NCBI GenBank assembly: GCA_017541035.1
Contig: JAFXZW010000107.1
Coordinates: 1-57,805 of the forward strand
Source of the DNA: Eubacterium sp.
GTDB lineage: Bacteria > Bacillota > Clostridia > Lachnospirales > Lachnospiraceae
Length of the DNA stretch: 57,805 nt
Reading direction: 5' to 3'
Below are positions 1 through 57,805 of this stretch, in pieces. The notes under the pieces were generated by a model, which was not told where the DNA came from, made no database searches, and was given only the letters and a program-made list of their open reading frames with translations. Position 1 is the stretch's first letter, and every line of letters starts with the position of its first letter. A program made the position numbers and the translations under genes.

Positions 1-66
1 GGAGGGGACACCTCCTACTCGATTATGGACAATAAGGCGGATCAGTTGATGATACAGGGGAGATAA
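1..66 (+). CDS. 3' end of an unidentified gene (partial)
   Basis: An open frame enters from the left edge and ends at TAA 64-66. It encodes about 21 residues starting GGDTSYSIMDNKADQ. The piece is too short to assign a family. It is listed because the frame is open to the edge and is followed by a long non-coding stretch. It could be chance. Confidence 0.35.
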   Translation, partial: GGDTSYSIMDNKADQLMIQGR

Positions 67-193
67 TCTGTGCGGGACACCGGTTGTATGCTTTTCTGTA
101 TTTCAAACGAGCTTTCCGTAAAATGATTCTCGTGTCCCTATGGGGCACATGATTTATATGGATACTATGGCAGGCCCTGGACTGATGGGTATT

Positions 194-212
194 GTTGTCC
201 CGATGGGACAAC
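194..212. repeat. Perfect 8-bp inverted repeat
   Basis: GTTGTCCC, spacer GAT, GGGACAAC. The compact dyad looks like an operator rather than a terminator, as no T-run follows. Confidence 0.5.
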
Positions 213-300
213 GGCAGCAGCGCAAGTATAAGGGGGAAAATCCAGTGACTATGAATAGATATTTGTCCCGTTTTGATGCCCTCTGCAATTGGTATACTTC

Positions 301-326
301 TTGTTATACCGAACTCGGTATAACAA
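301..326. repeat. 26-bp near-perfect palindrome (12-bp arms)
   Basis: TTGTTATACCGA, two-base centre AC, then its exact reverse complement to 326. There is no T-tract after it. The loop of two bases is poor for an RNA hairpin, so a dimeric DNA-binding site is more likely. Its position about 260 bases before the Lrp-like gene is suggestive only. Confidence 0.6.
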
Positions 327-516
327 AGATTTGCTCGTGAAACGGACCTCTGGAAAAACCTGATCCATTGGATCAGAATTTTGTTGGCAGCGGCAGCGGG
401 GCATGAGATTTAGGCATGTCGGAGCAATGATGAGGAGCTCGAACAGGGAGTAGAAGGAGTAGAACAGGAAAAACACTTGGTTCCAAATCGGTGGTTTCGA
501 AACGTAACTCGATTTG

Positions 517-545
517 TTGATTATCTCTTTCCGTATGATTATAAT
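517..545 (+). promoter_or_regulatory. Sigma-A-type promoter for the Lrp-like gene
   Basis: TTGATT at 517-522, a 17-base spacer, and TATAAT at 540-545. The start codon at 585 would give a leader of about 33 bases with a GGAGG ribosome binding site. Confidence 0.6.
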
Positions 546-584
546 CAAAAGTAATCAGAGTCGACGCTGATAAGGAGGAAACCT

Positions 585-1055
585 ATGGATAAGACGGATG
601 AGGAAATCCTGGATCTACTGAAAGGAAATGCGCGAATGAGCTTCCAGGAATTGGGGGATCAGATCGGTATGTCCCGTGTGGCTGCGAAGAAGCGAGTGCA
701 GAAGTTGGAGCAGGAGGGTGTGATCCGCGGGTATAATACCTGCATCTATCGAGAGAACCAGTATACGGCTTTTATCGATATCACAACAACTCCGGAAGGT
801 TATTCGAAAGTGCTGCGTTATATCACGGATCGTACGGCCTATATCCGGCAAATATTCAGGACAACGAAGGAGAACCATCTTCATATCGTAGCCATCTCAA
901 CTGAAGTAGCGAACCTCAAGTATCTCGTAAAAATGATCCGGAAATCCTGTAAGAATGAAATCAAGGAGATTTCGTGCCATGGGGTAAAGGAAGTGATAAT
1001 CCTTGTGTTCACAGGCTATTTTTCGTGGTATCACATTAATGACTTGACTGGCTAA
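585..1055 (+). CDS. Lrp/AsnC-family transcriptional regulator
   Basis: A 156-residue DNA-binding regulator of the Lrp/AsnC class, proteins that usually respond to amino acids or related metabolites. Residues 1-50 form the typical winged helix: DKTDEEILDLL, then a helix-turn-helix around QELGDQIGMSRVAAKKRVQKL and a wing GVIRGY. Residues about 62-145 match a RAM-like effector and oligomer domain, though weakly. Length is normal for the family. AAGGAGG lies just before ATG 585 and a good promoter precedes it. The effector is unknown. The two palindromes upstream might be its sites (inference). Confidence 0.85.
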   Translation: MDKTDEEILDLLKGNARMSFQELGDQIGMSRVAAKKRVQKLEQEGVIRGYNTCIYRENQYTAFIDITTTPEGYSKVLRYITDRTAYIRQIFRTTKENHLHIVAISTEVANLKYLVKMIRKSCKNEIKEISCHGVKEVIILVFTGYFSWYHINDLTG

Positions 1056-1094
1056 TGAATGATAGCTATAATAAGGCTAATGAACATTAGCAAA

Positions 1095-1238
1095 ATGGAG
1101 GCAGACATATCGACCAAAGAGAAGATACTGGATAAAGCGCAACACGGAACGATACTTGAGGGAAGGTTTCGGACTTCGGGCGGTATGTTTGAAGCAAACG
1201 AGATAACACATGCATCGGTATTATATTGGAGGACTTGA
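1095..1238 (+). pseudogene. Possible remnant of a TetR-type regulator N-terminus
   Basis: A 47-codon frame from ATG 1095 contains STKEKILDKA, which resembles the first helix of TetR-family regulators. The rest does not continue as a TetR DNA-binding domain, and the frame stops at TGA 1236-1238, just before the DUF3795 gene. No clear ribosome binding site is seen. It may be a decayed regulator or chance. Confidence 0.2.
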
Positions 1239-1240
1239 AC

Positions 1241-1585
1241 ATGAATGAATACATTGCATATTGTGGACTGGACTGTGAGGCTTGCGAAGCTCGTCTGGCA
1301 ACAATCAATAACGATAATGAGCTGCGGATAAAGGTGTCGAAGGAATGGTCAGAGCTTAATGGAGTGGAGATTACGCCAGAGATGATTAGTTGCTCCGGCT
1401 GCCGGATTCCGGGAGTAAAGACAGTGTACTGCGATTCTTTATGTCCTATCAGACAGTGCGCGAGAGAAAAACAGATGGAGACCTGCGGTGGCTGTCCGGA
1501 AATGAAATCGTGCGAAAAGGTTGGAGCGATTATCGGAAATAATCCTGATGCTCGTGACAGGCTTGAAAATGCCGGAAGCGTATGA
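1241..1585 (+). CDS. DUF3795 family cysteine-rich protein
   Basis: A 114-residue protein of unknown function with many cysteines in paired patterns: CGLDCEAC near the N-terminus, then CSGCRIPG, CDSLCPIRQCA and CGGCPEMKSC. This arrangement is typical of DUF3795 and suggests zinc or iron-sulfur binding (inference). ATG 1241 is chosen because GGAGG lies eight bases upstream; a TTG at 1226 would overlap that site. The gene overlaps the next one by four bases (ATGA), so translation is probably coupled to the phosphatidyltransferase. Confidence 0.8.
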   Translation: MNEYIAYCGLDCEACEARLATINNDNELRIKVSKEWSELNGVEITPEMISCSGCRIPGVKTVYCDSLCPIRQCAREKQMETCGGCPEMKSCEKVGAIIGNNPDARDRLENAGSV

Positions 1586-2076
1586 TGGCAAATGTAATAA
1601 CAGGAATAAGAATCCTTGTGAGTGTGGCACTCCTGTTTTGTCCCGTGTTTTCTCTAATCTTTTATGCAATGTATCTGATCGCCGGATTATCTGATATGGC
1701 TGATGGGATCGTTGCACGGAAAACAAATTCAGTCAGTGAATTTGGATCGAGATTCGATTCAATCGCTGATTTTGTATTTGTGGCCGTTTGCCTGATAAAG
1801 ATTCTTCCGGTAATAGATATTCCGATATGGCTGTATGTATGGACGGCGGTTATCTTTTTTGTCAAGATCATCAACATTATATCAGGGTATGCCATGCATA
1901 AGAGATTTATTGCTGTGCATACGACAATGAACAAAGTGACGGGTGTGCTGCTTTTCATAGTTCCGTTGACATTATCAATAGTCCCGCTTATATACACGGG
2001 AATCCCGATATGTTCGGTAGCGACATTTGCAGCTATTCAGGAAGGACATTTCATAAGGACAGGAAACTGTCAGTAG
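1582..2076 (+). CDS. CDP-alcohol phosphatidyltransferase family protein
   Basis: A 164-residue membrane enzyme of the family that moves a phosphatidyl group from CDP-diacylglycerol to an alcohol in phospholipid synthesis. The signature D-x2-DG-x2-AR-x8-G-x3-D-x3-D is complete (DMADGIVAR, then FGSRFDSIAD, residues about 37-62). Several hydrophobic segments follow. Two overlapping ATGs exist (1582 and 1585). It is shorter than many PgsA or PssA proteins, and the alcohol acceptor cannot be told. Its tail ends in AAIQEGHFIRTG. Confidence 0.85.
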   Translation: MMANVITGIRILVSVALLFCPVFSLIFYAMYLIAGLSDMADGIVARKTNSVSEFGSRFDSIADFVFVAVCLIKILPVIDIPIWLYVWTAVIFFVKIINIISGYAMHKRFIAVHTTMNKVTGVLLFIVPLTLSIVPLIYTGIPICSVATFAAIQEGHFIRTGNCQ

Positions 2077-2119
2077 CTAAAGTGATGGTGAAAGGTTTGA
2101 GAAAGGAGGCCTGAAAGGA

Positions 2120-2545
2120 ATGTTTATTGCGGATATGATTGCTCCATGTGGGTTGGACTGCAGCATCTGCAAGCGTGCACTGGCCGAGACCGACCCCTGT
2201 GCCGGATGTCGTGGTCCCAACGATAACAAACCGGAATTTTGTTCAGAGAGATGCGGTATCATTCTGTGCAAAAAGAGAAAGTCAAACGGGTATTCGTTCT
2301 GCGATGAGTGTCCGGATTTTCCCTGCGCCGACGTCATGGAAAAGGAGACCCGCTACGGATCGCAGTACCCGCTTTGCGAATCCCCGCTGGAGAATCTGCG
2401 GTTTATCCGGGAGTCGGGGATGGCCGATTTTCTGGAACACGAGCGGAAGCAGTGGACCTGTTCTGTCTGCGGGGGCGTCATCTGTGTCCACACAGGTGTG
2501 TGTAGTGGTTGTGGTCGGCAGTACGCCGGTTCAACGGAGAACTGA
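2120..2545 (+). CDS. DUF3795 family cysteine-rich protein (second copy)
   Basis: A 141-residue protein with the same opening as the DUF3795 gene at 1241 (APCGLDCSIC) and a dense set of cysteine pairs: CAGCRG, CSERCGIILC, CDECPDFPC. It has an extra C-terminal module with CSVCGG and CSGCGRQ that looks like a zinc ribbon. AAAGGAGG lies about ten bases before ATG 2120. Function is unknown; metal binding is inferred from the cysteines. The two copies are only distantly alike, so they are not a recent duplication. Confidence 0.8.
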   Translation: MFIADMIAPCGLDCSICKRALAETDPCAGCRGPNDNKPEFCSERCGIILCKKRKSNGYSFCDECPDFPCADVMEKETRYGSQYPLCESPLENLRFIRESGMADFLEHERKQWTCSVCGGVICVHTGVCSGCGRQYAGSTEN

Positions 2546-2566
2546 TATGCAAAAAGGAAGATTAGA

Positions 2567-3046
2567 ATGCGGGAGATCACATTTTCAAAAGCGAACGAAC
2601 AGCATTTGAAGGATTGCAGGGACGCACTCTGTCGGTCAACGCTCGGCGAAAGATACTTTTCTTCGCAGGGAAGCGCGGAAGAAGCAATCCTTGAAGGAAT
2701 CCGCCAGGAGAATTTGTATGTGGCATTCATCGGTGAAGAATGCGTTGGCTTTACATATATCATTCCCAAAGGAGCGTTTCACAGTTTCCCATACCTGCAC
2801 ATCATCGCCGTGAAGGAAGAATATCGGGACAGGGGGATCGGCAAGGCTCTGCTGGATTATTCTGAAAACATTGTATGTGAAGCGGCAGACAAATTATTCC
2901 TTGTTGTCGCGGATTATAATCCGGACGCAAAGCGGTTCTATGAAAGAAACGGTTATCAGCAAGTTGGGGAAATTCCAAACCTGTATCGTCCCGGGGTCAC
3001 AGAATACATGATGGAAAAAGACCTGCAAAAGAAATTGCTTTTCTAA
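2567..3046 (+). CDS. GNAT family N-acetyltransferase
   Basis: A 159-residue acetyl-CoA-dependent acetyltransferase. The acetyl-CoA-binding motif A is visible as IIAVKEEYRDRGIGKALLDY at residues about 78-97 (R/Q-x-x-G-x-G/A pattern). Motif B follows with NPDAKRFYERNGYQQVGEI. The substrate cannot be told from sequence. The gene starts 21 bases after the DUF3795 gene and 22 bases before the AAC(3)-type gene, so the set may be one transcript. A purine-rich AAGGAAGA precedes ATG 2567. Confidence 0.85.
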   Translation: MREITFSKANEQHLKDCRDALCRSTLGERYFSSQGSAEEAILEGIRQENLYVAFIGEECVGFTYIIPKGAFHSFPYLHIIAVKEEYRDRGIGKALLDYSENIVCEAADKLFLVVADYNPDAKRFYERNGYQQVGEIPNLYRPGVTEYMMEKDLQKKLLF

Positions 3047-3068
3047 TTGAATAAAAAGGGTGGAATAC

Positions 3069-3860
3069 ATGCTGAACAAAGACGATTTATTTGGCTTTCT
3101 TAAAGAGGCCGGGATCAAACATGATGATAAGTTGACTATTCACTGTTCGCTTCGATCGATTGGTAAGATCTATAAAGGAGCGGATGGTTTGATTGATGCA
3201 TTTATTGAATACCTGAAAGATGGTTTGTTTCTTGTTCCGACGCACACTTGGGATAAGGTATGCAAAGCGACTCCCTGTTACGATGTAAGATCGACAGTAC
3301 CGGATATCGGAAAGCTTGCTGAGGTCGCAGCTTTTCGAAAAGATGGTGTGCGTTCTCTGCATCCGACTCATTCTATGGTGGCTTTCGGAAAAGAGGCAGA
3401 ATCGTTTGTAAAGGGTGAGGAGAAGTGTGCTTCTCCAGCACCTGTTGGGAGTTGTATAAGCCGCCTTTACGAAGAAGGCGGAAAAGTTCTCTTGATTGGT
3501 GTCGGACATGAGAGGAATACATTTCTTCACTCAGTGGATGAACGTCTGAATATTCCGGACCGTTTAAATCCGGACCCCTTCGTGATCACGATTATCAATC
3601 ATGAGGGAAAGCAAATGAAATCTCCACCGTTTCATTCGCACTTTACAGCGGCTTCCGACTGTTGTGTCTCCGAATATTACCCGAACTATAAGGAGGCGCT
3701 TGAGTATAAAGGTGCAGTTGCATATTCGAAACTCGGGAATGCGATGGTGTATGTGTGTGACTGCATAAAAATGACAGATACACTAAAGACAATATGGGAA
3801 AGGGCAGATAGGGATCTATGCTTATCGGCAGAACCGATTCCAAAAGAACTATATGAATGA
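3069..3860 (+). CDS. AAC(3)-type N-acetyltransferase
   Basis: A 263-residue protein of the family that includes aminoglycoside 3-N-acetyltransferases. The hallmark HPTHSMVAFGKEA at residues about 98-110, the GVGHERNTFLHSVDE block near residue 155, and the early THTWD match this family. Many relatives on Firmicute chromosomes have no shown role in resistance, so the substrate is open. ATG 3069 is preferred over GTG 3060 because AAGGGTGG sits at the proper distance. It follows a GNAT gene; two unrelated acetyltransferases side by side is unusual. Confidence 0.85.
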   Translation: MLNKDDLFGFLKEAGIKHDDKLTIHCSLRSIGKIYKGADGLIDAFIEYLKDGLFLVPTHTWDKVCKATPCYDVRSTVPDIGKLAEVAAFRKDGVRSLHPTHSMVAFGKEAESFVKGEEKCASPAPVGSCISRLYEEGGKVLLIGVGHERNTFLHSVDERLNIPDRLNPDPFVITIINHEGKQMKSPPFHSHFTAASDCCVSEYYPNYKEALEYKGAVAYSKLGNAMVYVCDCIKMTDTLKTIWERADRDLCLSAEPIPKELYE

Positions 3861-4131
3861 TAAGGCGGATCAAAGACATGAGATCAATCGTCTCACATAC
3901 AGTGGTGGCTGCGAGATCATGTATTGCCGATCAACCGACCGGGATAAGACAGACATGTGTACGCTGTGAGAGAGTAGATTGATTCGATTTGCAAACTGAA
4001 GGAAATCGTAGGTATAGGACAGATTTGACCAGGAAATGACAGGATGTTCCCTTCCTGATCAGATATACTGATCGTGTCAAGGACAGGAAAGGTTGTTAGC
4101 AACGACCGGAACGGAGTGGAGACCGGATAAG

Positions 4132-5025
4132 ATGGAGTGGCTTACCAGCATTCGTACAGCAATCGACTATATGGAAGAGCATCTGAAAGATAACATCAGT
4201 GCGCAGGATGTAGCGGATCAGGTGTATTTGTCGCCGTTCTTTCTTCAGAGGGGATTCTCTTTGATGACCGGATATGGAATCGGGGAGTATATCAGAAACC
4301 GCAGGCTGTATCAGGCGGCATTGGATCTGAAGGAGACGGATGATAAAGTGATTGACATTGCATTTCGGTACGGATATGAAACGCCGGAGAGCTTCACAAA
4401 GGCATTCTCCCGCTTTCATGGCGTAACACCATCACAGGTCCGTGATAGTGCGACCGTGAGGACGTTCCTTCCGCTGACAGTAAAACTACAGATTCAAGGA
4501 GGCGATCAAATGAATTGCAAAATCACAACAATGTTCCCGTTTAAGGTTATCGGTTTTCAAAAGGTTTTTGACAACGAGACCGCTTATCAGGAAATCCCGA
4601 AGTTCTGGGACGAGATCTGCGAGAAGTATGCGGCAAATGTTTATGCCGGAAATGCCCCGGCAAATCCTTATGAAAAAGCTATCATGGAGAACTGCATCGG
4701 TGAGTACGGTGTCTGCATCGACGATATCGGAGAGGGAAAGTTCCGTTATCTTGTGGCCGGTAAGTATACAGGAGGGGAAGTTCCCGAAGGAATGGTGGTC
4801 TATGAGTTCCCAGGAGGTGATTGGGCTGTATTTGACTGCATTGGCCCGATCCCGGAGGCATTGCAGAGCCTGAATACGCAGATTTTCAAAGAGTGGCTTC
4901 CGGGTAATCCGGACTATGAGCTTTGCGGGAATGCATCGGCAGAGTGGTATGACTGTATAAATGGTGAAAAGACAGATGAAGATTACCACAGCGCGATCTG
5001 GATTCCGGTGAAGAAGAAAGATTGA
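4132..5025 (+). CDS. AraC-family regulator with GyrI-like effector domain
   Basis: A 297-residue transcription factor. Residues about 5-105 form the double helix-turn-helix of the AraC/XylS class (AIDYMEEHLKDNISAQDVAD and the second motif VIDIAFRYGYETPESFTKAF). Residues about 130-295 are a GyrI/SOUL-type small-molecule-binding domain with the usual ending SAEWYDCIN and YHSAIWIPVKK. This layout is common in multidrug- or stress-responsive regulators. ATG 4132 follows a GGAG site; an upstream TTG at 4093 lacks support. A terminator-like hairpin follows. Confidence 0.9.
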   Translation: MEWLTSIRTAIDYMEEHLKDNISAQDVADQVYLSPFFLQRGFSLMTGYGIGEYIRNRRLYQAALDLKETDDKVIDIAFRYGYETPESFTKAFSRFHGVTPSQVRDSATVRTFLPLTVKLQIQGGDQMNCKITTMFPFKVIGFQKVFDNETAYQEIPKFWDEICEKYAANVYAGNAPANPYEKAIMENCIGEYGVCIDDIGEGKFRYLVAGKYTGGEVPEGMVVYEFPGGDWAVFDCIGPIPEALQSLNTQIFKEWLPGNPDYELCGNASAEWYDCINGEKTDEDYHSAIWIPVKKKD

Positions 5026-5085
5026 AACCAGATGAATCCCCGTCTTCCTCTGTAAAGAGCTGATTCCGGGATGGCTGGTTGATGT

Positions 5086-5126
5086 GACCGCTGACGGCTC
5101 CTTTTTTTGTCTGTCGGCGGTCTTTT
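5086..5126 (+). terminator. Terminator-like hairpin after the AraC-type gene
   Basis: GACCGCTGAC at 5086-5095 pairs with GTCGGCGGTC at 5113-5122 (one G-T pair). TTTT follows. The loop is long (17 bases), so strength is uncertain. Confidence 0.45.
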
Positions 5127-5149
5127 CTCATGGAAAAAAGATTCACTGC

Positions 5150-5278
5150 TAAAATAAACATGCATTGTGGCGATGTCTGAAGGAACTCGGATATGATGAG
5201 GTGGATGCGTTCAATACACCATTGCCGAATGGTAAATATCTGTTACGGATCGATTTTGCGAAACCGCGGGGAAGATAA
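5150..5278 (+). pseudogene. 3' fragment of an unidentified gene
   Basis: A frame reads LWRCLKELGYDEV followed by NTPLPNGKYLLRIDF and stops at TAA 5276-5278. The amino-acid pattern looks protein-like, but there is no start with a ribosome binding site and no family was recognised. It probably represents the end of a decayed gene. Confidence 0.25.
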
Positions 5279-5335
5279 AAGGGTATAATTCTGGGGTTCA
5301 AAACTTGAAGTTTTGAACCCCATTCTATACCTTTT
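5277..5335. repeat. Long nested inverted repeat
   Basis: Inner arms of 14 bases (5293-5306 and 5308-5321, starting GGGGTTCAAAACTT) are perfect around a single centre base. Outer arms AAAAGGGTATA (5277-5287) and TATACCTTTT (5326-5335) also pair. The whole makes a 59-base cruciform or hairpin. No T-run follows directly, and the spacer is too short for a normal loop. Confidence 0.65.
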
Positions 5336-5426
5336 GGATACCAAAATATACCTTTTTATGCTAAAATATGCCACGATAGGGTTTTGAAAACCCTTGAAAA
5401 TACAAGGAAACTGAGGAAAACAAAGG

Positions 5427-5894
5427 ATGATAAAAGTACTGTTCGTATGCCACGGCAACATCTGCCGTTCTCCCATGGCGGAATTTGTGTTGAAGGATAT
5501 GGTGCGGAAAAAGGGGATAGAGGATCACTTTCATATCGAGTCCCGTGCGACGCATACGGATGAGATCTGGGGTGGAAAGGGGAATCCGGTATATCCGCCT
5601 GCCAGGGAAAAACTTGCGGAGCATGGTATATCCTGTAAGGGAAAGACAGCGCAGTTGCTTACGAAGCAAGACTACAGGGATTATGACTATATCATTGGGA
5701 TGGATCGGGAGAATATGCGTTGGATCGAGCGGATCCTGGGCGGGGATCCCGAGGGAAAAGCGTCCATGCTGATGGATTATACAGATCGACCGGGGAGTGT
5801 TGCGGATCCATGGTATACCGGGGATTTTGATGCAACCTGGCGGGATGTGGAAGAGGGATGCAGTGGATTTCTTGATCATTTGATGGAGCTATAG
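5427..5894 (+). CDS. Low-molecular-weight protein-tyrosine phosphatase
   Basis: A 155-residue cytoplasmic phosphatase that removes phosphate from tyrosine (or arginine in some relatives). The catalytic P-loop C-x5-R is VCHGNICRSPM (Cys8 to Arg14) and the general-acid aspartate lies in VADPWYTGDF near residue 127. Length is typical. In Firmicutes such enzymes often oppose tyrosine kinases of capsule synthesis, but none is seen here. It starts about 90 bases after the long inverted repeat at 5277-5335. Confidence 0.95.
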   Translation: MIKVLFVCHGNICRSPMAEFVLKDMVRKKGIEDHFHIESRATHTDEIWGGKGNPVYPPAREKLAEHGISCKGKTAQLLTKQDYRDYDYIIGMDRENMRWIERILGGDPEGKASMLMDYTDRPGSVADPWYTGDFDATWRDVEEGCSGFLDHLMEL

Positions 5895-5986
5895 AATATC
5901 GTCGAAAAATGAAGTATACTACGAATGTGATGGTTTTGTCAGAGAGGATGGTCAATGTCACCGGAATGAGGAAGGGTCTTTATTAA

Positions 5987-6661
5987 ATGAAAGATTTCTT
6001 TGGAAATATGATTCAAAAACCGCATATGGTCCGCAGGCTTATTCTTTGCTTTATCTCGGTGTGTATGATGGGCTTTTGCGTGTACTGGATGGATCGTCTG
6101 GCCTGGGGTACGGATCCTTGCACAGTGACGAATCTTGCATTGGCTGCAAAAGTCGGGCTTTCCCTTGGTAATCTGCAGGCCATCGTAAATACGCTGATGT
6201 TCGTCATTGTGTTCTGGCGGGATAAAAAGCAGATTGGATTTGGAACGGTATTTAATATGTTTCTGGTAGGGTACTCCTATAACTTTATGGGATTTCTCAT
6301 GGAGAAGCGGGGGGTAGATTATCATTTCCCAACGGTGGAGTTTGGAGAGAGGTTCGTATTCTCGGATTTTATGCTGAATCTTGGGGCATGTGTGGGGTTG
6401 CTGATCATTTTCGTTTTTTTCGTAAGCATTTATATGTCTGTGGAGCTTGGGACTGCTCCCTACGATGCCTTATCAAAAATCATCGCGGATTCACAGAAAC
6501 GTTTTTCTTTTCGCACGATCCGGATCTTCTGGGATGTTGGTTTTACCCTTACCGGGTATCTGCTTGGCGGAACCGTTGGGCTGGTGACTATCGTTATGGC
6601 ATTTTCCATCGGACCGATGATCGCGTGGATGGGAAAAAGGATCCGGAAATATCTGGATTGA
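5987..6661 (+). CDS. YczE/YitT-type integral membrane protein
   Basis: A 224-residue protein with about five to six membrane segments. It has the conserved pattern of the YczE family: an early WGTDPCTVTNLALA block and a matching second-half block LGTAPYDALSKIIAD, reflecting internal duplication, then a motif FWDVGFTLTGYLLGGTVG. Members are uncharacterised or suspected transporters. AGGAAGGG precedes ATG 5987. It lies 92 bases after the phosphatase gene and may share its transcript. Confidence 0.8.
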   Translation: MKDFFGNMIQKPHMVRRLILCFISVCMMGFCVYWMDRLAWGTDPCTVTNLALAAKVGLSLGNLQAIVNTLMFVIVFWRDKKQIGFGTVFNMFLVGYSYNFMGFLMEKRGVDYHFPTVEFGERFVFSDFMLNLGACVGLLIIFVFFVSIYMSVELGTAPYDALSKIIADSQKRFSFRTIRIFWDVGFTLTGYLLGGTVGLVTIVMAFSIGPMIAWMGKRIRKYLD

Positions 6662-6767
6662 GAATATGTATGAACCGCAAAGGCTTTGATACCACGAACC
6701 GGTCGGAGTAAATGAGCCGGGAAATGAAAGAGGATCCCGGGCGGTCCCGTTAAGAAAGGAGGCGCCG

Positions 6768-7448
6768 ATGGAACAGAAAAGTAAAATGCTTCGCCATCGG
6801 TATGCTGCAGTGAGGACGGCAGGGGGGGAACCGGTCAGCTATGGTGGAAATCAAGCCTGGCTTTTCGACGCTGATCAGAGAGCCTTTGGATGCGGACTGA
6901 TCGCAGCAGCGGACATCCTGCGCTATCTGGGAGGTGCTCCCGCTGAACTGGAGAAGGAAAAATATCTGGAAGAGATAAATACGCTGGCAGGTCATTTCCA
7001 CCTGCGTGGAAAGCTGGGGATCAACGGATTCGGCTTGGCAAGGGGCATGAACAAAGCCTTTCGGAAATCGGGGTTTCCTTATCGCGCAAAATGGTCTGTC
7101 GGAAGGAGAAGGCTTATGAGACGTCTTTCCGAGATGTTGGAATCGGATATCCCTGTTTTACTGTCAGTCGGCCCCGGATTTTTTCACAAGGAGGAGCGGC
7201 TTCCACTCTACCGGAAGCAGGCGGACGGAACCTTTCAAAGGGTGTCTTCCATGCGGGACCATTATGTGGTGGTGACAGGATGGGAGAGACCGGAGAAAGG
7301 TGAACCGGGGCAGGAAGATTTCGGAATGCTCAGAATCTCCTCCTGGGGAGAAATGTACTACATTTCCTTTGACGAGTATCTCGGACATGTGAAGAAATAT
7401 GATAACTTTCTGTTCAGCAGTATCCTGTATATCCGGGCATACGGGTAG
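6768..7448 (+). CDS. Papain-like (C39-type fold) protein of unknown function
   Basis: A 226-residue cytoplasmic protein with the shape of a papain-like cysteine peptidase. The candidate nucleophile is in FGCGLIAAADILRYL (near residue 44), the candidate histidine in MRDHYVVVTGW (near residue 163), followed by RISSWGEMYYISFDEYLG. There is no signal peptide and no transmembrane segment. The third residue of the usual triad (Asn or Asp) is not obvious after the histidine, where SSWG stands, so activity is uncertain. AAAGGAGG precedes ATG 6768. The asparaginase gene follows 54 bases later. Confidence 0.6.
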   Translation: MEQKSKMLRHRYAAVRTAGGEPVSYGGNQAWLFDADQRAFGCGLIAAADILRYLGGAPAELEKEKYLEEINTLAGHFHLRGKLGINGFGLARGMNKAFRKSGFPYRAKWSVGRRRLMRRLSEMLESDIPVLLSVGPGFFHKEERLPLYRKQADGTFQRVSSMRDHYVVVTGWERPEKGEPGQEDFGMLRISSWGEMYYISFDEYLGHVKKYDNFLFSSILYIRAYG

Positions 7449-7502
7449 TTACGAAGCATTGTACACGGAACGAAGGAAGCCCGGCAGGGTGAGGTTAGAC
7501 TA

Positions 7503-8552
7503 TTGGTTGCAGGTTGTGGTATGATGAGAGAGACGCATATTCTTCTGATCCTGACAGGGGGAACCATCGGAACCTGTCAGGATGAGGACGGAAAAAGAAG
7601 ACTTGCCGGAGCAGACGGGGAACCGTTGCTGATCCGGGCGTTAAAGGAACGGGAGCCGGGGATACCCTTTCGGGTGACGATACGAGTTCCTTATCAGGTA
7701 CTCAGTGAACATATGACACTTTCCCATCTTTCGAAGCTGGCGGAGTGTCTTCGGAGCGAAGATCTGACGAAGTATGACGGCGTTTGTATCACTCATGGTT
7801 CGGATACGCTTGCCTATACGGCGGCTTTCCTCGGAGAACTGATGCGGGGCTGCCCGGTTCCGGTATTTCTGCTGGCGGCGCAGCGCCCTATTTCCGACCC
7901 GGAAAGCAATGGGGTTGAAAACACCATTGCGGCACTGAAGCTGATCGGAAGGTACAAAGGCAGGATAGGCAGCTCCGGATCGGAAGGGGAGGTGGCTTTT
8001 TCTTCCCAGGTTGATGCTTTCGGTGGAAATGAAGCACCGGTGTTCATCGCCTACCGAAATACGGACGGGCATATGTATCTTCACAGAGGTGAGGAGCTTC
8101 GCCAGTGTGAGCCTGGGACGGATGATTTCTTCAGTCGGGGCATGCAGAGGATTGATTCCTGTGGGTGGCCCGGCTCCGGAGAAAAGGCGGATTTGGAGGA
8201 TACGGATAAGGAAGAAGGGGGAATTCCCGGGGATTGGAGAGTTCCGGAGCTTACGCTCCGGCCGGATGTGCTCCTTATTCATCCCTATGTAGGGATCCGC
8301 TATGACTGCATTTCACTTACCGGTATCCGTGCGGTGTTGCATACGCTTTACCACTCTTCGACAGCACCGCAGGAATTGACCGGGTTCCTGGACCGATGCG
8401 GAAGGGAAGGCGTCAAATGCTATATTCTTCCCTGTGATCCCGGGAATTATCACTATGAGACGACAGCTGAACTGCTGGAGCATGGGGCGATCCCCGTTAT
8501 GGAAATGAGTGAGGAAAGTGCCTTTTTCAAGGCGCTTTTCGGAAGATTGTGA
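7503..8552 (+). CDS. Asparaginase family protein (L-asparaginase, type I-like)
   Basis: A 349-residue enzyme that hydrolyses asparagine to aspartate and ammonia. Both catalytic threonine motifs are present: LILTGGTIGTC near the N-terminus and CITHGSDTLAYTAAF near residue 97. Lack of a signal peptide suggests a cytoplasmic enzyme. The start is unclear: TTG 7503 has a good GGTGAGG site seven bases upstream, while ATG 7521 gives the usual short lead into TGGTI but a poor site. A charged low-complexity insert lies around residues 222-245 (GEKADLEDTDKEEGG). Confidence 0.85.
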   Translation: MVAGCGMMRETHILLILTGGTIGTCQDEDGKRRLAGADGEPLLIRALKEREPGIPFRVTIRVPYQVLSEHMTLSHLSKLAECLRSEDLTKYDGVCITHGSDTLAYTAAFLGELMRGCPVPVFLLAAQRPISDPESNGVENTIAALKLIGRYKGRIGSSGSEGEVAFSSQVDAFGGNEAPVFIAYRNTDGHMYLHRGEELRQCEPGTDDFFSRGMQRIDSCGWPGSGEKADLEDTDKEEGGIPGDWRVPELTLRPDVLLIHPYVGIRYDCISLTGIRAVLHTLYHSSTAPQELTGFLDRCGREGVKCYILPCDPGNYHYETTAELLEHGAIPVMEMSEESAFFKALFGRL

Positions 8553-8641
8553 TGCATCTGTGGTTATGTCTGACTGTAAACGAAGTAACTGTTAATCATC
8601 CGCCATATGGGGATGGTCAGTTCAAGAATGGGAGGGAATAT

Positions 8642-10888
8642 ATGGATATTCAGGCGATTATGGATAAAATGACACTTGAGGATAAGGCAAGGATCGTGGC
8701 AGGACGCGGCTTCTGGCACACGCAGGCGATACAGGATGTGCCTGAGATCCAGGTAAGCGATGGTCCTCACGGACTCAGAAAGATAAATGAAATTCCGGAA
8801 CTGGAGAAGAGTGAAACCATCACTGCTGTTTGTTTTCCGGCAGCCTGTGCCACATCAGCGTCCTTCGATACGGAGCTGATGGAGGAAATGGGCCATGTTC
8901 TGGGAAAGGAGTGTCAGGCTGAAAATGTAGGCGTGATCCTGGGGCCGGCTGTGAATATCAAACGCTCTCCCCTTTGCGGACGTAATTTCGAATACATTTC
9001 CGAAGATCCTTATGTGGCTGGAAAGCTTTCCGCAGCACTGATCCGTGGCGTACAGGCGGAAAATGTGGGTACTTCCATCAAACACTTTGCTGCGAATAAT
9101 CAGGAGTTTGAGCGTATGTACGGAAGCTCCGAGGTAGATGAAAGAACACTTCGGGAGATTTATTTTCCGGCTTTTGAGATTGCTGTAAAGGAAGCGCAGC
9201 CCTGGACGGTAATGTGCTCCTATAACCGGATCAACGGAACCTATTCCTCCGAGAATTCCTGGCTTCTTACGGATGTGCTGCGGAAGGACTGGGGATTTGA
9301 CGGCCTCGTTATGTCCGACTGGGGTGCCGTTTCCGACCGGATCGCAGGTATCGCGGCCGGACTGGATCTGGAAATGCCAGGCTCCAACGGGGTAAATGAG
9401 TCCATGATCTGTAAGGCCGTGGAGGATGGAACCTTATCGGAAGAAGCATTGGATGCTGCGGTGAAAAATGTACTTTGCCTGGTAGAGCGGTTTATCGAGA
9501 ATCGTCAGGCGGAGACCTTTGACCGGGAGGCGGATCATGCGGAAGCGGTTCGGATCGCCAAAGAGTGTATCGTTCTTCTGAAAAATGAGGAAAATGTACT
9601 TCCTCTTGCGAAAGAGGAACAGGTGGCTCTGATCGGCGGATTTGCGGAGAATCCGCGTTATCAGGGTGGCGGCAGTTCCCATATCGAAAGCTATCATGTG
9701 GTATCCGCTCTTTCGCTTGCCGAGAGATACGGACATTTCTCCTATAACCGTGGGTTCTCCGATACGGAGGATATTTACGAAGAGGAGCTTCAGGCAGAAG
9801 CAATCGCCGCAGCGGAGAAGGCAGATAAGATCGTAGTTTTTGCCGGACTGCCGGATATCTTTGAGTCAGAAGGATATGACAGAGATCATATGCAGCTTCC
9901 GGCTTGCCAGAACCGTTTGATCGAGCAGCTGGTAAAGACGGGAAAGCCGGTAATCGTGGTGCTTCACAACGGTTCACCTGTAGAGCTTCCCTGGGCGGAT
10001 GATGTGGCCGGGATCGTGGAGGCTTATCTGGGGGGTGAAGGAATCGGAGAGGCTGTGATGGATGTGCTTTACGGCCGCCACAATCCCTCGGGCAAGCTGG
10101 CAGAGAGTTTTCCCCTGAAGCTGTCCGATAATCCCAGTTACCTGAATTTCCCGGGAACAGCGTATAAGGTGAATTATGCTGAGGGTATTTTCGTGGGATA
10201 CCGCTATTATGATACAAAGCAGATGGACGTTCGTTTCCCCTTCGGCTTCGGTCTTTCCTATACGAATTACCGGTACAGTAATCTGAAGATCAGCAGAGAC
10301 AGCTTTACGGCGGAAGAGGGTGTTACGGTTTCTGTGGATGTGACAAATATCGGAGATCGTGCCGGCAAGGAAACGGTTCAGCTTTATGTATCCGACAAAA
10401 CCGGAAGTACCATTCGACCGGTGCATGAACTGAAGGGCTTCTGTAAGCTGGCTCTGGAACCCGGGGAAACGAAGACGGCAAAGTTTACGCTGGATAAAAG
10501 AGCCTTTGCCTGGTATGATACGGAAAGTGCCGACTGGTACGCAGCGAACGGCTCCTATGTGATCGAGGTGGGCAGATCTTCCCGACAGATCGAATACACC
10601 GCGGAGGTGCATATCATCGGAAGCAAGGTAAAGCCTCCTGTCATCACACCGGACGTGCAGATCGGTGATCTGCTGAAAAATCCCTACACCAGGGAATTCA
10701 CTTTACAACGTCTGAAAAAATACATGGACCGGTTCCATCAGAGTGACAGTGAGACGGAGGAAATGGTGGAGGCCGTTGTTCGATTCATGCCGCTTCGGGC
10801 GCTCCGCAGTTTCCAGTATATTTCAAATGAAGAGGTGGAGCAGATATGCGAGGATCTGAAGAAGTGTATTGAGGAGAAGATGGAGTAA
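8642..10888 (+). CDS. Glycoside hydrolase family 3 (beta-glucosidase type)
   Basis: A 748-residue enzyme that releases sugars, probably glucose, from beta-linked oligosaccharides. The N-terminal TIM barrel carries KHFAANNQEFERM and the nucleophile aspartate in GLVMSDWGAVSDR (near residue 235). The alpha/beta sandwich follows with VALIGGFAENPRYQGGGSS and the fibronectin-III-like domain with FPFGFGLSYTNY and ELKGFCKLALEPGET. No signal peptide, so it is cytoplasmic and would act on imported sugars. ATG 8642 has GGAGGG upstream; an earlier GTG at 8549 has none. Confidence 0.93.
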   Translation: MDIQAIMDKMTLEDKARIVAGRGFWHTQAIQDVPEIQVSDGPHGLRKINEIPELEKSETITAVCFPAACATSASFDTELMEEMGHVLGKECQAENVGVILGPAVNIKRSPLCGRNFEYISEDPYVAGKLSAALIRGVQAENVGTSIKHFAANNQEFERMYGSSEVDERTLREIYFPAFEIAVKEAQPWTVMCSYNRINGTYSSENSWLLTDVLRKDWGFDGLVMSDWGAVSDRIAGIAAGLDLEMPGSNGVNESMICKAVEDGTLSEEALDAAVKNVLCLVERFIENRQAETFDREADHAEAVRIAKECIVLLKNEENVLPLAKEEQVALIGGFAENPRYQGGGSSHIESYHVVSALSLAERYGHFSYNRGFSDTEDIYEEELQAEAIAAAEKADKIVVFAGLPDIFESEGYDRDHMQLPACQNRLIEQLVKTGKPVIVVLHNGSPVELPWADDVAGIVEAYLGGEGIGEAVMDVLYGRHNPSGKLAESFPLKLSDNPSYLNFPGTAYKVNYAEGIFVGYRYYDTKQMDVRFPFGFGLSYTNYRYSNLKISRDSFTAEEGVTVSVDVTNIGDRAGKETVQLYVSDKTGSTIRPVHELKGFCKLALEPGETKTAKFTLDKRAFAWYDTESADWYAANGSYVIEVGRSSRQIEYTAEVHIIGSKVKPPVITPDVQIGDLLKNPYTREFTLQRLKKYMDRFHQSDSETEEMVEAVVRFMPLRALRSFQYISNEEVEQICEDLKKCIEEKME

Positions 10889-10915
10889 GGAAGTGACACC
10901 TGTATATTAAAATGT

Positions 10916-10981
10916 CATCCCGGGCGAATGCGGGGGATCTCCTCAGGTGAAAAGGGAGTTCCCTCACATCCGCTCGGGATG
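10916..10981. repeat. Dispersed inverted repeat (GTCATCCCGAGCG family)
   Basis: CATCCCGGGCG at 10916 pairs with the CGCTCGGGATG ending at 10981, with partly paired GGATCTCC and GGGAGTTCCC arms inside. Related copies lie near 24003-24037, 30109-30261 and 46730-46860. Confidence 0.65.
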
Positions 10982-10992
10982 AAAGGTGAAAA

Positions 10993-11793
10993 TTACGTAT
11001 TTTTGTTTGCAGTGCGTCGTCCGCGGTAATCGGAGAACTTTCCTTTCAGTCGGGAAAATGAGAAGGTGTCCTTATATTTCGCAAAGAAGGCTCCCATGGA
11101 GAGAGACTTGAGTTCAAAGGGACGGAAGAAATGATCCTCTTCTTTGGCAGATTTCCGTACTTCGTTGATCTTCCCCCTGAAAGCGGTGAAGAGGACAACG
11201 ATGTTGTGTTCCTTTGCCAGCGCTTTTACGAGATGAAAGAATCTGATGGTGTGCAGGAAATCGATCACGAAGATCACAAAGAAAGCGATGATGGCGATAT
11301 TGTAGCCCGGCAGATCCGTTACGAAATCCAGCACCTTCAGCATGGGTTTGTGCACGATGAAATAATAGATCGCGCAGATGATGCCCCAGAAAAAGGTGTA
11401 CAGCGGGCAGATAATGCCACGGAAGTTGAACCGGTTATCCGAGTAATCCCAGAGCCGCATATTCAGCTTGAGGATGAAGATATATCCTGTGATCAGCTCG
11501 ATGATGGTCATGACCAGTACCATCAGCAGCAGTACCAGGATCTTCGTGCCCCAGCCCTCCGGATCCAAGCCCGGAAATGTGATGAAGGACATCACATACA
11601 GGATGGAGAGTCCGGTACCGTAGAGCGGAAGCCACGGCCCCCTGAGGAACCCGGGATTCACCCATTTCTTCGTCTGGCCGATGGACGGCACAAAATGGCG
11701 GTAGAAGAATTCGATGATCCACCCGCCGATACAGCCGAAGATAAAGATAAATGCAATTCGTTGTAGAAATTCAATCATAAAGAACCTGTTCAT
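10993..11793 (-). CDS. PF06541 (CmpB-like) putative ABC transporter permease
   Basis: A 266-residue membrane protein of the family listed as putative ABC-transporter type IV. Typical features are CIGGWIIEFFYRHF, NPGFLRGPWLPLYGTG and LWDYSDNRFNFRGIICPLY, with five to six membrane segments and a basic C-terminal tail. Actual transport activity has not been shown for this family to my knowledge. The start is ambiguous: ATG at 11793 and ATG at 11778 are both possible and neither has a strong ribosome binding site. It stands alone on the minus strand. Confidence 0.8.
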   Translation of the reverse strand: MNRFFMIEFLQRIAFIFIFGCIGGWIIEFFYRHFVPSIGQTKKWVNPGFLRGPWLPLYGTGLSILYVMSFITFPGLDPEGWGTKILVLLLMVLVMTIIELITGYIFILKLNMRLWDYSDNRFNFRGIICPLYTFFWGIICAIYYFIVHKPMLKVLDFVTDLPGYNIAIIAFFVIFVIDFLHTIRFFHLVKALAKEHNIVVLFTAFRGKINEVRKSAKEEDHFFRPFELKSLSMGAFFAKYKDTFSFSRLKGKFSDYRGRRTANKNT

Positions 11794-11810
11794 TCATAAT
11801 CACTGATAAA

Positions 11811-12012
11811 ATGATGCTGGGGTCAAAAGGTATTTTGCCCCCAGCTGATGATTCGCAGCACGCACACTACGTGTGCAATGTGCTGCGAGAACACTCACGG
11901 CTCCCGTCATTTTGCTGCGCAAAATGACTACGCCATTCGTGTTCGGCGGGTCAAATAAGGTCTCGTGCGAATGCGCAAGCGCATCGCACGGACCTTTTGA
12001 CCCTATCATCAT
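11811..12012. repeat. MITE-like element with 21-bp terminal inverted repeats
   Basis: The ends 11811-11831 and 11992-12012 are complementary over 21 bases with one mismatch and one wobble (core GGGTCAAAAGGT and ACCTTTTGACCC). Inside are hairpins at 11854-11887, 11906-11928 and 11965-11989. There is no coding capacity. Right-end sequence recurs at 18474-18514 and 52442-52470. A clear target-site duplication was not seen. Confidence 0.6.
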
Positions 12013-12051
12013 ATAATAAGACCGGAATGAGTCAATGCTGAGACATTCCGG
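12013..12051 (-). terminator. Hairpin downstream of tRNA-Gly
   Basis: CCGGAATG at 12022-12029 pairs with CATTCCGG at 12044-12051. On the minus strand it is followed by a T-rich but interrupted run. It is a modest terminator for the tRNA gene. Confidence 0.4.
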
Positions 12052-12059
12052 CAATGGAT

Positions 12060-12130
12060 AGCGAATAACGGGAATCGAACCCGCATTTCCTGCTTGGGAA
12101 GCAGACGTGTTGCCATTACACCATATTCGC
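12060..12130 (-). tRNA. tRNA-Gly (anticodon CCC)
   Basis: Reading the minus strand gives a 71-base cloverleaf. The acceptor stem GCGAATA pairs with TATTCGC, and the D arm contains GTGTAATGGCAAC. The anticodon loop TTCCCAA sits on a TCTGC/GCAGG stem, and the T arm is GCGGGTTCGATTCCCGT. CCA is not encoded. Confidence 0.93.
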
Positions 12131-12153
12131 AGGCAGATTTTTAAGACTTTACT

Positions 12154-12181
12154 ATTTTAACACAAAATAGGAAAATGTCCA
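12154..12181 (-). promoter_or_regulatory. Promoter for tRNA-Gly
   Basis: On the minus strand TGGACA (12181-12176), a 16-base spacer and TAAAAT (12159-12154) lie 24 bases before the tRNA 5' end. Confidence 0.5.
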
Positions 12182-12250
12182 CCTTTTTCTGAAAAAGATG
12201 AAATGAGCAAAAAGGTGCGAGAGAAGAAAGATAGAAATCGGAGAGTAAAA

Positions 12251-13093
12251 ATGCTTTTTTACATTTATGTATGCATCAGTCTGTGCGGAAGCGGCGTAAT
12301 CCTCTGGTTGCAGGGGGCGAAGAATGTTCCGGTGGGAATACTGCTTTTTATCCTTTATTTCATCGGCATTTATATCCTCTGTTTTCTGTTTCATCTGCTG
12401 GTTTTTGCCATCGGAGGATATACCATCCATGTGGACCGGCTTCCGAAGACGATCCATACCTTTTACCGCTGGTACGGATTTGAAACGCTGAAGGTTTTCA
12501 TGAAGAGCCTGCATATACGTATCCATATTCACGGTTTGGAAAATATGCCGGAGAAGGGGACCCCCTTCCTGCTGGTGGGGAATCACCGCAGTATATTTGA
12601 TCCGATGATCGGCATGGCTTATCTTGTCGACTGGGACCTGGCCTATGTATCCAAGCAGGAAAATCTGGCGATCCCTTTTGTGGGACGTTATATTGCAGCG
12701 GTAGGATGTCTCCCGTTGGACCGGGAGAACCCGAAGAATGCTGTCCGGACCATTAAACAGGCAGCGGAGAATATCCGCAGCGGCTATGCAAATTACGGAA
12801 TCTATCCGGAGGGTGGGGAGAATAAGACGAACCAGCCGATGCTTCCCTTCCGGAACGGAGCCTTCAAGATCGCAAAGGATGCGGGTTGCCAGATTATTCT
12901 TACTACGGTGCGCAATTCGGATCATATCTTCCGGAGGGCCTTTACTTTTCGACCGATCCATATCGATTGGGATATTCTGGGAACCATCCCTGCGGAGGAA
13001 GTAAAAGCCTGCAAGACAAATGAAATCTCAGAAAGGGCATTTCAGGTGATGAATGCCTTTCTCACGGAAAATCCGGATCCCATTTACCATTAA
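12251..13093 (+). CDS. plsC: 1-acyl-glycerol-3-phosphate acyltransferase (PlsC family)
   Basis: A membrane-bound acyltransferase that adds the second acyl chain to form phosphatidic acid. Two membrane segments lie at the N-terminus. The catalytic motif N-H-x4-D is VGNHRSIFDPM and the substrate motif appears as YPEGGEN in place of the usual FPEGTR. ATG 12251 has a good GGAGAG site and gives 280 residues. An upstream ATG at 12203 would add a basic 16-residue lead but has a weak site. It is convergent with the GH31 gene, separated by a strong two-way terminator. Confidence 0.88.
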   Translation: MLFYIYVCISLCGSGVILWLQGAKNVPVGILLFILYFIGIYILCFLFHLLVFAIGGYTIHVDRLPKTIHTFYRWYGFETLKVFMKSLHIRIHIHGLENMPEKGTPFLLVGNHRSIFDPMIGMAYLVDWDLAYVSKQENLAIPFVGRYIAAVGCLPLDRENPKNAVRTIKQAAENIRSGYANYGIYPEGGENKTNQPMLPFRNGAFKIAKDAGCQIILTTVRNSDHIFRRAFTFRPIHIDWDILGTIPAEEVKACKTNEISERAFQVMNAFLTENPDPIYH

Positions 13094-13119
13094 GCAGGAA
13101 TCAGCTTTTCATTTAAAGA

Positions 13120-13170
13120 GGACGGCCTTTGATGATAATGTGCAAGTTTATCATCAAAGGCCGTCCCTTT
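13120..13170. terminator. Bidirectional terminator between plsC and the GH31 gene
   Basis: Arms of 19 perfect base pairs (13120-13138 and 13148-13166, GGACGGCCTTTGATGATAA type) with a nine-base loop. CTTTCTT follows on plus and CTCTTTAAAT on minus, so it can serve both convergent genes. Confidence 0.85.
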
Positions 13171-13185
13171 CTTACAGACGATGGA

Positions 13186-15534
13186 TCACTGGAATGAAAG
13201 AGTGATGGTTTTATTTACATTGTTCAGAATGGTGCTTCCGTCTTCAATCGTAAGCTCCGCACCTTCTGCGGATGCAGCAACGGTATTTACCAGCACGATC
13301 CTTGCCGGGGTTTCTCCCTCAACGGATATGACGATCTTTTCACCGGTCTTCACGGCGGAGACAGTCAGTTTCTTTTCTTTTTCCATGCTGTAAACCACTG
13401 CTTCCGCCCGGTTTGTCAGACCGAAGATCTTTACGGTACAGTTTTTCGCATAATCATATTCCGGTCCGTCATCCTCTGCCCCGAAGCAGATGATACTGTT
13501 CGGACGTGCCAGGATGGGCATTTCCGTGTAACCAACGGTTTTCTTCACCCAGCCGCCTGCCGGATAGGATTCCCCGGTGACGATGTCAGTCCAGACGTCA
13601 TCATTATCCACCTTCGGAAGATAGAACTCTGCAATACTGTCTGCATTGAAGACAGGCGCTACAAGCAGATCATCCCCCAGCATGTACTGTTTATCCAGGT
13701 ACTGACACATCTTATCGGCTGTATAGGAGATAACCATGGATCGCATGGAGGGGATTCCCTCTTCATGAGCTGTCAGGGCGGTTCTCCAGATATAGGGCAT
13801 CAGTCTGGCTTTCAGGCGGGTGTAGAAACGTACCACATCCACTGCTTCCTCATCATAAGCCCAGGGCACACGATAGGAAGTGCTGCCATGCAGGCGGCTA
13901 TGAGAGGACATCAGGCCAAAGGCTGCCCAGCGCTTATATACATCCGGCGTAGAGGTATTCTCAAATCCTCCGATATCATGGCTCCAATAACCGAAACCGG
14001 ACATTTGAAGGGAGAGTCCGCCGCGCAGGGACTGTTCCATGGATTCATAATCCGACCAGCAGTCGCCTCCCCAGTGAACAGGGAACTTCTGTCCTCCAAC
14101 GGTAGCGGATCGCGCAAAGAGGACGGCCTGGTCTTTACCCTTCATTTCCTCCAGAACTTCATAAACAGCCTGGTTGTACTGGTATGTATAATAATTATGC
14201 ATCTTCCGCGGATGTTTTCCGGATGCGTAAACGGCATCTACGGGAATACGCTCGCCGAAATCGGTCTTAAAGCAGTCAACGCCCATTTTTACCATGGCGC
14301 GCAGCTTATCCTGGTACCATTTCTTTGCTTCGGGATTGGAGAAATCAACAATAGCCATGCCGGGCTGCCACATATCCCACTGCCATACCGCACCATTGGG
14401 GCGTTTCAGGAAGTAGCCCTTCTCCATACCCTCATCAAACATGGCGGTATCCTGAGCGATATACGGATTGATCCAGACACAGACGGAAAGGCCTTTCTCA
14501 TGGATACGGCGGAGCATACCCTCCGGATCCGGGAAAACGCGCTCATCCCACACGAAATCCGTCCAGTGGAAATCCTTCATCCAGAAGCAGTCAAAGTGGA
14601 AAACCCGGAGAGGGATGCCCCTGTCAAGCATGCCGTTGACAAAGGACATCACCGTCTCCTCATCGTAACTTGTGGTAAAGGAAGTGGAGAGCCAAAGCCC
14701 GAAGGACCACACCGGCGGAAGGGAGGGCTTCCCCGTAATGTCAGTATACCTTCTGAGCACATCCTTCATATCCGGTCCATCAATGAAGAAATAATCCAGC
14801 TCTTCTCCCGGTACCGTAAATCCTACTTTATTTACAATTTCCGAACAAACCTCAAAGGAGACCTTATCCGGGGAATTCACAAATACTCCGTATCCTTTAT
14901 TGGAAAGATAAAACGGAATGTTCTTATAACCCAGATCCGTTGCGGTTCCACCGTCTTCGTTCCAGATATCAACGGTCTGTCCGTTACGAATGAAGGGGGT
15001 AAATTTTTCGCCGAATCCGTAGAACAGTTCTCCTACGCCGCAGCTCAGCTGCTGGCGCATATACATATCATCATCACTGCTCTTGACATAGGCATCCCCC
15101 AGCCAGTTGGTCTTCACGTAGGCCAGATCTCTCCAACCGCTTTTTGAGATAACCTTTCCATCCCGGATATATTCCATCAGAAAATTCTTCTTATTCACGC
15201 GAAGAGACAGGCCTCCGCTTATTACAGTAAGTGCCTCATCCGTATTTTCTACTTTCATCGACGCAGAGGTCTCGTCCAGATTCAGTTCAAATTCCGGCGT
15301 ATCCGGAAGAGTACCCTTATAGTGATAGGTCTTCACACGAATCACTCCCTCAGCGGGAGCAGAGATTTCCAGGGTAAGATTTACACCGCCCAGCGTGTCA
15401 CCTCTGTGATTGATCTTATGGGTGGGTGCGATCAGTTTAACATATCCTTTTTTTTCTTCGGTGAAGTAAACCTCCGCCGGCGAAAAAAGTCCGACACCTT
15501 CCTTCTGTATCCAACATCCGTTACTGAACTTCAT
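13186..15534 (-). CDS. yicI: Glycoside hydrolase family 31, alpha-xylosidase (YicI type)
   Basis: A 782-residue enzyme that removes alpha-linked xylose from isoprimeverose or xyloglucan oligosaccharides. The nucleophile aspartate is in CFKTDFGERIPVDA (about residue 415) and the acid/base aspartate in HWGGDCWSDYESM (about residue 482), as in YicI. The N-terminal beta domain and the block GFGLWLSTSFTTSY also match that subgroup. No signal peptide, so substrates are imported. GGAGG lies seven bases before the start. Together with the GH3 gene it suggests breakdown of plant hemicellulose fragments. Confidence 0.93.
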   Translation of the reverse strand: MKFSNGCWIQKEGVGLFSPAEVYFTEEKKGYVKLIAPTHKINHRGDTLGGVNLTLEISAPAEGVIRVKTYHYKGTLPDTPEFELNLDETSASMKVENTDEALTVISGGLSLRVNKKNFLMEYIRDGKVISKSGWRDLAYVKTNWLGDAYVKSSDDDMYMRQQLSCGVGELFYGFGEKFTPFIRNGQTVDIWNEDGGTATDLGYKNIPFYLSNKGYGVFVNSPDKVSFEVCSEIVNKVGFTVPGEELDYFFIDGPDMKDVLRRYTDITGKPSLPPVWSFGLWLSTSFTTSYDEETVMSFVNGMLDRGIPLRVFHFDCFWMKDFHWTDFVWDERVFPDPEGMLRRIHEKGLSVCVWINPYIAQDTAMFDEGMEKGYFLKRPNGAVWQWDMWQPGMAIVDFSNPEAKKWYQDKLRAMVKMGVDCFKTDFGERIPVDAVYASGKHPRKMHNYYTYQYNQAVYEVLEEMKGKDQAVLFARSATVGGQKFPVHWGGDCWSDYESMEQSLRGGLSLQMSGFGYWSHDIGGFENTSTPDVYKRWAAFGLMSSHSRLHGSTSYRVPWAYDEEAVDVVRFYTRLKARLMPYIWRTALTAHEEGIPSMRSMVISYTADKMCQYLDKQYMLGDDLLVAPVFNADSIAEFYLPKVDNDDVWTDIVTGESYPAGGWVKKTVGYTEMPILARPNSIICFGAEDDGPEYDYAKNCTVKIFGLTNRAEAVVYSMEKEKKLTVSAVKTGEKIVISVEGETPARIVLVNTVAASAEGAELTIEDGSTILNNVNKTITLSFQ

Positions 15535-15644
15535 TTTAATCCTCCCGAAAAAGCCACCCTGGCTATGATAAATGGTACCTTTATTCTGTGCGATTTTCCT
15601 TCGGAGAACAACCTAAGATATTTGAACAGAAATACCAAAAGAAT

Positions 15645-15680
15645 CACAAAAAAAGGACCGAAATCCGTTATGGATTTCGG
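15645..15680 (-). terminator. Terminator of tRNA-Ser
   Basis: CCGAAATCC (15658-15666) pairs with GGATTTCGG (15672-15680). On the minus strand the stem is followed by TCC and a run of seven T. Confidence 0.8.
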
Positions 15681-15689
15681 CCCATGCAG

Positions 15690-15777
15690 CGGAGACGGAG
15701 GGATTCGAACCCTCGTGCCGGTTGCCCGGCAAACTGATTTCGAGTCAGCCCCGTTATGACCACTTCGATACGTCTCC
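15690..15777 (-). tRNA. tRNA-Ser (anticodon CGA)
   Basis: The minus strand folds as an 88-base class II tRNA. Acceptor GGAGACG pairs with CGTCTCC and discriminator G follows. The anticodon arm CTGACTCGAAATCAG contains CGA. There is a long variable arm (GCCGGGCAACCGGC) and a T arm GAGGGTTCGAATCCCTC. CCA is not encoded. Confidence 0.95.
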
Positions 15778-15878
15778 AGTATGTGTCCGGAACCGGCCGG
15801 ACACCTTGCATAGTTTAGCAGATTTCCTCAAAGGTGTCAATGAGGTTGTCGGCCACTTCTTTTATGACAGAGTTGTGA

Positions 15879-17663
15879 TCAGGTGATCGGCTCCATAAAC
15901 TTATTGAGATAATAGATTTCCAGCGTCTTGTACTCTTCGCTTTCCGGATCCAGAGCGTGTCCGTGCAGGGCATCGAATTTTTTATCGCCGCCGCGTACAC
16001 GCTGAACAACCTGAAGGGAAATATTGTTGGCATGGGAAGCAATTCGTTCCAGACACTGGATCAGATCGAACAGGGCTACACCGGAATCCACATTGCAGCT
16101 TCCGTCGGTGAGCCGGGCAACGTGATGTTCCTGGATCAGTACGCGCATCTGCTTGATAGCTCTGTAGAGGGGCTCGACCCGGACGGCTTTTTTCTCATCG
16201 TCATCCCGGAAGGAATCCCGCATGGTGGCAAGCGCATGCTTGGTAGCGGACATGATGGAGGTAAGCTCATTGACAGCGGCAGGCGTGAAGGACAGCTTCC
16301 GCTCCTCCATGTTCTGGATCACGAAGGCCATGTTCACGCAGTAGTCACCGATCCGCTCAAAGTCACTTATGGAATTGAGGATCTCCGTCATGATCAGCCG
16401 GTTATCCGGCGTGAGCTTCCGGCGGTCGATCCGGAGGATGTAGTCGGAAAGAGCTGTTTCAGCCTTGTCGATAAAGTCTTCATTTTCCATCAGCTGTCGG
16501 AACTGGTCTTCTTTGAAATCAATCATGAGGTCTACGGTGAGATAATAATTATCATGGATTCGGTTCCCCATGCTTCCGATAACCTTTCGGCATGCGGAAA
16601 GCGCGATCCCGGGGGTGCTCAGCAGCCTGTCATCCAGAACACGGAGTTCATTTTCTCCGGTATCTTCATCCTTATCCCTTGTGATCCTGGCAGAAAGCTT
16701 GGAGACCCAGTCGGAGAAGGGGAGGAGAACGAGGGCGGTTACTGTATTCAGAAGAAGATGCAGGTTTGCGATATTTCCGCGGTTGACTACTTCAGACAGG
16801 AAAGCGGGTTTGACCTGATAAACGAGAATACAGAGGAGGACAGTAAAGAGAATGGAACCGATGATATTGAAGAGAAGGTAGCAGATTCCCACCCGCTTTG
16901 CCTTCTTTCTGGCACCGATACTTCCGAGTATGATGGTGAAGCATTTCCCCAGATTCTGTCCGATCAGCATGGGAAAAGTGATCCCGTAGGTGATGGAGCC
17001 CGTGGCGGAAAGAGCCTGCAGAATTCCAACAAAGGCACTGGAGCTTTGGATCAGTGCACAGAGAAGGAACCCGGTAAGGATTCCGAGGAAGGGATTGGAG
17101 AAGGATGTGAAAAGCGCCTGGAATTCCGGATCTGACTTTAGGGGGGCAAAGACCTCTTCCATATAGGTCATGCCCGTAAAAAGGATACCCAGACCCAGAA
17201 GGATTCCCGCAATGTTCTTGGAGCGGTTTTTTTTGGTGCGAATGGTTACGACAGCGCCAATGGCGATCAGAAGAGGGGCAAAGGAGGAGGGCTTCAAAAG
17301 CTGCAGAAAAATACCGCCCCCTCCGAGATCTCCCAGACGGAGCAGCTGAGCTGTCACACAGCTGCCGATATTTGCGCCGAAAACAACAGGTACAGCCTGA
17401 CTGACCTTCATCATGCCTGCGCTGACGAAGCCGATCAGCATGATAGTGGTTGCAGAGGAGCTCTGAATGATACCGGTCACAGCGAGGCCGAGTCCGAAGC
17501 CCTTCAGGATCCCGACGGCCTTTTTCTTGCTGGTTGTAAGCTTCTGCAGGATGCGTTCCATGCCGTTACCGGCAAGGCGTTCCAGAGACTGTCCCATGTA
17601 GCTCATGCCAAAGAGGAAAAGTCCAACGCCGCCGAATAGTTCTAAAATGTCAATAACGTCCAT
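15879..17663 (-). CDS. Na/Pi cotransporter family protein with PhoU-like domain
   Basis: A 594-residue inner-membrane protein that likely moves phosphate with sodium. The two inverted NptA/PNaS repeats are visible by their signature motifs GIIQSSSATTIMLIG (near residue 64) and ALIQSSSAFVGILQ (near residue 208), each followed by GANIG or GQNLG. Residues about 345-560 form a PhoU-type helical domain (FERIGDYCVNMAF and CLERIASHANNIS). This two-part layout is standard for the family. It follows the DUF6062-like gene by 39 bases on the same strand, so the two are probably co-transcribed. Confidence 0.92.
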   Translation of the reverse strand: MDVIDILELFGGVGLFLFGMSYMGQSLERLAGNGMERILQKLTTSKKKAVGILKGFGLGLAVTGIIQSSSATTIMLIGFVSAGMMKVSQAVPVVFGANIGSCVTAQLLRLGDLGGGGIFLQLLKPSSFAPLLIAIGAVVTIRTKKNRSKNIAGILLGLGILFTGMTYMEEVFAPLKSDPEFQALFTSFSNPFLGILTGFLLCALIQSSSAFVGILQALSATGSITYGITFPMLIGQNLGKCFTIILGSIGARKKAKRVGICYLLFNIIGSILFTVLLCILVYQVKPAFLSEVVNRGNIANLHLLLNTVTALVLLPFSDWVSKLSARITRDKDEDTGENELRVLDDRLLSTPGIALSACRKVIGSMGNRIHDNYYLTVDLMIDFKEDQFRQLMENEDFIDKAETALSDYILRIDRRKLTPDNRLIMTEILNSISDFERIGDYCVNMAFVIQNMEERKLSFTPAAVNELTSIMSATKHALATMRDSFRDDDEKKAVRVEPLYRAIKQMRVLIQEHHVARLTDGSCNVDSGVALFDLIQCLERIASHANNISLQVVQRVRGGDKKFDALHGHALDPESEEYKTLEIYYLNKFMEPIT

Positions 17664-17702
17664 AAAGCCTCGCGAAATAAGATTTCAGTCTGATAAAACC
17701 AT

Positions 17703-18422
17703 TTATTCGGTGACAACCCCGCAGACCTTGGTGATCGCGCGGGGAAGGGCATCCCGGGAGTTGTTCCAGGGTTTATCCGCATTTCGATGATCGAATTTAT
17801 CAATAAACCAGGAGAGGTCACCGTTTACCCTCTCCATTCCGTCAAAGAATACCTGATTCAGGATCTGAAGAAAATGCTCCTGATCCGCTTTTCCAAGCCG
17901 GGCTCCGGCTTCTTCATAGAGCCGTCCGTAGTGTGTAAGGCAGAAGCCTTTAGAGGACTTTACCTTTTCCTGAAAAGAGGAGTCTTTTTTCCACAGATGA
18001 AAGAAGGTATCGATATACCGGTCAAAAACCGGCGTGATCCTCTGACACACGAAGCAGGTACCCTCTACCTTATGAATCAGCTCGGTGACAGGTGACTCTG
18101 TCTTCTTTTTCCCAAAAAGACCGCCCTTCTCACCCGGCCCCTTGGCAGCGGCGTCCTTCAGTTCCTTTACCTGTCGGGTAATGTGGGTATTCAGCATAAG
18201 AGCCAGCCCCAGACGGTTTTTCTCCGCATAAAGTCTGCGGATGTGTGTGGGACAGAAGCCCAGACGATCAGTCACTTCCCGGTTATCGTCCTCCATGTAG
18301 CTGGGCCCCAGTGTAAAATCAATGGCGTCCTGCTCCAGCCCACAGAACATTTTACAGAAAGGGCACTCCGCGTCGGATTCGTATGCCTCATTTACAGGTA
18401 TTGTGAAAAGCTGTTCCGCCAT
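17703..18422 (-). CDS. DUF6062-like cysteine-containing protein
   Basis: A 239-residue protein of unknown function. Two similar halves each carry a C-x2-C motif and a later C-x2-H motif: AECPFCKMF with LGFCPTHIRRLY, then GTCFVCQRI with KGFCLTHYGRLY. This suggests two metal sites from an internal duplication (inference). The pattern matches what I know as DUF6062. ATG at 18422 has GGGAGG six to seven bases upstream; an earlier start at 18458 has none. It lies just upstream of the phosphate transporter gene. Confidence 0.7.
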   Translation of the reverse strand: MAEQLFTIPVNEAYESDAECPFCKMFCGLEQDAIDFTLGPSYMEDDNREVTDRLGFCPTHIRRLYAEKNRLGLALMLNTHITRQVKELKDAAAKGPGEKGGLFGKKKTESPVTELIHKVEGTCFVCQRITPVFDRYIDTFFHLWKKDSSFQEKVKSSKGFCLTHYGRLYEEAGARLGKADQEHFLQILNQVFFDGMERVNGDLSWFIDKFDHRNADKPWNNSRDALPRAITKVCGVVTE

Positions 18423-18473
18423 GGCGTTCCTCCCTGTCGGTGATCGTGGTTTATTCAAAGTGTCCTGCGCTTA

Positions 18474-18514
18474 GCGCATCGCACGGACCTTTTGGCCCTG
18501 TTATCATATTATAG
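18474..18514. repeat. Right-end fragment of the 11.8-kb MITE-like element
   Basis: GCGCATCGCACGGACCTTTT and the following bases match 11979-12020 with few changes. The left end is missing. A short hairpin at 18601-18628 (CCGGGG and CCCCGG around CCTTTGACC) may be another deleted copy. Confidence 0.55.
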
Positions 18515-18685
18515 CGAAACTCTGTCAGGAATGCAATTTTGAGATGAAGAGTTTTTTCGCGCCGTGATTTGTGATATACTGAAAAACCGGAATTCATCAG
18601 CCGGGGCCCAAACACCCTTTGACCCCGGAGTCATAAAATGGGGAGAGCATGATGCAGGAAAGCAGAAAAAAAAAGAATATGGCTG

Positions 18686-19159
18686 ATGCGCATTCTTGCG
18701 GTTTCCTGGATGATCATGATCTTTGGCTTTTCAGCGACAGAGGGAAATGAATCGTCGGAGACCAGTCATTGGGTGGGCAGAGCGATCGGAAGGGTCTTTG
18801 TGTCCGGCTTCTCGGAAATGTCGGTGGAGGAGCAGAATGAGTGGGCTGACCGGATTGATTATCCCATCCGGAAGGCGGCTCATGCTTCCGAATATGCAGT
18901 ACTGGCGATACTTATCTTCTTTGCGCTGGAGGAGACCTTCGCAGATAAAGGAAAATATCTCCGTTACCTGACCAGTCTTCTTCTCACGGCGCTGTACGCG
19001 GGTTCGGATGAATTTCACCAGCTTTTTGTGCCGGGGAGGGCAGGAACCCTTTTCGATGTGGGAGTAGACACCATGGGAGCCACGGTGGGACTGTTTATTT
19101 TGTGGCTGATACGGAGACGAATCCTGCGGCGGAGAGAAAAAAAGGCTCCTGACACTTAA
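18686..19159 (+). CDS. VanZ family protein, 5' end probably frameshifted
   Basis: A membrane protein of the VanZ superfamily (function mostly unknown; the namesake is linked to teicoplanin resistance). Features are IRKAAHASEYAVLAIL, GSDEFHQLFVPGR and LFDVGVDTMGATVG with three to four membrane segments. ATG 18686 lacks a ribosome binding site. A GGGAG site lies before ATG 18652, but that start is in another frame. Removing one A from the nine-A run 18666-18674 would join the two and give a natural start of the type MQESRKKRIWLMRIL. Confidence 0.8.
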   Translation: MRILAVSWMIMIFGFSATEGNESSETSHWVGRAIGRVFVSGFSEMSVEEQNEWADRIDYPIRKAAHASEYAVLAILIFFALEETFADKGKYLRYLTSLLLTALYAGSDEFHQLFVPGRAGTLFDVGVDTMGATVGLFILWLIRRRILRRREKKAPDT

Positions 19160-19205
19160 AATCCCCGGGGATGGAGGGAGCGGATGTTTATGAGAAGGAG
19201 AGCTT

Positions 19206-19937
19206 ATGGAAGGGGCATTTGACAGAACGGAACGGCTTCTGGGAAGGGAAGCCATGGAAAAATTGGAGAGAAGCCGGGTGGCGGTATTCGGTCTCGGTGG
19301 TGTCGGAAGCTATGTTGTGGAGGCTCTTGCTCGTTCAGGCGTGGGTGCTTTGGACCTGTGTGACCATGATACGGTTGCCGTGTCGAATCTGAACCGACAG
19401 CTTGTGGCGCTTCGGAGCACTCTGGGGAGGGAAAAGGTGGATGTGGCAGCAGAACGGATCAGGGAAATCAATCCGGACTGCAGGGTGACGCTGCATCACA
19501 CATTTTATCTTCCGGAAACGAAGGATCAGTTTGATTTTTCGGCTTATGATTATGTGGTGGATGCCATTGATACCGTAACGGGTAAGCTGCAGCTTATTCA
19601 GCAGGCAAAGGAAGCGGGAACGCCCGTAATTTCCTGTATGGGCGCGGGTAATAAACTGGATCCCACGGCATTTCGGGTGGCAGATATCTATGATACGTCT
19701 GTCTGTCCGTTGGCCAAGGTGATGCGCAGGGAATGCAGGAAAAGAGGGATCGAAGCACTGAAGGTTGTGTATTCCACAGAAGAGGCCCTGACACCGGGGG
19801 AACTGACGAAGGGGGATGGCAGTTCAGCAGAGTCATCCGGGGCCAGAAGGAGCACTCCGGGAAGCGTGGCATTCGTTCCGTCCGTAGCGGGTCTGATCCT
19901 GGCAGGTGAGGTAATAAAGGATCTGGTTTTAATCTGA
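19206..19937 (+). CDS. tcdA: tRNA threonylcarbamoyladenosine dehydratase TcdA (ThiF/E1-like)
   Basis: A 243-residue E1-like enzyme that uses ATP to cyclise t6A in tRNA to ct6A. The nucleotide-binding motif is VAVFGLGGVGSYVVEAL (residues about 25-41), followed by LCDHDTVAVSNLNRQ and VVDAIDTVTGKLQLI, all typical of TcdA/CsdL. The catalytic-region block SCMGAGNKLDPTAFRVADI and the end GSVAFVPSVAGLILAGEVI also match. AAGGAG lies six bases before ATG 19206. A promoter for the next gene begins four bases after the stop. Confidence 0.93.
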   Translation: MEGAFDRTERLLGREAMEKLERSRVAVFGLGGVGSYVVEALARSGVGALDLCDHDTVAVSNLNRQLVALRSTLGREKVDVAAERIREINPDCRVTLHHTFYLPETKDQFDFSAYDYVVDAIDTVTGKLQLIQQAKEAGTPVISCMGAGNKLDPTAFRVADIYDTSVCPLAKVMRRECRKRGIEALKVVYSTEEALTPGELTKGDGSSAESSGARRSTPGSVAFVPSVAGLILAGEVIKDLVLI

Positions 19938-19940
19938 ATG

Positions 19941-19969
19941 TTGTATTCTCCTTCCAAATGTGATACAAT
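19941..19969 (+). promoter_or_regulatory. Promoter of the small cell-wall-binding protein gene
   Basis: TTGTAT at 19941-19946, a 17-base spacer and TACAAT at 19964-19969. The leader to ATG 20055 is about 80 bases. Confidence 0.55.
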
Positions 19970-20054
19970 CAAGTATCGGTGCGAGGAAATGAACAGGAAA
20001 AAGGTTCATTTCCAATCAATAATCAACATTATTTTACAATGGGAGGTATAACAG

Positions 20055-20903
20055 ATGACAGGATGCAAGAAGAAGATCATTGCGGTTTTACTTTTGGTAG
20101 CTGTAATGATGACGGCAGTGTTTATCCCGAAGGGATATGCTGAGGCGGCGAGTGAGCCGATGGTTTATGTGGTTAATGATAAGCTGGAAACCCGCGTAGG
20201 CGAACCGCTTGATATCAGCTTTAGTTTTCTCCCCAGTGGAAATGGATCTTCTTATGCAGTAACAGTTAAACTCTACAACGAGAAGAATAAGGTTGTTAAG
20301 GAGCAGGAATTCAAGCTTGACAGGTCTTACAAGTCCTATACCGTAACTATGAACTGGGATACGACTCCGGCAGCAGCAGGAACCTATAAGGCAGTAGCTA
20401 CGATCAAGTATTACTATGTTGGTTGGAATACGGCATCCAGTACAGCAACTACAGTCATTACACTTCATTCCGCATCCGGTGAGTGGGTACAGAATGGTCA
20501 GAGCTGGTCTTACAAGTACAATGATCAGGTTGTAACCGGCTGGCAGCAGATTGGCAAGAGTTGGTTCCTCTTTGATAAGTGGGGCATTATGTTGACAGGT
20601 TGGCAGCAGGCAGATGGAAAGTGGTATTATTTCAATGCCGATGGAACCATGGCTACAGGCTGGAAGAAGATTAATGGCAACTACTACTACTTTGGCGGCG
20701 ATGGCCTGATGAGAAGAGGATGGAAGAAGATCGGCGGAAATTACTTCTTCTTCAACTCTGCAGGACATATGAAGACAGGTTGGATGAGATCCAATGGTAA
20801 CTGGTATTATCTGAAGTCCAATGGCGTGATGGCTACCGGTAACCTGAAGATGGGTGGCAAGACCTACAAGTTCACCAGCTCAGGCATTTGCCAGAATCCG
20901 TAA
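20055..20903 (+). CDS. Secreted cell-wall-binding repeat protein
   Basis: A 282-residue secreted protein. Residues 1-33 are a signal peptide ending near YAEAAS. Residues about 36-140 look like an Ig-like beta domain. From about residue 148 come five to six Trp/Tyr-rich repeats of the cell-wall-binding (choline-binding-like) type, with units such as GWQQADGKWYYFNADGTM and GWKKINGNYYYFGGDGLM. These bind teichoic acid or glycan. No catalytic domain is seen, so it may be an adhesin or wall-associated decoy. GGGAGG precedes the start and a strong terminator follows. Confidence 0.88.
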   Translation: MTGCKKKIIAVLLLVAVMMTAVFIPKGYAEAASEPMVYVVNDKLETRVGEPLDISFSFLPSGNGSSYAVTVKLYNEKNKVVKEQEFKLDRSYKSYTVTMNWDTTPAAAGTYKAVATIKYYYVGWNTASSTATTVITLHSASGEWVQNGQSWSYKYNDQVVTGWQQIGKSWFLFDKWGIMLTGWQQADGKWYYFNADGTMATGWKKINGNYYYFGGDGLMRRGWKKIGGNYFFFNSAGHMKTGWMRSNGNWYYLKSNGVMATGNLKMGGKTYKFTSSGICQNP

Positions 20904-20928
20904 TGCATAACGAACAGGGATAGATGAT

Positions 20929-20975
20929 CCCACAAAAAACGCTTAGGCCCGTGCGGCCTAAGCGTTTTTTGTGGG
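20929..20975. terminator. Bidirectional terminator between the wall-binding gene and deoD
   Basis: Perfect arms of 21 bases, 20929-20949 and 20955-20975, with a five-base loop. The stem contains AAAAAACGCTTAGGCC, giving a T6 run on either strand. It serves both convergent genes. Confidence 0.9.
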
Positions 20976-21037
20976 ATATCATTCTCCGCGAAGCACAGCA
21001 ACCCGATGGGCTGCGTCATGCGCCGAACAACCGGGCG

Positions 21038-21754
21038 TCACGGGTTTTCGTTCAGAGCATGGGCGGTCTCCAAAGCAATCCGGATCATGTCATCGAAGGC
21101 GGTAACCCGTGCCTCTCCCGACATGGCTTCGCCGGTGATGACATTGTCGGAAACGGAGCAGATGGCAAGGGCTCTTTTTCCCGTACGGGCAGCGGAAATG
21201 TACAGACCGGCTGTCTCCATTTCCACTGCAAGGACGCCCAGTTCCGCAAAACGCAGACTTCTTTCAGCCGCATCGTAGAAAAGGTCTGAGCAGTAAATAT
21301 TTCCGACAGAAAGTGGAACACCCAGAGCATCTGCCCGGGCAACAGCGGTGGAAAGGAGGGTATAATCCGCAATGGGCGAAAAGGAGGCGCCCAGAGAAAA
21401 CTGGGAGGCAACATTGGAATCCGTGCAGGTTCCCATGGCGGCCACAACGCTTCCGAGAGCAAGGTCCTTCCTCAAGGCTCCGGCAGAACCGACACGAATG
21501 ATATTTTCCACGCCGTAAACGGTATATAGCTCGTGGGAATAAATGGAGATAGAGGGGATTCCCATGCCGCTGGCCATGACAGAAACAGGCGAGCCCTTGT
21601 AGATGCCGGTGTATCCCTGCACACCGCGTAGGTCATTGACCAGACGCGCGTCGGAAAGATAGTTTTCCGCGATAAAACGGGAGCGCTTCGGGTCGCCGGG
21701 CATCAGAACTGTTTTGGCAAAATCTCCTGGGGAGGCTTCGATGTGTGGTGTCAT
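21038..21754 (-). CDS. deoD: Purine-nucleoside phosphorylase DeoD
   Basis: A 238-residue phosphorylase of the hexameric bacterial type that splits purine nucleosides with phosphate. The phosphate-binding MPGDPKRSRFIAENYL and the block VMASGMGIPSISIYSHEL are typical. So are RVGSAGALRKD, VEMETAGLY and the catalytic aspartate region SVSDNVITGE. Length is normal. AAGGAG lies eight bases before the start. A 31-base motif shared with another promoter region lies about 42 bases upstream. Confidence 0.95.
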   Translation of the reverse strand: MTPHIEASPGDFAKTVLMPGDPKRSRFIAENYLSDARLVNDLRGVQGYTGIYKGSPVSVMASGMGIPSISIYSHELYTVYGVENIIRVGSAGALRKDLALGSVVAAMGTCTDSNVASQFSLGASFSPIADYTLLSTAVARADALGVPLSVGNIYCSDLFYDAAERSLRFAELGVLAVEMETAGLYISAARTGKRALAICSVSDNVITGEAMSGEARVTAFDDMIRIALETAHALNENP

Positions 21755-21795
21755 GACAATTCTCCTTCCTGATCTGTTGTTATTTGTTCGTTCCC

Positions 21796-21826
21796 AAAAC
21801 CTTCTATATACGCATATATAAGAGAT
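21796..21826 (-). repeat. Shared 31-base motif upstream of deoD
   Basis: Read on the minus strand the motif starts ATCTCTTATATATGCGTAT and continues with TAG and a TTTT end. It closely matches 27492-27523, which lies upstream of the GT2 gene in the same relative orientation. Confidence 0.45.
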
Positions 21827-22008
21827 TTTCGTGTCATTCTGAAGGCTTTAACCCAAAGGATAGCATATGGGATCTTCCTTCTGAATTGTAGCATTTTCCG
21901 GCTGAAACCTCAATAAAATGTTAGGGTTTGGGCTTTCCTCACTACGGTATTTGTGCTAAAATAACCATAACTGTGTCTTTATCAACAATCACCAGAAAGG
22001 ATATCGCT

Positions 22009-23997
22009 ATGGCAAATTCTCTTGATGTAAAAGCAATCAATGCAATCCGCATTCTGTCCGCAGATGCGATCCAGAAAGCAAACTCCGGTCACCCGGGACT
22101 TCCGCTGGGCGCGGCTCCTGCAGCATATACGCTGTGGTCAAAGGTTCTGCGCCACAATCCGGCAGATCCGAAGTGGGAGAACCGTGACCGTTTTATCTTG
22201 TCCGGCGGACATGGTTCCATGCTACTTTATTCCCTGCTTCATCTTTTCGGCTATGGCCTGACGAAGGAGGATCTGGCGCAGTTCCGTCAGTTCGGCTCTC
22301 TTACCCCGGGACATCCGGAATACCGTCATACCAGAGGCGTGGAGGCAACCACAGGCCCTCTGGGGGCAGGTATGGCTATGGCGGTGGGCATGGCCATGGC
22401 AGAGAAGCATCTGGCAGCGGTATTCAATAAGCCGGAGTATCCGGTGGTGGATCACTATACTTATGTTCTGGGCGGCGATGGTTGCATGATGGAGGGCATT
22501 TCCTATGAGGCATTCTCTCTTGCGGGAACATTGGGACTCTCCAAGCTGATCGTGCTGTATGACTCCAATGATATTTCCATCGAGGGAGGTACCAATATCG
22601 CCTTCCGTGAGTCTGTTGCAAAGCGTTTTGAAGCATTCGGTTTCCAGACTCTGCGCGTGGAGGATGGAAATGATCCGGATGCCATTCTGGCGGCTATTGA
22701 GGCAGCGAAGGCAGATACGGAGCGTCCGTCCATGATCGAGATCAAGACGAAGATCGGTGCGGGCTGCCCGGCCAAAGAAGGAAAGGCCAGTGCTCACGGC
22801 GAGCCTCTGGGTGTGGAAAATGTGGCTGCACTCCGGAAGAACCTGGGCTGGGAGGATGAAACCCCCTTTGCGGTTCCGCAGGATGTCTATGATCACTGTG
22901 CAGAGGTGAATGCGGAGAACGCAAAGCTTGAGGACGCATGGAACACACTCTTTGAGAATTGGAAGAAGGCATATCCCGAGCTTGCGGAGCTGTGGGATCA
23001 GTATCATGATGAAGATTCCGCGGAGAAGCTTCTTACGGATGAGACTTTCTGGAACATTTGTGACGCGCCAGAGGCTACGAGAAATGTATCCGGTAAGCTG
23101 ATCAATTACGTTAAGGATAAGATCCCCAATCTCTTCGGCGGAGCAGCGGATCTGGCACCTTCGACCAAGACCTACATGAAGGATCTGGGTGATTTTTCAA
23201 AGGAGACCCCGGAGGGCAGCAATCTTCATTTCGGTGTCCGCGAGCTGGCTATGGCGGCGATCGGAAATGGAATCCGCCTTCACGGAGGATTACGTTCCTT
23301 TGTATCCACCTTCTTTGTATTCAGTGATTACGTAAAGCCGATGGCAAGACTTTCTGCTTTGATGCAGCTGCCGCTTACATATGTTCTGACACATGACAGT
23401 ATTGGTGTCGGTGAGGACGGACCTACTCATCAGCCCATCGAGCAGCTGGCTATGTTCCGCGCTATGCCGAATTTCTATATCTTCCGGCCTGCTGATGCTG
23501 CCGAGACGGCTGCTGCCTGGTACTATGCCCTTACCTCAAAGTCTGCACCTGTTGCCATGGTTCTCTCCCGCCAGAATCTTCCCCAGCTTGGCGGAGACGG
23601 AAAGGATGCCCTGAAGGGTGCGTATATTCTGAAGGACAGCGAGAAGGAAATACCGGATGCGATCCTGATCGCAACCGGGTCTGAGGTACAGCTGGCGGTT
23701 GAAGCAAAGGAGAAGCTGAAGGCAGACGGCATCGACGCAAGAGTGGTCAGCATGCCCTGCATGGATCTCTTCAAGGATCAGCCTGCAGAGTATCAGGAGA
23801 AGGTGCTTCCCGCAAAGGTAACTGTAAGGGTTGCAGCAGAGGCACTGAGCGGCTTTGGCTGGGAGCGTTATACGGGTTTGACAGGAAAATTTGTCGGTAT
23901 GACTTCCTTCGGAGCTTCCGCACCGGCAGGACAGCTGTTCCCGCACTTCGGGATCACGGCGGACGCTATCACAGAGGCTGTAAAGAGCCAGCTGTAG
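22009..23997 (+). CDS. tkt: Transketolase
   Basis: A 662-residue thiamine-diphosphate enzyme of the non-oxidative pentose phosphate pathway. Visible motifs are [13 protein letters not shown], the ThDP/Mg site [16 protein letters not shown] with NDISIEGGT, and the second-domain block [20 protein letters not shown]. The C-terminal domain follows ([16 protein letters not shown] type). Length is the family norm. ATG 22009 has AGAAAGG eight bases upstream; an earlier in-frame start at 21928 has no support. It appears to be a single-gene unit or to lead into the DHHW gene 59 bases on. Confidence 0.97.
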
Positions 23998-24015
23998 GAA
24001 GCGTCAGGGATCTTT

Positions 24016-24037
24016 CAGAATGACAAAAGAATGTCAT
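24016..24037. repeat. Fragment of the GTCATCCCGAGCG repeat family
   Basis: The 22-base stretch (CAGAATGACAAAAGAATGTC plus AT) is identical to 46814-46835. It lies in the gap between tkt and the DHHW gene. Confidence 0.6.
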
Positions 24038-24056
24038 GGAGCAAAGGATTTATATC

Positions 24057-25241
24057 ATGAAAGATAAAAGAAGTTCGTCTGCAGGAAGGCTTTCAACGTC
24101 AGGCATTATGGTATGTGTTGCTATGGCCGCAGCGGTGATCGGAATCATCATTTTCGTCGCGGTAACGATGTTACACGGTGATAAGGAAGAGGTGACGACA
24201 TCTGCTCCGAAAGCGGAAGCAACGACAGTGGCCACAGAGAAAAAGACAGAGAAGAAGACGGAAGCGCCTACCACGGAGGTTCCGACTACGGAGAAGCCAA
24301 CCACGGAGGCGAAGCTTCCGGACGGTACGAAATATGAGGTTCCCTCCCCATGTGGAAATGGTTATGTTCTGGATGGGCAGATCTTCAGCGCCGCCTGCGC
24401 AGGTACCGGAACGGCGGATTATTATGTGGATATGGTGAACGATGTAGGAGCGAGACTGAAGAAGAATAAAGCCACGCTCTACGACATTGTGGTGCCCACT
24501 GCCTTCGGTGCCTGCCTCAGTAAAGAGGTACAGGAGGAAATGGTCGGGAATAACCAGCCTGACATAATCAATTATATCAATAACACGATCGATGAGAATT
24601 ATGCGGTTGGAGTGGATGCCTGCAGCAATATCATCAAGCACAACGCGGAGTACATTTATTTCAATTCCGACCACCACTGGACGGTCATGGGTGCATACTA
24701 TGCCTATGAAGCCTGGTGCAGGGCAAAGGGAATCAAAGCACATAAGACGGATGACTTCTTCACTACCTACATGTTTGAAGGCTTCCTGGGCTCCTTTTAT
24801 TCTCTCGCCGGATATCCGTCCTTCCTGGATAAGAACCGGGATACGGTGCTGGCTTTTGTTCCCAACGGAACAAATGATGAGGTTTTTATCGATGAGAGCG
24901 GTGAACGTTATAACTGGAACGTGATCCGTGATGTGACAGACTGGGCGAAGACCTCCAAATACAACTGTTTTATCGGCGGAGATAATCCCTATACCGAGAT
25001 CGAGAATCCCATGATCCATAACGGCTCTGCCTGCATCCTGATCAAGGAGTCCTATGGAAATGCGTTTGCTCCCTTCCTTGTGGACCACTATCAGTATACC
25101 TATGTGATCGATTACAGATATTATACGGGAAATCTGACATCCTTTGTATCCAGCCACAAGGTAAAGGATGTGATCATTGTGACAAATATGGAAGCAATCG
25201 GGGGTTCAAGAGCGGATAAGATCAGAGCTCTCTTTCCGTAA
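24057..25241 (+). CDS. DHHW family (AlgX/SGNH-like) exported protein
   Basis: A 394-residue protein. Residues about 15-40 are a single membrane anchor, then a Thr/Glu/Lys-rich linker with repeated TTE and TTEKPTTE units crosses the wall. The outer domain from about residue 95 carries FNSDHHWTVMGAYYAYEAW (near residue 205) and the serine block ILIKESYGNAFAPFLVDHY. These features define the DHHW family, relatives of AlgX-type O-acetyltransferase domains, so modification of a wall glycan is possible (inference). ATG 24057 has AAAGGA nine bases upstream; ATG 24036 does not. Confidence 0.8.
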   Translation: MKDKRSSSAGRLSTSGIMVCVAMAAAVIGIIIFVAVTMLHGDKEEVTTSAPKAEATTVATEKKTEKKTEAPTTEVPTTEKPTTEAKLPDGTKYEVPSPCGNGYVLDGQIFSAACAGTGTADYYVDMVNDVGARLKKNKATLYDIVVPTAFGACLSKEVQEEMVGNNQPDIINYINNTIDENYAVGVDACSNIIKHNAEYIYFNSDHHWTVMGAYYAYEAWCRAKGIKAHKTDDFFTTYMFEGFLGSFYSLAGYPSFLDKNRDTVLAFVPNGTNDEVFIDESGERYNWNVIRDVTDWAKTSKYNCFIGGDNPYTEIENPMIHNGSACILIKESYGNAFAPFLVDHYQYTYVIDYRYYTGNLTSFVSSHKVKDVIIVTNMEAIGGSRADKIRALFP

Positions 25242-25245
25242 AAAG

Positions 25246-25277
25246 CGAGCAGGAGGGAAGTGCTTCTCTCCTGCTCG
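25246..25277. terminator. Terminator between the DHHW gene and the yitT-type gene
   Basis: CGAGCAGGAG (25246-25255) pairs with CTCCTGCTCG (25268-25277). On the minus strand CTTTTTACGG follows, giving a good signal for the YitT gene; the plus side has weaker T content. Confidence 0.7.
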
Positions 25278-25312
25278 ACTGATGTTTGTGTATTCAGCTG
25301 ACTTTTCGGGTA

Positions 25313-26191
25313 TCAGTGGGGGTCTCCGGGGGGCTTCGTCTGAAGAGCGTCGCTTCTTTTAATGTGATGACCGATAATCTCCGATACATCACTGATGGCG
25401 ATGAAGGCAGAGGAATCGATCGCACCGATGATGTCCCGCAGCTCCCGTACCTCAAAACGGGTGAGGACACAGTAGAGGACGGTCTTTTTTCCGCTGACCA
25501 GACCCTCGCCTTCCATGATGGTGACGGTCCGCCCCAGCCTTTGGTAGATCTGCTCGGAGATCTCCTTGGCGTCGTTGGAAATGATCATGGCAGCCTTTGC
25601 CTGTTCCGTACCATTTTCTACGATATCCAGTACCTTCGAGGTGATGAAATAGGTGAGCAGGCTGTACATGGCCCGGTCAAAGCCGAAGATAAAGCCGGCG
25701 GTGGCAAAGATCACAACATTAAAAATAAGGACTGTCTGTCCCACGGGGAACTTGTATTTCCGGTTTAACAGGATAGCAACGGTTTCGGTTCCGTCCAGGC
25801 AGCCTCCGAAGCGGATCACAAGCCCGACACCGATTCCCAGCAGTACGCCTCCAAAGGATACCGCCAGAAGATAGTCCTCCGTCATATTCTGAAGGGGAGC
25901 AAAGATTTCCAGAAATACGGAGAAAATAATCATGGCGTAAGCGGACTTGGCGATGAACATTTTACCCATTTTGCGGAAACCGATGATCAGGAAGGGGATG
26001 TTCAGAGTTACCGTAAGAATACCGAGAGGGAATTTCAACAGGGTATTCAGCATGATGGAAATACCCACCACCCCGCCGTCCAGGATCGTACAGGGCACCA
26101 GAAATTCCTCGATGGCAAAGGCGGCAATGATCGCACCTACAGTGATACACATGATATCAAATAAAAAAGCGGCGTTAAGTCGATTCTTCAT
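25313..26191 (-). CDS. YitT family membrane protein with DUF2179 domain
   Basis: A 292-residue protein. The N-terminal part has five to six membrane segments with the family blocks LDGGVVGISIMLN, FGGVLLGIGVGLVIRFGG and CLDGTETVAILLNRK. The C-terminal soluble part, about residues 205-285 (RTVTIMEGEGLVSGKKTVLYC), is the DUF2179 domain usual in this family. Function is unknown. The start at 26191 has AAGGAG six bases upstream; a longer version from 26218 lacks one. Confidence 0.9.
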   Translation of the reverse strand: MKNRLNAAFLFDIMCITVGAIIAAFAIEEFLVPCTILDGGVVGISIMLNTLLKFPLGILTVTLNIPFLIIGFRKMGKMFIAKSAYAMIIFSVFLEIFAPLQNMTEDYLLAVSFGGVLLGIGVGLVIRFGGCLDGTETVAILLNRKYKFPVGQTVLIFNVVIFATAGFIFGFDRAMYSLLTYFITSKVLDIVENGTEQAKAAMIISNDAKEISEQIYQRLGRTVTIMEGEGLVSGKKTVLYCVLTRFEVRELRDIIGAIDSSAFIAISDVSEIIGHHIKRSDALQTKPPGDPH

Positions 26192-26346
26192 GGGAACTCC
26201 TTGAGATATGAAAATCAATTCAAAGCAAAAGAATGCATAGCCTTGAGATTTCTATGAAATACGGTTTTGAAACAGATATATAATAACTGATTGCAGGGGT
26301 AATCTGCAAGAAAAATTGGTTTTATGGAATGAACGGGAGAGGAGAC

Positions 26347-26979
26347 ATGCGAATATCCAAAAGAATTATACTGCTGTGTCCATGCCTTCTGTTCATTGCT
26401 TTTGCCAGCTTCGTAACGGTGAGAGACTATGGCCGGTTGAGTCGTGTAGAGCAAAACGTCGAGAAAGGGATGCGCATTGACCAGATGCTGAATGCCCGGC
26501 CGCAGATCGTGCTGATCGGCGGAGTGATCCTTCTTTTTCTGTGTCTCAGCAGTCGGGGAAAAACAGTCTGGGCGTTGGTGGGAGCCTATGCGCTCTTTGT
26601 TATCGTGATGACATTACTGTATCGCGAATCGGGACTTCAGAGACTGAACATGAATCCGATGGAGTTCTTTGCCCGTTTTCGCGGAAATCCCATCAGCAGG
26701 CAGGAAATCATCAATAATATCTGGCTCTTCATGCCCCTTGGTATTCTGTTGGGGAAGCTGATCCGGAAGCCCTGGGTATTTCTGATCCTGCCGGCATTTT
26801 CTTTCGTTATCGAAATGATCCAATATTTTGCCCGGATCGGGTATTGTGATATCGTTGATATAATGAACAACACAGTGGGAGGTATTATCGGAGTTCTTGC
26901 GGGCTGGGGTGTGTACGGCCTTTTCAGTGAAAGAAGACAGATACGATCGGAGCCGGATAGAGAAGAACTGCAGGAATGA
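26347..26979 (+). CDS. VanZ family membrane protein
   Basis: A 210-residue membrane protein. The VanZ domain lies in the second half: EIINNIWLFMPLGILLGKL, then FSFVIEMIQYFARIGYCD, VDIMNNTVGGIIGVLAGW. Two extra N-terminal membrane segments precede it. Function is unknown. ATG 26347 has GAGAGGAG upstream, better than ATG 26329. It is not closely similar to the VanZ gene at 18.7 kb. The dCMP deaminase gene starts 13 bases after its stop, so they share a transcript. Confidence 0.88.
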   Translation: MRISKRIILLCPCLLFIAFASFVTVRDYGRLSRVEQNVEKGMRIDQMLNARPQIVLIGGVILLFLCLSSRGKTVWALVGAYALFVIVMTLLYRESGLQRLNMNPMEFFARFRGNPISRQEIINNIWLFMPLGILLGKLIRKPWVFLILPAFSFVIEMIQYFARIGYCDIVDIMNNTVGGIIGVLAGWGVYGLFSERRQIRSEPDREELQE

Positions 26980-26992
26980 GAAGGAGGGGAAA

Positions 26993-27487
26993 ATGAGTCA
27001 GGATACGAAACGAACAGATTACATCAGTTGGGATCAGTATTTTATGGGGATTGCCATGCTTTCCGCAGAACGCTCCAAGGATCCCAATACCCAGGTAGGG
27101 GCCTGTATCGTGGGGGAAGATAACAGGATTCTTTCGGTGGGTTACAATGGTATGCCGCAGGGCTGCGAGGATGATGATATGCCCTGGGGCCGTGACGGAT
27201 CAGCCCTGGATTCAAAATATATGTTTGTCTGTCATGCCGAGCTGAATGCTATCCTGAATTACAGAGGGAGCGGCTCCATGAAGGGAGCGAAGCTGTATGT
27301 CACCCTCTTTCCCTGTAATGAATGTGCCAAGGCGATCATCCAGAGCGGGATCACGGAGGTGGTCTACCGGGAGGATAAATATGCCGACTCCGAATCCACC
27401 ATCGCTTCAAAGCAGATGTTTGACCGGACAGGCGTCCGGTATCGGCAGCTGAAGCCGGTGGGAAGAAAGATCGAAGTAACCGTATAG
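26993..27487 (+). CDS. dCMP deaminase (ComEB-like)
   Basis: A 164-residue zinc enzyme that converts dCMP to dUMP for thymidylate synthesis. The zinc site is complete: VCHAELNAILN (His and the catalytic Glu) and TLFPCNECAKAIIQSG (two Cys). The N-terminal SAERSKDPNTQVGACIV and SVGYNGMPQGCEDD are typical of dCMP deaminases. ATG 26993 has AAGGAGGG just upstream. It lies downstream of the VanZ-like gene with a 13-base gap. Confidence 0.94.
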   Translation: MSQDTKRTDYISWDQYFMGIAMLSAERSKDPNTQVGACIVGEDNRILSVGYNGMPQGCEDDDMPWGRDGSALDSKYMFVCHAELNAILNYRGSGSMKGAKLYVTLFPCNECAKAIIQSGITEVVYREDKYADSESTIASKQMFDRTGVRYRQLKPVGRKIEVTV

Positions 27488-27491
27488 GAGC

Positions 27492-27523
27492 ATCTCTTAT
27501 ATTTGCGTATGTAGGAAGTTTTT
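27492..27523 (+). repeat. Shared 31-base motif upstream of the GT2 gene
   Basis: The motif starts ATCTCTTATATTTGCGTATG and ends in a T-run. It matches 21796-21826 (minus strand, upstream of deoD). Here it lies 32 bases before ATG 27555. Confidence 0.45.
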
Positions 27524-27554
27524 GCAAGTAAGAAAACCGGTTGGAGAATAACAC

Positions 27555-28562
27555 ATGGAAGAGAAGAAACTGGTCAGTGTTTTAATACCCTGCTACAACG
27601 AGGAAGAAAATGTCGTCCCGATGGCAAATGCTGTTTCGGAAATGTTCGAGCAGCAGTTACCGCAGTATGATTATGAGTTGATCTTTATCGATAATGATTC
27701 TACGGATAATACCCGGCCGCTGCTTCGGGAGATCTGTCGGAAAAACCCCTGTGTGAAGGCTATTTTTAATGCAAGGAATTTCGGGCAGTTCAATTCGCCT
27801 TACTATGGAATGCTGCAAACCTCGGGTGATTGTGTGATCACCATGGTCTGTGATTTCCAGGATCCGCTGGAGCTGATTCCTCAGTATCTGGAGGCCTGGG
27901 AGGAGGGCTTTAAGATCGTCATTGGGATCAAGAGCAAGTCCAAGGAAGGCTTGCTGATGCGGGGTTTCCGGACTTTGTACTACAAAACCCTGAAAAAAAT
28001 GTCCCACGTGGATATCATAGAGCATTTCACCGGTTCGGGACTCTATGACCGGGAGTTTATTGAAGTACTTCGTGAATTGAAGGATCCGACACCCTTCCTT
28101 CGCGGAATCGTGGCAGAACTGGGTTATAAGCGGAAAGAGATTGAATATGTTCAGCCGAAACGGAGAGCCGGAAAAACACACAATAATTTCTTCACGTTAT
28201 ATGATGCCGCTATGCTTTCCTTTACGTCTTATACCAACTCTGGATTGAGACTGGCTACATTTCTTGGGATGATCCTGGCGTTTACAAGCTTTACCATCGG
28301 TCTTGTCTACCTGATTCTGAAGCTCTGTTATTGGGATCGATTCAATGCGGGTACGGCCCCTCTGCTTATCGGGATTTTCTTCATCGGTTCCATCCTGCTG
28401 TTCTTTATGGGACTTTTGGGAGAGTATATTATCAGCATCAATCACAGAATCATGAACCGGCCTTTGGTGATCGAAGAAGAAAGGATCAATTTTGAAAAGA
28501 CGATGTCCGGGAATGAGAATTCTGAAAACCAAAAAGCAGCTTCGTCAACCCGAATGAAATAA
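27555..28562 (+). CDS. Family 2 glycosyltransferase, polyprenyl-phosphate type (GtrB/DPM1-like)
   Basis: A 335-residue membrane-linked glycosyltransferase. The GT-A domain has VSVLIPCYNEEENVVPM, FIDNDSTDNTRP and the DxD-like VCDFQDPLELI near residue 100. Two membrane helices lie at about residues 230-300 (FLGMILAFTSFTIGLVYLIL and LIGIFFIGSILLFFMGLLGE). This layout fits enzymes that charge undecaprenyl phosphate with a sugar for wall or teichoic acid decoration. No flippase neighbour of the GtrA type is present. GGAG lies nine bases before ATG. Confidence 0.92.
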   Translation: MEEKKLVSVLIPCYNEEENVVPMANAVSEMFEQQLPQYDYELIFIDNDSTDNTRPLLREICRKNPCVKAIFNARNFGQFNSPYYGMLQTSGDCVITMVCDFQDPLELIPQYLEAWEEGFKIVIGIKSKSKEGLLMRGFRTLYYKTLKKMSHVDIIEHFTGSGLYDREFIEVLRELKDPTPFLRGIVAELGYKRKEIEYVQPKRRAGKTHNNFFTLYDAAMLSFTSYTNSGLRLATFLGMILAFTSFTIGLVYLILKLCYWDRFNAGTAPLLIGIFFIGSILLFFMGLLGEYIISINHRIMNRPLVIEEERINFEKTMSGNENSENQKAASSTRMK

Positions 28563-28749
28563 TAAGTTGACGAACATTTCCTTTTCTGATATACTGATTT
28601 ATGTCCATGTTCCGCTGTAGATTTTGACAGCATGTGTTACTTTGCGGGGCATGGATTTTTTATTGGAATAAAGGATGCGGTGTCCCTGCAACCGTGCGAA
28701 CATGCAATAGCATGGCGCTTTGAGGAACTGACCGCGAGAAGGAGAGAAA

Positions 28750-30141
28750 ATGAAACTTCCGTTTTTGATCACAATGGGGATCTATCTGGTTATCATGCTT
28801 GCAGTCGGTATCCGGGATTGCAGGAGGCGGGAGAATTTTGTGGAATATGCCGTTGCCGGCCGGAGTCAGGGGACGTGGACGGTGATCATGACGCTTCTTG
28901 CTACAGTGCTGGGGGCTTCCACCACCATCGGGATCACGGATACGGTCTACAGTATAGGTTTTCCAGGTATCTGGTGGCTGCTTTTCGGGGCACTGGGACT
29001 TATTTTACAGGCGCTTTTTCTTTCGGAGAAAGTGCGTGGTATCGGAGCGGATACGCTTCCTCATCTGGCGGAGATCATTGTCGGAAAGTCTGCTTCCCGG
29101 CTTCTCGCGTGTATGATCGTAATATCCTGGATCGGTGTGATCGCAGGTCAGATCGTTGCCATTAGCGGGCTGGTGACTTTTGCTACGGGAAGCGGCAGTA
29201 AGGTTCTGATGGTCATCATTTCGGCGATTGTGATCCTTTACACGGCGCTGGGCGGCCAGTTCTCGGTCGTAAAAACAGATAAGATACAGCTGGTGGTGAT
29301 CGTTGCGGGACTACTGATCACCTGCGGATACCTGTATTTCACAAAGGAAGGGGCAGCGGGCGATGCAATGTCGGCTGTTGAATTCTTTAATGAATCATAT
29401 TCGGCTAAAAATCTTCTGACGCAGTTATTTATCATCGGAGGGGTATATTTCCTCGGACCGGATATTCTGTCCCGTAATTTTCTTTCAAAGGATGAGCGGA
29501 CAGCGAAGAAAAGCGCCTGGATGGCGGGAATCATACTGGCGGCGGTGGCACTGATCATCACGCTGATCGGTATCTGGGCCAGACTCTATGTGACTCCGGA
29601 GCAGCTGGAAGGACAGAAGACCTTGCTTTATCTCGCAGGGATCGTGCCAAAGGGGATCGGAATTATCCTTTCTCTGGGACTTCTCTCTGCCATTCTTTCT
29701 TCCACGGATACCTGTATGATCAACGCGGCTACCATTCTGACACGGGATCTCTTTGGGAAAAGGGAGGTAAAATGGGTCCGCATCGCTGTTCTGGGAATCG
29801 GAGCGACTGCAACGCTTTTTGCGGTACTGGGCAGTGGAAATATCATCAGTATCCTGACGGGAGCATATTCCATTTATACGCCGGGTGTGATCTTCCCCTT
29901 GCTGATCGCAATCCTTTGCTATAAGAAAAGAGGAATACGCAAAGGAATCTGGCTCACCGCTGTAATATGCGGTGGATGCTTCGGACTGGCAGGAACCTTT
30001 TTGTCAGAACAGCTTCTTTCCCTGGGTCTGACAGAAGGGATCGTTTCGAATCTGCCCCTGATCGGGATGGGTGTATCACTTGTGATCGCCCTGCTTTCCG
30101 TGCGGTGGGGAGATTCTTCAGCCCTGCGTGCTTCAGAATGA
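28750..30141 (+). CDS. Sodium:solute symporter family protein
   Basis: A 463-residue membrane transporter of the SSS family with about twelve to thirteen segments. Family motifs include YAVAGRSQGTWTVIMTLLAT, VLGASTTIGITD, IYTALGGQFSVVKTDKIQ and LSAILSSTDTCMINAATI (the sodium-site region). The substrate cannot be told. AAGGAG lies before ATG 28750. The last dozen codons (ending SSALRASE) come from a dispersed repeat copy that supplies the stop codon, so the native C-terminus was probably replaced by repeat insertion. Confidence 0.92.
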   Translation: MKLPFLITMGIYLVIMLAVGIRDCRRRENFVEYAVAGRSQGTWTVIMTLLATVLGASTTIGITDTVYSIGFPGIWWLLFGALGLILQALFLSEKVRGIGADTLPHLAEIIVGKSASRLLACMIVISWIGVIAGQIVAISGLVTFATGSGSKVLMVIISAIVILYTALGGQFSVVKTDKIQLVVIVAGLLITCGYLYFTKEGAAGDAMSAVEFFNESYSAKNLLTQLFIIGGVYFLGPDILSRNFLSKDERTAKKSAWMAGIILAAVALIITLIGIWARLYVTPEQLEGQKTLLYLAGIVPKGIGIILSLGLLSAILSSTDTCMINAATILTRDLFGKREVKWVRIAVLGIGATATLFAVLGSGNIISILTGAYSIYTPGVIFPLLIAILCYKKRGIRKGIWLTAVICGGCFGLAGTFLSEQLLSLGLTEGIVSNLPLIGMGVSLVIALLSVRWGDSSALRASE

Positions 30142-30261
30142 CAGGAGAGATGTCATCCTGAGCGAGCATCCTGTTGCCGGTCGAGGTTTTCTTATGTAGC
30201 GCGGAGATTCTTCAGCCCTGCGGGCTTCAGAATGACAGGAGAGATGTCATCCTGAGCGAGC
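30109..30261. repeat. Two copies of the GTCATCCTGAGCG repeat
   Basis: Copies 30109-30167 and 30203-30261 are 59 bases each and nearly identical, from GGAGATTCTTCAGCCCTGCG to GTCATCCTGAGCGAGC. The first overlaps the symporter's 3' end. Confidence 0.8.
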
Positions 30262-30378
30262 AGCTTGCTGCGAGTCGAAGGATCTGTGGTTATCAGGATT
30301 CTGTGTCTTGAGGTAATCCGTCAGATATGGTAGGATAATGAAAGCAGAAAAAGATGACATTTTTCGAAGGAGATACGT

Positions 30379-30816
30379 ATGAAGACCTACCGATTTTACG
30401 GCTGGGAAAAAGCTGACGTTAAAGACGAAAGGGGACTTACCCCACGGGATTATTACGACCTTCTATCCGAACTCTGGTGTGCCGAAACCTGTGCTCCCCG
30501 TATGCGGGAGAAATGGACTCCGGAGAATAAAACCTGTGGCCAGTGTTCCATTACTGCTTTCCTGATGCAGGACCTGTTCGGCGGGAAGGTATACGGTATC
30601 CGGAGGCCGGACGGGAATTTTCATTGCTTCAATGCGGTGGAGGGGTGTACATTTGATCTTACCAGCGAGCAGTTCGGGGATGAGGTGCTGGATTATAATG
30701 ACTGCCCGGAGCAGTTCCGGGAAGTACATTTTGCCAAAGAGGAAAAGAAGCAGAGGTACGAATACCTCCGGGATAAGCTGATGAAGAAGCTTGCCCATGG
30801 AGAGGCGGGAGAATGA
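30379..30816 (+). CDS. YunG-like protein of unknown function
   Basis: A 145-residue cytoplasmic protein. Blocks WCAETCAPRMREKWTPEN, TCGQCSITAFLMQDLFGG and DGNFHCFNAVEGCTFDLTSEQF resemble the B. subtilis YunG group as I recall it. A conserved Cys (GQCS) followed by His (FHCFN) and Asp (FDLT) recalls a small papain-like arrangement, so a hydrolase or transglutaminase-like role is possible (inference only). AAGGAG precedes ATG 30379. The next gene starts about 50 bases downstream on the same strand. Confidence 0.6.
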   Translation: MKTYRFYGWEKADVKDERGLTPRDYYDLLSELWCAETCAPRMREKWTPENKTCGQCSITAFLMQDLFGGKVYGIRRPDGNFHCFNAVEGCTFDLTSEQFGDEVLDYNDCPEQFREVHFAKEEKKQRYEYLRDKLMKKLAHGEAGE

Positions 30817-30864
30817 ATCTGCGGAGAATGAATCGGTTGATCATTTGATTTTTTGGAGAGAGCC

Positions 30865-31326
30865 ATGCATAAATTATACGAAAATGAGGATATTACGGTC
30901 TTTTGGGATTCGGAACGTTGTCGGCATGCAAAACGTTGCGTGACCGGCTGCCCGGAGGTTTTTGACATTCAGAGAAGGCCATGGATTGACATTTCCAAGG
31001 CGGAGAATGCGAAGATCTGGCAGACGATTCAGAAATGTCCCACCGGCGCTCTCTCGATCATGTATAATCACGGTGTCCATGTGGAGTATGATGAGGCAGG
31101 CTGCAGAAGTGTAGCTTACGATGGCGAAAGTGAAGTAGGTGAATGCGTATACATGGAGAGATCTGATGGCTGGCATGTCGTCCATACGGAAACGAATCCC
31201 GCCTATCGGGGAAAGGGAATCGCCAGGCGTCTGTTATACAGGGTACTGGAACAGGCGGAGAAAAGAAAGATTAAGGTCATCCCTGTGTGCTCCTATGCAA
31301 AGAAGGAGCTGGGGGATGTTGAGTGA
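30865..31326 (+). CDS. Fusion of divergent 4Fe-4S domain and YjdJ-type GNAT domain
   Basis: A 153-residue protein with two small domains. Residues about 1-72 match the divergent single-cluster ferredoxin type (Fer4_19): ERCRHAKRCVTGCPEVFD and the last ligand in QKCPTGALSI. Residues about 80-153 match the short YjdJ-like acetyltransferase family: WHVVHTETNPAYRGKGIARR, LLYRVLEQAEKRKIKVIPVC and SYAKKE. Substrate and purpose of the cluster are unknown. ATG 30865 has GGAGAG upstream; TTG 30853 overlaps that site. A terminator follows. Confidence 0.85.
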   Translation: MHKLYENEDITVFWDSERCRHAKRCVTGCPEVFDIQRRPWIDISKAENAKIWQTIQKCPTGALSIMYNHGVHVEYDEAGCRSVAYDGESEVGECVYMERSDGWHVVHTETNPAYRGKGIARRLLYRVLEQAEKRKIKVIPVCSYAKKELGDVE

Positions 31327-31361
31327 TAATCGGTTAATGCGAAAAGCTTTGTCTGCAAAGA

Positions 31362-31401
31362 AAGCCTGTTCATACCAAGGTATGGACAGGCTTCCTTTTT
31401 T
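31362..31401 (+). terminator. Rho-independent terminator
   Basis: AAGCCTGTTCATACC (31362-31376) pairs with GGTATGGACAGGCTT (31379-31393) with one wobble. CC and a run of T follow. Confidence 0.85.
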
Positions 31402-31440
31402 GTACTGTTAAACCTGAACGGCTTCAGAATGAAACGCACT

Positions 31441-34371
31441 TCAGTTACGTTTGTCATTGAGATGATTCAGCAGGTTTCTCTCGAAGTCCTCGGGCTTCAA
31501 GGGACGGGAGAAGTAATATCCCTGTACCAGATCGCAGCCGGAACCGCGAAGCAGCTTCAGCTGGGCTTCTGTTTCCACACCTTCTGCGATAACCGGGACA
31601 TTCAGATAACGGGCGATGTCCACAATCAGCTCGACGAGACGCAGATCCTTTTCATCGCGTTCGATATTCCGAATGAATTCGATATCCATTTTCAGTGCAT
31701 CAATGGGCATCGTGGAGAGCATGTTCAGGGAGGAGTAGCCGGAACCGAAATCGTCCATTTCGATGTGGTAGCCTTTTCCTCTGAGCTTCTCGATGACGCG
31801 GATCAGCTGCTCAGCGTTCTCGGTATATGCGGATTCGGTGATCTCCAACAGGAGGTCCTGATGCTTCAGCTTGTTCTGCTTGATGATTTCATCCAGAATA
31901 TCGTAAAGATTGGGGTCGAATACATCCACACGGGACAGGTTGACGGATATCGGAAGAGTGATGCCGTACTGATCCCGCCAGGCTGCGATCTGCCGGCCTG
32001 CTTCTGCCCACACATATTTATCCAAAGGACTGATCAAACCGCTCTGTTCGAAAAGCGGAATGAAGATCGCCGGCGAGATCGTTCCCAGCAGCGGATGTTC
32101 CCAGCGTACCAGAGCCTCGGCGCTTGCGAGGATCGGAGTATCCGGACGAATGTCGTATTTTGGCTGGTAGTATACCTTGAAATCCCGCTCCTCCAGTGCA
32201 CGACCGAAATCATTCAGAAGCAGTTGATCACGCTCCTCACGGTTCCCCATGGCAGCATCATAGACCATGATGTGCTTCTTATAATCTCCACGCATCATAT
32301 TGCAGGCGGTACGTGCACAGTCAAACTGCTGAACCGGTTCCATCCCCTCCTGCCAGGGTTTGATGCCCATACGGAGATGAAGAGTAGCATTACCTGACAT
32401 TGCGTCCAGACGCATCTGGAACCTTTTGAGCTTTTCTTCCAGATCATCCTCGTGCTTGCAGTAAATGTCAAAGCGGTCCGCTTCAAAGCGACTGGCGATG
32501 CCTTCCGTTTCAGAAAGGAAATCCCTGATCTCTTCCCCAAGCTCCTTCAGCACACGGTCTCCGAATTCACGACCGTGCAAAGCGTTGATGGAGTGGAAAC
32601 GATCAATATTCATAACGATGGCATCCATGGGCGTTTTGGGATGCTCATGGTAGAGACGATTAGCATAAATGAGGAAGAAGTTCCAGTTGTACAGGTTTGT
32701 CAGCGGATCCCGCTCAGCCTCGGAAATGATCTGCCGTCCTTCCTCCGCCTTTGCCTTGGAGCGTACATTTCGCAGCTGCAGGAGCAGAATGACAACGGCA
32801 ACAATTGCTATTGCGGCGATAACATAAACCAGGTTATCTTTTACATAATCACCGAAGGTAACCTTCGTATCACGAAATGCATATTTTGTCAGGGCCATGT
32901 TGAGAGTGGTGCTCGGGATATGGCGATTGAGTTTATTGAGGATGGTATACAGACAGTCATCTTGCTTACGGGTGGCAAAACTGAGCTCCATTTCCTCTCC
33001 TGTAGCAAGAGTGGAAAGCTTGTATTTTTCACAAAGGTCACTGACGTAGTTGAGACGGTAACTGCTGAGAAGAACGCAATCCGTATCCTCTGTGGAAACC
33101 GATCGGAAGGCCTCTTCGAGACTCTCATAGGGAACCTGAGTCCAGTTGGGGAAATGGTCCTTGAGGAAGGTCATCATATTTGGGTTTCCGGGAACATAAG
33201 ATACCTTTAAGTTCATATCCGGAGAGACACCCTTGCGTTCATCTGTCCGGACTGCGGCATACATTTCCGTGCTGACGAAAGGATCGGTGATCACAATCCC
33301 CATGCTCTCGCCGTCATAAGTGCTGAGAGCTACAGGGAAAACACAGTCAATCTTTCCTTCTGCCAGATCATTCAGAGCAGTATCGGTACTTTCATACGGG
33401 ATTGCTTCAAATTTCAGGTCTTCACTTATTCCGCTGCTTTCGGCATGGTAGATGAAATCCGAAAGTGCTCCCGTAAGCGCTCCGCTGTTATTGTTCGTAT
33501 CACAGAATGGGAGGTAGCCGTTTCTGTAGCCGATCCGAATGGTACCGTGTTCTTCAAGCCATTCCTTCTCCTCGGGGGTGAGGAAGCGGGTTACGGAAGC
33601 GGACTTGTTGTATTTATCGGCCAGCTTCTGGTTAAAATCGCGGTTTTCTTCAAAAAGACGGATCATGGCAGCGTCCAGCTCGTGCTTCAGATCCGGTCTG
33701 TTTTTGTTGATTCCGAAAAATGATTCTGCAAACCCGATCTTGCACACAGGAACGATATCGTAGCTGTTGCCATAGGTGTCAAGAGTAACCAGAATGTCGA
33801 TCTCTCCGTCTGTGAGCATCCGAATAAGCTCGGGGGATTTCGCGGTCAGTTCGATGACCTCTGATTGGATATCATTCTTTTCTGCCCACTCTATATAAAG
33901 CTTCTCCTGAATGCTGTTCTTATTCACACCTACTTTTTTTCCGTTAAAGGTGGAAAGGTCGTCCGGTTTGATCTCTCTGTTATCCGGGGAGATAAAGGTG
34001 TAGTAGCTTTCCTGTCCGATCGCGTCCGCAGAATAAAGAATCTTCTGTGCCCGTTCTTCGGTATAGGATACATCACTCAGAAGGTCGATCTCTCCATTCT
34101 GCAGCATTTCAAAAAGCTCGGACCAGCTTCCTTCCACGTACTCATATGTCCAACCGGTATAGGTTGAGATTCGCTGCTGGTATTCATATCCATAGCCGGA
34201 GCGGCGCCCAAAACGATCCGTCGTGTGAAAGGCGGATTCGTACCAGCCGACCCGAACGACCTTCGGCTCATGATGATGAGCTGAAGAAATAAACGGGACT
34301 GCTGCTGTTATGATAAACGTGAGAAACAGGAGGATGATGATTCCTCTTTTCAGGTTCTTCCTATTTCGCAT
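31441..34371 (-). CDS. Membrane c-di-GMP phosphodiesterase with two substrate-binding sensor domains (SBP-SBP-GGDEF-EAL)
   Basis: A 976-residue signalling protein. Residues 9-31 are an N-terminal anchor. Two tandem periplasmic-binding-type domains (SBP_bac_3 like) face outside: about 37-260 (VVRVGWYESAF) and about 275-510 (IRIGYRNGYLPFCD). A membrane helix lies near 528-550. The GGDEF-type domain (about 575-720) is degenerate: the site reads FEADRFDIY, so cyclase activity is unlikely. The EAL domain (about 735-970) looks active, with SAEALVRWEHP, LLEITESAY and MDDFGSGYSSL. GGAGGTGA precedes the start. It probably lowers c-di-GMP in response to an amino-acid-like ligand (inference). Confidence 0.93.
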   Translation of the reverse strand: MRNRKNLKRGIIILLFLTFIITAAVPFISSAHHHEPKVVRVGWYESAFHTTDRFGRRSGYGYEYQQRISTYTGWTYEYVEGSWSELFEMLQNGEIDLLSDVSYTEERAQKILYSADAIGQESYYTFISPDNREIKPDDLSTFNGKKVGVNKNSIQEKLYIEWAEKNDIQSEVIELTAKSPELIRMLTDGEIDILVTLDTYGNSYDIVPVCKIGFAESFFGINKNRPDLKHELDAAMIRLFEENRDFNQKLADKYNKSASVTRFLTPEEKEWLEEHGTIRIGYRNGYLPFCDTNNNSGALTGALSDFIYHAESSGISEDLKFEAIPYESTDTALNDLAEGKIDCVFPVALSTYDGESMGIVITDPFVSTEMYAAVRTDERKGVSPDMNLKVSYVPGNPNMMTFLKDHFPNWTQVPYESLEEAFRSVSTEDTDCVLLSSYRLNYVSDLCEKYKLSTLATGEEMELSFATRKQDDCLYTILNKLNRHIPSTTLNMALTKYAFRDTKVTFGDYVKDNLVYVIAAIAIVAVVILLLQLRNVRSKAKAEEGRQIISEAERDPLTNLYNWNFFLIYANRLYHEHPKTPMDAIVMNIDRFHSINALHGREFGDRVLKELGEEIRDFLSETEGIASRFEADRFDIYCKHEDDLEEKLKRFQMRLDAMSGNATLHLRMGIKPWQEGMEPVQQFDCARTACNMMRGDYKKHIMVYDAAMGNREERDQLLLNDFGRALEERDFKVYYQPKYDIRPDTPILASAEALVRWEHPLLGTISPAIFIPLFEQSGLISPLDKYVWAEAGRQIAAWRDQYGITLPISVNLSRVDVFDPNLYDILDEIIKQNKLKHQDLLLEITESAYTENAEQLIRVIEKLRGKGYHIEMDDFGSGYSSLNMLSTMPIDALKMDIEFIRNIERDEKDLRLVELIVDIARYLNVPVIAEGVETEAQLKLLRGSGCDLVQGYYFSRPLKPEDFERNLLNHLNDKRN

Positions 34372-34499
34372 TTAGTCACCTCCGGTTAATGTTGCATACG
34401 TAAACTATTGTAGCACATTTCCGATGGTTTTACTATCCCCCATAGAAACACTTCTGCTTATAATTTCGGGAATTCGCTCTGTTTTGTTCAGGGGCCTTA

Positions 34500-34508
34500 T
34501 GTTATAAT
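34500..34508 (+). promoter_or_regulatory. Extended -10 promoter of the superoxide reductase operon
   Basis: TGT-TATAAT matches the extended -10 form TGnTATAAT; the -35 region is weak. The leader of about 110 bases to ATG 34626 can fold: TAATAT-GG-CCCGC (34533-34545) pairs with GCGGG-ATATTA (34554-34564), and GTACTG/CAGTAT close an outer stem. Confidence 0.5.
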
Positions 34509-34625
34509 GAAATACATGTACTGCAGGATGAGTAATATGGCCCGCCGTGATGCGCGGGATATTAGAACAAAGTGTTGTACAGTATAGAAAGGTAAGCGAT
34601 AAGCTTGGGAAAGGAGAGTGGCAAA

Positions 34626-35000
34626 ATGGAGATGGAATTCTATAAGTGCAAGCATTGCGGACAGATCGTTGAGGTGATTAAGGGCACAGGCGTGCCAATC
34701 GTATGCTGCGGAGAAGCGATGGAGAAGCTGATCCCCGGAACATCGGACGGAGCTCTGGAAAAGCATGTGCCGGTGATAGAGGTGAACGGGAACATCGTGA
34801 CCGTAACGGTTGGTTCTGTGATCCATCCGATGATGGAGGCACATTTTATCGAATGGATCGGGCTTCAGACAAAGCAGGGCTTTGCCAGAAAATGGCTGAC
34901 TCCAGCGGATGAGCCAAAGGCTGTTTTTGTTCTCTCGGAAGGGGATGCCGTAGAAGCTGCTTATGAATATTGCAATCTGCACGGATTGTGGAAGGCGTGA
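34626..35000 (+). CDS. Desulfoferrodoxin-type superoxide reductase
   Basis: A 124-residue iron protein that reduces superoxide to peroxide in anaerobes. Residues about 6-33 form the desulforedoxin-type centre I (YKCKHCGQIVE and VCCGEAM). The catalytic centre II ligands are all present: EKHVPVIE, IHPMMEAHFIEWI and the final CNLHGLW. Length is typical of the two-centre form. ATG 34626 has AAAGGAGAG nine bases upstream. The DUF4139 gene begins 12 bases after the stop, so they form an operon. Confidence 0.95.
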   Translation: MEMEFYKCKHCGQIVEVIKGTGVPIVCCGEAMEKLIPGTSDGALEKHVPVIEVNGNIVTVTVGSVIHPMMEAHFIEWIGLQTKQGFARKWLTPADEPKAVFVLSEGDAVEAAYEYCNLHGLWKA

Positions 35001-35012
35001 GGGGGATGATTC

Positions 35013-36638
35013 ATGCTGGTTAAAACAAATGTGACGGAAATTCAGGTTTTCCGCAGCGGTGCAACTGTGATCCGGTGTGGGGAAGCGGATCTTGTACAGG
35101 GGAAAAATGTGCTTTTCATTTCGGGAATGACGACGACATCCGTGCGTGACAGCTTTCGTATGAAATTTCCGGAGAAGGTGCGTGCCGTGAACATCCAGAT
35201 CGTGGATGCGGATACCATGAAGGATGCGTCCGGGAAGGTCATCGAGAAGGAATCGGATCGCATAGAGAAGAAGCTGAATGAGATCTCCTACAGGATCGAA
35301 ACCTGTGAAATGATGCTGGAGTTATGGAAGAAAAACAGCGATTTCTCCACACGGACGAACGTATCCGTATCAGAACAGAATAAACTGATGGAGGAACTCC
35401 CCGGACAGCTGCTGACATTGCACCGGCAGATAGATGAGCTGACAGAGCAGAAGGAAAAACTTCTTGAGGAGCAGGAAAAAGCCGAGGAAGAGGAGAGGAA
35501 GCCGCTGATCATGGCGGAGCTTTCGGCGGAAGAAGAAGGAAAGGTACCCTTTATCCTGCAGTATCAGGAGAACTGCTGCAGCTGGATGCCGAAGTATGAG
35601 ATCCAGTATAGCGGAGACAGGAATCCGCTGGAGGTAAGCATGAAGGCGCAGATCCTTCAAGCATCGGGAGAGGACTGGAAGCAGGTGAAGGTGACACTTT
35701 ATACCGGGAATCCGTCCATTTCCAAGGAACTACCGGTGATGCCGGCCGTCGAGCTGTCTCTGTATGAGCCGCCGAAGGAGCGTTCGGCAGGAAGGAGAAT
35801 GCTGGCGGCGAAGGCTATGGCAGATGAGGATATCTGCGCAGTGGAGGATGCGGTCGAAGAGATGTATAGTGCGGACAGGATGATGGGCGCTTCCGTTATG
35901 GCAAATCTGAAAATGGATACCGCAGCGGTGTCTGAAGAGGAAACCATGACTGCCTACCAGCTTCCGGCACTCAGAGATGTCATTTCGGATACAAACGGTA
36001 ATATTGCGGATCTGCAGTTCTTCAGTGTAAAGGCGAATTATCATGTTCTGGCGATCCCTTCCGTGGATCCGAAGTGTTATCTGACTGCAGAAATTGCAGC
36101 CTCAGACTGGCCGCTTCCGCCGGCAACGGCCGCTGTCTATCTGAAGGATACTTTTGTGGGTGAGGTCTATGTGGATGCAGAGGCGGATACGGATCTTCTG
36201 ACTCTTTCTCTGGGACAGGATGAACGGTTGACCATGACCCGGACGGAGAGCCCGAAGAAGACGCAGGAAGCCTTCCTGAAGAATACAAGGAAACAGCAGA
36301 ACAGGATCAATATCCAGCTGGTGAACCATTCTTCGGATGTCGTAAGTGTACTCATCAGGGATCAGATCCCCATTTCAACAGACAAGTCCATCACGGTTGA
36401 ACATACGAATCTTTCAGATGGTCTGCTGGACGAGGAAAATGGTGAGGTTACCTGGGAAGTGAAAGCGGAACCGGATAAAACAGTCGGCTTCGAGCTGGAG
36501 TACAGCATTTCCTGGCCAAAGGATAAGCGTCTGTCTGAACGCCGCAGGGTGATAAAGGGAAATAAGCGGTACTGTCCGAATTGCGGAAGTATTGTAACCG
36601 GAAAGTTCTGTCCGGAATGCGGGTCGGTTGTCAACTGA
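35013..36638 (+). CDS. DUF4139 protein (mucoidy-inhibitor-A-like) with C-terminal zinc ribbon
   Basis: A 541-residue protein. The N-terminal part (VTEIQVFRSGATVIRCGEADL) is the DUF4140/4139 opening, then a coiled coil at about residues 75-165 (EQNKLMEELPGQLLTLHRQI). The main DUF4139 beta domain follows with WMPKYEIQYSGD, QASGEDWKQVKVTLYTGNP and RINIQLVNHSSDVVSVLIRD. An Ala/Met-rich acidic stretch (residues about 255-310) interrupts it. The end CPNCGSIVTGKFCPECGSV is a double zinc ribbon. There is no signal peptide. Function is unknown; co-transcription with superoxide reductase hints at redox stress (inference). Confidence 0.85.
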   Translation: MLVKTNVTEIQVFRSGATVIRCGEADLVQGKNVLFISGMTTTSVRDSFRMKFPEKVRAVNIQIVDADTMKDASGKVIEKESDRIEKKLNEISYRIETCEMMLELWKKNSDFSTRTNVSVSEQNKLMEELPGQLLTLHRQIDELTEQKEKLLEEQEKAEEEERKPLIMAELSAEEEGKVPFILQYQENCCSWMPKYEIQYSGDRNPLEVSMKAQILQASGEDWKQVKVTLYTGNPSISKELPVMPAVELSLYEPPKERSAGRRMLAAKAMADEDICAVEDAVEEMYSADRMMGASVMANLKMDTAAVSEEETMTAYQLPALRDVISDTNGNIADLQFFSVKANYHVLAIPSVDPKCYLTAEIAASDWPLPPATAAVYLKDTFVGEVYVDAEADTDLLTLSLGQDERLTMTRTESPKKTQEAFLKNTRKQQNRINIQLVNHSSDVVSVLIRDQIPISTDKSITVEHTNLSDGLLDEENGEVTWEVKAEPDKTVGFELEYSISWPKDKRLSERRRVIKGNKRYCPNCGSIVTGKFCPECGSVVN

Positions 36639-36690
36639 TCTTTGCAAAGAAACGAAACAGATGGATTAGACAATTCAGTTTTGAAAAAAG

Positions 36691-36737
36691 AAACGGTGCT
36701 TTTTTGACCTGAACAGTCAGAAAAGCACCGTTTTCCT
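36691..36737. terminator. Terminator between the DUF4139 and H1-like genes
   Basis: AAACGGTGCTTTT (36691-36703) pairs with AAAAGCACCGTTT (36721-36733), with an inner TGAC/GTCA pairing. T-rich sequence flanks it on both strands, so it may work both ways. Confidence 0.7.
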
Positions 36738-36791
36738 GTCTTACGGTCCGGATAAAGAATCCGGAGTCGTAGGGAGTTACGACATATATTT

Positions 36792-37454
36792 TTACAGCAT
36801 ATCCCTCAGAGCCTTCTGAAGCTTGATTACCTGCTTCTTCAGATCCGCATTCTCAGCCTTGAGAACAGCATTCTCTGCAATCAGTTTTTCTTCCTTTGTT
36901 GCAGCAGCTTTCTTAGTATCTGCGATTTTCTTTACTGTCTGTTTGGCAGTGCTCTTAGCTTCACTGATCGCTTTTTTAGCTGTTCTTACGGAAGACTTTT
37001 TCTCAGCAACAGGGGTCTCCTTTGCAGCTTTCTTAGCAGGAGCCTTCTTCTCGACAGCGGTCTTCTTAGCGGAAACGGTCTTCTTTTCGGCAGCAGCCTT
37101 CTTTGCAGGAGCGACTTTCTTTTCGGAAGCCGCCTTTTTGGTGGTAGTTCCGGTCGTCTTCCCGGCAGTCACTTTCTTAGCAGCTTCCTTCCCGGCAGGA
37201 GCGGCTTTCTTCTCGATGGTTTCCTTCTTCTCGGCAGCAGCCTTCTCAGCAGCCGGCTTGCGTCCACGCTTCTTCGGCGCTTCTTCCTTTTTCACATCGG
37301 CAGAAGCGTTTTTAACTGTTTTTGCCTTTTTTGCCCAGCCGGCAAGTGTCTGCCAGGGGATGGATAATTCCTTTGCAGCGATACGAACACTTGTCTCGGC
37401 AGCCCTGGCAATTGCAGCAGCCTTCTGTTCTTCCGTGTAACTGTTTTTGGCCAT
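36792..37454 (-). CDS. Histone-H1-like Lys/Ala-rich protein with N-terminal helix-turn-helix and C-terminal coiled coil
   Basis: A 220-residue very basic protein. Residues about 3-45 (SYTEEQKAAAIARAAE, IAAKELSIPWQTLAGWAKKA) look like the helix-turn-helix of IS3-type transposase OrfA or Psq domains. Residues about 55-180 are a low-complexity tail of repeated AAEKK, KKAAP and AKKA units like eukaryotic H1 and bacterial HctB/Hc1 proteins. The last 30 residues form a leucine-zipper-like heptad run (ENAVLKAENADLKKQVIKLQ). ATG 37454 follows AAAGGAGG at a slightly long spacing. DNA compaction with sequence-guided binding is a plausible role (inference). Confidence 0.75.
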   Translation of the reverse strand: MAKNSYTEEQKAAAIARAAETSVRIAAKELSIPWQTLAGWAKKAKTVKNASADVKKEEAPKKRGRKPAAEKAAAEKKETIEKKAAPAGKEAAKKVTAGKTTGTTTKKAASEKKVAPAKKAAAEKKTVSAKKTAVEKKAPAKKAAKETPVAEKKSSVRTAKKAISEAKSTAKQTVKKIADTKKAAATKEEKLIAENAVLKAENADLKKQVIKLQKALRDML

Positions 37455-37659
37455 TTTGGGTAAATCCTCCTTTATTCGTTTAAAAACTTGCCACATTGTA
37501 ACATAACGTCAAGGGGCAATCAATCCCAAGTTTTATTTTTGTCTGAAAATGACAAATAAAATGAAAAACCGGACTCTGAACATGTATCATTTGCTTGAAT
37601 TTGCAGATGTAATTCGGTAAAATATAGGGATAGTATTTAATCCGAAAGGACAGGGGAAA

Positions 37660-38877
37660 GTGGAAAAAAGCAGAAATTATATGGAGGCAATCTGGAACGT
37701 CACATATGCGTTGCAGGACAGCGGACAAATGGAGAACGGGCTCTCCAAATGTCTTACCATACTTGCACAGACGATAAAGTGTGAAAATGGATTTATCTGG
37801 ATGCATGATGATAAGGCGGGAAGACTCTGTATTATTGCTGCCTCCGGCCGTACGGATGTTACGGGAATCAGCGTGAATGACAATCAGGGGATCCTGGGAA
37901 GAGTATATCGTGAAGGATCGATTGTAACCATCGATGATTGTATGAATGACACGCGTTTTAAGGCGGATGAAGATGAGGAAACCGGCTTCCGGACCCGAAA
38001 TATGATCTGTCTTCCCCTTCGCGTGGGGGCAACCGTATTTGGCTGTCTTCAGCTGATCAACAAGGAACAGGGATCCTTTACGGATCGGGACATCATGCTG
38101 AGCGTAAATGTGTCTGCACTTGCCACTCTGGATCTGGAGGATAAAGGATACGAACTGCATTTTGACACAGACAGGAAGGCACTCATCTCACTGAGGGATG
38201 TAAAGAAATCCTTTCCCTCAGGGGACAGTACCATTACGATCCTGAAGGGTATCGATCTGGACATCTACGAAGGAGAATTCCTTGTGATCCTGGGTGAGAG
38301 CGGCTGCGGAAAAACAACGTTGCTGAATATCATCGGAGGTATGGATTCTCTTTCGGAGGGTACGCTTACCGTGGACGGGAAGGATTTCTCGCACCCTGCG
38401 GATCATGAGCTGACCCTGTACAGACGGGACTTTATCGGGTTTATTTTCCAGTCATACAATCTGATGCCAAATCTTTCGGCACTGGAGAATGTGGAATTCG
38501 TTGCCGAAAACTGTGAAAATCCCCTGTCACCCATGGAAGCTCTGGAACGGGTTGGCATGACGGAACGTGCGGGACATTTCCCGGCACAGATGTCCGGCGG
38601 GCAGCAGCAGAGAGTATCCATTGCCCGTGCTCTGGCGAAGAACCCGCGAGTGATTCTGGCGGATGAGCCTACAGCGGCGCTGGATTTCCAGACAGGACAG
38701 GAGGTCCTGATGATCGTGGAGGATATCGTTCGCAATCAGAAGAAGACGGTGGTCATGATCACACATAATGCGGAAATTGCGAAAATGGCAGACCGTGTGA
38801 TCAAAGTCCGCAGCGGACAGATCTCCAGTGTAAGAGTTAACGTGCACCCCCTGAAGGCGGCAGAAATAGTTTGGTAA
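37660..38877 (+). CDS. GAF domain fused to ABC transporter ATPase
   Basis: A 405-residue cytoplasmic protein. Residues about 5-158 are a GAF sensor domain (GFIWMHDDKAGRLCIIAASG, NQGILGRVYREGSIVTIDD, ICLPLRVGATVFGCLQLINK). Residues about 174-398 are a full MacB/LolD-type ATPase: Walker A LGESGCGKTT (211-220), Q-loop FQSYNL, signature MSGGQQQRVSIARAL (311-325), Walker B VILADEPTAALD and the H-loop MITHN. GTG 37660 has AAAGGA nine bases upstream; ATG 37681 is an alternative. The permease starts seven bases after the stop. GAF on an exporter ATPase suggests ligand control of transport. Confidence 0.9.
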   Translation: MEKSRNYMEAIWNVTYALQDSGQMENGLSKCLTILAQTIKCENGFIWMHDDKAGRLCIIAASGRTDVTGISVNDNQGILGRVYREGSIVTIDDCMNDTRFKADEDEETGFRTRNMICLPLRVGATVFGCLQLINKEQGSFTDRDIMLSVNVSALATLDLEDKGYELHFDTDRKALISLRDVKKSFPSGDSTITILKGIDLDIYEGEFLVILGESGCGKTTLLNIIGGMDSLSEGTLTVDGKDFSHPADHELTLYRRDFIGFIFQSYNLMPNLSALENVEFVAENCENPLSPMEALERVGMTERAGHFPAQMSGGQQQRVSIARALAKNPRVILADEPTAALDFQTGQEVLMIVEDIVRNQKKTVVMITHNAEIAKMADRVIKVRSGQISSVRVNVHPLKAAEIVW

Positions 38878-38884
38878 GATATAA

Positions 38885-41800
38885 ATGAAAAAGACACAAC
38901 GCAAAGATGCGGTTCGTAATATAAAACGTAAGATAGTGTCCTGGATCTCCGTTGTTATCGTAACGATGATGACAGTCGGGGTTTTTCTGGGGTGCTATTG
39001 CTTTAATCAGGTAACCCGTGAAGAGGCGATAAGGTATTACAGGGAACACAATTTCAAAGACCTGGAAGTGATCAGCAGTACCGGTGTGCTTCCGTCTGAA
39101 TTGGATATGCTGCGCAATGTGGAAGGTGTTCGGGATGCGGAAGGCTATCACCTGATCGAAGCCACGATGGAATACGGTGATAAAAATGTACTCAAGGCGG
39201 ACCTGATACGGAAGACGGAAAGGATCAGTACACCGGAACTGATTGAAGGAGCTCTTCCCGAGCAGAAAGGCGAGATAGCTGTAAGCAGAGGGCTGGCAAA
39301 GCAGAAGGGAATCAAAATTGGAGACAGTGTTCGGATATTGGCTTCATCGGAACAGGAGAAGCTGCTGGCCACCAATGATTTTACTGTTACAGGTCTTGTG
39401 GAGCATGCGGATTATTATCTGACCCGAAGCACAGATTTTCTCATGGCGGCGGACCCGTCCTTTGATACGGAAACGTTGAACGGCGGTTATCTTCGGGCGG
39501 TTATTGTCTGTGATCTCCCTGAAGATACAAACATTTTCAAGGATTCCTATTATGATCAGACAGCTCCTGTTGAAGACAGGATCAGGAGCCTTTTCCCAAG
39601 CATGATCGTGTCTCATGAAAACGAGATGCGCAGTATGCTGGAAGAGAAGTTTGAGGAGGAACTTGCCGAACCCCGGAAGAAGCTTGAGGACGGCAGAAAC
39701 GAACTGGCTGACGGGAAAAAGAAACTGGATGATGGAAAGGAAAAGATTGATCAGGGTGCAGAAGAACTCGCCCAAAAGGAACAGGAACTGGCTGACGGAA
39801 AGGCGAAGCTGGAGGAAACGGAGCAGAAGCTCATTGACAGCGAAAAGGAGCTGAACGCCGGAAGGACGGAACTGGAGGAAAAGGAGGCTGCCGGAAGAAA
39901 AGAACTGGCTGCCAATAAAACGAAGCTCACTGCGGCCGAAAAAGAGGTGGCAGAAGGAACCAAAAAGGTAAACACTGTCGAGACAACTATAAAGGATATC
40001 GCAAAAGCGCTGGGTGAATCGGATCTGCCGGCGGAATACTATACGCTGAAGAAAAAAGCGATTGAATATTATAAGCCGGCCATGCAGGCAAAGATTCAGA
40101 ACAGATCCAATGACAAACTGCTGGCTGACGCCGAACAAAAGGTGAATGCTGCGGTTGATGCCGAGATCAGCAGCGGCTCCGGAAAACTGGAAGCCTTTTT
40201 ACAAAAAGCGTCTGAAGAACAAAAGGCCAGATATGAAAAGCTGATAGCAGATCTGGAAAGTGCCGGTAAGAGTCTGCTGTATAAGCTGTTCAACGGACTG
40301 GGACAGGCAGGGGCTGCACAGATCGCCATTTCCGATGCGAAGAAACAACTGACCGCAGCTGAAAGAAAAGCGGAGACCGAGCTGGCTGAAGGAAAGCAGA
40401 AGCTGGCCGATGCGGAGAAGCAGCTGGAGGACGGCAGGGCACAATATGAGGAGGGTAAAAAACAGTACGAAGAGGGCCTGAAGCAGTTTGAGGATGGTAA
40501 GAAAAAGCTGGAGGATTCTAGAAAAGAGTATGAAGAAGGCCTGGCCGAATACGAAGAAAACAGGAAAAAGCTGGAGGACGGAGAGGAAGAGCTTTCGAAG
40601 AAGATCACTGAGGCAGAGGCACAGATCGAAGAGAAGATTGACGGCAGCTTTGTTGTTCAGAACCGACGGACGAATACTGGCTATGTCACGCTTCGCACAA
40701 ATGTGCATGCGATCGAAATGGCATCCGGAGCATTTATCATTCTGTTCCTGATCGTAAGCTCACTGGTGGCTTTTTCCACGGTTGTGATCATTGTGGACGA
40801 ACAGAAGGCTCTGGTGGGAGCCATGAAATCACTGGGCTTCTTCAACGCTGCGATCCGAAGCAAGTATATGATGTTCGGACTTTCCGCGGCAGTCGTTGGA
40901 TGCCTGACAGGTCTGCTGCTTGGTACCGGAGTTGAGGACGTCTTCCGATATGGAATCGATCCGCTTTATGTCAGCGGAAGGCCGGAATTTTCGATCAAGG
41001 TGATTCCTTATCTGATCGCGGTGGTTCTTGTCCTGGTTGTGGTAACAGCAGCAGTTACGGTGGCCTGCCGGAGTGTACTGAAGTATTCTGCGGTTCAGCT
41101 GATGAGCGGCAACACGAATACCAATGCCATGAAGAAGGAAACAAAGAACAAAAAGTCCGGAGGGCTGTACGGACGTCTGATCATGCGAAATATACGGACA
41201 GAGTTTCCCAGAGTTGTCATTACAACACTGATCGTTGCTTCCAGCTGTTTGCTGATCGGTGTGGGATTTACGCTCAGGGCAGGGTTCTCAGGCATGGTGG
41301 ATAAGCAGGTTTCCGATGTGTGGAACTATGATGTCCGCATTTCCTATGCAGACAGCATTTCACAGGAGGACAAGGAGAAAATGGAGGCAACGCTCCGGGA
41401 GTCTGGAACGGAATTTGTTTTCGCTATGGAGCAGGGACTGATCTATCGGACAGAGAAGCTGCAGGAGTATACATATGTTCTGGTAATGGATCAATCAATC
41501 ATTCCTTCGTTTTATCATGTAAAGGATATAAAAACCGGTAAGGAAATGTCTCTTCCGGAAGATGGCGTTCTGATCCAGAACAGAATACAGGAGACACAGG
41601 ATCTTTCTGTCGGTGACCGCATTTTCCTTTGTGACAGAAAACTGAAGGAACATGCAACGACGATTGCCGGTGTTTATGAAAATCATTACGGACGAACAAC
41701 GATCATGTCCAGAAAGGGTTATGAGCAGCTGTTTGGTAAGGAAGCACAGGATAATCTGTATTTCATACATCTGAACGGCGCCAATAAGGAAGAACTGGTC

Positions 41801-42277
41801 AGCAGGCTGAGAGAGATCTATCCATCCCTTCAGGTGAGTTCGGAAGCGGATATACAGGAGGAATTTTCAAGTATGAAGAGGGCCTACAGTACGGTTGTTC
41901 TGATGCTGACGGGTCTGGCGATACTGATGAGTGTCTTTATTCTTGCAAATCTGACGAATATTTTCATCAGCCGGAGACGTAAGGAACTGATCGTTATGCG
42001 GGTAAACGGCTTCAGTCAGAAACAGTGTATCGGTTATCTGATCCGAGAAACACTGACTACAACGATCTTTGGTTTTATCATAGCCATTCTTATCGGCGGG
42101 GCAATCGGAGCTTTTCTGGTGCGGCTTATAGAACCTCCCGAAGGAATGATGGATCGTTCCTTCCAGGTTATGGCATGGGTATATGCTGTGCTGCTGGAGG
42201 GTATATTTGCCTTGTGTATCAATACATGGGTATTTCGGAAGGTGAAAGATTTTAAGGTGACGGAGATTAATACTTAG
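38885..42277 (+). CDS. Giant FtsX-type ABC permease with extracellular coiled coil
   Basis: A 1130-residue permease partner of the upstream ATPase. A first membrane helix lies at about residues 18-40. A MacB-like outside domain runs to about residue 240, followed by a long extracellular coiled coil of repeated LEDGRNELADGKKKLDDGKE and YEEGKKQYEEGLKQFEDGKK units (about 245-370 and 495-580). Two FtsX domains follow, each with three to four helices (about 610-740 and 1000-1125), separated by a second outside domain. The layout matches large Clostridial FtsX/MacB permeases thought to act on the cell envelope or extrude peptides. Cargo is unknown. Confidence 0.9.
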   Translation: MKKTQRKDAVRNIKRKIVSWISVVIVTMMTVGVFLGCYCFNQVTREEAIRYYREHNFKDLEVISSTGVLPSELDMLRNVEGVRDAEGYHLIEATMEYGDKNVLKADLIRKTERISTPELIEGALPEQKGEIAVSRGLAKQKGIKIGDSVRILASSEQEKLLATNDFTVTGLVEHADYYLTRSTDFLMAADPSFDTETLNGGYLRAVIVCDLPEDTNIFKDSYYDQTAPVEDRIRSLFPSMIVSHENEMRSMLEEKFEEELAEPRKKLEDGRNELADGKKKLDDGKEKIDQGAEELAQKEQELADGKAKLEETEQKLIDSEKELNAGRTELEEKEAAGRKELAANKTKLTAAEKEVAEGTKKVNTVETTIKDIAKALGESDLPAEYYTLKKKAIEYYKPAMQAKIQNRSNDKLLADAEQKVNAAVDAEISSGSGKLEAFLQKASEEQKARYEKLIADLESAGKSLLYKLFNGLGQAGAAQIAISDAKKQLTAAERKAETELAEGKQKLADAEKQLEDGRAQYEEGKKQYEEGLKQFEDGKKKLEDSRKEYEEGLAEYEENRKKLEDGEEELSKKITEAEAQIEEKIDGSFVVQNRRTNTGYVTLRTNVHAIEMASGAFIILFLIVSSLVAFSTVVIIVDEQKALVGAMKSLGFFNAAIRSKYMMFGLSAAVVGCLTGLLLGTGVEDVFRYGIDPLYVSGRPEFSIKVIPYLIAVVLVLVVVTAAVTVACRSVLKYSAVQLMSGNTNTNAMKKETKNKKSGGLYGRLIMRNIRTEFPRVVITTLIVASSCLLIGVGFTLRAGFSGMVDKQVSDVWNYDVRISYADSISQEDKEKMEATLRESGTEFVFAMEQGLIYRTEKLQEYTYVLVMDQSIIPSFYHVKDIKTGKEMSLPEDGVLIQNRIQETQDLSVGDRIFLCDRKLKEHATTIAGVYENHYGRTTIMSRKGYEQLFGKEAQDNLYFIHLNGANKEELVSRLREIYPSLQVSSEADIQEEFSSMKRAYSTVVLMLTGLAILMSVFILANLTNIFISRRRKELIVMRVNGFSQKQCIGYLIRETLTTTIFGFIIAILIGGAIGAFLVRLIEPPEGMMDRSFQVMAWVYAVLLEGIFALCINTWVFRKVKDFKVTEINT

Positions 42278-42366
42278 TTCACCGGATTGTGCGTGATAAG
42301 GGATCGGAGCAGGTATTTACCCTGTGCCTGTTTGCTGCCGGAATAATAGAACGAGTGAGGTACTCT

Positions 42367-45300
42367 ATGAAACGATTTCAGTCATTTTGCCGTAGAATTC
42401 GCACCGGGCTTTTCACAGCCTGTTTCGGTGCGGCTCTTCTTTATGGATACGCCGGAACAGTTTACGCCGAAGGCATTTCCGGAGGGGATCATGAAGAGAT
42501 CAATGTGGATCCCACAGGTCAGGGGGAGGGCTTTTCAGCTGTTCTTTACGATAATACCAAGGGACTGCCCACCTCCGAAGCGAATGCCATTGCGGAGACC
42601 AAGGAAGGCTTCCTTTGGATCGGCAGTTACAGCGGTATGGTCCGCTATGACGGAAATACCTTTGAACGTGTTGATTCCACAACAGGTGTAACCAGCGTGG
42701 TAAGCCTTTATGTGGACAGTAAGGACCGCCTTTGGATCGGAACAAATGATAATGGCGTCGCAATGATGGAAAAGGGCGTGATCACCAGCTTTAAAGGCGC
42801 GGAAGGGATCAAATCCGATTCTGTAAAATCCATTGTGGAGGATGATCAGGGTAATATCTACATTGCAACCACACTTGGAATCGGTGTGATCGATCAGGAT
42901 CTTACCTTGCATCCTGTGGATGAGCCGCAGATCAATTCCGAGTATGTCTGCGAATTCCGTAAAGGAGAAGACGGCGTGATCTACGGAGAGACCATGAAGG
43001 GCGCCGTTTTCACCATCGAGAACGGAAAACTGAGCGGTTTCTATGACGGAAAGAAAATGGGCATTGAGGGTGTCTATACGGTACTGCCCGATCCGGATAA
43101 TAACGATTATGTGTATATCGGCACGGATCATTCCGAAATCTACTACGGGAAGCTGGGAGACGGAATGAAGAATGCAAAGGTGATTAATGTATCACCTCTC
43201 GGTTGTGTGAATTCCATGGAGAAGATTCAGGGACAGCTGTGGATCTGCGCGGATAATGGAATCGGAATGATCGATAAAAACGGCAAATTCACCCGTCTGG
43301 GGAACATCCCCATGAATAATTCCATCACTCACATTCTGACGGACTATCAGGGGAATCTCTGGTTCACTTCTTCCCGTCAGGGCGTCATGAAGATCGTGCC
43401 GAACCGTTTCTCTGATATTTATGAGCTGTACGGTCTGGAGCCGGCGGTAGTCAATGCGACCTGCCGTCTGGATGACAAACTCTATGTGGGGACAGACACG
43501 GGTGCAACCATTATTCAGTCAAATATGGGGTCTGTCGAGGTTCCGATCGAGGAACTGACACTGGACGGAGAGAAATACACCACATTGAATTCTCTGCTCA
43601 GCGGCTGCCGCATCCGTGCAATTCTCCGGGACAGCAAGGATCGTCTGTGGTTTTCCACCTTCAGTGATCACGGACTGATCATGTTTGATCACGGAAAAGC
43701 AATTGTTTACAGAACGGAGAACGGTCTCGCTTCCAACCGTGTACGGAGTGTATATGAGCTTTCGGACGGACAGATGATGATCTCCTGCAGCGGCGGCGTG
43801 GCAATTATGAAGGATGGCGTTGTTGTGGATATGTATGATAACGGCGCCGGCCTCAGTAACCTGGAGATTCTGACCATGGCGGAAGCAGATAACGGGGATC
43901 TGATCTTCGGTTCAGACGGTGACGGAATCTACGTTGCCAAGGGGCATAAGGTTACAAATATCGGAAAGGAATCGGGCCTCGGCTCGGAGGTTATCCTCCG
44001 GATCAGAAAGGATACGGAGCGAAATATCTTCTGGATCATCACCAGTAACTCCATTTCCTATATGACCGCAGATTATAAGGTGACCACCATTGACAAGTTC
44101 CCCTATTCAAACAATTTTGATATTTACTGGAATAAGGCAGGTGAAATGTGGATCCTCAGCAGTAACGGTATTTACGTTCTGAAGGCGGAGGAACTGATGG
44201 CAAACGGAGAACTCTCTCCGGTATTCTATAACCGGGATAACGGTCTTCCCTATGTATCGACGGCCAATTCTTACAGTGATCTCGGGGCTGACGGGGAGCT
44301 GTACATTTCCGGAACGGCAGGTGTCTCCAAAGTAAATATTGAAAAGAACTTTGATGATGTAAGTGAAATCCGGATGGCGGTTCCATTTGTGGAGATTGAC
44401 GGGGAACTGAAATATGCTGCGGATGACGGATCCTTCACCATCCCGGCAGATACCAAACGTCTTACGATTTACAGCTTTGTTTATTCCTATTCATTGCTGA
44501 ATCCGCAGGTAACCTATCATCTGGAGGGCTTCGATCAGTCATCCATCACTGTCTCCAGAGATAAGCTGGAACCGATCGATTATACGAATCTGGACGGCGG
44601 AGAGTATACCTTTGTCATGGAACTTACGGATTCCATGGGAAAGGGTAATGAGAAGATGACAGTGCGCATCGTGAAGACAAAGTCTGTGTATGAGGAAACG
44701 TGGTTCATGGTGACCATGGCAGTCCTTGGCGTACTTCTGATCATCGGTCTGGTGTTCTTTATTGTTCGAAGAAAGACGAAAGCGCTGCTGGCCAAGCAGG
44801 AGGAGAACCGGACGCTGATCCGTGAGATATCCGAAGCATTTGCAAAAACCATCGACTTGAAGGATAAATATACAAACGGTCATTCAACACGTGTTGCGGA
44901 ATACACGACCATGCTGGCAAAAGAATTGGGATACGATGATGAAACAGTAGAGAAATACCGAAATATTGCACTTCTACATGATATCGGGAAGATCGGCGTC
45001 CCACCGGAAGTCCTGAACAAGCCCGGAAAGCTGACAGATGAAGAATTCAAGATCATTAAATCCCACTCTTCTCTCGGCTATCGTGTTCTGAAGGATATCA
45101 GTATCATGCCGGAGTTGGCAATCGGCGCAGGCTCCCATCATGAGCGCCCGGACGGCAAGGGTTATCCCAAGGGACTGAAGGGCGACGAGATTCCGCGTGT
45201 TGCACAGATCATTGCGGTTGCGGATACCTTTGATGCCATGTATTCAGACAGGCCGTACCGTAAGAGAATGAATTTTGAAAAAGCTGTCTCGATCATTAAG

Positions 45301-45474
45301 GAGGTCTCCGGAACTCAGCTGGAAGCGGATGTGGTAGATGCCTTCCTGCGTCTGGTTGATAAGGGCGAATTTCGAGCTGAGGATGATAATGGCGGCGGAA
45401 CATTTGAAGATATTAATAACATCCATAAGAAGCAGGAAGCTGCAGAGGATGGGAAGAAGGAAGCATCCTCTTAA
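42367..45474 (+). CDS. Two-component-type propeller sensor with HD-GYP c-di-GMP phosphodiesterase domain
   Basis: A 1035-residue protein. A signal peptide ends near TVYAEG. Residues about 50-690 form an extracellular beta-propeller of Reg_prop repeats (ETKEGFLWIGSYSGMVRYDG, DSKDRLWIGTNDNGV and others). A Y_Y_Y domain follows (VTYHLEGFDQ). One membrane helix lies near 775-797. The HD-GYP domain (about 820-1010) has all metal and GYP motifs: HDIGKIGVPPEVLNKPGKL and HHERPDGKGYP. The output is probably c-di-GMP breakdown. Residue order mirrors hybrid two-component propeller sensors but with HD-GYP in place of a kinase. GAGTGAGG precedes ATG 42367, 90 bases after the permease. Confidence 0.93.
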   Translation: MKRFQSFCRRIRTGLFTACFGAALLYGYAGTVYAEGISGGDHEEINVDPTGQGEGFSAVLYDNTKGLPTSEANAIAETKEGFLWIGSYSGMVRYDGNTFERVDSTTGVTSVVSLYVDSKDRLWIGTNDNGVAMMEKGVITSFKGAEGIKSDSVKSIVEDDQGNIYIATTLGIGVIDQDLTLHPVDEPQINSEYVCEFRKGEDGVIYGETMKGAVFTIENGKLSGFYDGKKMGIEGVYTVLPDPDNNDYVYIGTDHSEIYYGKLGDGMKNAKVINVSPLGCVNSMEKIQGQLWICADNGIGMIDKNGKFTRLGNIPMNNSITHILTDYQGNLWFTSSRQGVMKIVPNRFSDIYELYGLEPAVVNATCRLDDKLYVGTDTGATIIQSNMGSVEVPIEELTLDGEKYTTLNSLLSGCRIRAILRDSKDRLWFSTFSDHGLIMFDHGKAIVYRTENGLASNRVRSVYELSDGQMMISCSGGVAIMKDGVVVDMYDNGAGLSNLEILTMAEADNGDLIFGSDGDGIYVAKGHKVTNIGKESGLGSEVILRIRKDTERNIFWIITSNSISYMTADYKVTTIDKFPYSNNFDIYWNKAGEMWILSSNGIYVLKAEELMANGELSPVFYNRDNGLPYVSTANSYSDLGADGELYISGTAGVSKVNIEKNFDDVSEIRMAVPFVEIDGELKYAADDGSFTIPADTKRLTIYSFVYSYSLLNPQVTYHLEGFDQSSITVSRDKLEPIDYTNLDGGEYTFVMELTDSMGKGNEKMTVRIVKTKSVYEETWFMVTMAVLGVLLIIGLVFFIVRRKTKALLAKQEENRTLIREISEAFAKTIDLKDKYTNGHSTRVAEYTTMLAKELGYDDETVEKYRNIALLHDIGKIGVPPEVLNKPGKLTDEEFKIIKSHSSLGYRVLKDISIMPELAIGAGSHHERPDGKGYPKGLKGDEIPRVAQIIAVADTFDAMYSDRPYRKRMNFEKAVSIIKEVSGTQLEADVVDAFLRLVDKGEFRAEDDNGGGTFEDINNIHKKQEAAEDGKKEASS

Positions 45475-45507
45475 GGGATGCAATTCAGAAAAAACGGAGG
45501 TAATCCT

Positions 45508-46707
45508 ATGAGATATCCAGCACCCCTCCCGGATGGAGGAACCATCGGTTTTGTAGCGCCGTCCTTCGGCTGTGCGATCGAACCGTATAAAACAGGCTTT
45601 CAGAGCGCGCTGAATCGTTTTCATGAAATGGGTTATCAGACAAAGCTTGGTCCGAACTGTTATGCAGGGGAGGGCGTCGGGATCAGCAATACACCGGAAC
45701 TCTGCGGAAAAGAACTGAATGAAATGTATGCCGATCCGGAAACGGATGTTCTGATCTCCTGCGGCGGCGGCGAGCTGATGTGCGAAGTAGTGCCGTATAT
45801 GGACTGGAACGTGATCAGAGAATCCCGTCCGAAATGGTATATCGGTTATTCAGACAATACGAACTTCACCTTCCTTTCCACGACTCTGACAGATACGGCG
45901 GCTATCTACGGTCCCTGCGCCCCGACCTTTGGTATGGAACCGCCGGCAGATTCGGTAAAGGATGCCCTTTCTGTATTGCGGGGCGGACTGACGGTACATA
46001 ATTATCCGAAATGGGAGAAGGAAAGCCTGAAGGATGAGGAGCATCCAACGGTTCCCTATAATATGACGGAGGAATACAGACAGAGGGTGTTTGTACCGGG
46101 ACCGGGTATTGGGAAAGAAACGGATGAGTTTGTTTCGGGACTGGGTTTTGGGAAAGCAAAGGAGGAGATTGTTCCTGAATCGGATTTCGGGAAGGCAATG
46201 GATGAATATAAGTCCGAAAAACTGTCAGGTGAAAATATCATCTGCAGAAGCATAAGGCAGGGTATAGTACGGGAAACAAACAGTACATCCTTCGAGGGAC
46301 GTCTGATCGGAGGGTGTGTGGACATCCTTGTAACATTATTGGGAACACGATTCGATAAAACACAGGAGTTTCTGGAACGTTATAAAGAAGACGGGTTTAT
46401 CTGGTTTTTGGAATCATGTGATCTGACTCCTCTTGACATGAGACGTGCCTTCTTCCAAATGAAAGAAGCCGGGTGGTTCAGATATGTAAAGGGTTTTCTG
46501 ATCGGACGACCGCTGCATTTTGATGAAGACATGATGGGCGTGGATCGGTATGAAGCAGTACTTGCCGTTATCGGCGAGCTGGGGGTTCCGATACTGATGG
46601 ATCTGGATATCGGACATTTGCCACCCCAGATGCCGTTGATCAGCGGAGCATATGCAAAAGTTGAAGCGGCGGATAACCGGTTGAAAGTTGAGTTTCAACT
46701 GAAGTAG
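45508..46707 (+). CDS. S66 peptidase (LD-carboxypeptidase/MccF family)
   Basis: A 399-residue serine peptidase of the family that trims murein LD-peptides or inactivates microcin C. The catalytic serine is in YIGYSDNTNFTF, the glutamate in IWFLESCDLTP and the histidine in DLDIGHLPPQMP. The opening GGTIGFVAPS is typical. Residues about 197-235 hold an insert of three 13-residue repeats (GPGIGKETDEFVS, GLGFGKAKEEIVP, ESDFGKAMDEYKS) between the two lobes. GGAGG lies seven bases before ATG 45508. It may be co-transcribed with the HD-GYP gene 33 bases upstream. Confidence 0.92.
   Translation: MRYPAPLPDGGTIGFVAPSFGCAIEPYKTGFQSALNRFHEMGYQTKLGPNCYAGEGVGISNTPELCGKELNEMYADPETDVLISCGGGELMCEVVPYMDWNVIRESRPKWYIGYSDNTNFTFLSTTLTDTAAIYGPCAPTFGMEPPADSVKDALSVLRGGLTVHNYPKWEKESLKDEEHPTVPYNMTEEYRQRVFVPGPGIGKETDEFVSGLGFGKAKEEIVPESDFGKAMDEYKSEKLSGENIICRSIRQGIVRETNSTSFEGRLIGGCVDILVTLLGTRFDKTQEFLERYKEDGFIWFLESCDLTPLDMRRAFFQMKEAGWFRYVKGFLIGRPLHFDEDMMGVDRYEAVLAVIGELGVPILMDLDIGHLPPQMPLISGAYAKVEAADNRLKVEFQLK
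46098..46214 (+). repeat. Three in-frame 39-base repeats inside the S66 peptidase gene
   Basis: Units 46098-46136, 46137-46175 and 46176-46214 each encode 13 residues with the core FGK or IGK. The third unit is the most diverged. Confidence 0.7.
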
Positions 46708-46743
46708 GACACTACACTCGCTTTCAGGAAACGTGTCATCCCG

Positions 46744-46856
46744 ATGACAAAAGAATGTCATCCCGAGCGAAGCGAGGGATCTTGATAGCAAAAGAAATTC
46801 TTCGGTTGCGCCTCAGAATGACAAAAGAATGTCATCCCGAGCGAAGCGAGGGATCT
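46744..46856. repeat. Two copies of the GTCATCCCGAGCGAAGCGAG repeat
   Basis: Identical 39-base copies at 46744-46782 and 46818-46856, starting ATGACAAAAGAATGTCATCC and ending GAGGGATCT, 74 bases apart. They sit directly before the first cobalamin gene. Confidence 0.85.
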
Positions 46857-46871
46857 CGACAGGAGAATTGA

Positions 46872-47246
46872 ATGATACTGTATGTAGGCGGAGCGGCGCA
46901 GGGAATGGAAGATGTCGTCCGAAAACGTTTTGAAAAAAGAACAAGATTTATATTTAATCTGGACGAGACATTGCGTTCCTATCTGTCCCAAAAACTTTCC
47001 GAAGGAGCCGTTACTTTACAGGATATTGCTTCAGCTGCGGATGAATGGACCGAAAGGCTTTGCTCCGAAGAGAATGAGGAAGAGCTTTTGGTGATCACCT
47101 GTCGGGAAGTGGGTTGCGGAGTGATTCCCATGGGGCAGGAAGAACTGCTCTGGCGTGAGCTGGTGGGCCGCGTTCAGGTTGAGCTGGCAAAACGTGCGGA
47201 AGAGGTGGTTCGTGTCTTCTGCGGGATTTCGCAGAGGATAAAGTGA
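46872..47246 (+). CDS. CobU-like protein lacking the P-loop
   Basis: A 124-residue protein with start and end like CobU but a short middle. The N-terminal strand-loop reads LYVGGAAQGMEDV where CobU has GGAxSGKS, so the lysine and serine of the P-loop are lost. The C-terminal half keeps CobU motifs: ITCREVGCGVIPMGQ (compare NEVGxGIVP), the RELVGRVQVELAKRAEEVV helix and VFCGISQRIK. Alone it is unlikely to bind ATP. It lies 38 bases before the complementary CobU gene. A non-catalytic partner or decayed paralogue are both possible. Confidence 0.65.
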   Translation: MILYVGGAAQGMEDVVRKRFEKRTRFIFNLDETLRSYLSQKLSEGAVTLQDIASAADEWTERLCSEENEEELLVITCREVGCGVIPMGQEELLWRELVGRVQVELAKRAEEVVRVFCGISQRIK

Positions 47247-47284
47247 CAGAGTATAGAAACAAGTTGAAGAAGGGCGGGCAGGGT

Positions 47285-47866
47285 ATGCTGAGTTTAGTGA
47301 CAGGCGGTGCTGCATCCGGAAAATCAGAATACGCCGAACAGATCGCACAGATCAGTGCAGAGCCGCGGATATATCTGGCAACCATGCCGCGCATTCCTGA
47401 AGCAGAAGAAAGAATCCGGAAACACACAGAAAGACGTAAAAATCTCGGATTCCAAACGATAGAAGACCCGTACCTGGCTGACCTTTCAGACAGAAACGAA
47501 AAGGCCGGAACGATCCTGCTGGAGGATCTTCCGAATCTTCTTGCCAATCGTCTGTTCTCTCATGTACAGCAGGAAGAAATCCCTCGGGGGGAATCTTCTT
47601 CCTGTTTCAGTGATGACCCCGGTACTTCTGATAATATCTGCGAAAAAGACCGGAAGATCCTTGAAGCATTGCTGCGGGATATCCGGTGTCTGAATGAGAA
47701 AACAGAACATCTGATCATTGTATCCGGTGATATTTTCCGGGATGGGATATCTTACTCGGATGATACAAAAAGATATGTGGAGCTGCTGGGTATGTTGCAC
47801 AGCGTGCTTGCTGAAATGGCTGACAGAGTAGTGGAGGTTGTTTGTGGGATTCCGATCGATCATTAA
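47285..47866 (+). CDS. cobU: CobU-like adenosylcobinamide kinase/guanylyltransferase
   Basis: A 193-residue enzyme of the step that phosphorylates adenosylcobinamide and transfers GMP to it. The P-loop LVTGGAASGKSEYAEQIA and the guanylylated-histidine region RIRKHTERRKNLGF are present, as is TILLEDLPNLLANRLF. The usual NEVGxGIVP motif is replaced by SGDIFRDGISYSDDTKRY, while the end VVEVVCGIPI is normal. ATG 47285 is chosen because it leads straight into the P-loop; GTG 47243 overlaps the upstream gene. It overlaps cobS by about 23 bases. Confidence 0.8.
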   Translation: MLSLVTGGAASGKSEYAEQIAQISAEPRIYLATMPRIPEAEERIRKHTERRKNLGFQTIEDPYLADLSDRNEKAGTILLEDLPNLLANRLFSHVQQEEIPRGESSSCFSDDPGTSDNICEKDRKILEALLRDIRCLNEKTEHLIIVSGDIFRDGISYSDDTKRYVELLGMLHSVLAEMADRVVEVVCGIPIDH

Positions 47867-48638
47867 ATCCATAGGCGGAGCATTTTCACTGTTCTCAAGG
47901 ATCCCTGTTCCGCAAAGTGTCTGGAAAGGGGAGGCACCACGTTATATGCTTGGCTTTTATCCCTGGGTCGGAGCAGTGATCGGCGGGGGTGAGTATCTGA
48001 TGTATCGTTTTCTCCCCGTCCCGGTGATAGCCAAGGCGCTACTGATGGCAGTTTTTCCGTTGATCCTGACGGGAGGAATCCACGTGGATGGATTTATGGA
48101 TACAGCAGATGCCTTCCATTCCTATGCAGACAGGAAAAAGAAACTACAGATCCTGTCAGATCCTCATATCGGAGCTTTTGCGGTGATTCGTGTTCTGATC
48201 CTTGCCGGACTCTATCTTGCGGGACTGATCATGTTCCTTTCAGATCCGAAGGATATGATTCTTCAGGATAATCTGGCTGTCTGCTTCTCCCTATCCTTCC
48301 CTCTGGCTCGCTGCGGGTCGGGACTGGCAGTGATCTATCTGCCCCCGGCGAAGGAGGATGGGATGGCAGCCGGGATAAAAAAGGACTCTTCTTATACGGG
48401 AAATAAGGTTCTGCTCTTTACTCAGGCGCTGATTCTGATCGGAGCAGGAGCGTGGATTTCTTCTCTCATCATGACCATGGGAGTTTTGGCATTGATCTTT
48501 GTGACCGGATATTTCGTTATTGCGAGGGTCCGCCCGTTGGGCGGTATCACAGGAGATCTGGCCGGATGGTATCTTACGGTTTCGGAATGTGCCATTCTGC
48601 TGGCGATGGCGATTGAATATATGGCACTGACAGTCTGA
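47844..48638 (+). CDS. cobS: Adenosylcobinamide-GDP ribazoletransferase CobS
   Basis: A 264-residue membrane enzyme that joins adenosylcobinamide-GDP to alpha-ribazole, the last or next-to-last step of cobalamin synthesis. Typical motifs are FSRIPVPQSVW, FYPWVGAVIGG and TGGIHVDGFMDTADAFHSYADRK (acidic metal site; here split across residues about 79-101), then SDPHIGAFAVI and GGITGDLAGWYLTVSE. It has six to seven membrane segments. GTG 47844 has GGAGG six bases upstream; TTG 47838 would overlap it. No cobalamin riboswitch was recognised upstream of this gene set. Confidence 0.94.
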   Translation: MGFRSIIKSIGGAFSLFSRIPVPQSVWKGEAPRYMLGFYPWVGAVIGGGEYLMYRFLPVPVIAKALLMAVFPLILTGGIHVDGFMDTADAFHSYADRKKKLQILSDPHIGAFAVIRVLILAGLYLAGLIMFLSDPKDMILQDNLAVCFSLSFPLARCGSGLAVIYLPPAKEDGMAAGIKKDSSYTGNKVLLFTQALILIGAGAWISSLIMTMGVLALIFVTGYFVIARVRPLGGITGDLAGWYLTVSECAILLAMAIEYMALTV

Positions 48639-48749
48639 TGGATTCATGCGGCCATCTGAGATTTTCCTGCTCTCGGCAGGAAAAAGTATTCATCTCGGGC
48701 AGGGAGAAAATCACGGCGTAAGAATGAGAAGCATATAGGTACATTATAA

Positions 48750-48779
48750 TTGACATATCTGTGGTCAAAAAGATAAAAT
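48750..48779 (+). promoter_or_regulatory. Promoter of the large wall-binding surface protein gene
   Basis: TTGACA at 48750-48755, an 18-base spacer and TAAAAT at 48774-48779. The leader to ATG 48864 is about 78 bases. Confidence 0.6.
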
Positions 48780-48863
48780 GATTATGATGCTTTTGACGGA
48801 AAAGCATGATAATAGCGAGCCACAGCGCATTTCTCTGAAACAAGTTATAAAGGAGGGGGCTTT

Positions 48864-51800
48864 ATGGGAAAAAAGCTGAAACGACAATCCGTATGCTGGA
48901 TATTTACTGCATTGTTGATTCTTACACTTGTTCTGACACCTGTTGCAGGAAGGGGGGGCCTTCAGGCAGCTACCGTTTACACCCTTGAGGCAAAGCTGAT
49001 CGACGGGGATAATATGCCCGGAGTTTACAGTGTTACGGCAGTTCCCGGACAAAGTATAGAAGCTGAAAATACCATCGGTATTCCTTCGGTTTCGAAGCAG
49101 ACGCTGGCAAATGAAGCGACAAAGGAACTCCCGGCCATCATTATGGGTGCAGCGGTCAATTTTGAAAAAAAGACAGGCCCCACCACCTATGAACGAATCG
49201 GGGAAGATACCGAGCGCATCGCACCTTACAGCTACTTCCGCTGGGGTGTTATGGATGAGCAGATAAAGGAAAAGGACGGAACTACCAGTACGCACAAAAA
49301 GCTGAGTGGGTTTGACGGTTCTTATTATATCATCCGTGTAAATGTAAGCGAGATTATCAAAAACTGTGGTGAGGGACAGTATCTTCATGTGAAGCAGGAG
49401 AATAATAAAGCCCTGATGGCAGCCATAGGAATGGATGGAACGACATTCTCTGACGGACTGGGAAATAAGACAGGTGCCTATTCGCTGGCCAATCATTTTG
49501 CAGCACTGAAAGATACCGGAGCGAACGATCTTGATAAGGATACTCCTTATTTTGACGTGATCGTTTATTCTTCCGGAAAGCTTGCAGCAGGTGCCGATGC
49601 CGGAAAGCAGGATGCGCCGAGTGCGGATATCAAGCTCAGCTTCTATGTGGATGACAAGGTTCAGTATAACGAACTGGAGCCGCTTCCGACAACAAATCCG
49701 CCTACATTTCCCTGGACATGTCCCACAAATGGCAAGACATATCAGCTTGAAACGGACTATACCAAGGATCTTCTGGCAAAATTCTATGATGACACAGCAG
49801 CCCAGAATGCGGACACGGCAAATAAAGCCAGTTATCTGGTAAAGGGTTCTGATCTGGAGACGGATGTTGCGATCGATGAAAGCGAGATGACGGAAGGAGA
49901 TGCAACCCAGAAGACGGATGGCATCAACTGGATGACAAAGAATGCTGATTTCTGGTCCATGACAAAAGCCATCGACCATCAGCAGTACGATAACCATACC
50001 ATTATCCTCATTTGCGAGGTTCCGGTTCTGGAAGGCCTTAAGATCTCAGGAACAGACAAGAGATCAGTCATACTGGATGTAAACAGCTTTGATATCCAGA
50101 TCGCCAATAATTCAGAGAAGGATACGGCAGGCCTGGAGATTGATAACAATGCACAGATGAGACTGATGGACAGTTCAAATACCTCCGGTGCCGAGCTGGC
50201 GATCGGAAACAATGCGACCATGGTCATTAAAAAGGGAGGCGTCATGATCATTGATGAATCCTGTACGGCTGAGGTCGAATATGATGCCGCTACGGCAGTA
50301 GAGCAGTCTCAGATGGATACTTCTGTACTGAATGGCGCCATTGTTGTAGAGGATGGCGGAAAGCTGATTAATTATGGCGTGATTAACGTCGAAGGAACAG
50401 AAGGAAAACCTCAGCAGGAGGGACAGACGGTATATTACGACAAGAAGAGCGCGGACATTACGGTAAAGAAAGGCGCGATCCTTGACAATTACGGGTGTGT
50501 ATCACTTAAGGGCGTTATGTACATGCTCGGAACATTTAATAATTACGGAAAATATGACGATGTCATCACGGCATATGATCCCGATAAAGGAAATACTTCC
50601 TATCATAAGGGTGTTCAGATCACCTGGAAGGATGATGTTACTGCCGAGGGTGTGGAACCCGGTGTGCTGAATATCGGAATCGATGCAGACAAGAATGTTG
50701 ATAAGAGCGCAACCTTCAATAATTACGGTGATGTGGCCATCTTCCCCGGAACCATCAATCTTTACGGAACCTTCAGTAATCTGACAAAGGACGGGTATTC
50801 GGGACATTTATACACAAGTACGGTAAAGGAAGCCATCATCCCCATCACACCTGACCCGAATGATCCCCTTACTGTAGAGAAAACGGTAGTAGTGGATCCT
50901 CCGAAGAAGAGTGTGTTCAATAATCAGGGAACCTTTGATAAGGGAGAAGGCGTAGTAGCCAAGGTTACGGTAGAGCTGATCCATAACGGCGTACCCGGAA
51001 AGCTGACGGTTCTTCCGACTGCAACATTGACACAGCCGGTAGAGAAGACACTTTCTTATACCGGAGAAGCTCAGGAGCTAGTTACGGCTGGCAGCACAAC
51101 CGAGGGAAAAATGTATTATGCTCTTGGTGAAAATGAAGAGGAAGCACCGGAATTTGATGCTTTATCCGAAGCAGCGGAAAAGAAGTGGACAGAAGTGGTT
51201 CCGTCTGTGACGAAAGCCGGAACATACTATGTATGGTACATGGTAGTTGGTGATGATGACCATAATGATACGGAGCCTGTCTGCATAAAGACAGAGATTC
51301 CCTTCCCGGTAAATCATACCGTACTCTTTGTAGTAGAAAACGGTTCCTGGGATGACGGAACGGCAGGCGACAAGGAAGTAACAGTGAGTGGTTATGAGGG
51401 CGATGTTCTGAAGCTTTCCGAGACGGATATTCCTGCAGTCGGTAAGAAACCCTCATCCGGATATCAGGCAGGCGACTGGGATGTGATACCGGATGCCGAG
51501 ACGGTTGTTACGGAAGATATTGTATTTACCTACACTTATGAAAAGAAGCCGGATCCCGTGATCCCGGAGCCGGTTGATGACAAGGCAGAGAAGGATGCAG
51601 AAGCAGCTGAAAAAGTTACCAAGATGATCAATGCTCTTCCCGAAGCGACAGACATCAAGACATCCGATAAGACGGCTGTTGAAGCGGCACGTGCGGCTTA
51701 TGAGGCGCTTACGGATGACCAGAAAGCACTGATCAGCAAGGATGTTCTGAAGAAGCTGACGGATGATGAAAAGGCTCTGAAGGAAGCGGAAGACGATACA

Positions 51801-52376
51801 GAAAAATATTCAAATGAGTGGGTAGACGGCAAGTGGTATGACGCGGACGGAGAGCAGACCTACGAACCTGAAGCAAAATGGTATAAGAATAGCAAGGGCT
51901 GGTGGTATGAGGACGAGTCAGGCTGGTATCCCAGAAAGAGCTGGCAGAAGATCGACGGAGAGCTGTACTTCTTCGACGCCCAGGGATATATGGAGGCAGA
52001 TGCATTCCGTGATGGTTACTATCTGACGAAGAGCGGCGCCAGAGCAGAAGGAAAAGCACTCGGCTGGAAGAAGGATGCAAAGGGCTGGTGGTATGCACTG
52101 ACTGAAGAAATCTGGATTTCAGGTATATGGCAGAAGATCGACGGAAGATGGTACTATTTCCATGAAGACGGTTACGCAGCACAGAACGAGTTTATAAAAG
52201 GCTGGTGGTGCAATGAAAACTGCGTGCAGAGCTATACCTACCGCAGCAGCTGGAAGAAGGACGCAAAGGGCTGGTGGTATGGTGATGCAACCGGCTGGTA
52301 TGCAAAGGGAGAATTCTATCTGATCGATGAAGTATCCTATGCATTCAGTGCAGAGGGTTATTGCCTGAATCCCTGA
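48864..52376 (+). CDS. Large secreted surface protein with cell-wall-binding repeats
   Basis: A 1170-residue exported protein. A signal peptide covers residues 1-36 (ends LQAATVY). The N-terminal region is unassigned. Residues about 380-660 are rich in asparagine and look like a right-handed beta-solenoid built on NYG units (INYGVINVEG, FNNYGKYDD, FNNYGDVAIF). Then come Ig-like/MBG-type units (LSYTGEAQELV, FVVENGSWDDGTAG) and a helical Lys/Ala/Glu linker near 905-975. The last 190 residues hold wall-binding units (NSKGWWYEDESGWYP, WQKIDGRWYYFHEDGY). AAAGGAGG precedes the start. It is probably an adhesin. Confidence 0.88.
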   Translation: MGKKLKRQSVCWIFTALLILTLVLTPVAGRGGLQAATVYTLEAKLIDGDNMPGVYSVTAVPGQSIEAENTIGIPSVSKQTLANEATKELPAIIMGAAVNFEKKTGPTTYERIGEDTERIAPYSYFRWGVMDEQIKEKDGTTSTHKKLSGFDGSYYIIRVNVSEIIKNCGEGQYLHVKQENNKALMAAIGMDGTTFSDGLGNKTGAYSLANHFAALKDTGANDLDKDTPYFDVIVYSSGKLAAGADAGKQDAPSADIKLSFYVDDKVQYNELEPLPTTNPPTFPWTCPTNGKTYQLETDYTKDLLAKFYDDTAAQNADTANKASYLVKGSDLETDVAIDESEMTEGDATQKTDGINWMTKNADFWSMTKAIDHQQYDNHTIILICEVPVLEGLKISGTDKRSVILDVNSFDIQIANNSEKDTAGLEIDNNAQMRLMDSSNTSGAELAIGNNATMVIKKGGVMIIDESCTAEVEYDAATAVEQSQMDTSVLNGAIVVEDGGKLINYGVINVEGTEGKPQQEGQTVYYDKKSADITVKKGAILDNYGCVSLKGVMYMLGTFNNYGKYDDVITAYDPDKGNTSYHKGVQITWKDDVTAEGVEPGVLNIGIDADKNVDKSATFNNYGDVAIFPGTINLYGTFSNLTKDGYSGHLYTSTVKEAIIPITPDPNDPLTVEKTVVVDPPKKSVFNNQGTFDKGEGVVAKVTVELIHNGVPGKLTVLPTATLTQPVEKTLSYTGEAQELVTAGSTTEGKMYYALGENEEEAPEFDALSEAAEKKWTEVVPSVTKAGTYYVWYMVVGDDDHNDTEPVCIKTEIPFPVNHTVLFVVENGSWDDGTAGDKEVTVSGYEGDVLKLSETDIPAVGKKPSSGYQAGDWDVIPDAETVVTEDIVFTYTYEKKPDPVIPEPVDDKAEKDAEAAEKVTKMINALPEATDIKTSDKTAVEAARAAYEALTDDQKALISKDVLKKLTDDEKALKEAEDDTEKYSNEWVDGKWYDADGEQTYEPEAKWYKNSKGWWYEDESGWYPRKSWQKIDGELYFFDAQGYMEADAFRDGYYLTKSGARAEGKALGWKKDAKGWWYALTEEIWISGIWQKIDGRWYYFHEDGYAAQNEFIKGWWCNENCVQSYTYRSSWKKDAKGWWYGDATGWYAKGEFYLIDEVSYAFSAEGYCLNP

Positions 52377-52414
52377 TCGGATAACAACATTAACATATGG
52401 TTGATTGAAAAATG

Positions 52415-52438
52415 CGGCAGGAGGGAAACCTCCTGCCG
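52415..52438. terminator. Terminator between the surface protein and hydrolase genes
   Basis: CGGCAGGAGG (52415-52424), loop GAAA, CCTCCTGCCG (52429-52438). TTTGGACTTTTT follows on plus. Confidence 0.75.
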
Positions 52439-52441
52439 TTT

Positions 52442-52470
52442 GGACTTTTTGACCCTATCATCATAATAAG
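52442..52470. repeat. Right-end fragment of the MITE-like element
   Basis: TTTGACCCTATCATCAT and the bases around it match 11991-12020, with a two-base deletion. No left end is seen. It overlaps the terminator T-run region. Confidence 0.5.
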
Positions 52471-52484
52471 TGCCTGATTCATTT

Positions 52485-53243
52485 TCACATGCCCCGCAGG
52501 GAATCCGAAAGCTCTTTCACAAATTCCGCGGAAATCTCCCCGGCTCTGCGGCTGTCTTCACCGTCAAATCCATGACCTGCACCCTTCATGATGACCAGTC
52601 TTGAATCCGGGTAGAGCATATCCGCCCGTTCAGAATAGGAAAGCGGAACTACGGGATCCTGATCACCATGTATGATGAGTACCGGTTTCCTGAAGGCCGG
52701 CATGGAACCGTAAATATCGATATCCATGGCTGTCCGGTTAAAGTCCGGACTAAGTATATGCCCCATACAGGTATTATCATTTCGGTCAAATCTTGCACGG
52801 GAGTCATCGGGGATCACAAATGCGGGATACCACAGGATCAATCCTATTACAAGGTTCTGAAGCAGGGCGGCAGCATAAGCTGATACAAATCCTCCCATAC
52901 TTTCGCCCATAAGAAAGAACGCCTCCTGATCTACATATGGCTGTTTCAGAATCTCTCTGATCACTGCCTGAAGATCTTCAGCCTCCGTTAAGACCGTCAT
53001 TTCCTGCATATGCCCATCGCTGAGAGACATAAGACCGCCTCCGCAGAAATCATAGAATACGCAGTTGATCCCGGCCTCAGCAAATGTTATGCCGTGATGC
53101 TGCAACTCCCTGTAATTACTTCCGAATCCATGAGAGAAGATCACCGTCGGATACTTTTTCTCTTCGTCCGTGTCAGGGCGATATACGTTACCCCGGATAC
53201 GATATCCGTTTTTCTTTGTACAGTTCAGCTCATCAATATACAT
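52485..53243 (-). CDS. Alpha/beta hydrolase
   Basis: A 252-residue cytoplasmic serine hydrolase. The nucleophile elbow is FLMGESMGGFVSAYAAAL (near residue 115), the acid lies in LIIHGDQDPVVPLSYSE and the histidine in MKGAGHGFDGEDSR, in the usual order. An oxyanion region IFSHGFGSNYREL is present. It resembles acyl-ester hydrolases of the BAAT/serine aminopeptidase group, but the substrate is unknown. AAAGGA lies before the start at 53243. It stands alone, opposite in direction to both surface protein genes. Confidence 0.9.
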   Translation of the reverse strand: MYIDELNCTKKNGYRIRGNVYRPDTDEEKKYPTVIFSHGFGSNYRELQHHGITFAEAGINCVFYDFCGGGLMSLSDGHMQEMTVLTEAEDLQAVIREILKQPYVDQEAFFLMGESMGGFVSAYAAALLQNLVIGLILWYPAFVIPDDSRARFDRNDNTCMGHILSPDFNRTAMDIDIYGSMPAFRKPVLIIHGDQDPVVPLSYSERADMLYPDSRLVIMKGAGHGFDGEDSRRAGEISAEFVKELSDSLRGM

Positions 53244-53394
53244 TGGGTTGGATCCTTTCTGTCTTGTTTGCAGATGCCGGCGGGAGAATTATATCATAAA
53301 CCATGGGCAGTCTCCAAAACCGGCATGAGATTGTGCAATCTAAATATAACTAAATACGCCTGATTTGGCAAACTGACTGCAGATACTTTTTCCG

Positions 53395-53570
53395 GCTGTA
53401 GGAAATATTGCCGGCAACCGGCGAATCCGGGGAGAAAAAGCGGATTCGTTCCCATTATCATAGGTCAGAATCCGCCGAGGTGCCTGCAGGGAGCTTCCCC
53501 GAGGATGCATTTCAATATGACCATCATAAAATTGTACAAAAGGCAGAACAGATCAGTTCTGCTTTTTTTT
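53395..53570 (+). ncRNA. Candidate structured RNA with alternative pairings
   Basis: The region folds as an irregular rod: ATATTG (53405-53410) with CAATAT (53513-53518), GC/ATCC (53421-53428) with GGAT/GC (53503-53508), GGGGAG (53429-53434) with CTTCCCC (53494-53500), and GCGGATTC (53440-53447) with GAATCCGC (53468-53475). An exclusive alternative is CGAATCCG (53422-53429) with CGGATTCG (53441-53448). A terminator ends it. No known class was recognised; the rod shape recalls 6S RNA but this is only an analogy. A clear promoter was not found. Confidence 0.35.
53543..53570 (+). terminator. Strong intrinsic terminator
   Basis: GCAGAAC (53543-53549), six-base loop, GTTCTGC (53556-53562) and eight T. 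No protein gene lies upstream on this strand, which implies an RNA transcript or attenuated leader. Confidence 0.85.
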
Positions 53571-53730
53571 GAATGGGGAAATCGGATTTTACAACTATAT
53601 TTTGTGGATGGAACAGGGCACTTTCAATGATATGGTGGCGTTCTGAAAATGGAAACGAAAAGGGCGTTTTCGGTTTACATAATGGAAATTGTGTAAAATG
53701 TTGAAAATCGTGTGAACTGTTCAAATTTCG

Positions 53731-53759
53731 TTGCCTTATTTGTAGGTTTTTGCTATATT
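53731..53759 (+). promoter_or_regulatory. Promoter of the Cna-B surface protein gene
   Basis: TTGCCT at 53731-53736, a 17-base spacer and TATATT at 53754-53759, giving a leader of about 195 bases. Confidence 0.6.
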
Positions 53760-53960
53760 AGAGATAACCATTGCTCTGGGTAGTGGGGTTAGTGCGTGCT
53801 TTTTTATGGTTTCATACAGAACTGCATGCACCTGTAACTCAGTAATGTTCGCTCGGTTCGATAACATTTTACAGCATGAGGAACTGGACTGAACTTGATT
53901 CATAGATGTAACTGATAGGTGGTAGATTCAGCAAAAAATCAACTGAGAGAGGGAGAAATT

Positions 53961-56900
53961 ATGGCTGAAAAGAAGAGAGGGTTAAGGAGAAGAAGAACCT
54001 GGGAGCGTTTCGCAGCGGCCTTCATGGCTGTTGTTATGATGCTCTCGCTTGTTGTTGTAGGGGGATCGTCCAAGGTAGAGGCGGCGAATCAAGGATATCA
54101 GGTTAGGATTCATTTCTTGGATCGTGACGAGAAAACAGGTACCACGCCTACCGACCCTAGTCCGTTGGAAGATGGTCAGTTTTTTGTGTTGGTCGAGGCC
54201 ACAAAAAAGTTTAAAGATTTTTACGGAAATGAAGTGACTTGGACGACCTATGCAATTCACAAAATAGATGAATTTAATACAAAAGATGACACAACAACAA
54301 TAGATGTGGGGGCTTGGGAGTTTTACTGTGATCAGTATAATGGCACTCAATTTACCTATCGTGAAAATGCAAATGGGGCAGGTCATTATGATCAGGGCGA
54401 TGGTTGGAAGGTCACAGATGTACGATTATTAAAATATGCTTCTAACTCTTATTTAGATGTATATGACATCCATAAAAAGGAGGCGGATTACACAGGCATA
54501 ATGTCGACAAATCCTCCGGAGGGATGGGCGTTTAAGAATAGAACCATCAATGTGGACGGAAATAGTACAGATATTACACTTTATAAGAATGCATTCATTA
54601 CTAATTATGAATTGCGTTTTAATTTTGATGGCGCCGGATCAGCCATTACGGGTGACAGGTATTATGCTGTAGTTGATGTGGGGCATTCATTAGGTGATTA
54701 TCATTCCTATTATTATGCACCTATTACTACTGATGGTAAAGGCGGGACGATCAGTATTCCTGTGTCAAAATGGTATTCAGAGAATGCCGGTGAATTGCCA
54801 GATGAGAAATTTACAGGTAGGGAGAAATCCCGTACTATTTATCTGCGAAAAGTAATGGAAAAGGAACCTGGTACGCCGGGAGCCTCCAATATCATCAAGG
54901 GAACAGATCCACTTCAAACACTTGATGTTAATGCTGCTGTAGGAAGATATGTGTATAATGGCTTCACAAGTGGTATGGATGAAAATAAAGCATCATTCAC
55001 CAGAACATACTATGACACATTGAATTTTACTGCGGCGGCTGTTGATACTACATATAATTACACGAATATTCTTGGGGAAGCTTTGAACTATGGCGTGACG
55101 GCCAACAGCATGAGCACTCAGGGACATTTTGAGTCCAATTTTGCCACCAATATGTTCCGTAACAGGACGGAGGCGGAAGCAGCAGGTGGGGAAAGGATGT
55201 CTAAGGCAAATTTCGATCCGGATCTGTCAGGGGACGGAAAGGGTCATCCGATTCCCGGAACATTTTTAATTACAAATGTAGAAGAAGGAGCACAGGTGAC
55301 TTTTGGTGATCGTACTCCTGCTACGGCATATGTGCTTACCACTGCGGATGCCGCAGATAGAGTTAACAGTAATTCAGCACCGGGAAAGGTAGTTAAGGTT
55401 TCCACGGAAGAAAACAAGATAAGATCGACTGTAAATGGTATGATCAGTCATATGACAAATGTGTCTGCGGATCTCTTGAAAAAACCCATGGTTGCTTTTC
55501 CAGGTGCAGGTACGAATTGCTTAAATATCGATATCAGTAATAGTTATCCTGATTATGCCGTCGTATATGTTGATGGAGATAATTACCTGGAAGCGATTAA
55601 GGCAGGTGGAGATGGGTCCACAAAGGGTGTAAACATTAAATGTCTTGATCATCAATTGGTTGTGTTTAATTTCGATACGACTAAAGATGTTGAGATTGGG
55701 TGTATTGTAGTTAACGGAAGAGACTCAACAACCACACTATACGATAATAACTGTGATGACAACAATAGAGCAGATTATGCCAACAGGCATGTTGTCTGGA
55801 ATTTGGCAAGTGCTGATAAAGTTAATCTTAAAGAGTCGGGAGGAATTTACCTTCTTCCGAAAACTACTTCGTACATCAATGCAGGTGGGACATCTACTGG
55901 CTGGGTGGTTAGTGCCGGTCATGCACATATGGGAGATGGCGAGTTCCATTATGTATATCAGGGACTGACAGCTCCCGATTCAACATTAGAGTTATCGCTG
56001 AGAAAAGTTGTCAATGGAGTTACACCGACAGCTGATCAGAAATTTACTTTCACGGTAGAAGTGTATGATGATCAGGATACCGAAAATCCGTTTAAGGCAC
56101 CACAGGTAAGTGACGGCAAAGGTGGATATAAGGATTATACAGTTGAAAACGACGGCGAGAGTATATTGATCCCCATGCCTGAAATGAAAGATGGCAGTAA
56201 TGTAGTTCGGATCAAGGAAGTAGAAACTGAGGGATACACGAAGAATGAACAGGTGTTTTATGCAGAATTTTACGTTCAGGTTATAACTGTAGACCAAAAG
56301 AAGGTAAGAATTCCTGGAACTCCTTCGTATTATAAGAGTTTTAATGAAAAAACAGGGGAACTGGCGGAAAAGCTTACGAATACGCCGACTTTCAACAATA
56401 CAGAATCTCCAAATGCTGGCACGATTAAGATAACCAAGACCATCAAGGGTGATGTGACGAAAGAGGATTTAAGTGGCCTCAAGTTTGAAATATTTGACAC
56501 ATCTGATGAGAAAAAACCGGTTAAGAGCGTAATGCTGAGCCAGTTTACAAAGACGAACCCGGATTCCGGTGATGTGAAGGATACTTATACTTACAGCTTG
56601 GCAGTGGACTCGACAAAGACATACTATGTGGTCGAAACTCTTTCTACTCCAAAGGGCTTTGATGTAACGGTTAAGTATGAAGTTGGAACATCGGGTGTTT
56701 CTGATGGAAATAAGACGAAAAACTTTACGGTGCCTGCCAAGGGAATCCAGAATATTGCTTACGAGAATGATTACAAACAGAAAAAGGGTAAGCTGACTGT
56801 AACCAAAAAAATTGCAGGTGATGCTCCGACAACAATGCCGACATTTAAGGTATCGGTATATAATTCGGATACAAAGAAGTATTATGATAAGAACGGCAAG

Positions 56901-57805
56901 GACTATGATACCGTTCAGTGGGAGGCAATTGTTCCGAATACGCCGATTGAGTTTAAGGATCTTCCTGTTGGCGATAATTATGTAGTAGCTGAAGATGAAA
57001 GCTCAGCAAAAGATGTCAATGGTGGATTTATCTTTGTTTCTGCTTCCATTTCCAATAATGGAAAAGTTAAGATTCAGGAGACACCCTCTGCAACTGTTGA
57101 TATTACAAATGAATATCTGTTCACATCTCTAAAGATCCAGAAGGATGTAAGCGGGACAGATCTGACCGAATTCAAAGTGAAGGTATCGGATGCAAGTGGA
57201 AAGAATTATGGTAAAAACGGAAAAGTAATTGAGGGTGATGATCCGTATTTTACTATTAAGTCTACTGAAGATACTATTATCACCGGCCTTCCTGTAGGAA
57301 CCTATACAGTCACCGAAAAGGATGCCAGCGTACAGGGCTTTACACTGACCGGTACATTTACGGGTACAGCAACGATTAGCAAGACAGCTAAGAATGCAAC
57401 CGTAAAGCTGGTTAACAATTACAAAAAGATTGTAAAGATTAGTAAGACGGATCTTGGCGGAACGGCAGTATCTGGAGCAACGATTGTTCTTAAGGATTCT
57501 GACAAGAAGCAGATTGAGAGCTGGACGTCCGGAGAAACAGCAAAGACCTTCGAATTGGAAGCGGGTACCTACTATTTCCAGGAGACGGTTGCGCCTACAG
57601 GTTATGAAAAAGTTGATACAGAAATTGAGTTTACTGTAGACAATTCCGGAAATGTAACAGTTGTTACTTCATCTACAAGTGTTGAGAAGAAAGCAGACGG
57701 AACCATCGTGCTGAAAGATGCTCCGAAGAAGTATCCGGTATCGATCAGCAAGACGGATCTTGGCGGAACAGCACTGGAAGGTGCAACGATTGAGCTGTGG
57801 AAGAA
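53961..57805 (+). CDS. Large Cna-B/SpaA-type surface protein (partial, runs off the end)
   Basis: An open frame from ATG 53961 stays open to the window edge (1281 codons seen). A signal peptide covers residues about 1-42 (ends SSKVEAANQ). The first 650 residues are an unassigned adhesin-like region. From about residue 670 come repeated Cna-B/SpaA-type beta domains: STLELSLRKVVNGV, GTIKITKTIKGDV, GKLTVTKKIAGDA, SLKIQKDVSGT and then ISKTDLGGTAVSGATI with the E-box YYFQETVAPTGYE. Such domains often form Lys-Asn isopeptide bonds. A sortase motif would lie beyond the window. GAGGGAG precedes the start. Confidence 0.88.
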   Translation, partial: MAEKKRGLRRRRTWERFAAAFMAVVMMLSLVVVGGSSKVEAANQGYQVRIHFLDRDEKTGTTPTDPSPLEDGQFFVLVEATKKFKDFYGNEVTWTTYAIHKIDEFNTKDDTTTIDVGAWEFYCDQYNGTQFTYRENANGAGHYDQGDGWKVTDVRLLKYASNSYLDVYDIHKKEADYTGIMSTNPPEGWAFKNRTINVDGNSTDITLYKNAFITNYELRFNFDGAGSAITGDRYYAVVDVGHSLGDYHSYYYAPITTDGKGGTISIPVSKWYSENAGELPDEKFTGREKSRTIYLRKVMEKEPGTPGASNIIKGTDPLQTLDVNAAVGRYVYNGFTSGMDENKASFTRTYYDTLNFTAAAVDTTYNYTNILGEALNYGVTANSMSTQGHFESNFATNMFRNRTEAEAAGGERMSKANFDPDLSGDGKGHPIPGTFLITNVEEGAQVTFGDRTPATAYVLTTADAADRVNSNSAPGKVVKVSTEENKIRSTVNGMISHMTNVSADLLKKPMVAFPGAGTNCLNIDISNSYPDYAVVYVDGDNYLEAIKAGGDGSTKGVNIKCLDHQLVVFNFDTTKDVEIGCIVVNGRDSTTTLYDNNCDDNNRADYANRHVVWNLASADKVNLKESGGIYLLPKTTSYINAGGTSTGWVVSAGHAHMGDGEFHYVYQGLTAPDSTLELSLRKVVNGVTPTADQKFTFTVEVYDDQDTENPFKAPQVSDGKGGYKDYTVENDGESILIPMPEMKDGSNVVRIKEVETEGYTKNEQVFYAEFYVQVITVDQKKVRIPGTPSYYKSFNEKTGELAEKLTNTPTFNNTESPNAGTIKITKTIKGDVTKEDLSGLKFEIFDTSDEKKPVKSVMLSQFTKTNPDSGDVKDTYTYSLAVDSTKTYYVVETLSTPKGFDVTVKYEVGTSGVSDGNKTKNFTVPAKGIQNIAYENDYKQKKGKLTVTKKIAGDAPTTMPTFKVSVYNSDTKKYYDKNGKDYDTVQWEAIVPNTPIEFKDLPVGDNYVVAEDESSAKDVNGGFIFVSASISNNGKVKIQETPSATVDITNEYLFTSLKIQKDVSGTDLTEFKVKVSDASGKNYGKNGKVIEGDDPYFTIKSTEDTIITGLPVGTYTVTEKDASVQGFTLTGTFTGTATISKTAKNATVKLVNNYKKIVKISKTDLGGTAVSGATIVLKDSDKKQIESWTSGETAKTFELEAGTYYFQETVAPTGYEKVDTEIEFTVDNSGNVTVVTSSTSVEKKADGTIVLKDAPKKYPVSISKTDLGGTALEGATIELWK
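57441..57805 (+). repeat. Tandem Cna-B/SpaA repeat with a 306-base period
   Basis: The stretch AAGACGGATCTTGGCGGAAC starts at 57444 and recurs at 57750, a shift of 306 bases (102 codons). The second unit is cut by the window end. Confidence 0.75.

Follow-up and report, generated by a model that had tools for sequence, protein, structure and literature searches.

A two-gene unit in Eubacterium sp. (Lachnospiraceae) couples an ABC ATPase that carries an N-terminal GAF domain to a large FtsX/MacB-like permease with a coiled-coil-rich insert. The reading that suits the sequences best is a type VII (MacB/YbbAP-like) mechanotransmission machine with a GAF switch on its ATPase. We analysed the stretch of 57,805 nucleotides that contains it (contig JAFXZW010000107.1, hereafter the window; Table 1), together with related loci in other genomes.

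Table 1. Features of the pair and its neighbours (positions are those of the window).
Feature	Position	Strand	Basis
GAF-ABC ATPase, 405 aa	37660-38877	+	ORF, GTG start, domain and motif searches
GAF domain, residues 28-153	37741-38118	+	Pfam GAF 1.4e-13; best PDB matches of the family profile are CyaB2 and PDE GAFs
NK...F...D part of NKFDE-type motif (N134, K135, F140, D144)	38059-38091	+	I145 where the final E is expected
ABC nucleotide-binding domain, residues 175-391	38182-38832	+	Catalytic motifs intact
FtsX/MacB-like permease, 1130 aa	38885-42277	+	ORF, Pfam, hydropathy
Coiled-coil-rich insert, residues 253-590, in first outside domain of permease	39641-40654	+	Composition, heptad period
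C-terminal FtsX domain of permease, residues 1008-1111	41906-42217	+	Pfam
Propeller/HD-GYP protein	42367-45474	+	Neighbour, judged outside the system
S66 LD-carboxypeptidase	45508-46707 (longest ORF from 45478)	+	Neighbour, judged outside the system

Architecture of the ATPase and the permease

Besides the GAF domain, Pfam recognises ABC_tran in the ATPase (5e-34), and the Walker A, SGGQ, ADEPT..LD and TH motifs are all intact. The closest solved relative is MacB (5e-59). An ATPase of MacB/LolD type with intact catalytic motifs and an FtsX-type permease domain, here matched in two stretches (Pfam, 1.4e-23), are both found in type VII ABC systems. The permease sequence also gave weak matches to YtrF (8e-4) and LolF (0.007), and its family profile matched LolE (4e-6) as well as the coils of SMC and tropomyosin. 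Hydropathy yielded nine windows, two of them overlapping, which can be read as two four-helix units; as judged by hydropathy alone, the pattern of TM1, outside domain and TM2-4 would fit twice per chain. Residues 253–590 are 43% charged with three prolines, and their heptad-period signal was reached in 0 of 500 shuffles (3/500 for residues 253–345 and 2/500 for 491–590). Predicted TM1 and TM2 flank this stretch, and the usual type VII topology would therefore place it outside the membrane.

How does the pair compare with known machines? By the descriptions in PMC12646458 and PMC5985334, it shares a MacB/LolD-type ATPase with YbbAP-TesA and MacB, and YbbP likewise looks like two copies of a four-helix unit, each with an outside domain following its first helix, although it has 10 helices against the 8 found by hydropathy in the window permease. 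The pair differs from these systems in three respects: (i) a GAF (or PAS) sensor sits on the ATPase, (ii) the first outside domain holds a coiled-coil insert of ~340 residues, and (iii) a TesA-like or adaptor gene was not recognised beside it. An FtsX-type permease and an ATPase are also common to FtsEX, whose partners EnvC, PcsB and CwlO carry a coiled coil outside the membrane; in the pair, the coil is instead part of the permease, and the ATPase carries a fused sensor. The same genus also has GAF-less ABC plus large permease pairs; in one of them (G000:C93) the ATPase is 49% and the permease about 25% identical to ours, and this ATPase matches from query residue 166, within a 247-aa frame.

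The pair is conserved and its link to the downstream gene is not

In a neighbourhood search, 68 of 75 distinct GAF-ABC genes had a same-strand permease no more than 400 nt away; in the window, the gap in the ORF list is 7 nt. Among the other seven, contig ends cut three loci (L009, L045, L047), one has a broken ATPase frame and its permease farther downstream (L056), one an intervening ORF (L179), one a permease on the opposite strand (L051), and one a truncated downstream ORF unrecognised as a permease (L024). ATPase and permease are a conserved pair that probably forms one machine. The sensor may be exchangeable: in locus L233 the same ATPase bears a PAS where the GAF would be, with a permease of the same kind. 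At E 1e-100, matches to the ATPase came from 3 of 391 genomes in the class sample (all 3 cover the GAF) and 13 of 397 in the family sample (10 cover it). Our literature search, which covered titles and abstract openings and had thin coverage of subscription journals, returned no description of a GAF-ABC fusion.

The preliminary description had joined the pair to the propeller/HD-GYP gene as an envelope-export system of three genes, in which the propeller protein controls c-di-GMP and the GAF senses it. Its account of the genes themselves holds: all three are co-directional, with gaps of 7 and 89 nt, GAF and ABC domains lie on the ATPase, the permease has a predicted coiled coil, and the propeller protein has an intact HD-GYP domain (Reg_prop repeats 2e-30, HD_5 7e-36, Y_Y_Y below its cut-off; motifs HDIGK and HHERPDGKGYP). 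The 89-nt gap applies if the third gene begins at ATG 42367, which has GAGTGAGG in front of it; the longest ORF starts at GTG 42289. A single unit would agree with this short co-directional arrangement, and no terminator-like site stands between permease and propeller genes among the sites listed for the window; against it, a promoter-like match (42053–42081) lies inside the 3' end of the permease gene. Linkage is conserved for the pair and not for all three genes. Of 40 loci that extend 8 kb or more beyond the pair, a single one, the window, has a propeller or HD-GYP gene behind it; we reject the trio as a conserved system. Conversely, the pair was beside the propeller gene in 0 of 20 other propeller loci (some on short contigs), and of the 41 among 61 genomes of the genus with propeller orthologues (E = 0), only 13 carry the pair among the pair matches listed. 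The S66 peptidase, also drawn into the envelope theme, is likewise judged a mere neighbour; it follows the propeller gene in 1 of these 20 loci (L164).

Genes of c-di-GMP metabolism do occur near the pair in some relatives: an HD-GYP gene lies 119 nt upstream on the same strand in L034 and upstream on the opposite strand in L029, and EAL or GGDEF genes are nearby in a few relatives. Within 9 kb, the 52 GAF-ABC loci had 6 such c-di-GMP genes in 618 kb, and the 19 loci of the genus, a set that overlaps the first, had 3 in 235 kb. The controls had 3 in 339 kb (21 GAF-less loci from the same genus) and 1 in 378 kb (24 further loci). In this low-power comparison the pair loci are not clearly above the same-genus controls. 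We know of no c-di-GMP-binding GAF. Coupling of the pair to c-di-GMP is not supported, and we regard the three-gene system as very improbable. The propeller/HD-GYP protein looks like an independent c-di-GMP phosphodiesterase sensor that is next door by chance.

The GAF domain and its candidate ligand

The family profile of the GAF domain matched, in the PDB, CyaB2 (5e-29), PDE2A (2e-27), PDE5 (7e-25) and the GAF of the HD-GYP protein 4mcw (1e-24), with all remaining GAFs at 1.5e-11 or weaker; searched alone, the window GAF found 4mcw best (5e-16). By the family profile it appears to be in the class that includes the cAMP/cGMP-binding GAFs of CyaB2 and the PDEs. GAFs of this class are also found on other enzymes, such as GGDEF proteins; one GAF from a GAF-GGDEF protein gave an even better match to CyaB2. 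We dropped class membership as sole proof of cyclic mononucleotide binding because a control GAF (L271) scored likewise. With CyaB2, PDE2 and PDE5, as PMC4411481 and PMC11977230 present them, the window GAF shares its class, an N-terminal regulatory place and the NK...F/Y...D part of the NKFDE motif (defined in PMC11977230); the output here is instead an ABC ATPase, and binding is predicted. Across 56 aligned GAFs, N is present in 55, K in 41, F/Y in 54 and D/E in 56, and the final E is absent from all 56, a position at which the printed alignment gives A for CyaB2 GAFa. At the positions matching PDE2A D485 and T488, which we take to be ligand contacts, D occurs in 19 and T in 12 of the 56, and at least two pocket types, a D-type and an F-type, can be told apart.

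A second messenger is a reasonable candidate ligand, and to that extent the preliminary description stands, with c-di-GMP removed. Its phrase 'ligand-gated transport' is a reading of the domains rather than something observed.

Class III cyclases behind the pair and in the same genomes

Four loci in another genus of the family (L224, L254, L255 and L256) have a PAS-class III cyclase gene directly 3' of the permease, beginning -1 to 16 nt past its stop codon. These are 4 of the 7 GAF-ABC loci of that genus; L257 is cut off, and the divergent L258 and L259 lack the cyclase. Pfam recognises PAS and Guanylate_cyc in the L224 protein, and the other three were assigned by 55–58% identity to it. Metal and transition-state residues are present, with Glu and Gly at the two positions that specify the base. 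Since the gene row is confined to one genus (4 of 54 loci that extend 5 kb or more beyond the pair), it may represent one event.

Cyclases also co-occur with the pair. In the family sample, PF00211 was found in 6 of 10 genomes with full-length GAF-ABC versus 61 of 387 (p = 0.002). Within the window's genus, HAMP or PAS cyclases, subtypes picked after the data were seen and assigned by open-frame length, were present in 15 of 17 pair genomes versus 4 of 44 others among the pair matches listed. These at least 17 genomes include G046, with a broken ATPase frame, and G033 and G025, where contig ends cut the pair. On a quickly built tree of propeller-protein orthologues standing in for the species tree (covering 45 of 61 genomes and 15 of the 17 with the pair, long branches flagged), 10 independent comparisons gave 7.7 the same way and 0.0 opposite (median p 0.008); counting the fragments G016 and G044, first omitted, gave 7.2 and 1.0 (median p 0.07), and any PF00211 gave a median p of 0.06. 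In genomes at least 90% complete, counted by hand and including two more than 5% contaminated, the cyclase accompanied the pair in 11 of 11 versus 3 of 22 (4 of 22 with the G016 fragment), again among the pair matches listed. The window's genome has three class III cyclases with adenylate-type residues, all on other contigs.

Could the GAF sense something else? The same type VII machine might respond to another signal (redox, a metabolite, c-di-AMP or ppGpp), or its GAF might be a dimerisation clamp, with the sensor depending on lineage. The two pocket types, the PAS exchange in L233 and the presence of this GAF class on GGDEF proteins would all fit, as would the lack of a PF00211 match, with that model only, in 26 of 45 genomes of unstated completeness behind GAF-ABC loci (45 of the 52 loci; six others are in the genus set and L045 was left out). 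Those missing matches, and the occurrence of such GAFs on other enzymes, count against cyclic mononucleotide gating. The cyclase gene behind the pair in four genomes speaks against this alternative, and the co-occurrence points to a cyclic mononucleotide, at least for the clade around the window; we give the other-signal reading appreciably less than an even chance.

A cyclase and a possible receptor in a single gene row, in one genus, also recall Pycsar defence, in which a class III-motif cyclase is coupled with a cyclic-nucleotide receptor (PMC11224242); the cyclase would fire upon infection and the GAF-ABC machine would damage the envelope. The Pycsar TIR receptor described there, however, joins a CNB domain to a killer domain, whereas the present machine has an intact ATPase and its cyclase bears a PAS sensor. 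Pycsar places a pyrimidine cyclase beside a cyclic-nucleotide-gated effector; the PF00211 model gave no class III cyclase match on C26, the contig of the window, and the cyclases of the relatives are PAS-type with Glu/Gly. We hold a defence role to be highly unlikely.

Discussion

We favour a mechanotransmission pair with a GAF switch, a cyclic mononucleotide as likely ligand and an independent propeller protein, a whole that we put somewhat short of an even chance. By homology to known type VII machines, one long permease chain of two fused MacB-like units would associate with two GAF-ABC ATPase copies, and mechanotransmission rather than substrate passage would be its mode of action. We infer the identity of the ligand, the direction of control and the outside job of the machine as follows. 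Binding of a small cytoplasmic ligand to the GAF would license the ATPase, and ATP binding and hydrolysis would then move the outside domains with their built-in coiled coil. These movements would act on the envelope, for export or to remodel lipid or wall, instead of plainly carrying a solute. The most likely ligand would be a cyclic mononucleotide that the cell's own class III cyclases produce, and such gating is plausible from the sequences; the propeller/HD-GYP protein would play no part.

More broadly, we tentatively propose, at odds clearly below even, that these envelope ABC machines form a family in which a cyclic mononucleotide, acting through the fused GAF, directly switches the ATPase; some would stand in a gene row with their own PAS-cyclase, and GAF and PAS would be exchangeable. 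To our knowledge, no type VII ABC machine switched by an ATPase-fused sensor has been described, and we know of few outputs of cyclic mononucleotide signalling in gut and rumen Clostridia. The sensor–ATPase fusion would turn type VII machines into direct targets of a cytoplasmic signal, and the pair with its cyclase gene row offers a testable output of cyclic mononucleotide signalling. If true, this would be a complete line in Clostridia that senses, synthesises and actuates.

A conserved ATPase-permease pair

The GAF-ABC ATPase and the FtsX/MacB-like permease form a conserved pair, best read as a type VII ABC machine gated by a sensor. The linkage proposed in the preliminary description held for these two genes: 68 of 75 distinct GAF-ABC genes (window included) have a permease gene in the same orientation no more than 400 nt away, on either side; at the other seven none was recorded within these limits. 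Pfam found GAF in 55 and ABC_tran in all of 56 aligned ATPases, and the ATPase motifs are intact in the window. Named GAF-bearing records are from cultured or uncultured Lachnospiraceae, Ruminococcaceae, Oscillospiraceae and other Clostridia, many rumen-derived by their titles. At least 17 of the 61 genomes of the window's genus carry a GAF-ABC gene, among the matches listed.

Hydropathy places permease helices at residues 17-35, 618-636, 662-680, 710-728, 777-795, 1003-1021, ~1052-1079 and 1094-1112, a predicted pattern that fits two MacB-like units within one chain, whose outside domains would span ~580 and 207 residues. The coiled coil previously called extracellular occupies region 253-590, in the first of these domains; the coil is predicted from sequence, and its outside position from hydropathy and the usual type VII topology. 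Because permease lengths range from 802 to 1417 aa (46 aligned, window's included), the coiled-coil insert is variable, and has to be small or absent in the shortest relatives. By analogy with YbbP, described in PMC12646458 as a pseudosymmetric type VII permease with ten helices and two ATPases bound, a 2:1 complex of ATPase and permease would be expected; hydropathy lists eight helices here.

Features of the window and of related loci
Feature	Position	Strand	Remarks
GAF-ABC ATPase gene	37660-38877	+	ORF; Pfam GAF, ABC_tran
Permease gene	38885-42277	+	ORF; Pfam FtsX, two stretches
Propeller/HD-GYP gene	42367 (ATG) or 42289 to 45474	+	ORF; Pfam Reg_prop repeats, HD_5
S66 peptidase gene (fourth gene)	ATG 45508		GGAGG ahead; 33 nt behind propeller/HD-GYP gene (3 nt for longest ORF)
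DUF4140/DUF4139 protein	35013-36638	+	Zinc-ribbon-like C-terminus under Pfam cut-off
234-aa protein	36792-37496	-	Divergent from ATPase gene; transposase-type HTH at start, slightly under Pfam cut-off; lysine/alanine-rich tail
1170-aa protein	48864-52376	+	C-terminus presumably resembles cell-wall-binding repeats; similar repeats in ORFs near cyclases at L274-L276
HD-GYP gene upstream of GAF-ABC pair	L034:8217-9872	same as pair	119 nt away
PAS-ABC ATPase, FtsX-like permease	L233:5476-9391		Sensor swap
Permease as two consecutive ORFs, related genome	L042:11216-14949		449 aa, then 795 aa
Permease as two consecutive ORFs, second related genome	L062:11228-14925		449 aa, then 783 aa
Cyclase, window's genome	L235:1062-3872		937 aa; HAMP by Pfam; paralogue of next
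Cyclase, window's genome	L236:3995-6814		940 aa
PAS-type cyclase beside relative of two-cyclic-nucleotide-binding-domain protein	L278:9565-11854		Likewise at L263, L264, L265, L277, L279; recurring two-gene unit
GAF-GGDEF and TIR genes before class III cyclase gene	L271:3799-7033		Pfam; GAF-GGDEF also at L283 (Pfam); L281, L282 by similar-sized neighbours alone

The propeller/HD-GYP gene is a probable bystander

The three genes are co-directional with gaps of 7 and 89 nt, as first described, when the third starts at its ATG, and both HD-GYP signatures are indeed intact in the sequence. As a linked system the trio failed: of the 40 loci whose downstream sequence reaches 8 kb or more, the window alone had an HD-GYP or propeller ORF behind the pair. 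Upstream of the pair, such an ORF occurred on the same strand at L034 and on the opposite strand at L029. Propeller matches with E = 0 were found in 41 of the 61 genomes of the genus, 13 of them with the pair, and the pair was absent beside all 20 other propeller loci fetched, some on short contigs. Seven of these 20 retain genes located at about 6.8-13 kb in the window; a second HD-GYP gene lies directly behind the propeller gene at four, and an S66 gene at one (L164, genome G003). Since the adjacency is rare and propeller loci occur without the pair, the juxtaposition looks like a rearrangement within the window's lineage; the third gene is judged a bystander to the pair. Co-transcription in the window is possible, and no terminator-like site was listed between 42277 and 42367, but a promoter-like match at 42053-42081 counts against it. 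By these linkage counts, a three-gene system in which the GAF reads c-di-GMP set by the propeller/HD-GYP protein is unsupported.

A candidate cyclic-nucleotide switch

What does the GAF domain read? A profile of 46 family GAF domains, searched against solved structures, matched CyaB2 (5e-29), PDE2A, PDE5, 4mcw (1e-24), PDE6 and PDE10, with further GAFs at 1.5e-11 and weaker. As single queries, the window GAF found 4mcw, the GAF of an HD-GYP protein, first and cyclic-nucleotide PDEs next, and the ATPase GAF of L224, from another genus of the family, ranked cGMP PDEs at the top. A control GAF from the GAF-GGDEF protein of L271 matched CyaB2 and PDEs too, with stronger scores, so this class also includes GAFs that sit on other enzymes and whose ligand may differ. 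According to PMC11977230 (2025), the NKFDE motif distinguishes cyclic-nucleotide GAFs, and mutating each of its residues in PDE2 GAFb abolished cGMP binding. Among 56 aligned family GAFs the motif positions were kept in 55 (N), 41 (K), 54 (F/Y), 56 (D/E) and 0 (final E), and the absent E is a mark against cyclic-nucleotide binding. This objection is softened by CyaB2 GAFa, where the final E is likewise replaced (A in the printed alignment).

At four loci of that other genus (L224, L254, L255 and L256), GAF-ABC, permease and PAS-cyclase genes follow one another in this order, all in the same orientation; the cyclase ORF begins 16, -1, 13 and 3 nt, respectively, after the permease stop. L257 stops ~120 nt past the permease, and no cyclase lies behind the divergent pairs of L258 and L259 in the same genus; overall, 54 loci extend 5 kb or more downstream, and at four of them a cyclase followed the pair. 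In these cyclases the aspartates that bind metal are present, as is the Asn/Arg pair. At the base-specifying positions, they and five other aligned PAS-type cyclases carry Glu and Gly, which we take to be guanylate-like, and the three cyclases of the window's genome carry Lys and Thr, presumably adenylate-like. In genome G612 an ATPase of the same kind bears PAS instead of GAF (L233); this PAS resembles the one in the L224 cyclase, at 26% identity over about 205 aa.

Of a further 24 cyclase loci (L260-L283, one CHASE2-like), 12 encode, no more than 900 nt away and in the same orientation, a relative of a tandem cyclic-nucleotide-binding protein, counting two search seeds (L278 and L260, where Pfam identified the tandem domains) and two with the relative as a short ORF; a receptor beside such a cyclase is therefore a recurring arrangement. 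The four operon loci had no such relative (0/4).

Do pair and cyclases co-occur? In the family sample, the class III cyclase family PF00211 was present in 6 of 10 genomes with a full-length GAF-ABC gene vs 61 of 387 without (p = 0.002; 6 of 11, p = 0.004, with the PAS-ABC genome added). Within the genus, any PF00211 occurred in 16 of 17 pair genomes, among the matches listed, vs 24 of 44 others. For HAMP or PAS cyclases, a post hoc split assigned from open-frame length and confirmed by Pfam for L235 (HAMP) and L224 (PAS) only, the counts were 15 of 17, among the matches listed, vs 4 of 44 (6 of 44 with two cyclase fragments included). To control for relatedness, we used a tree of 45 genomes with ten independent contrasts. 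HAMP or PAS cyclases gave 7.7 contrasts in the same direction and 0 opposite (median p 0.008), or 7.2 and 1.0 with fragments (0.07); HAMP alone gave 6.3 and 0.0 (0.03), PAS alone 4.0 and 0.1 (0.125), and any PF00211 4.9 and 0.0 (0.06). Counting against a cyclase link, PF00211 was absent from 26 of 45 genomes with GAF-ABC loci elsewhere. For the window-like clade, gating by a cyclic mononucleotide is the leading idea for the candidate GAF switch.
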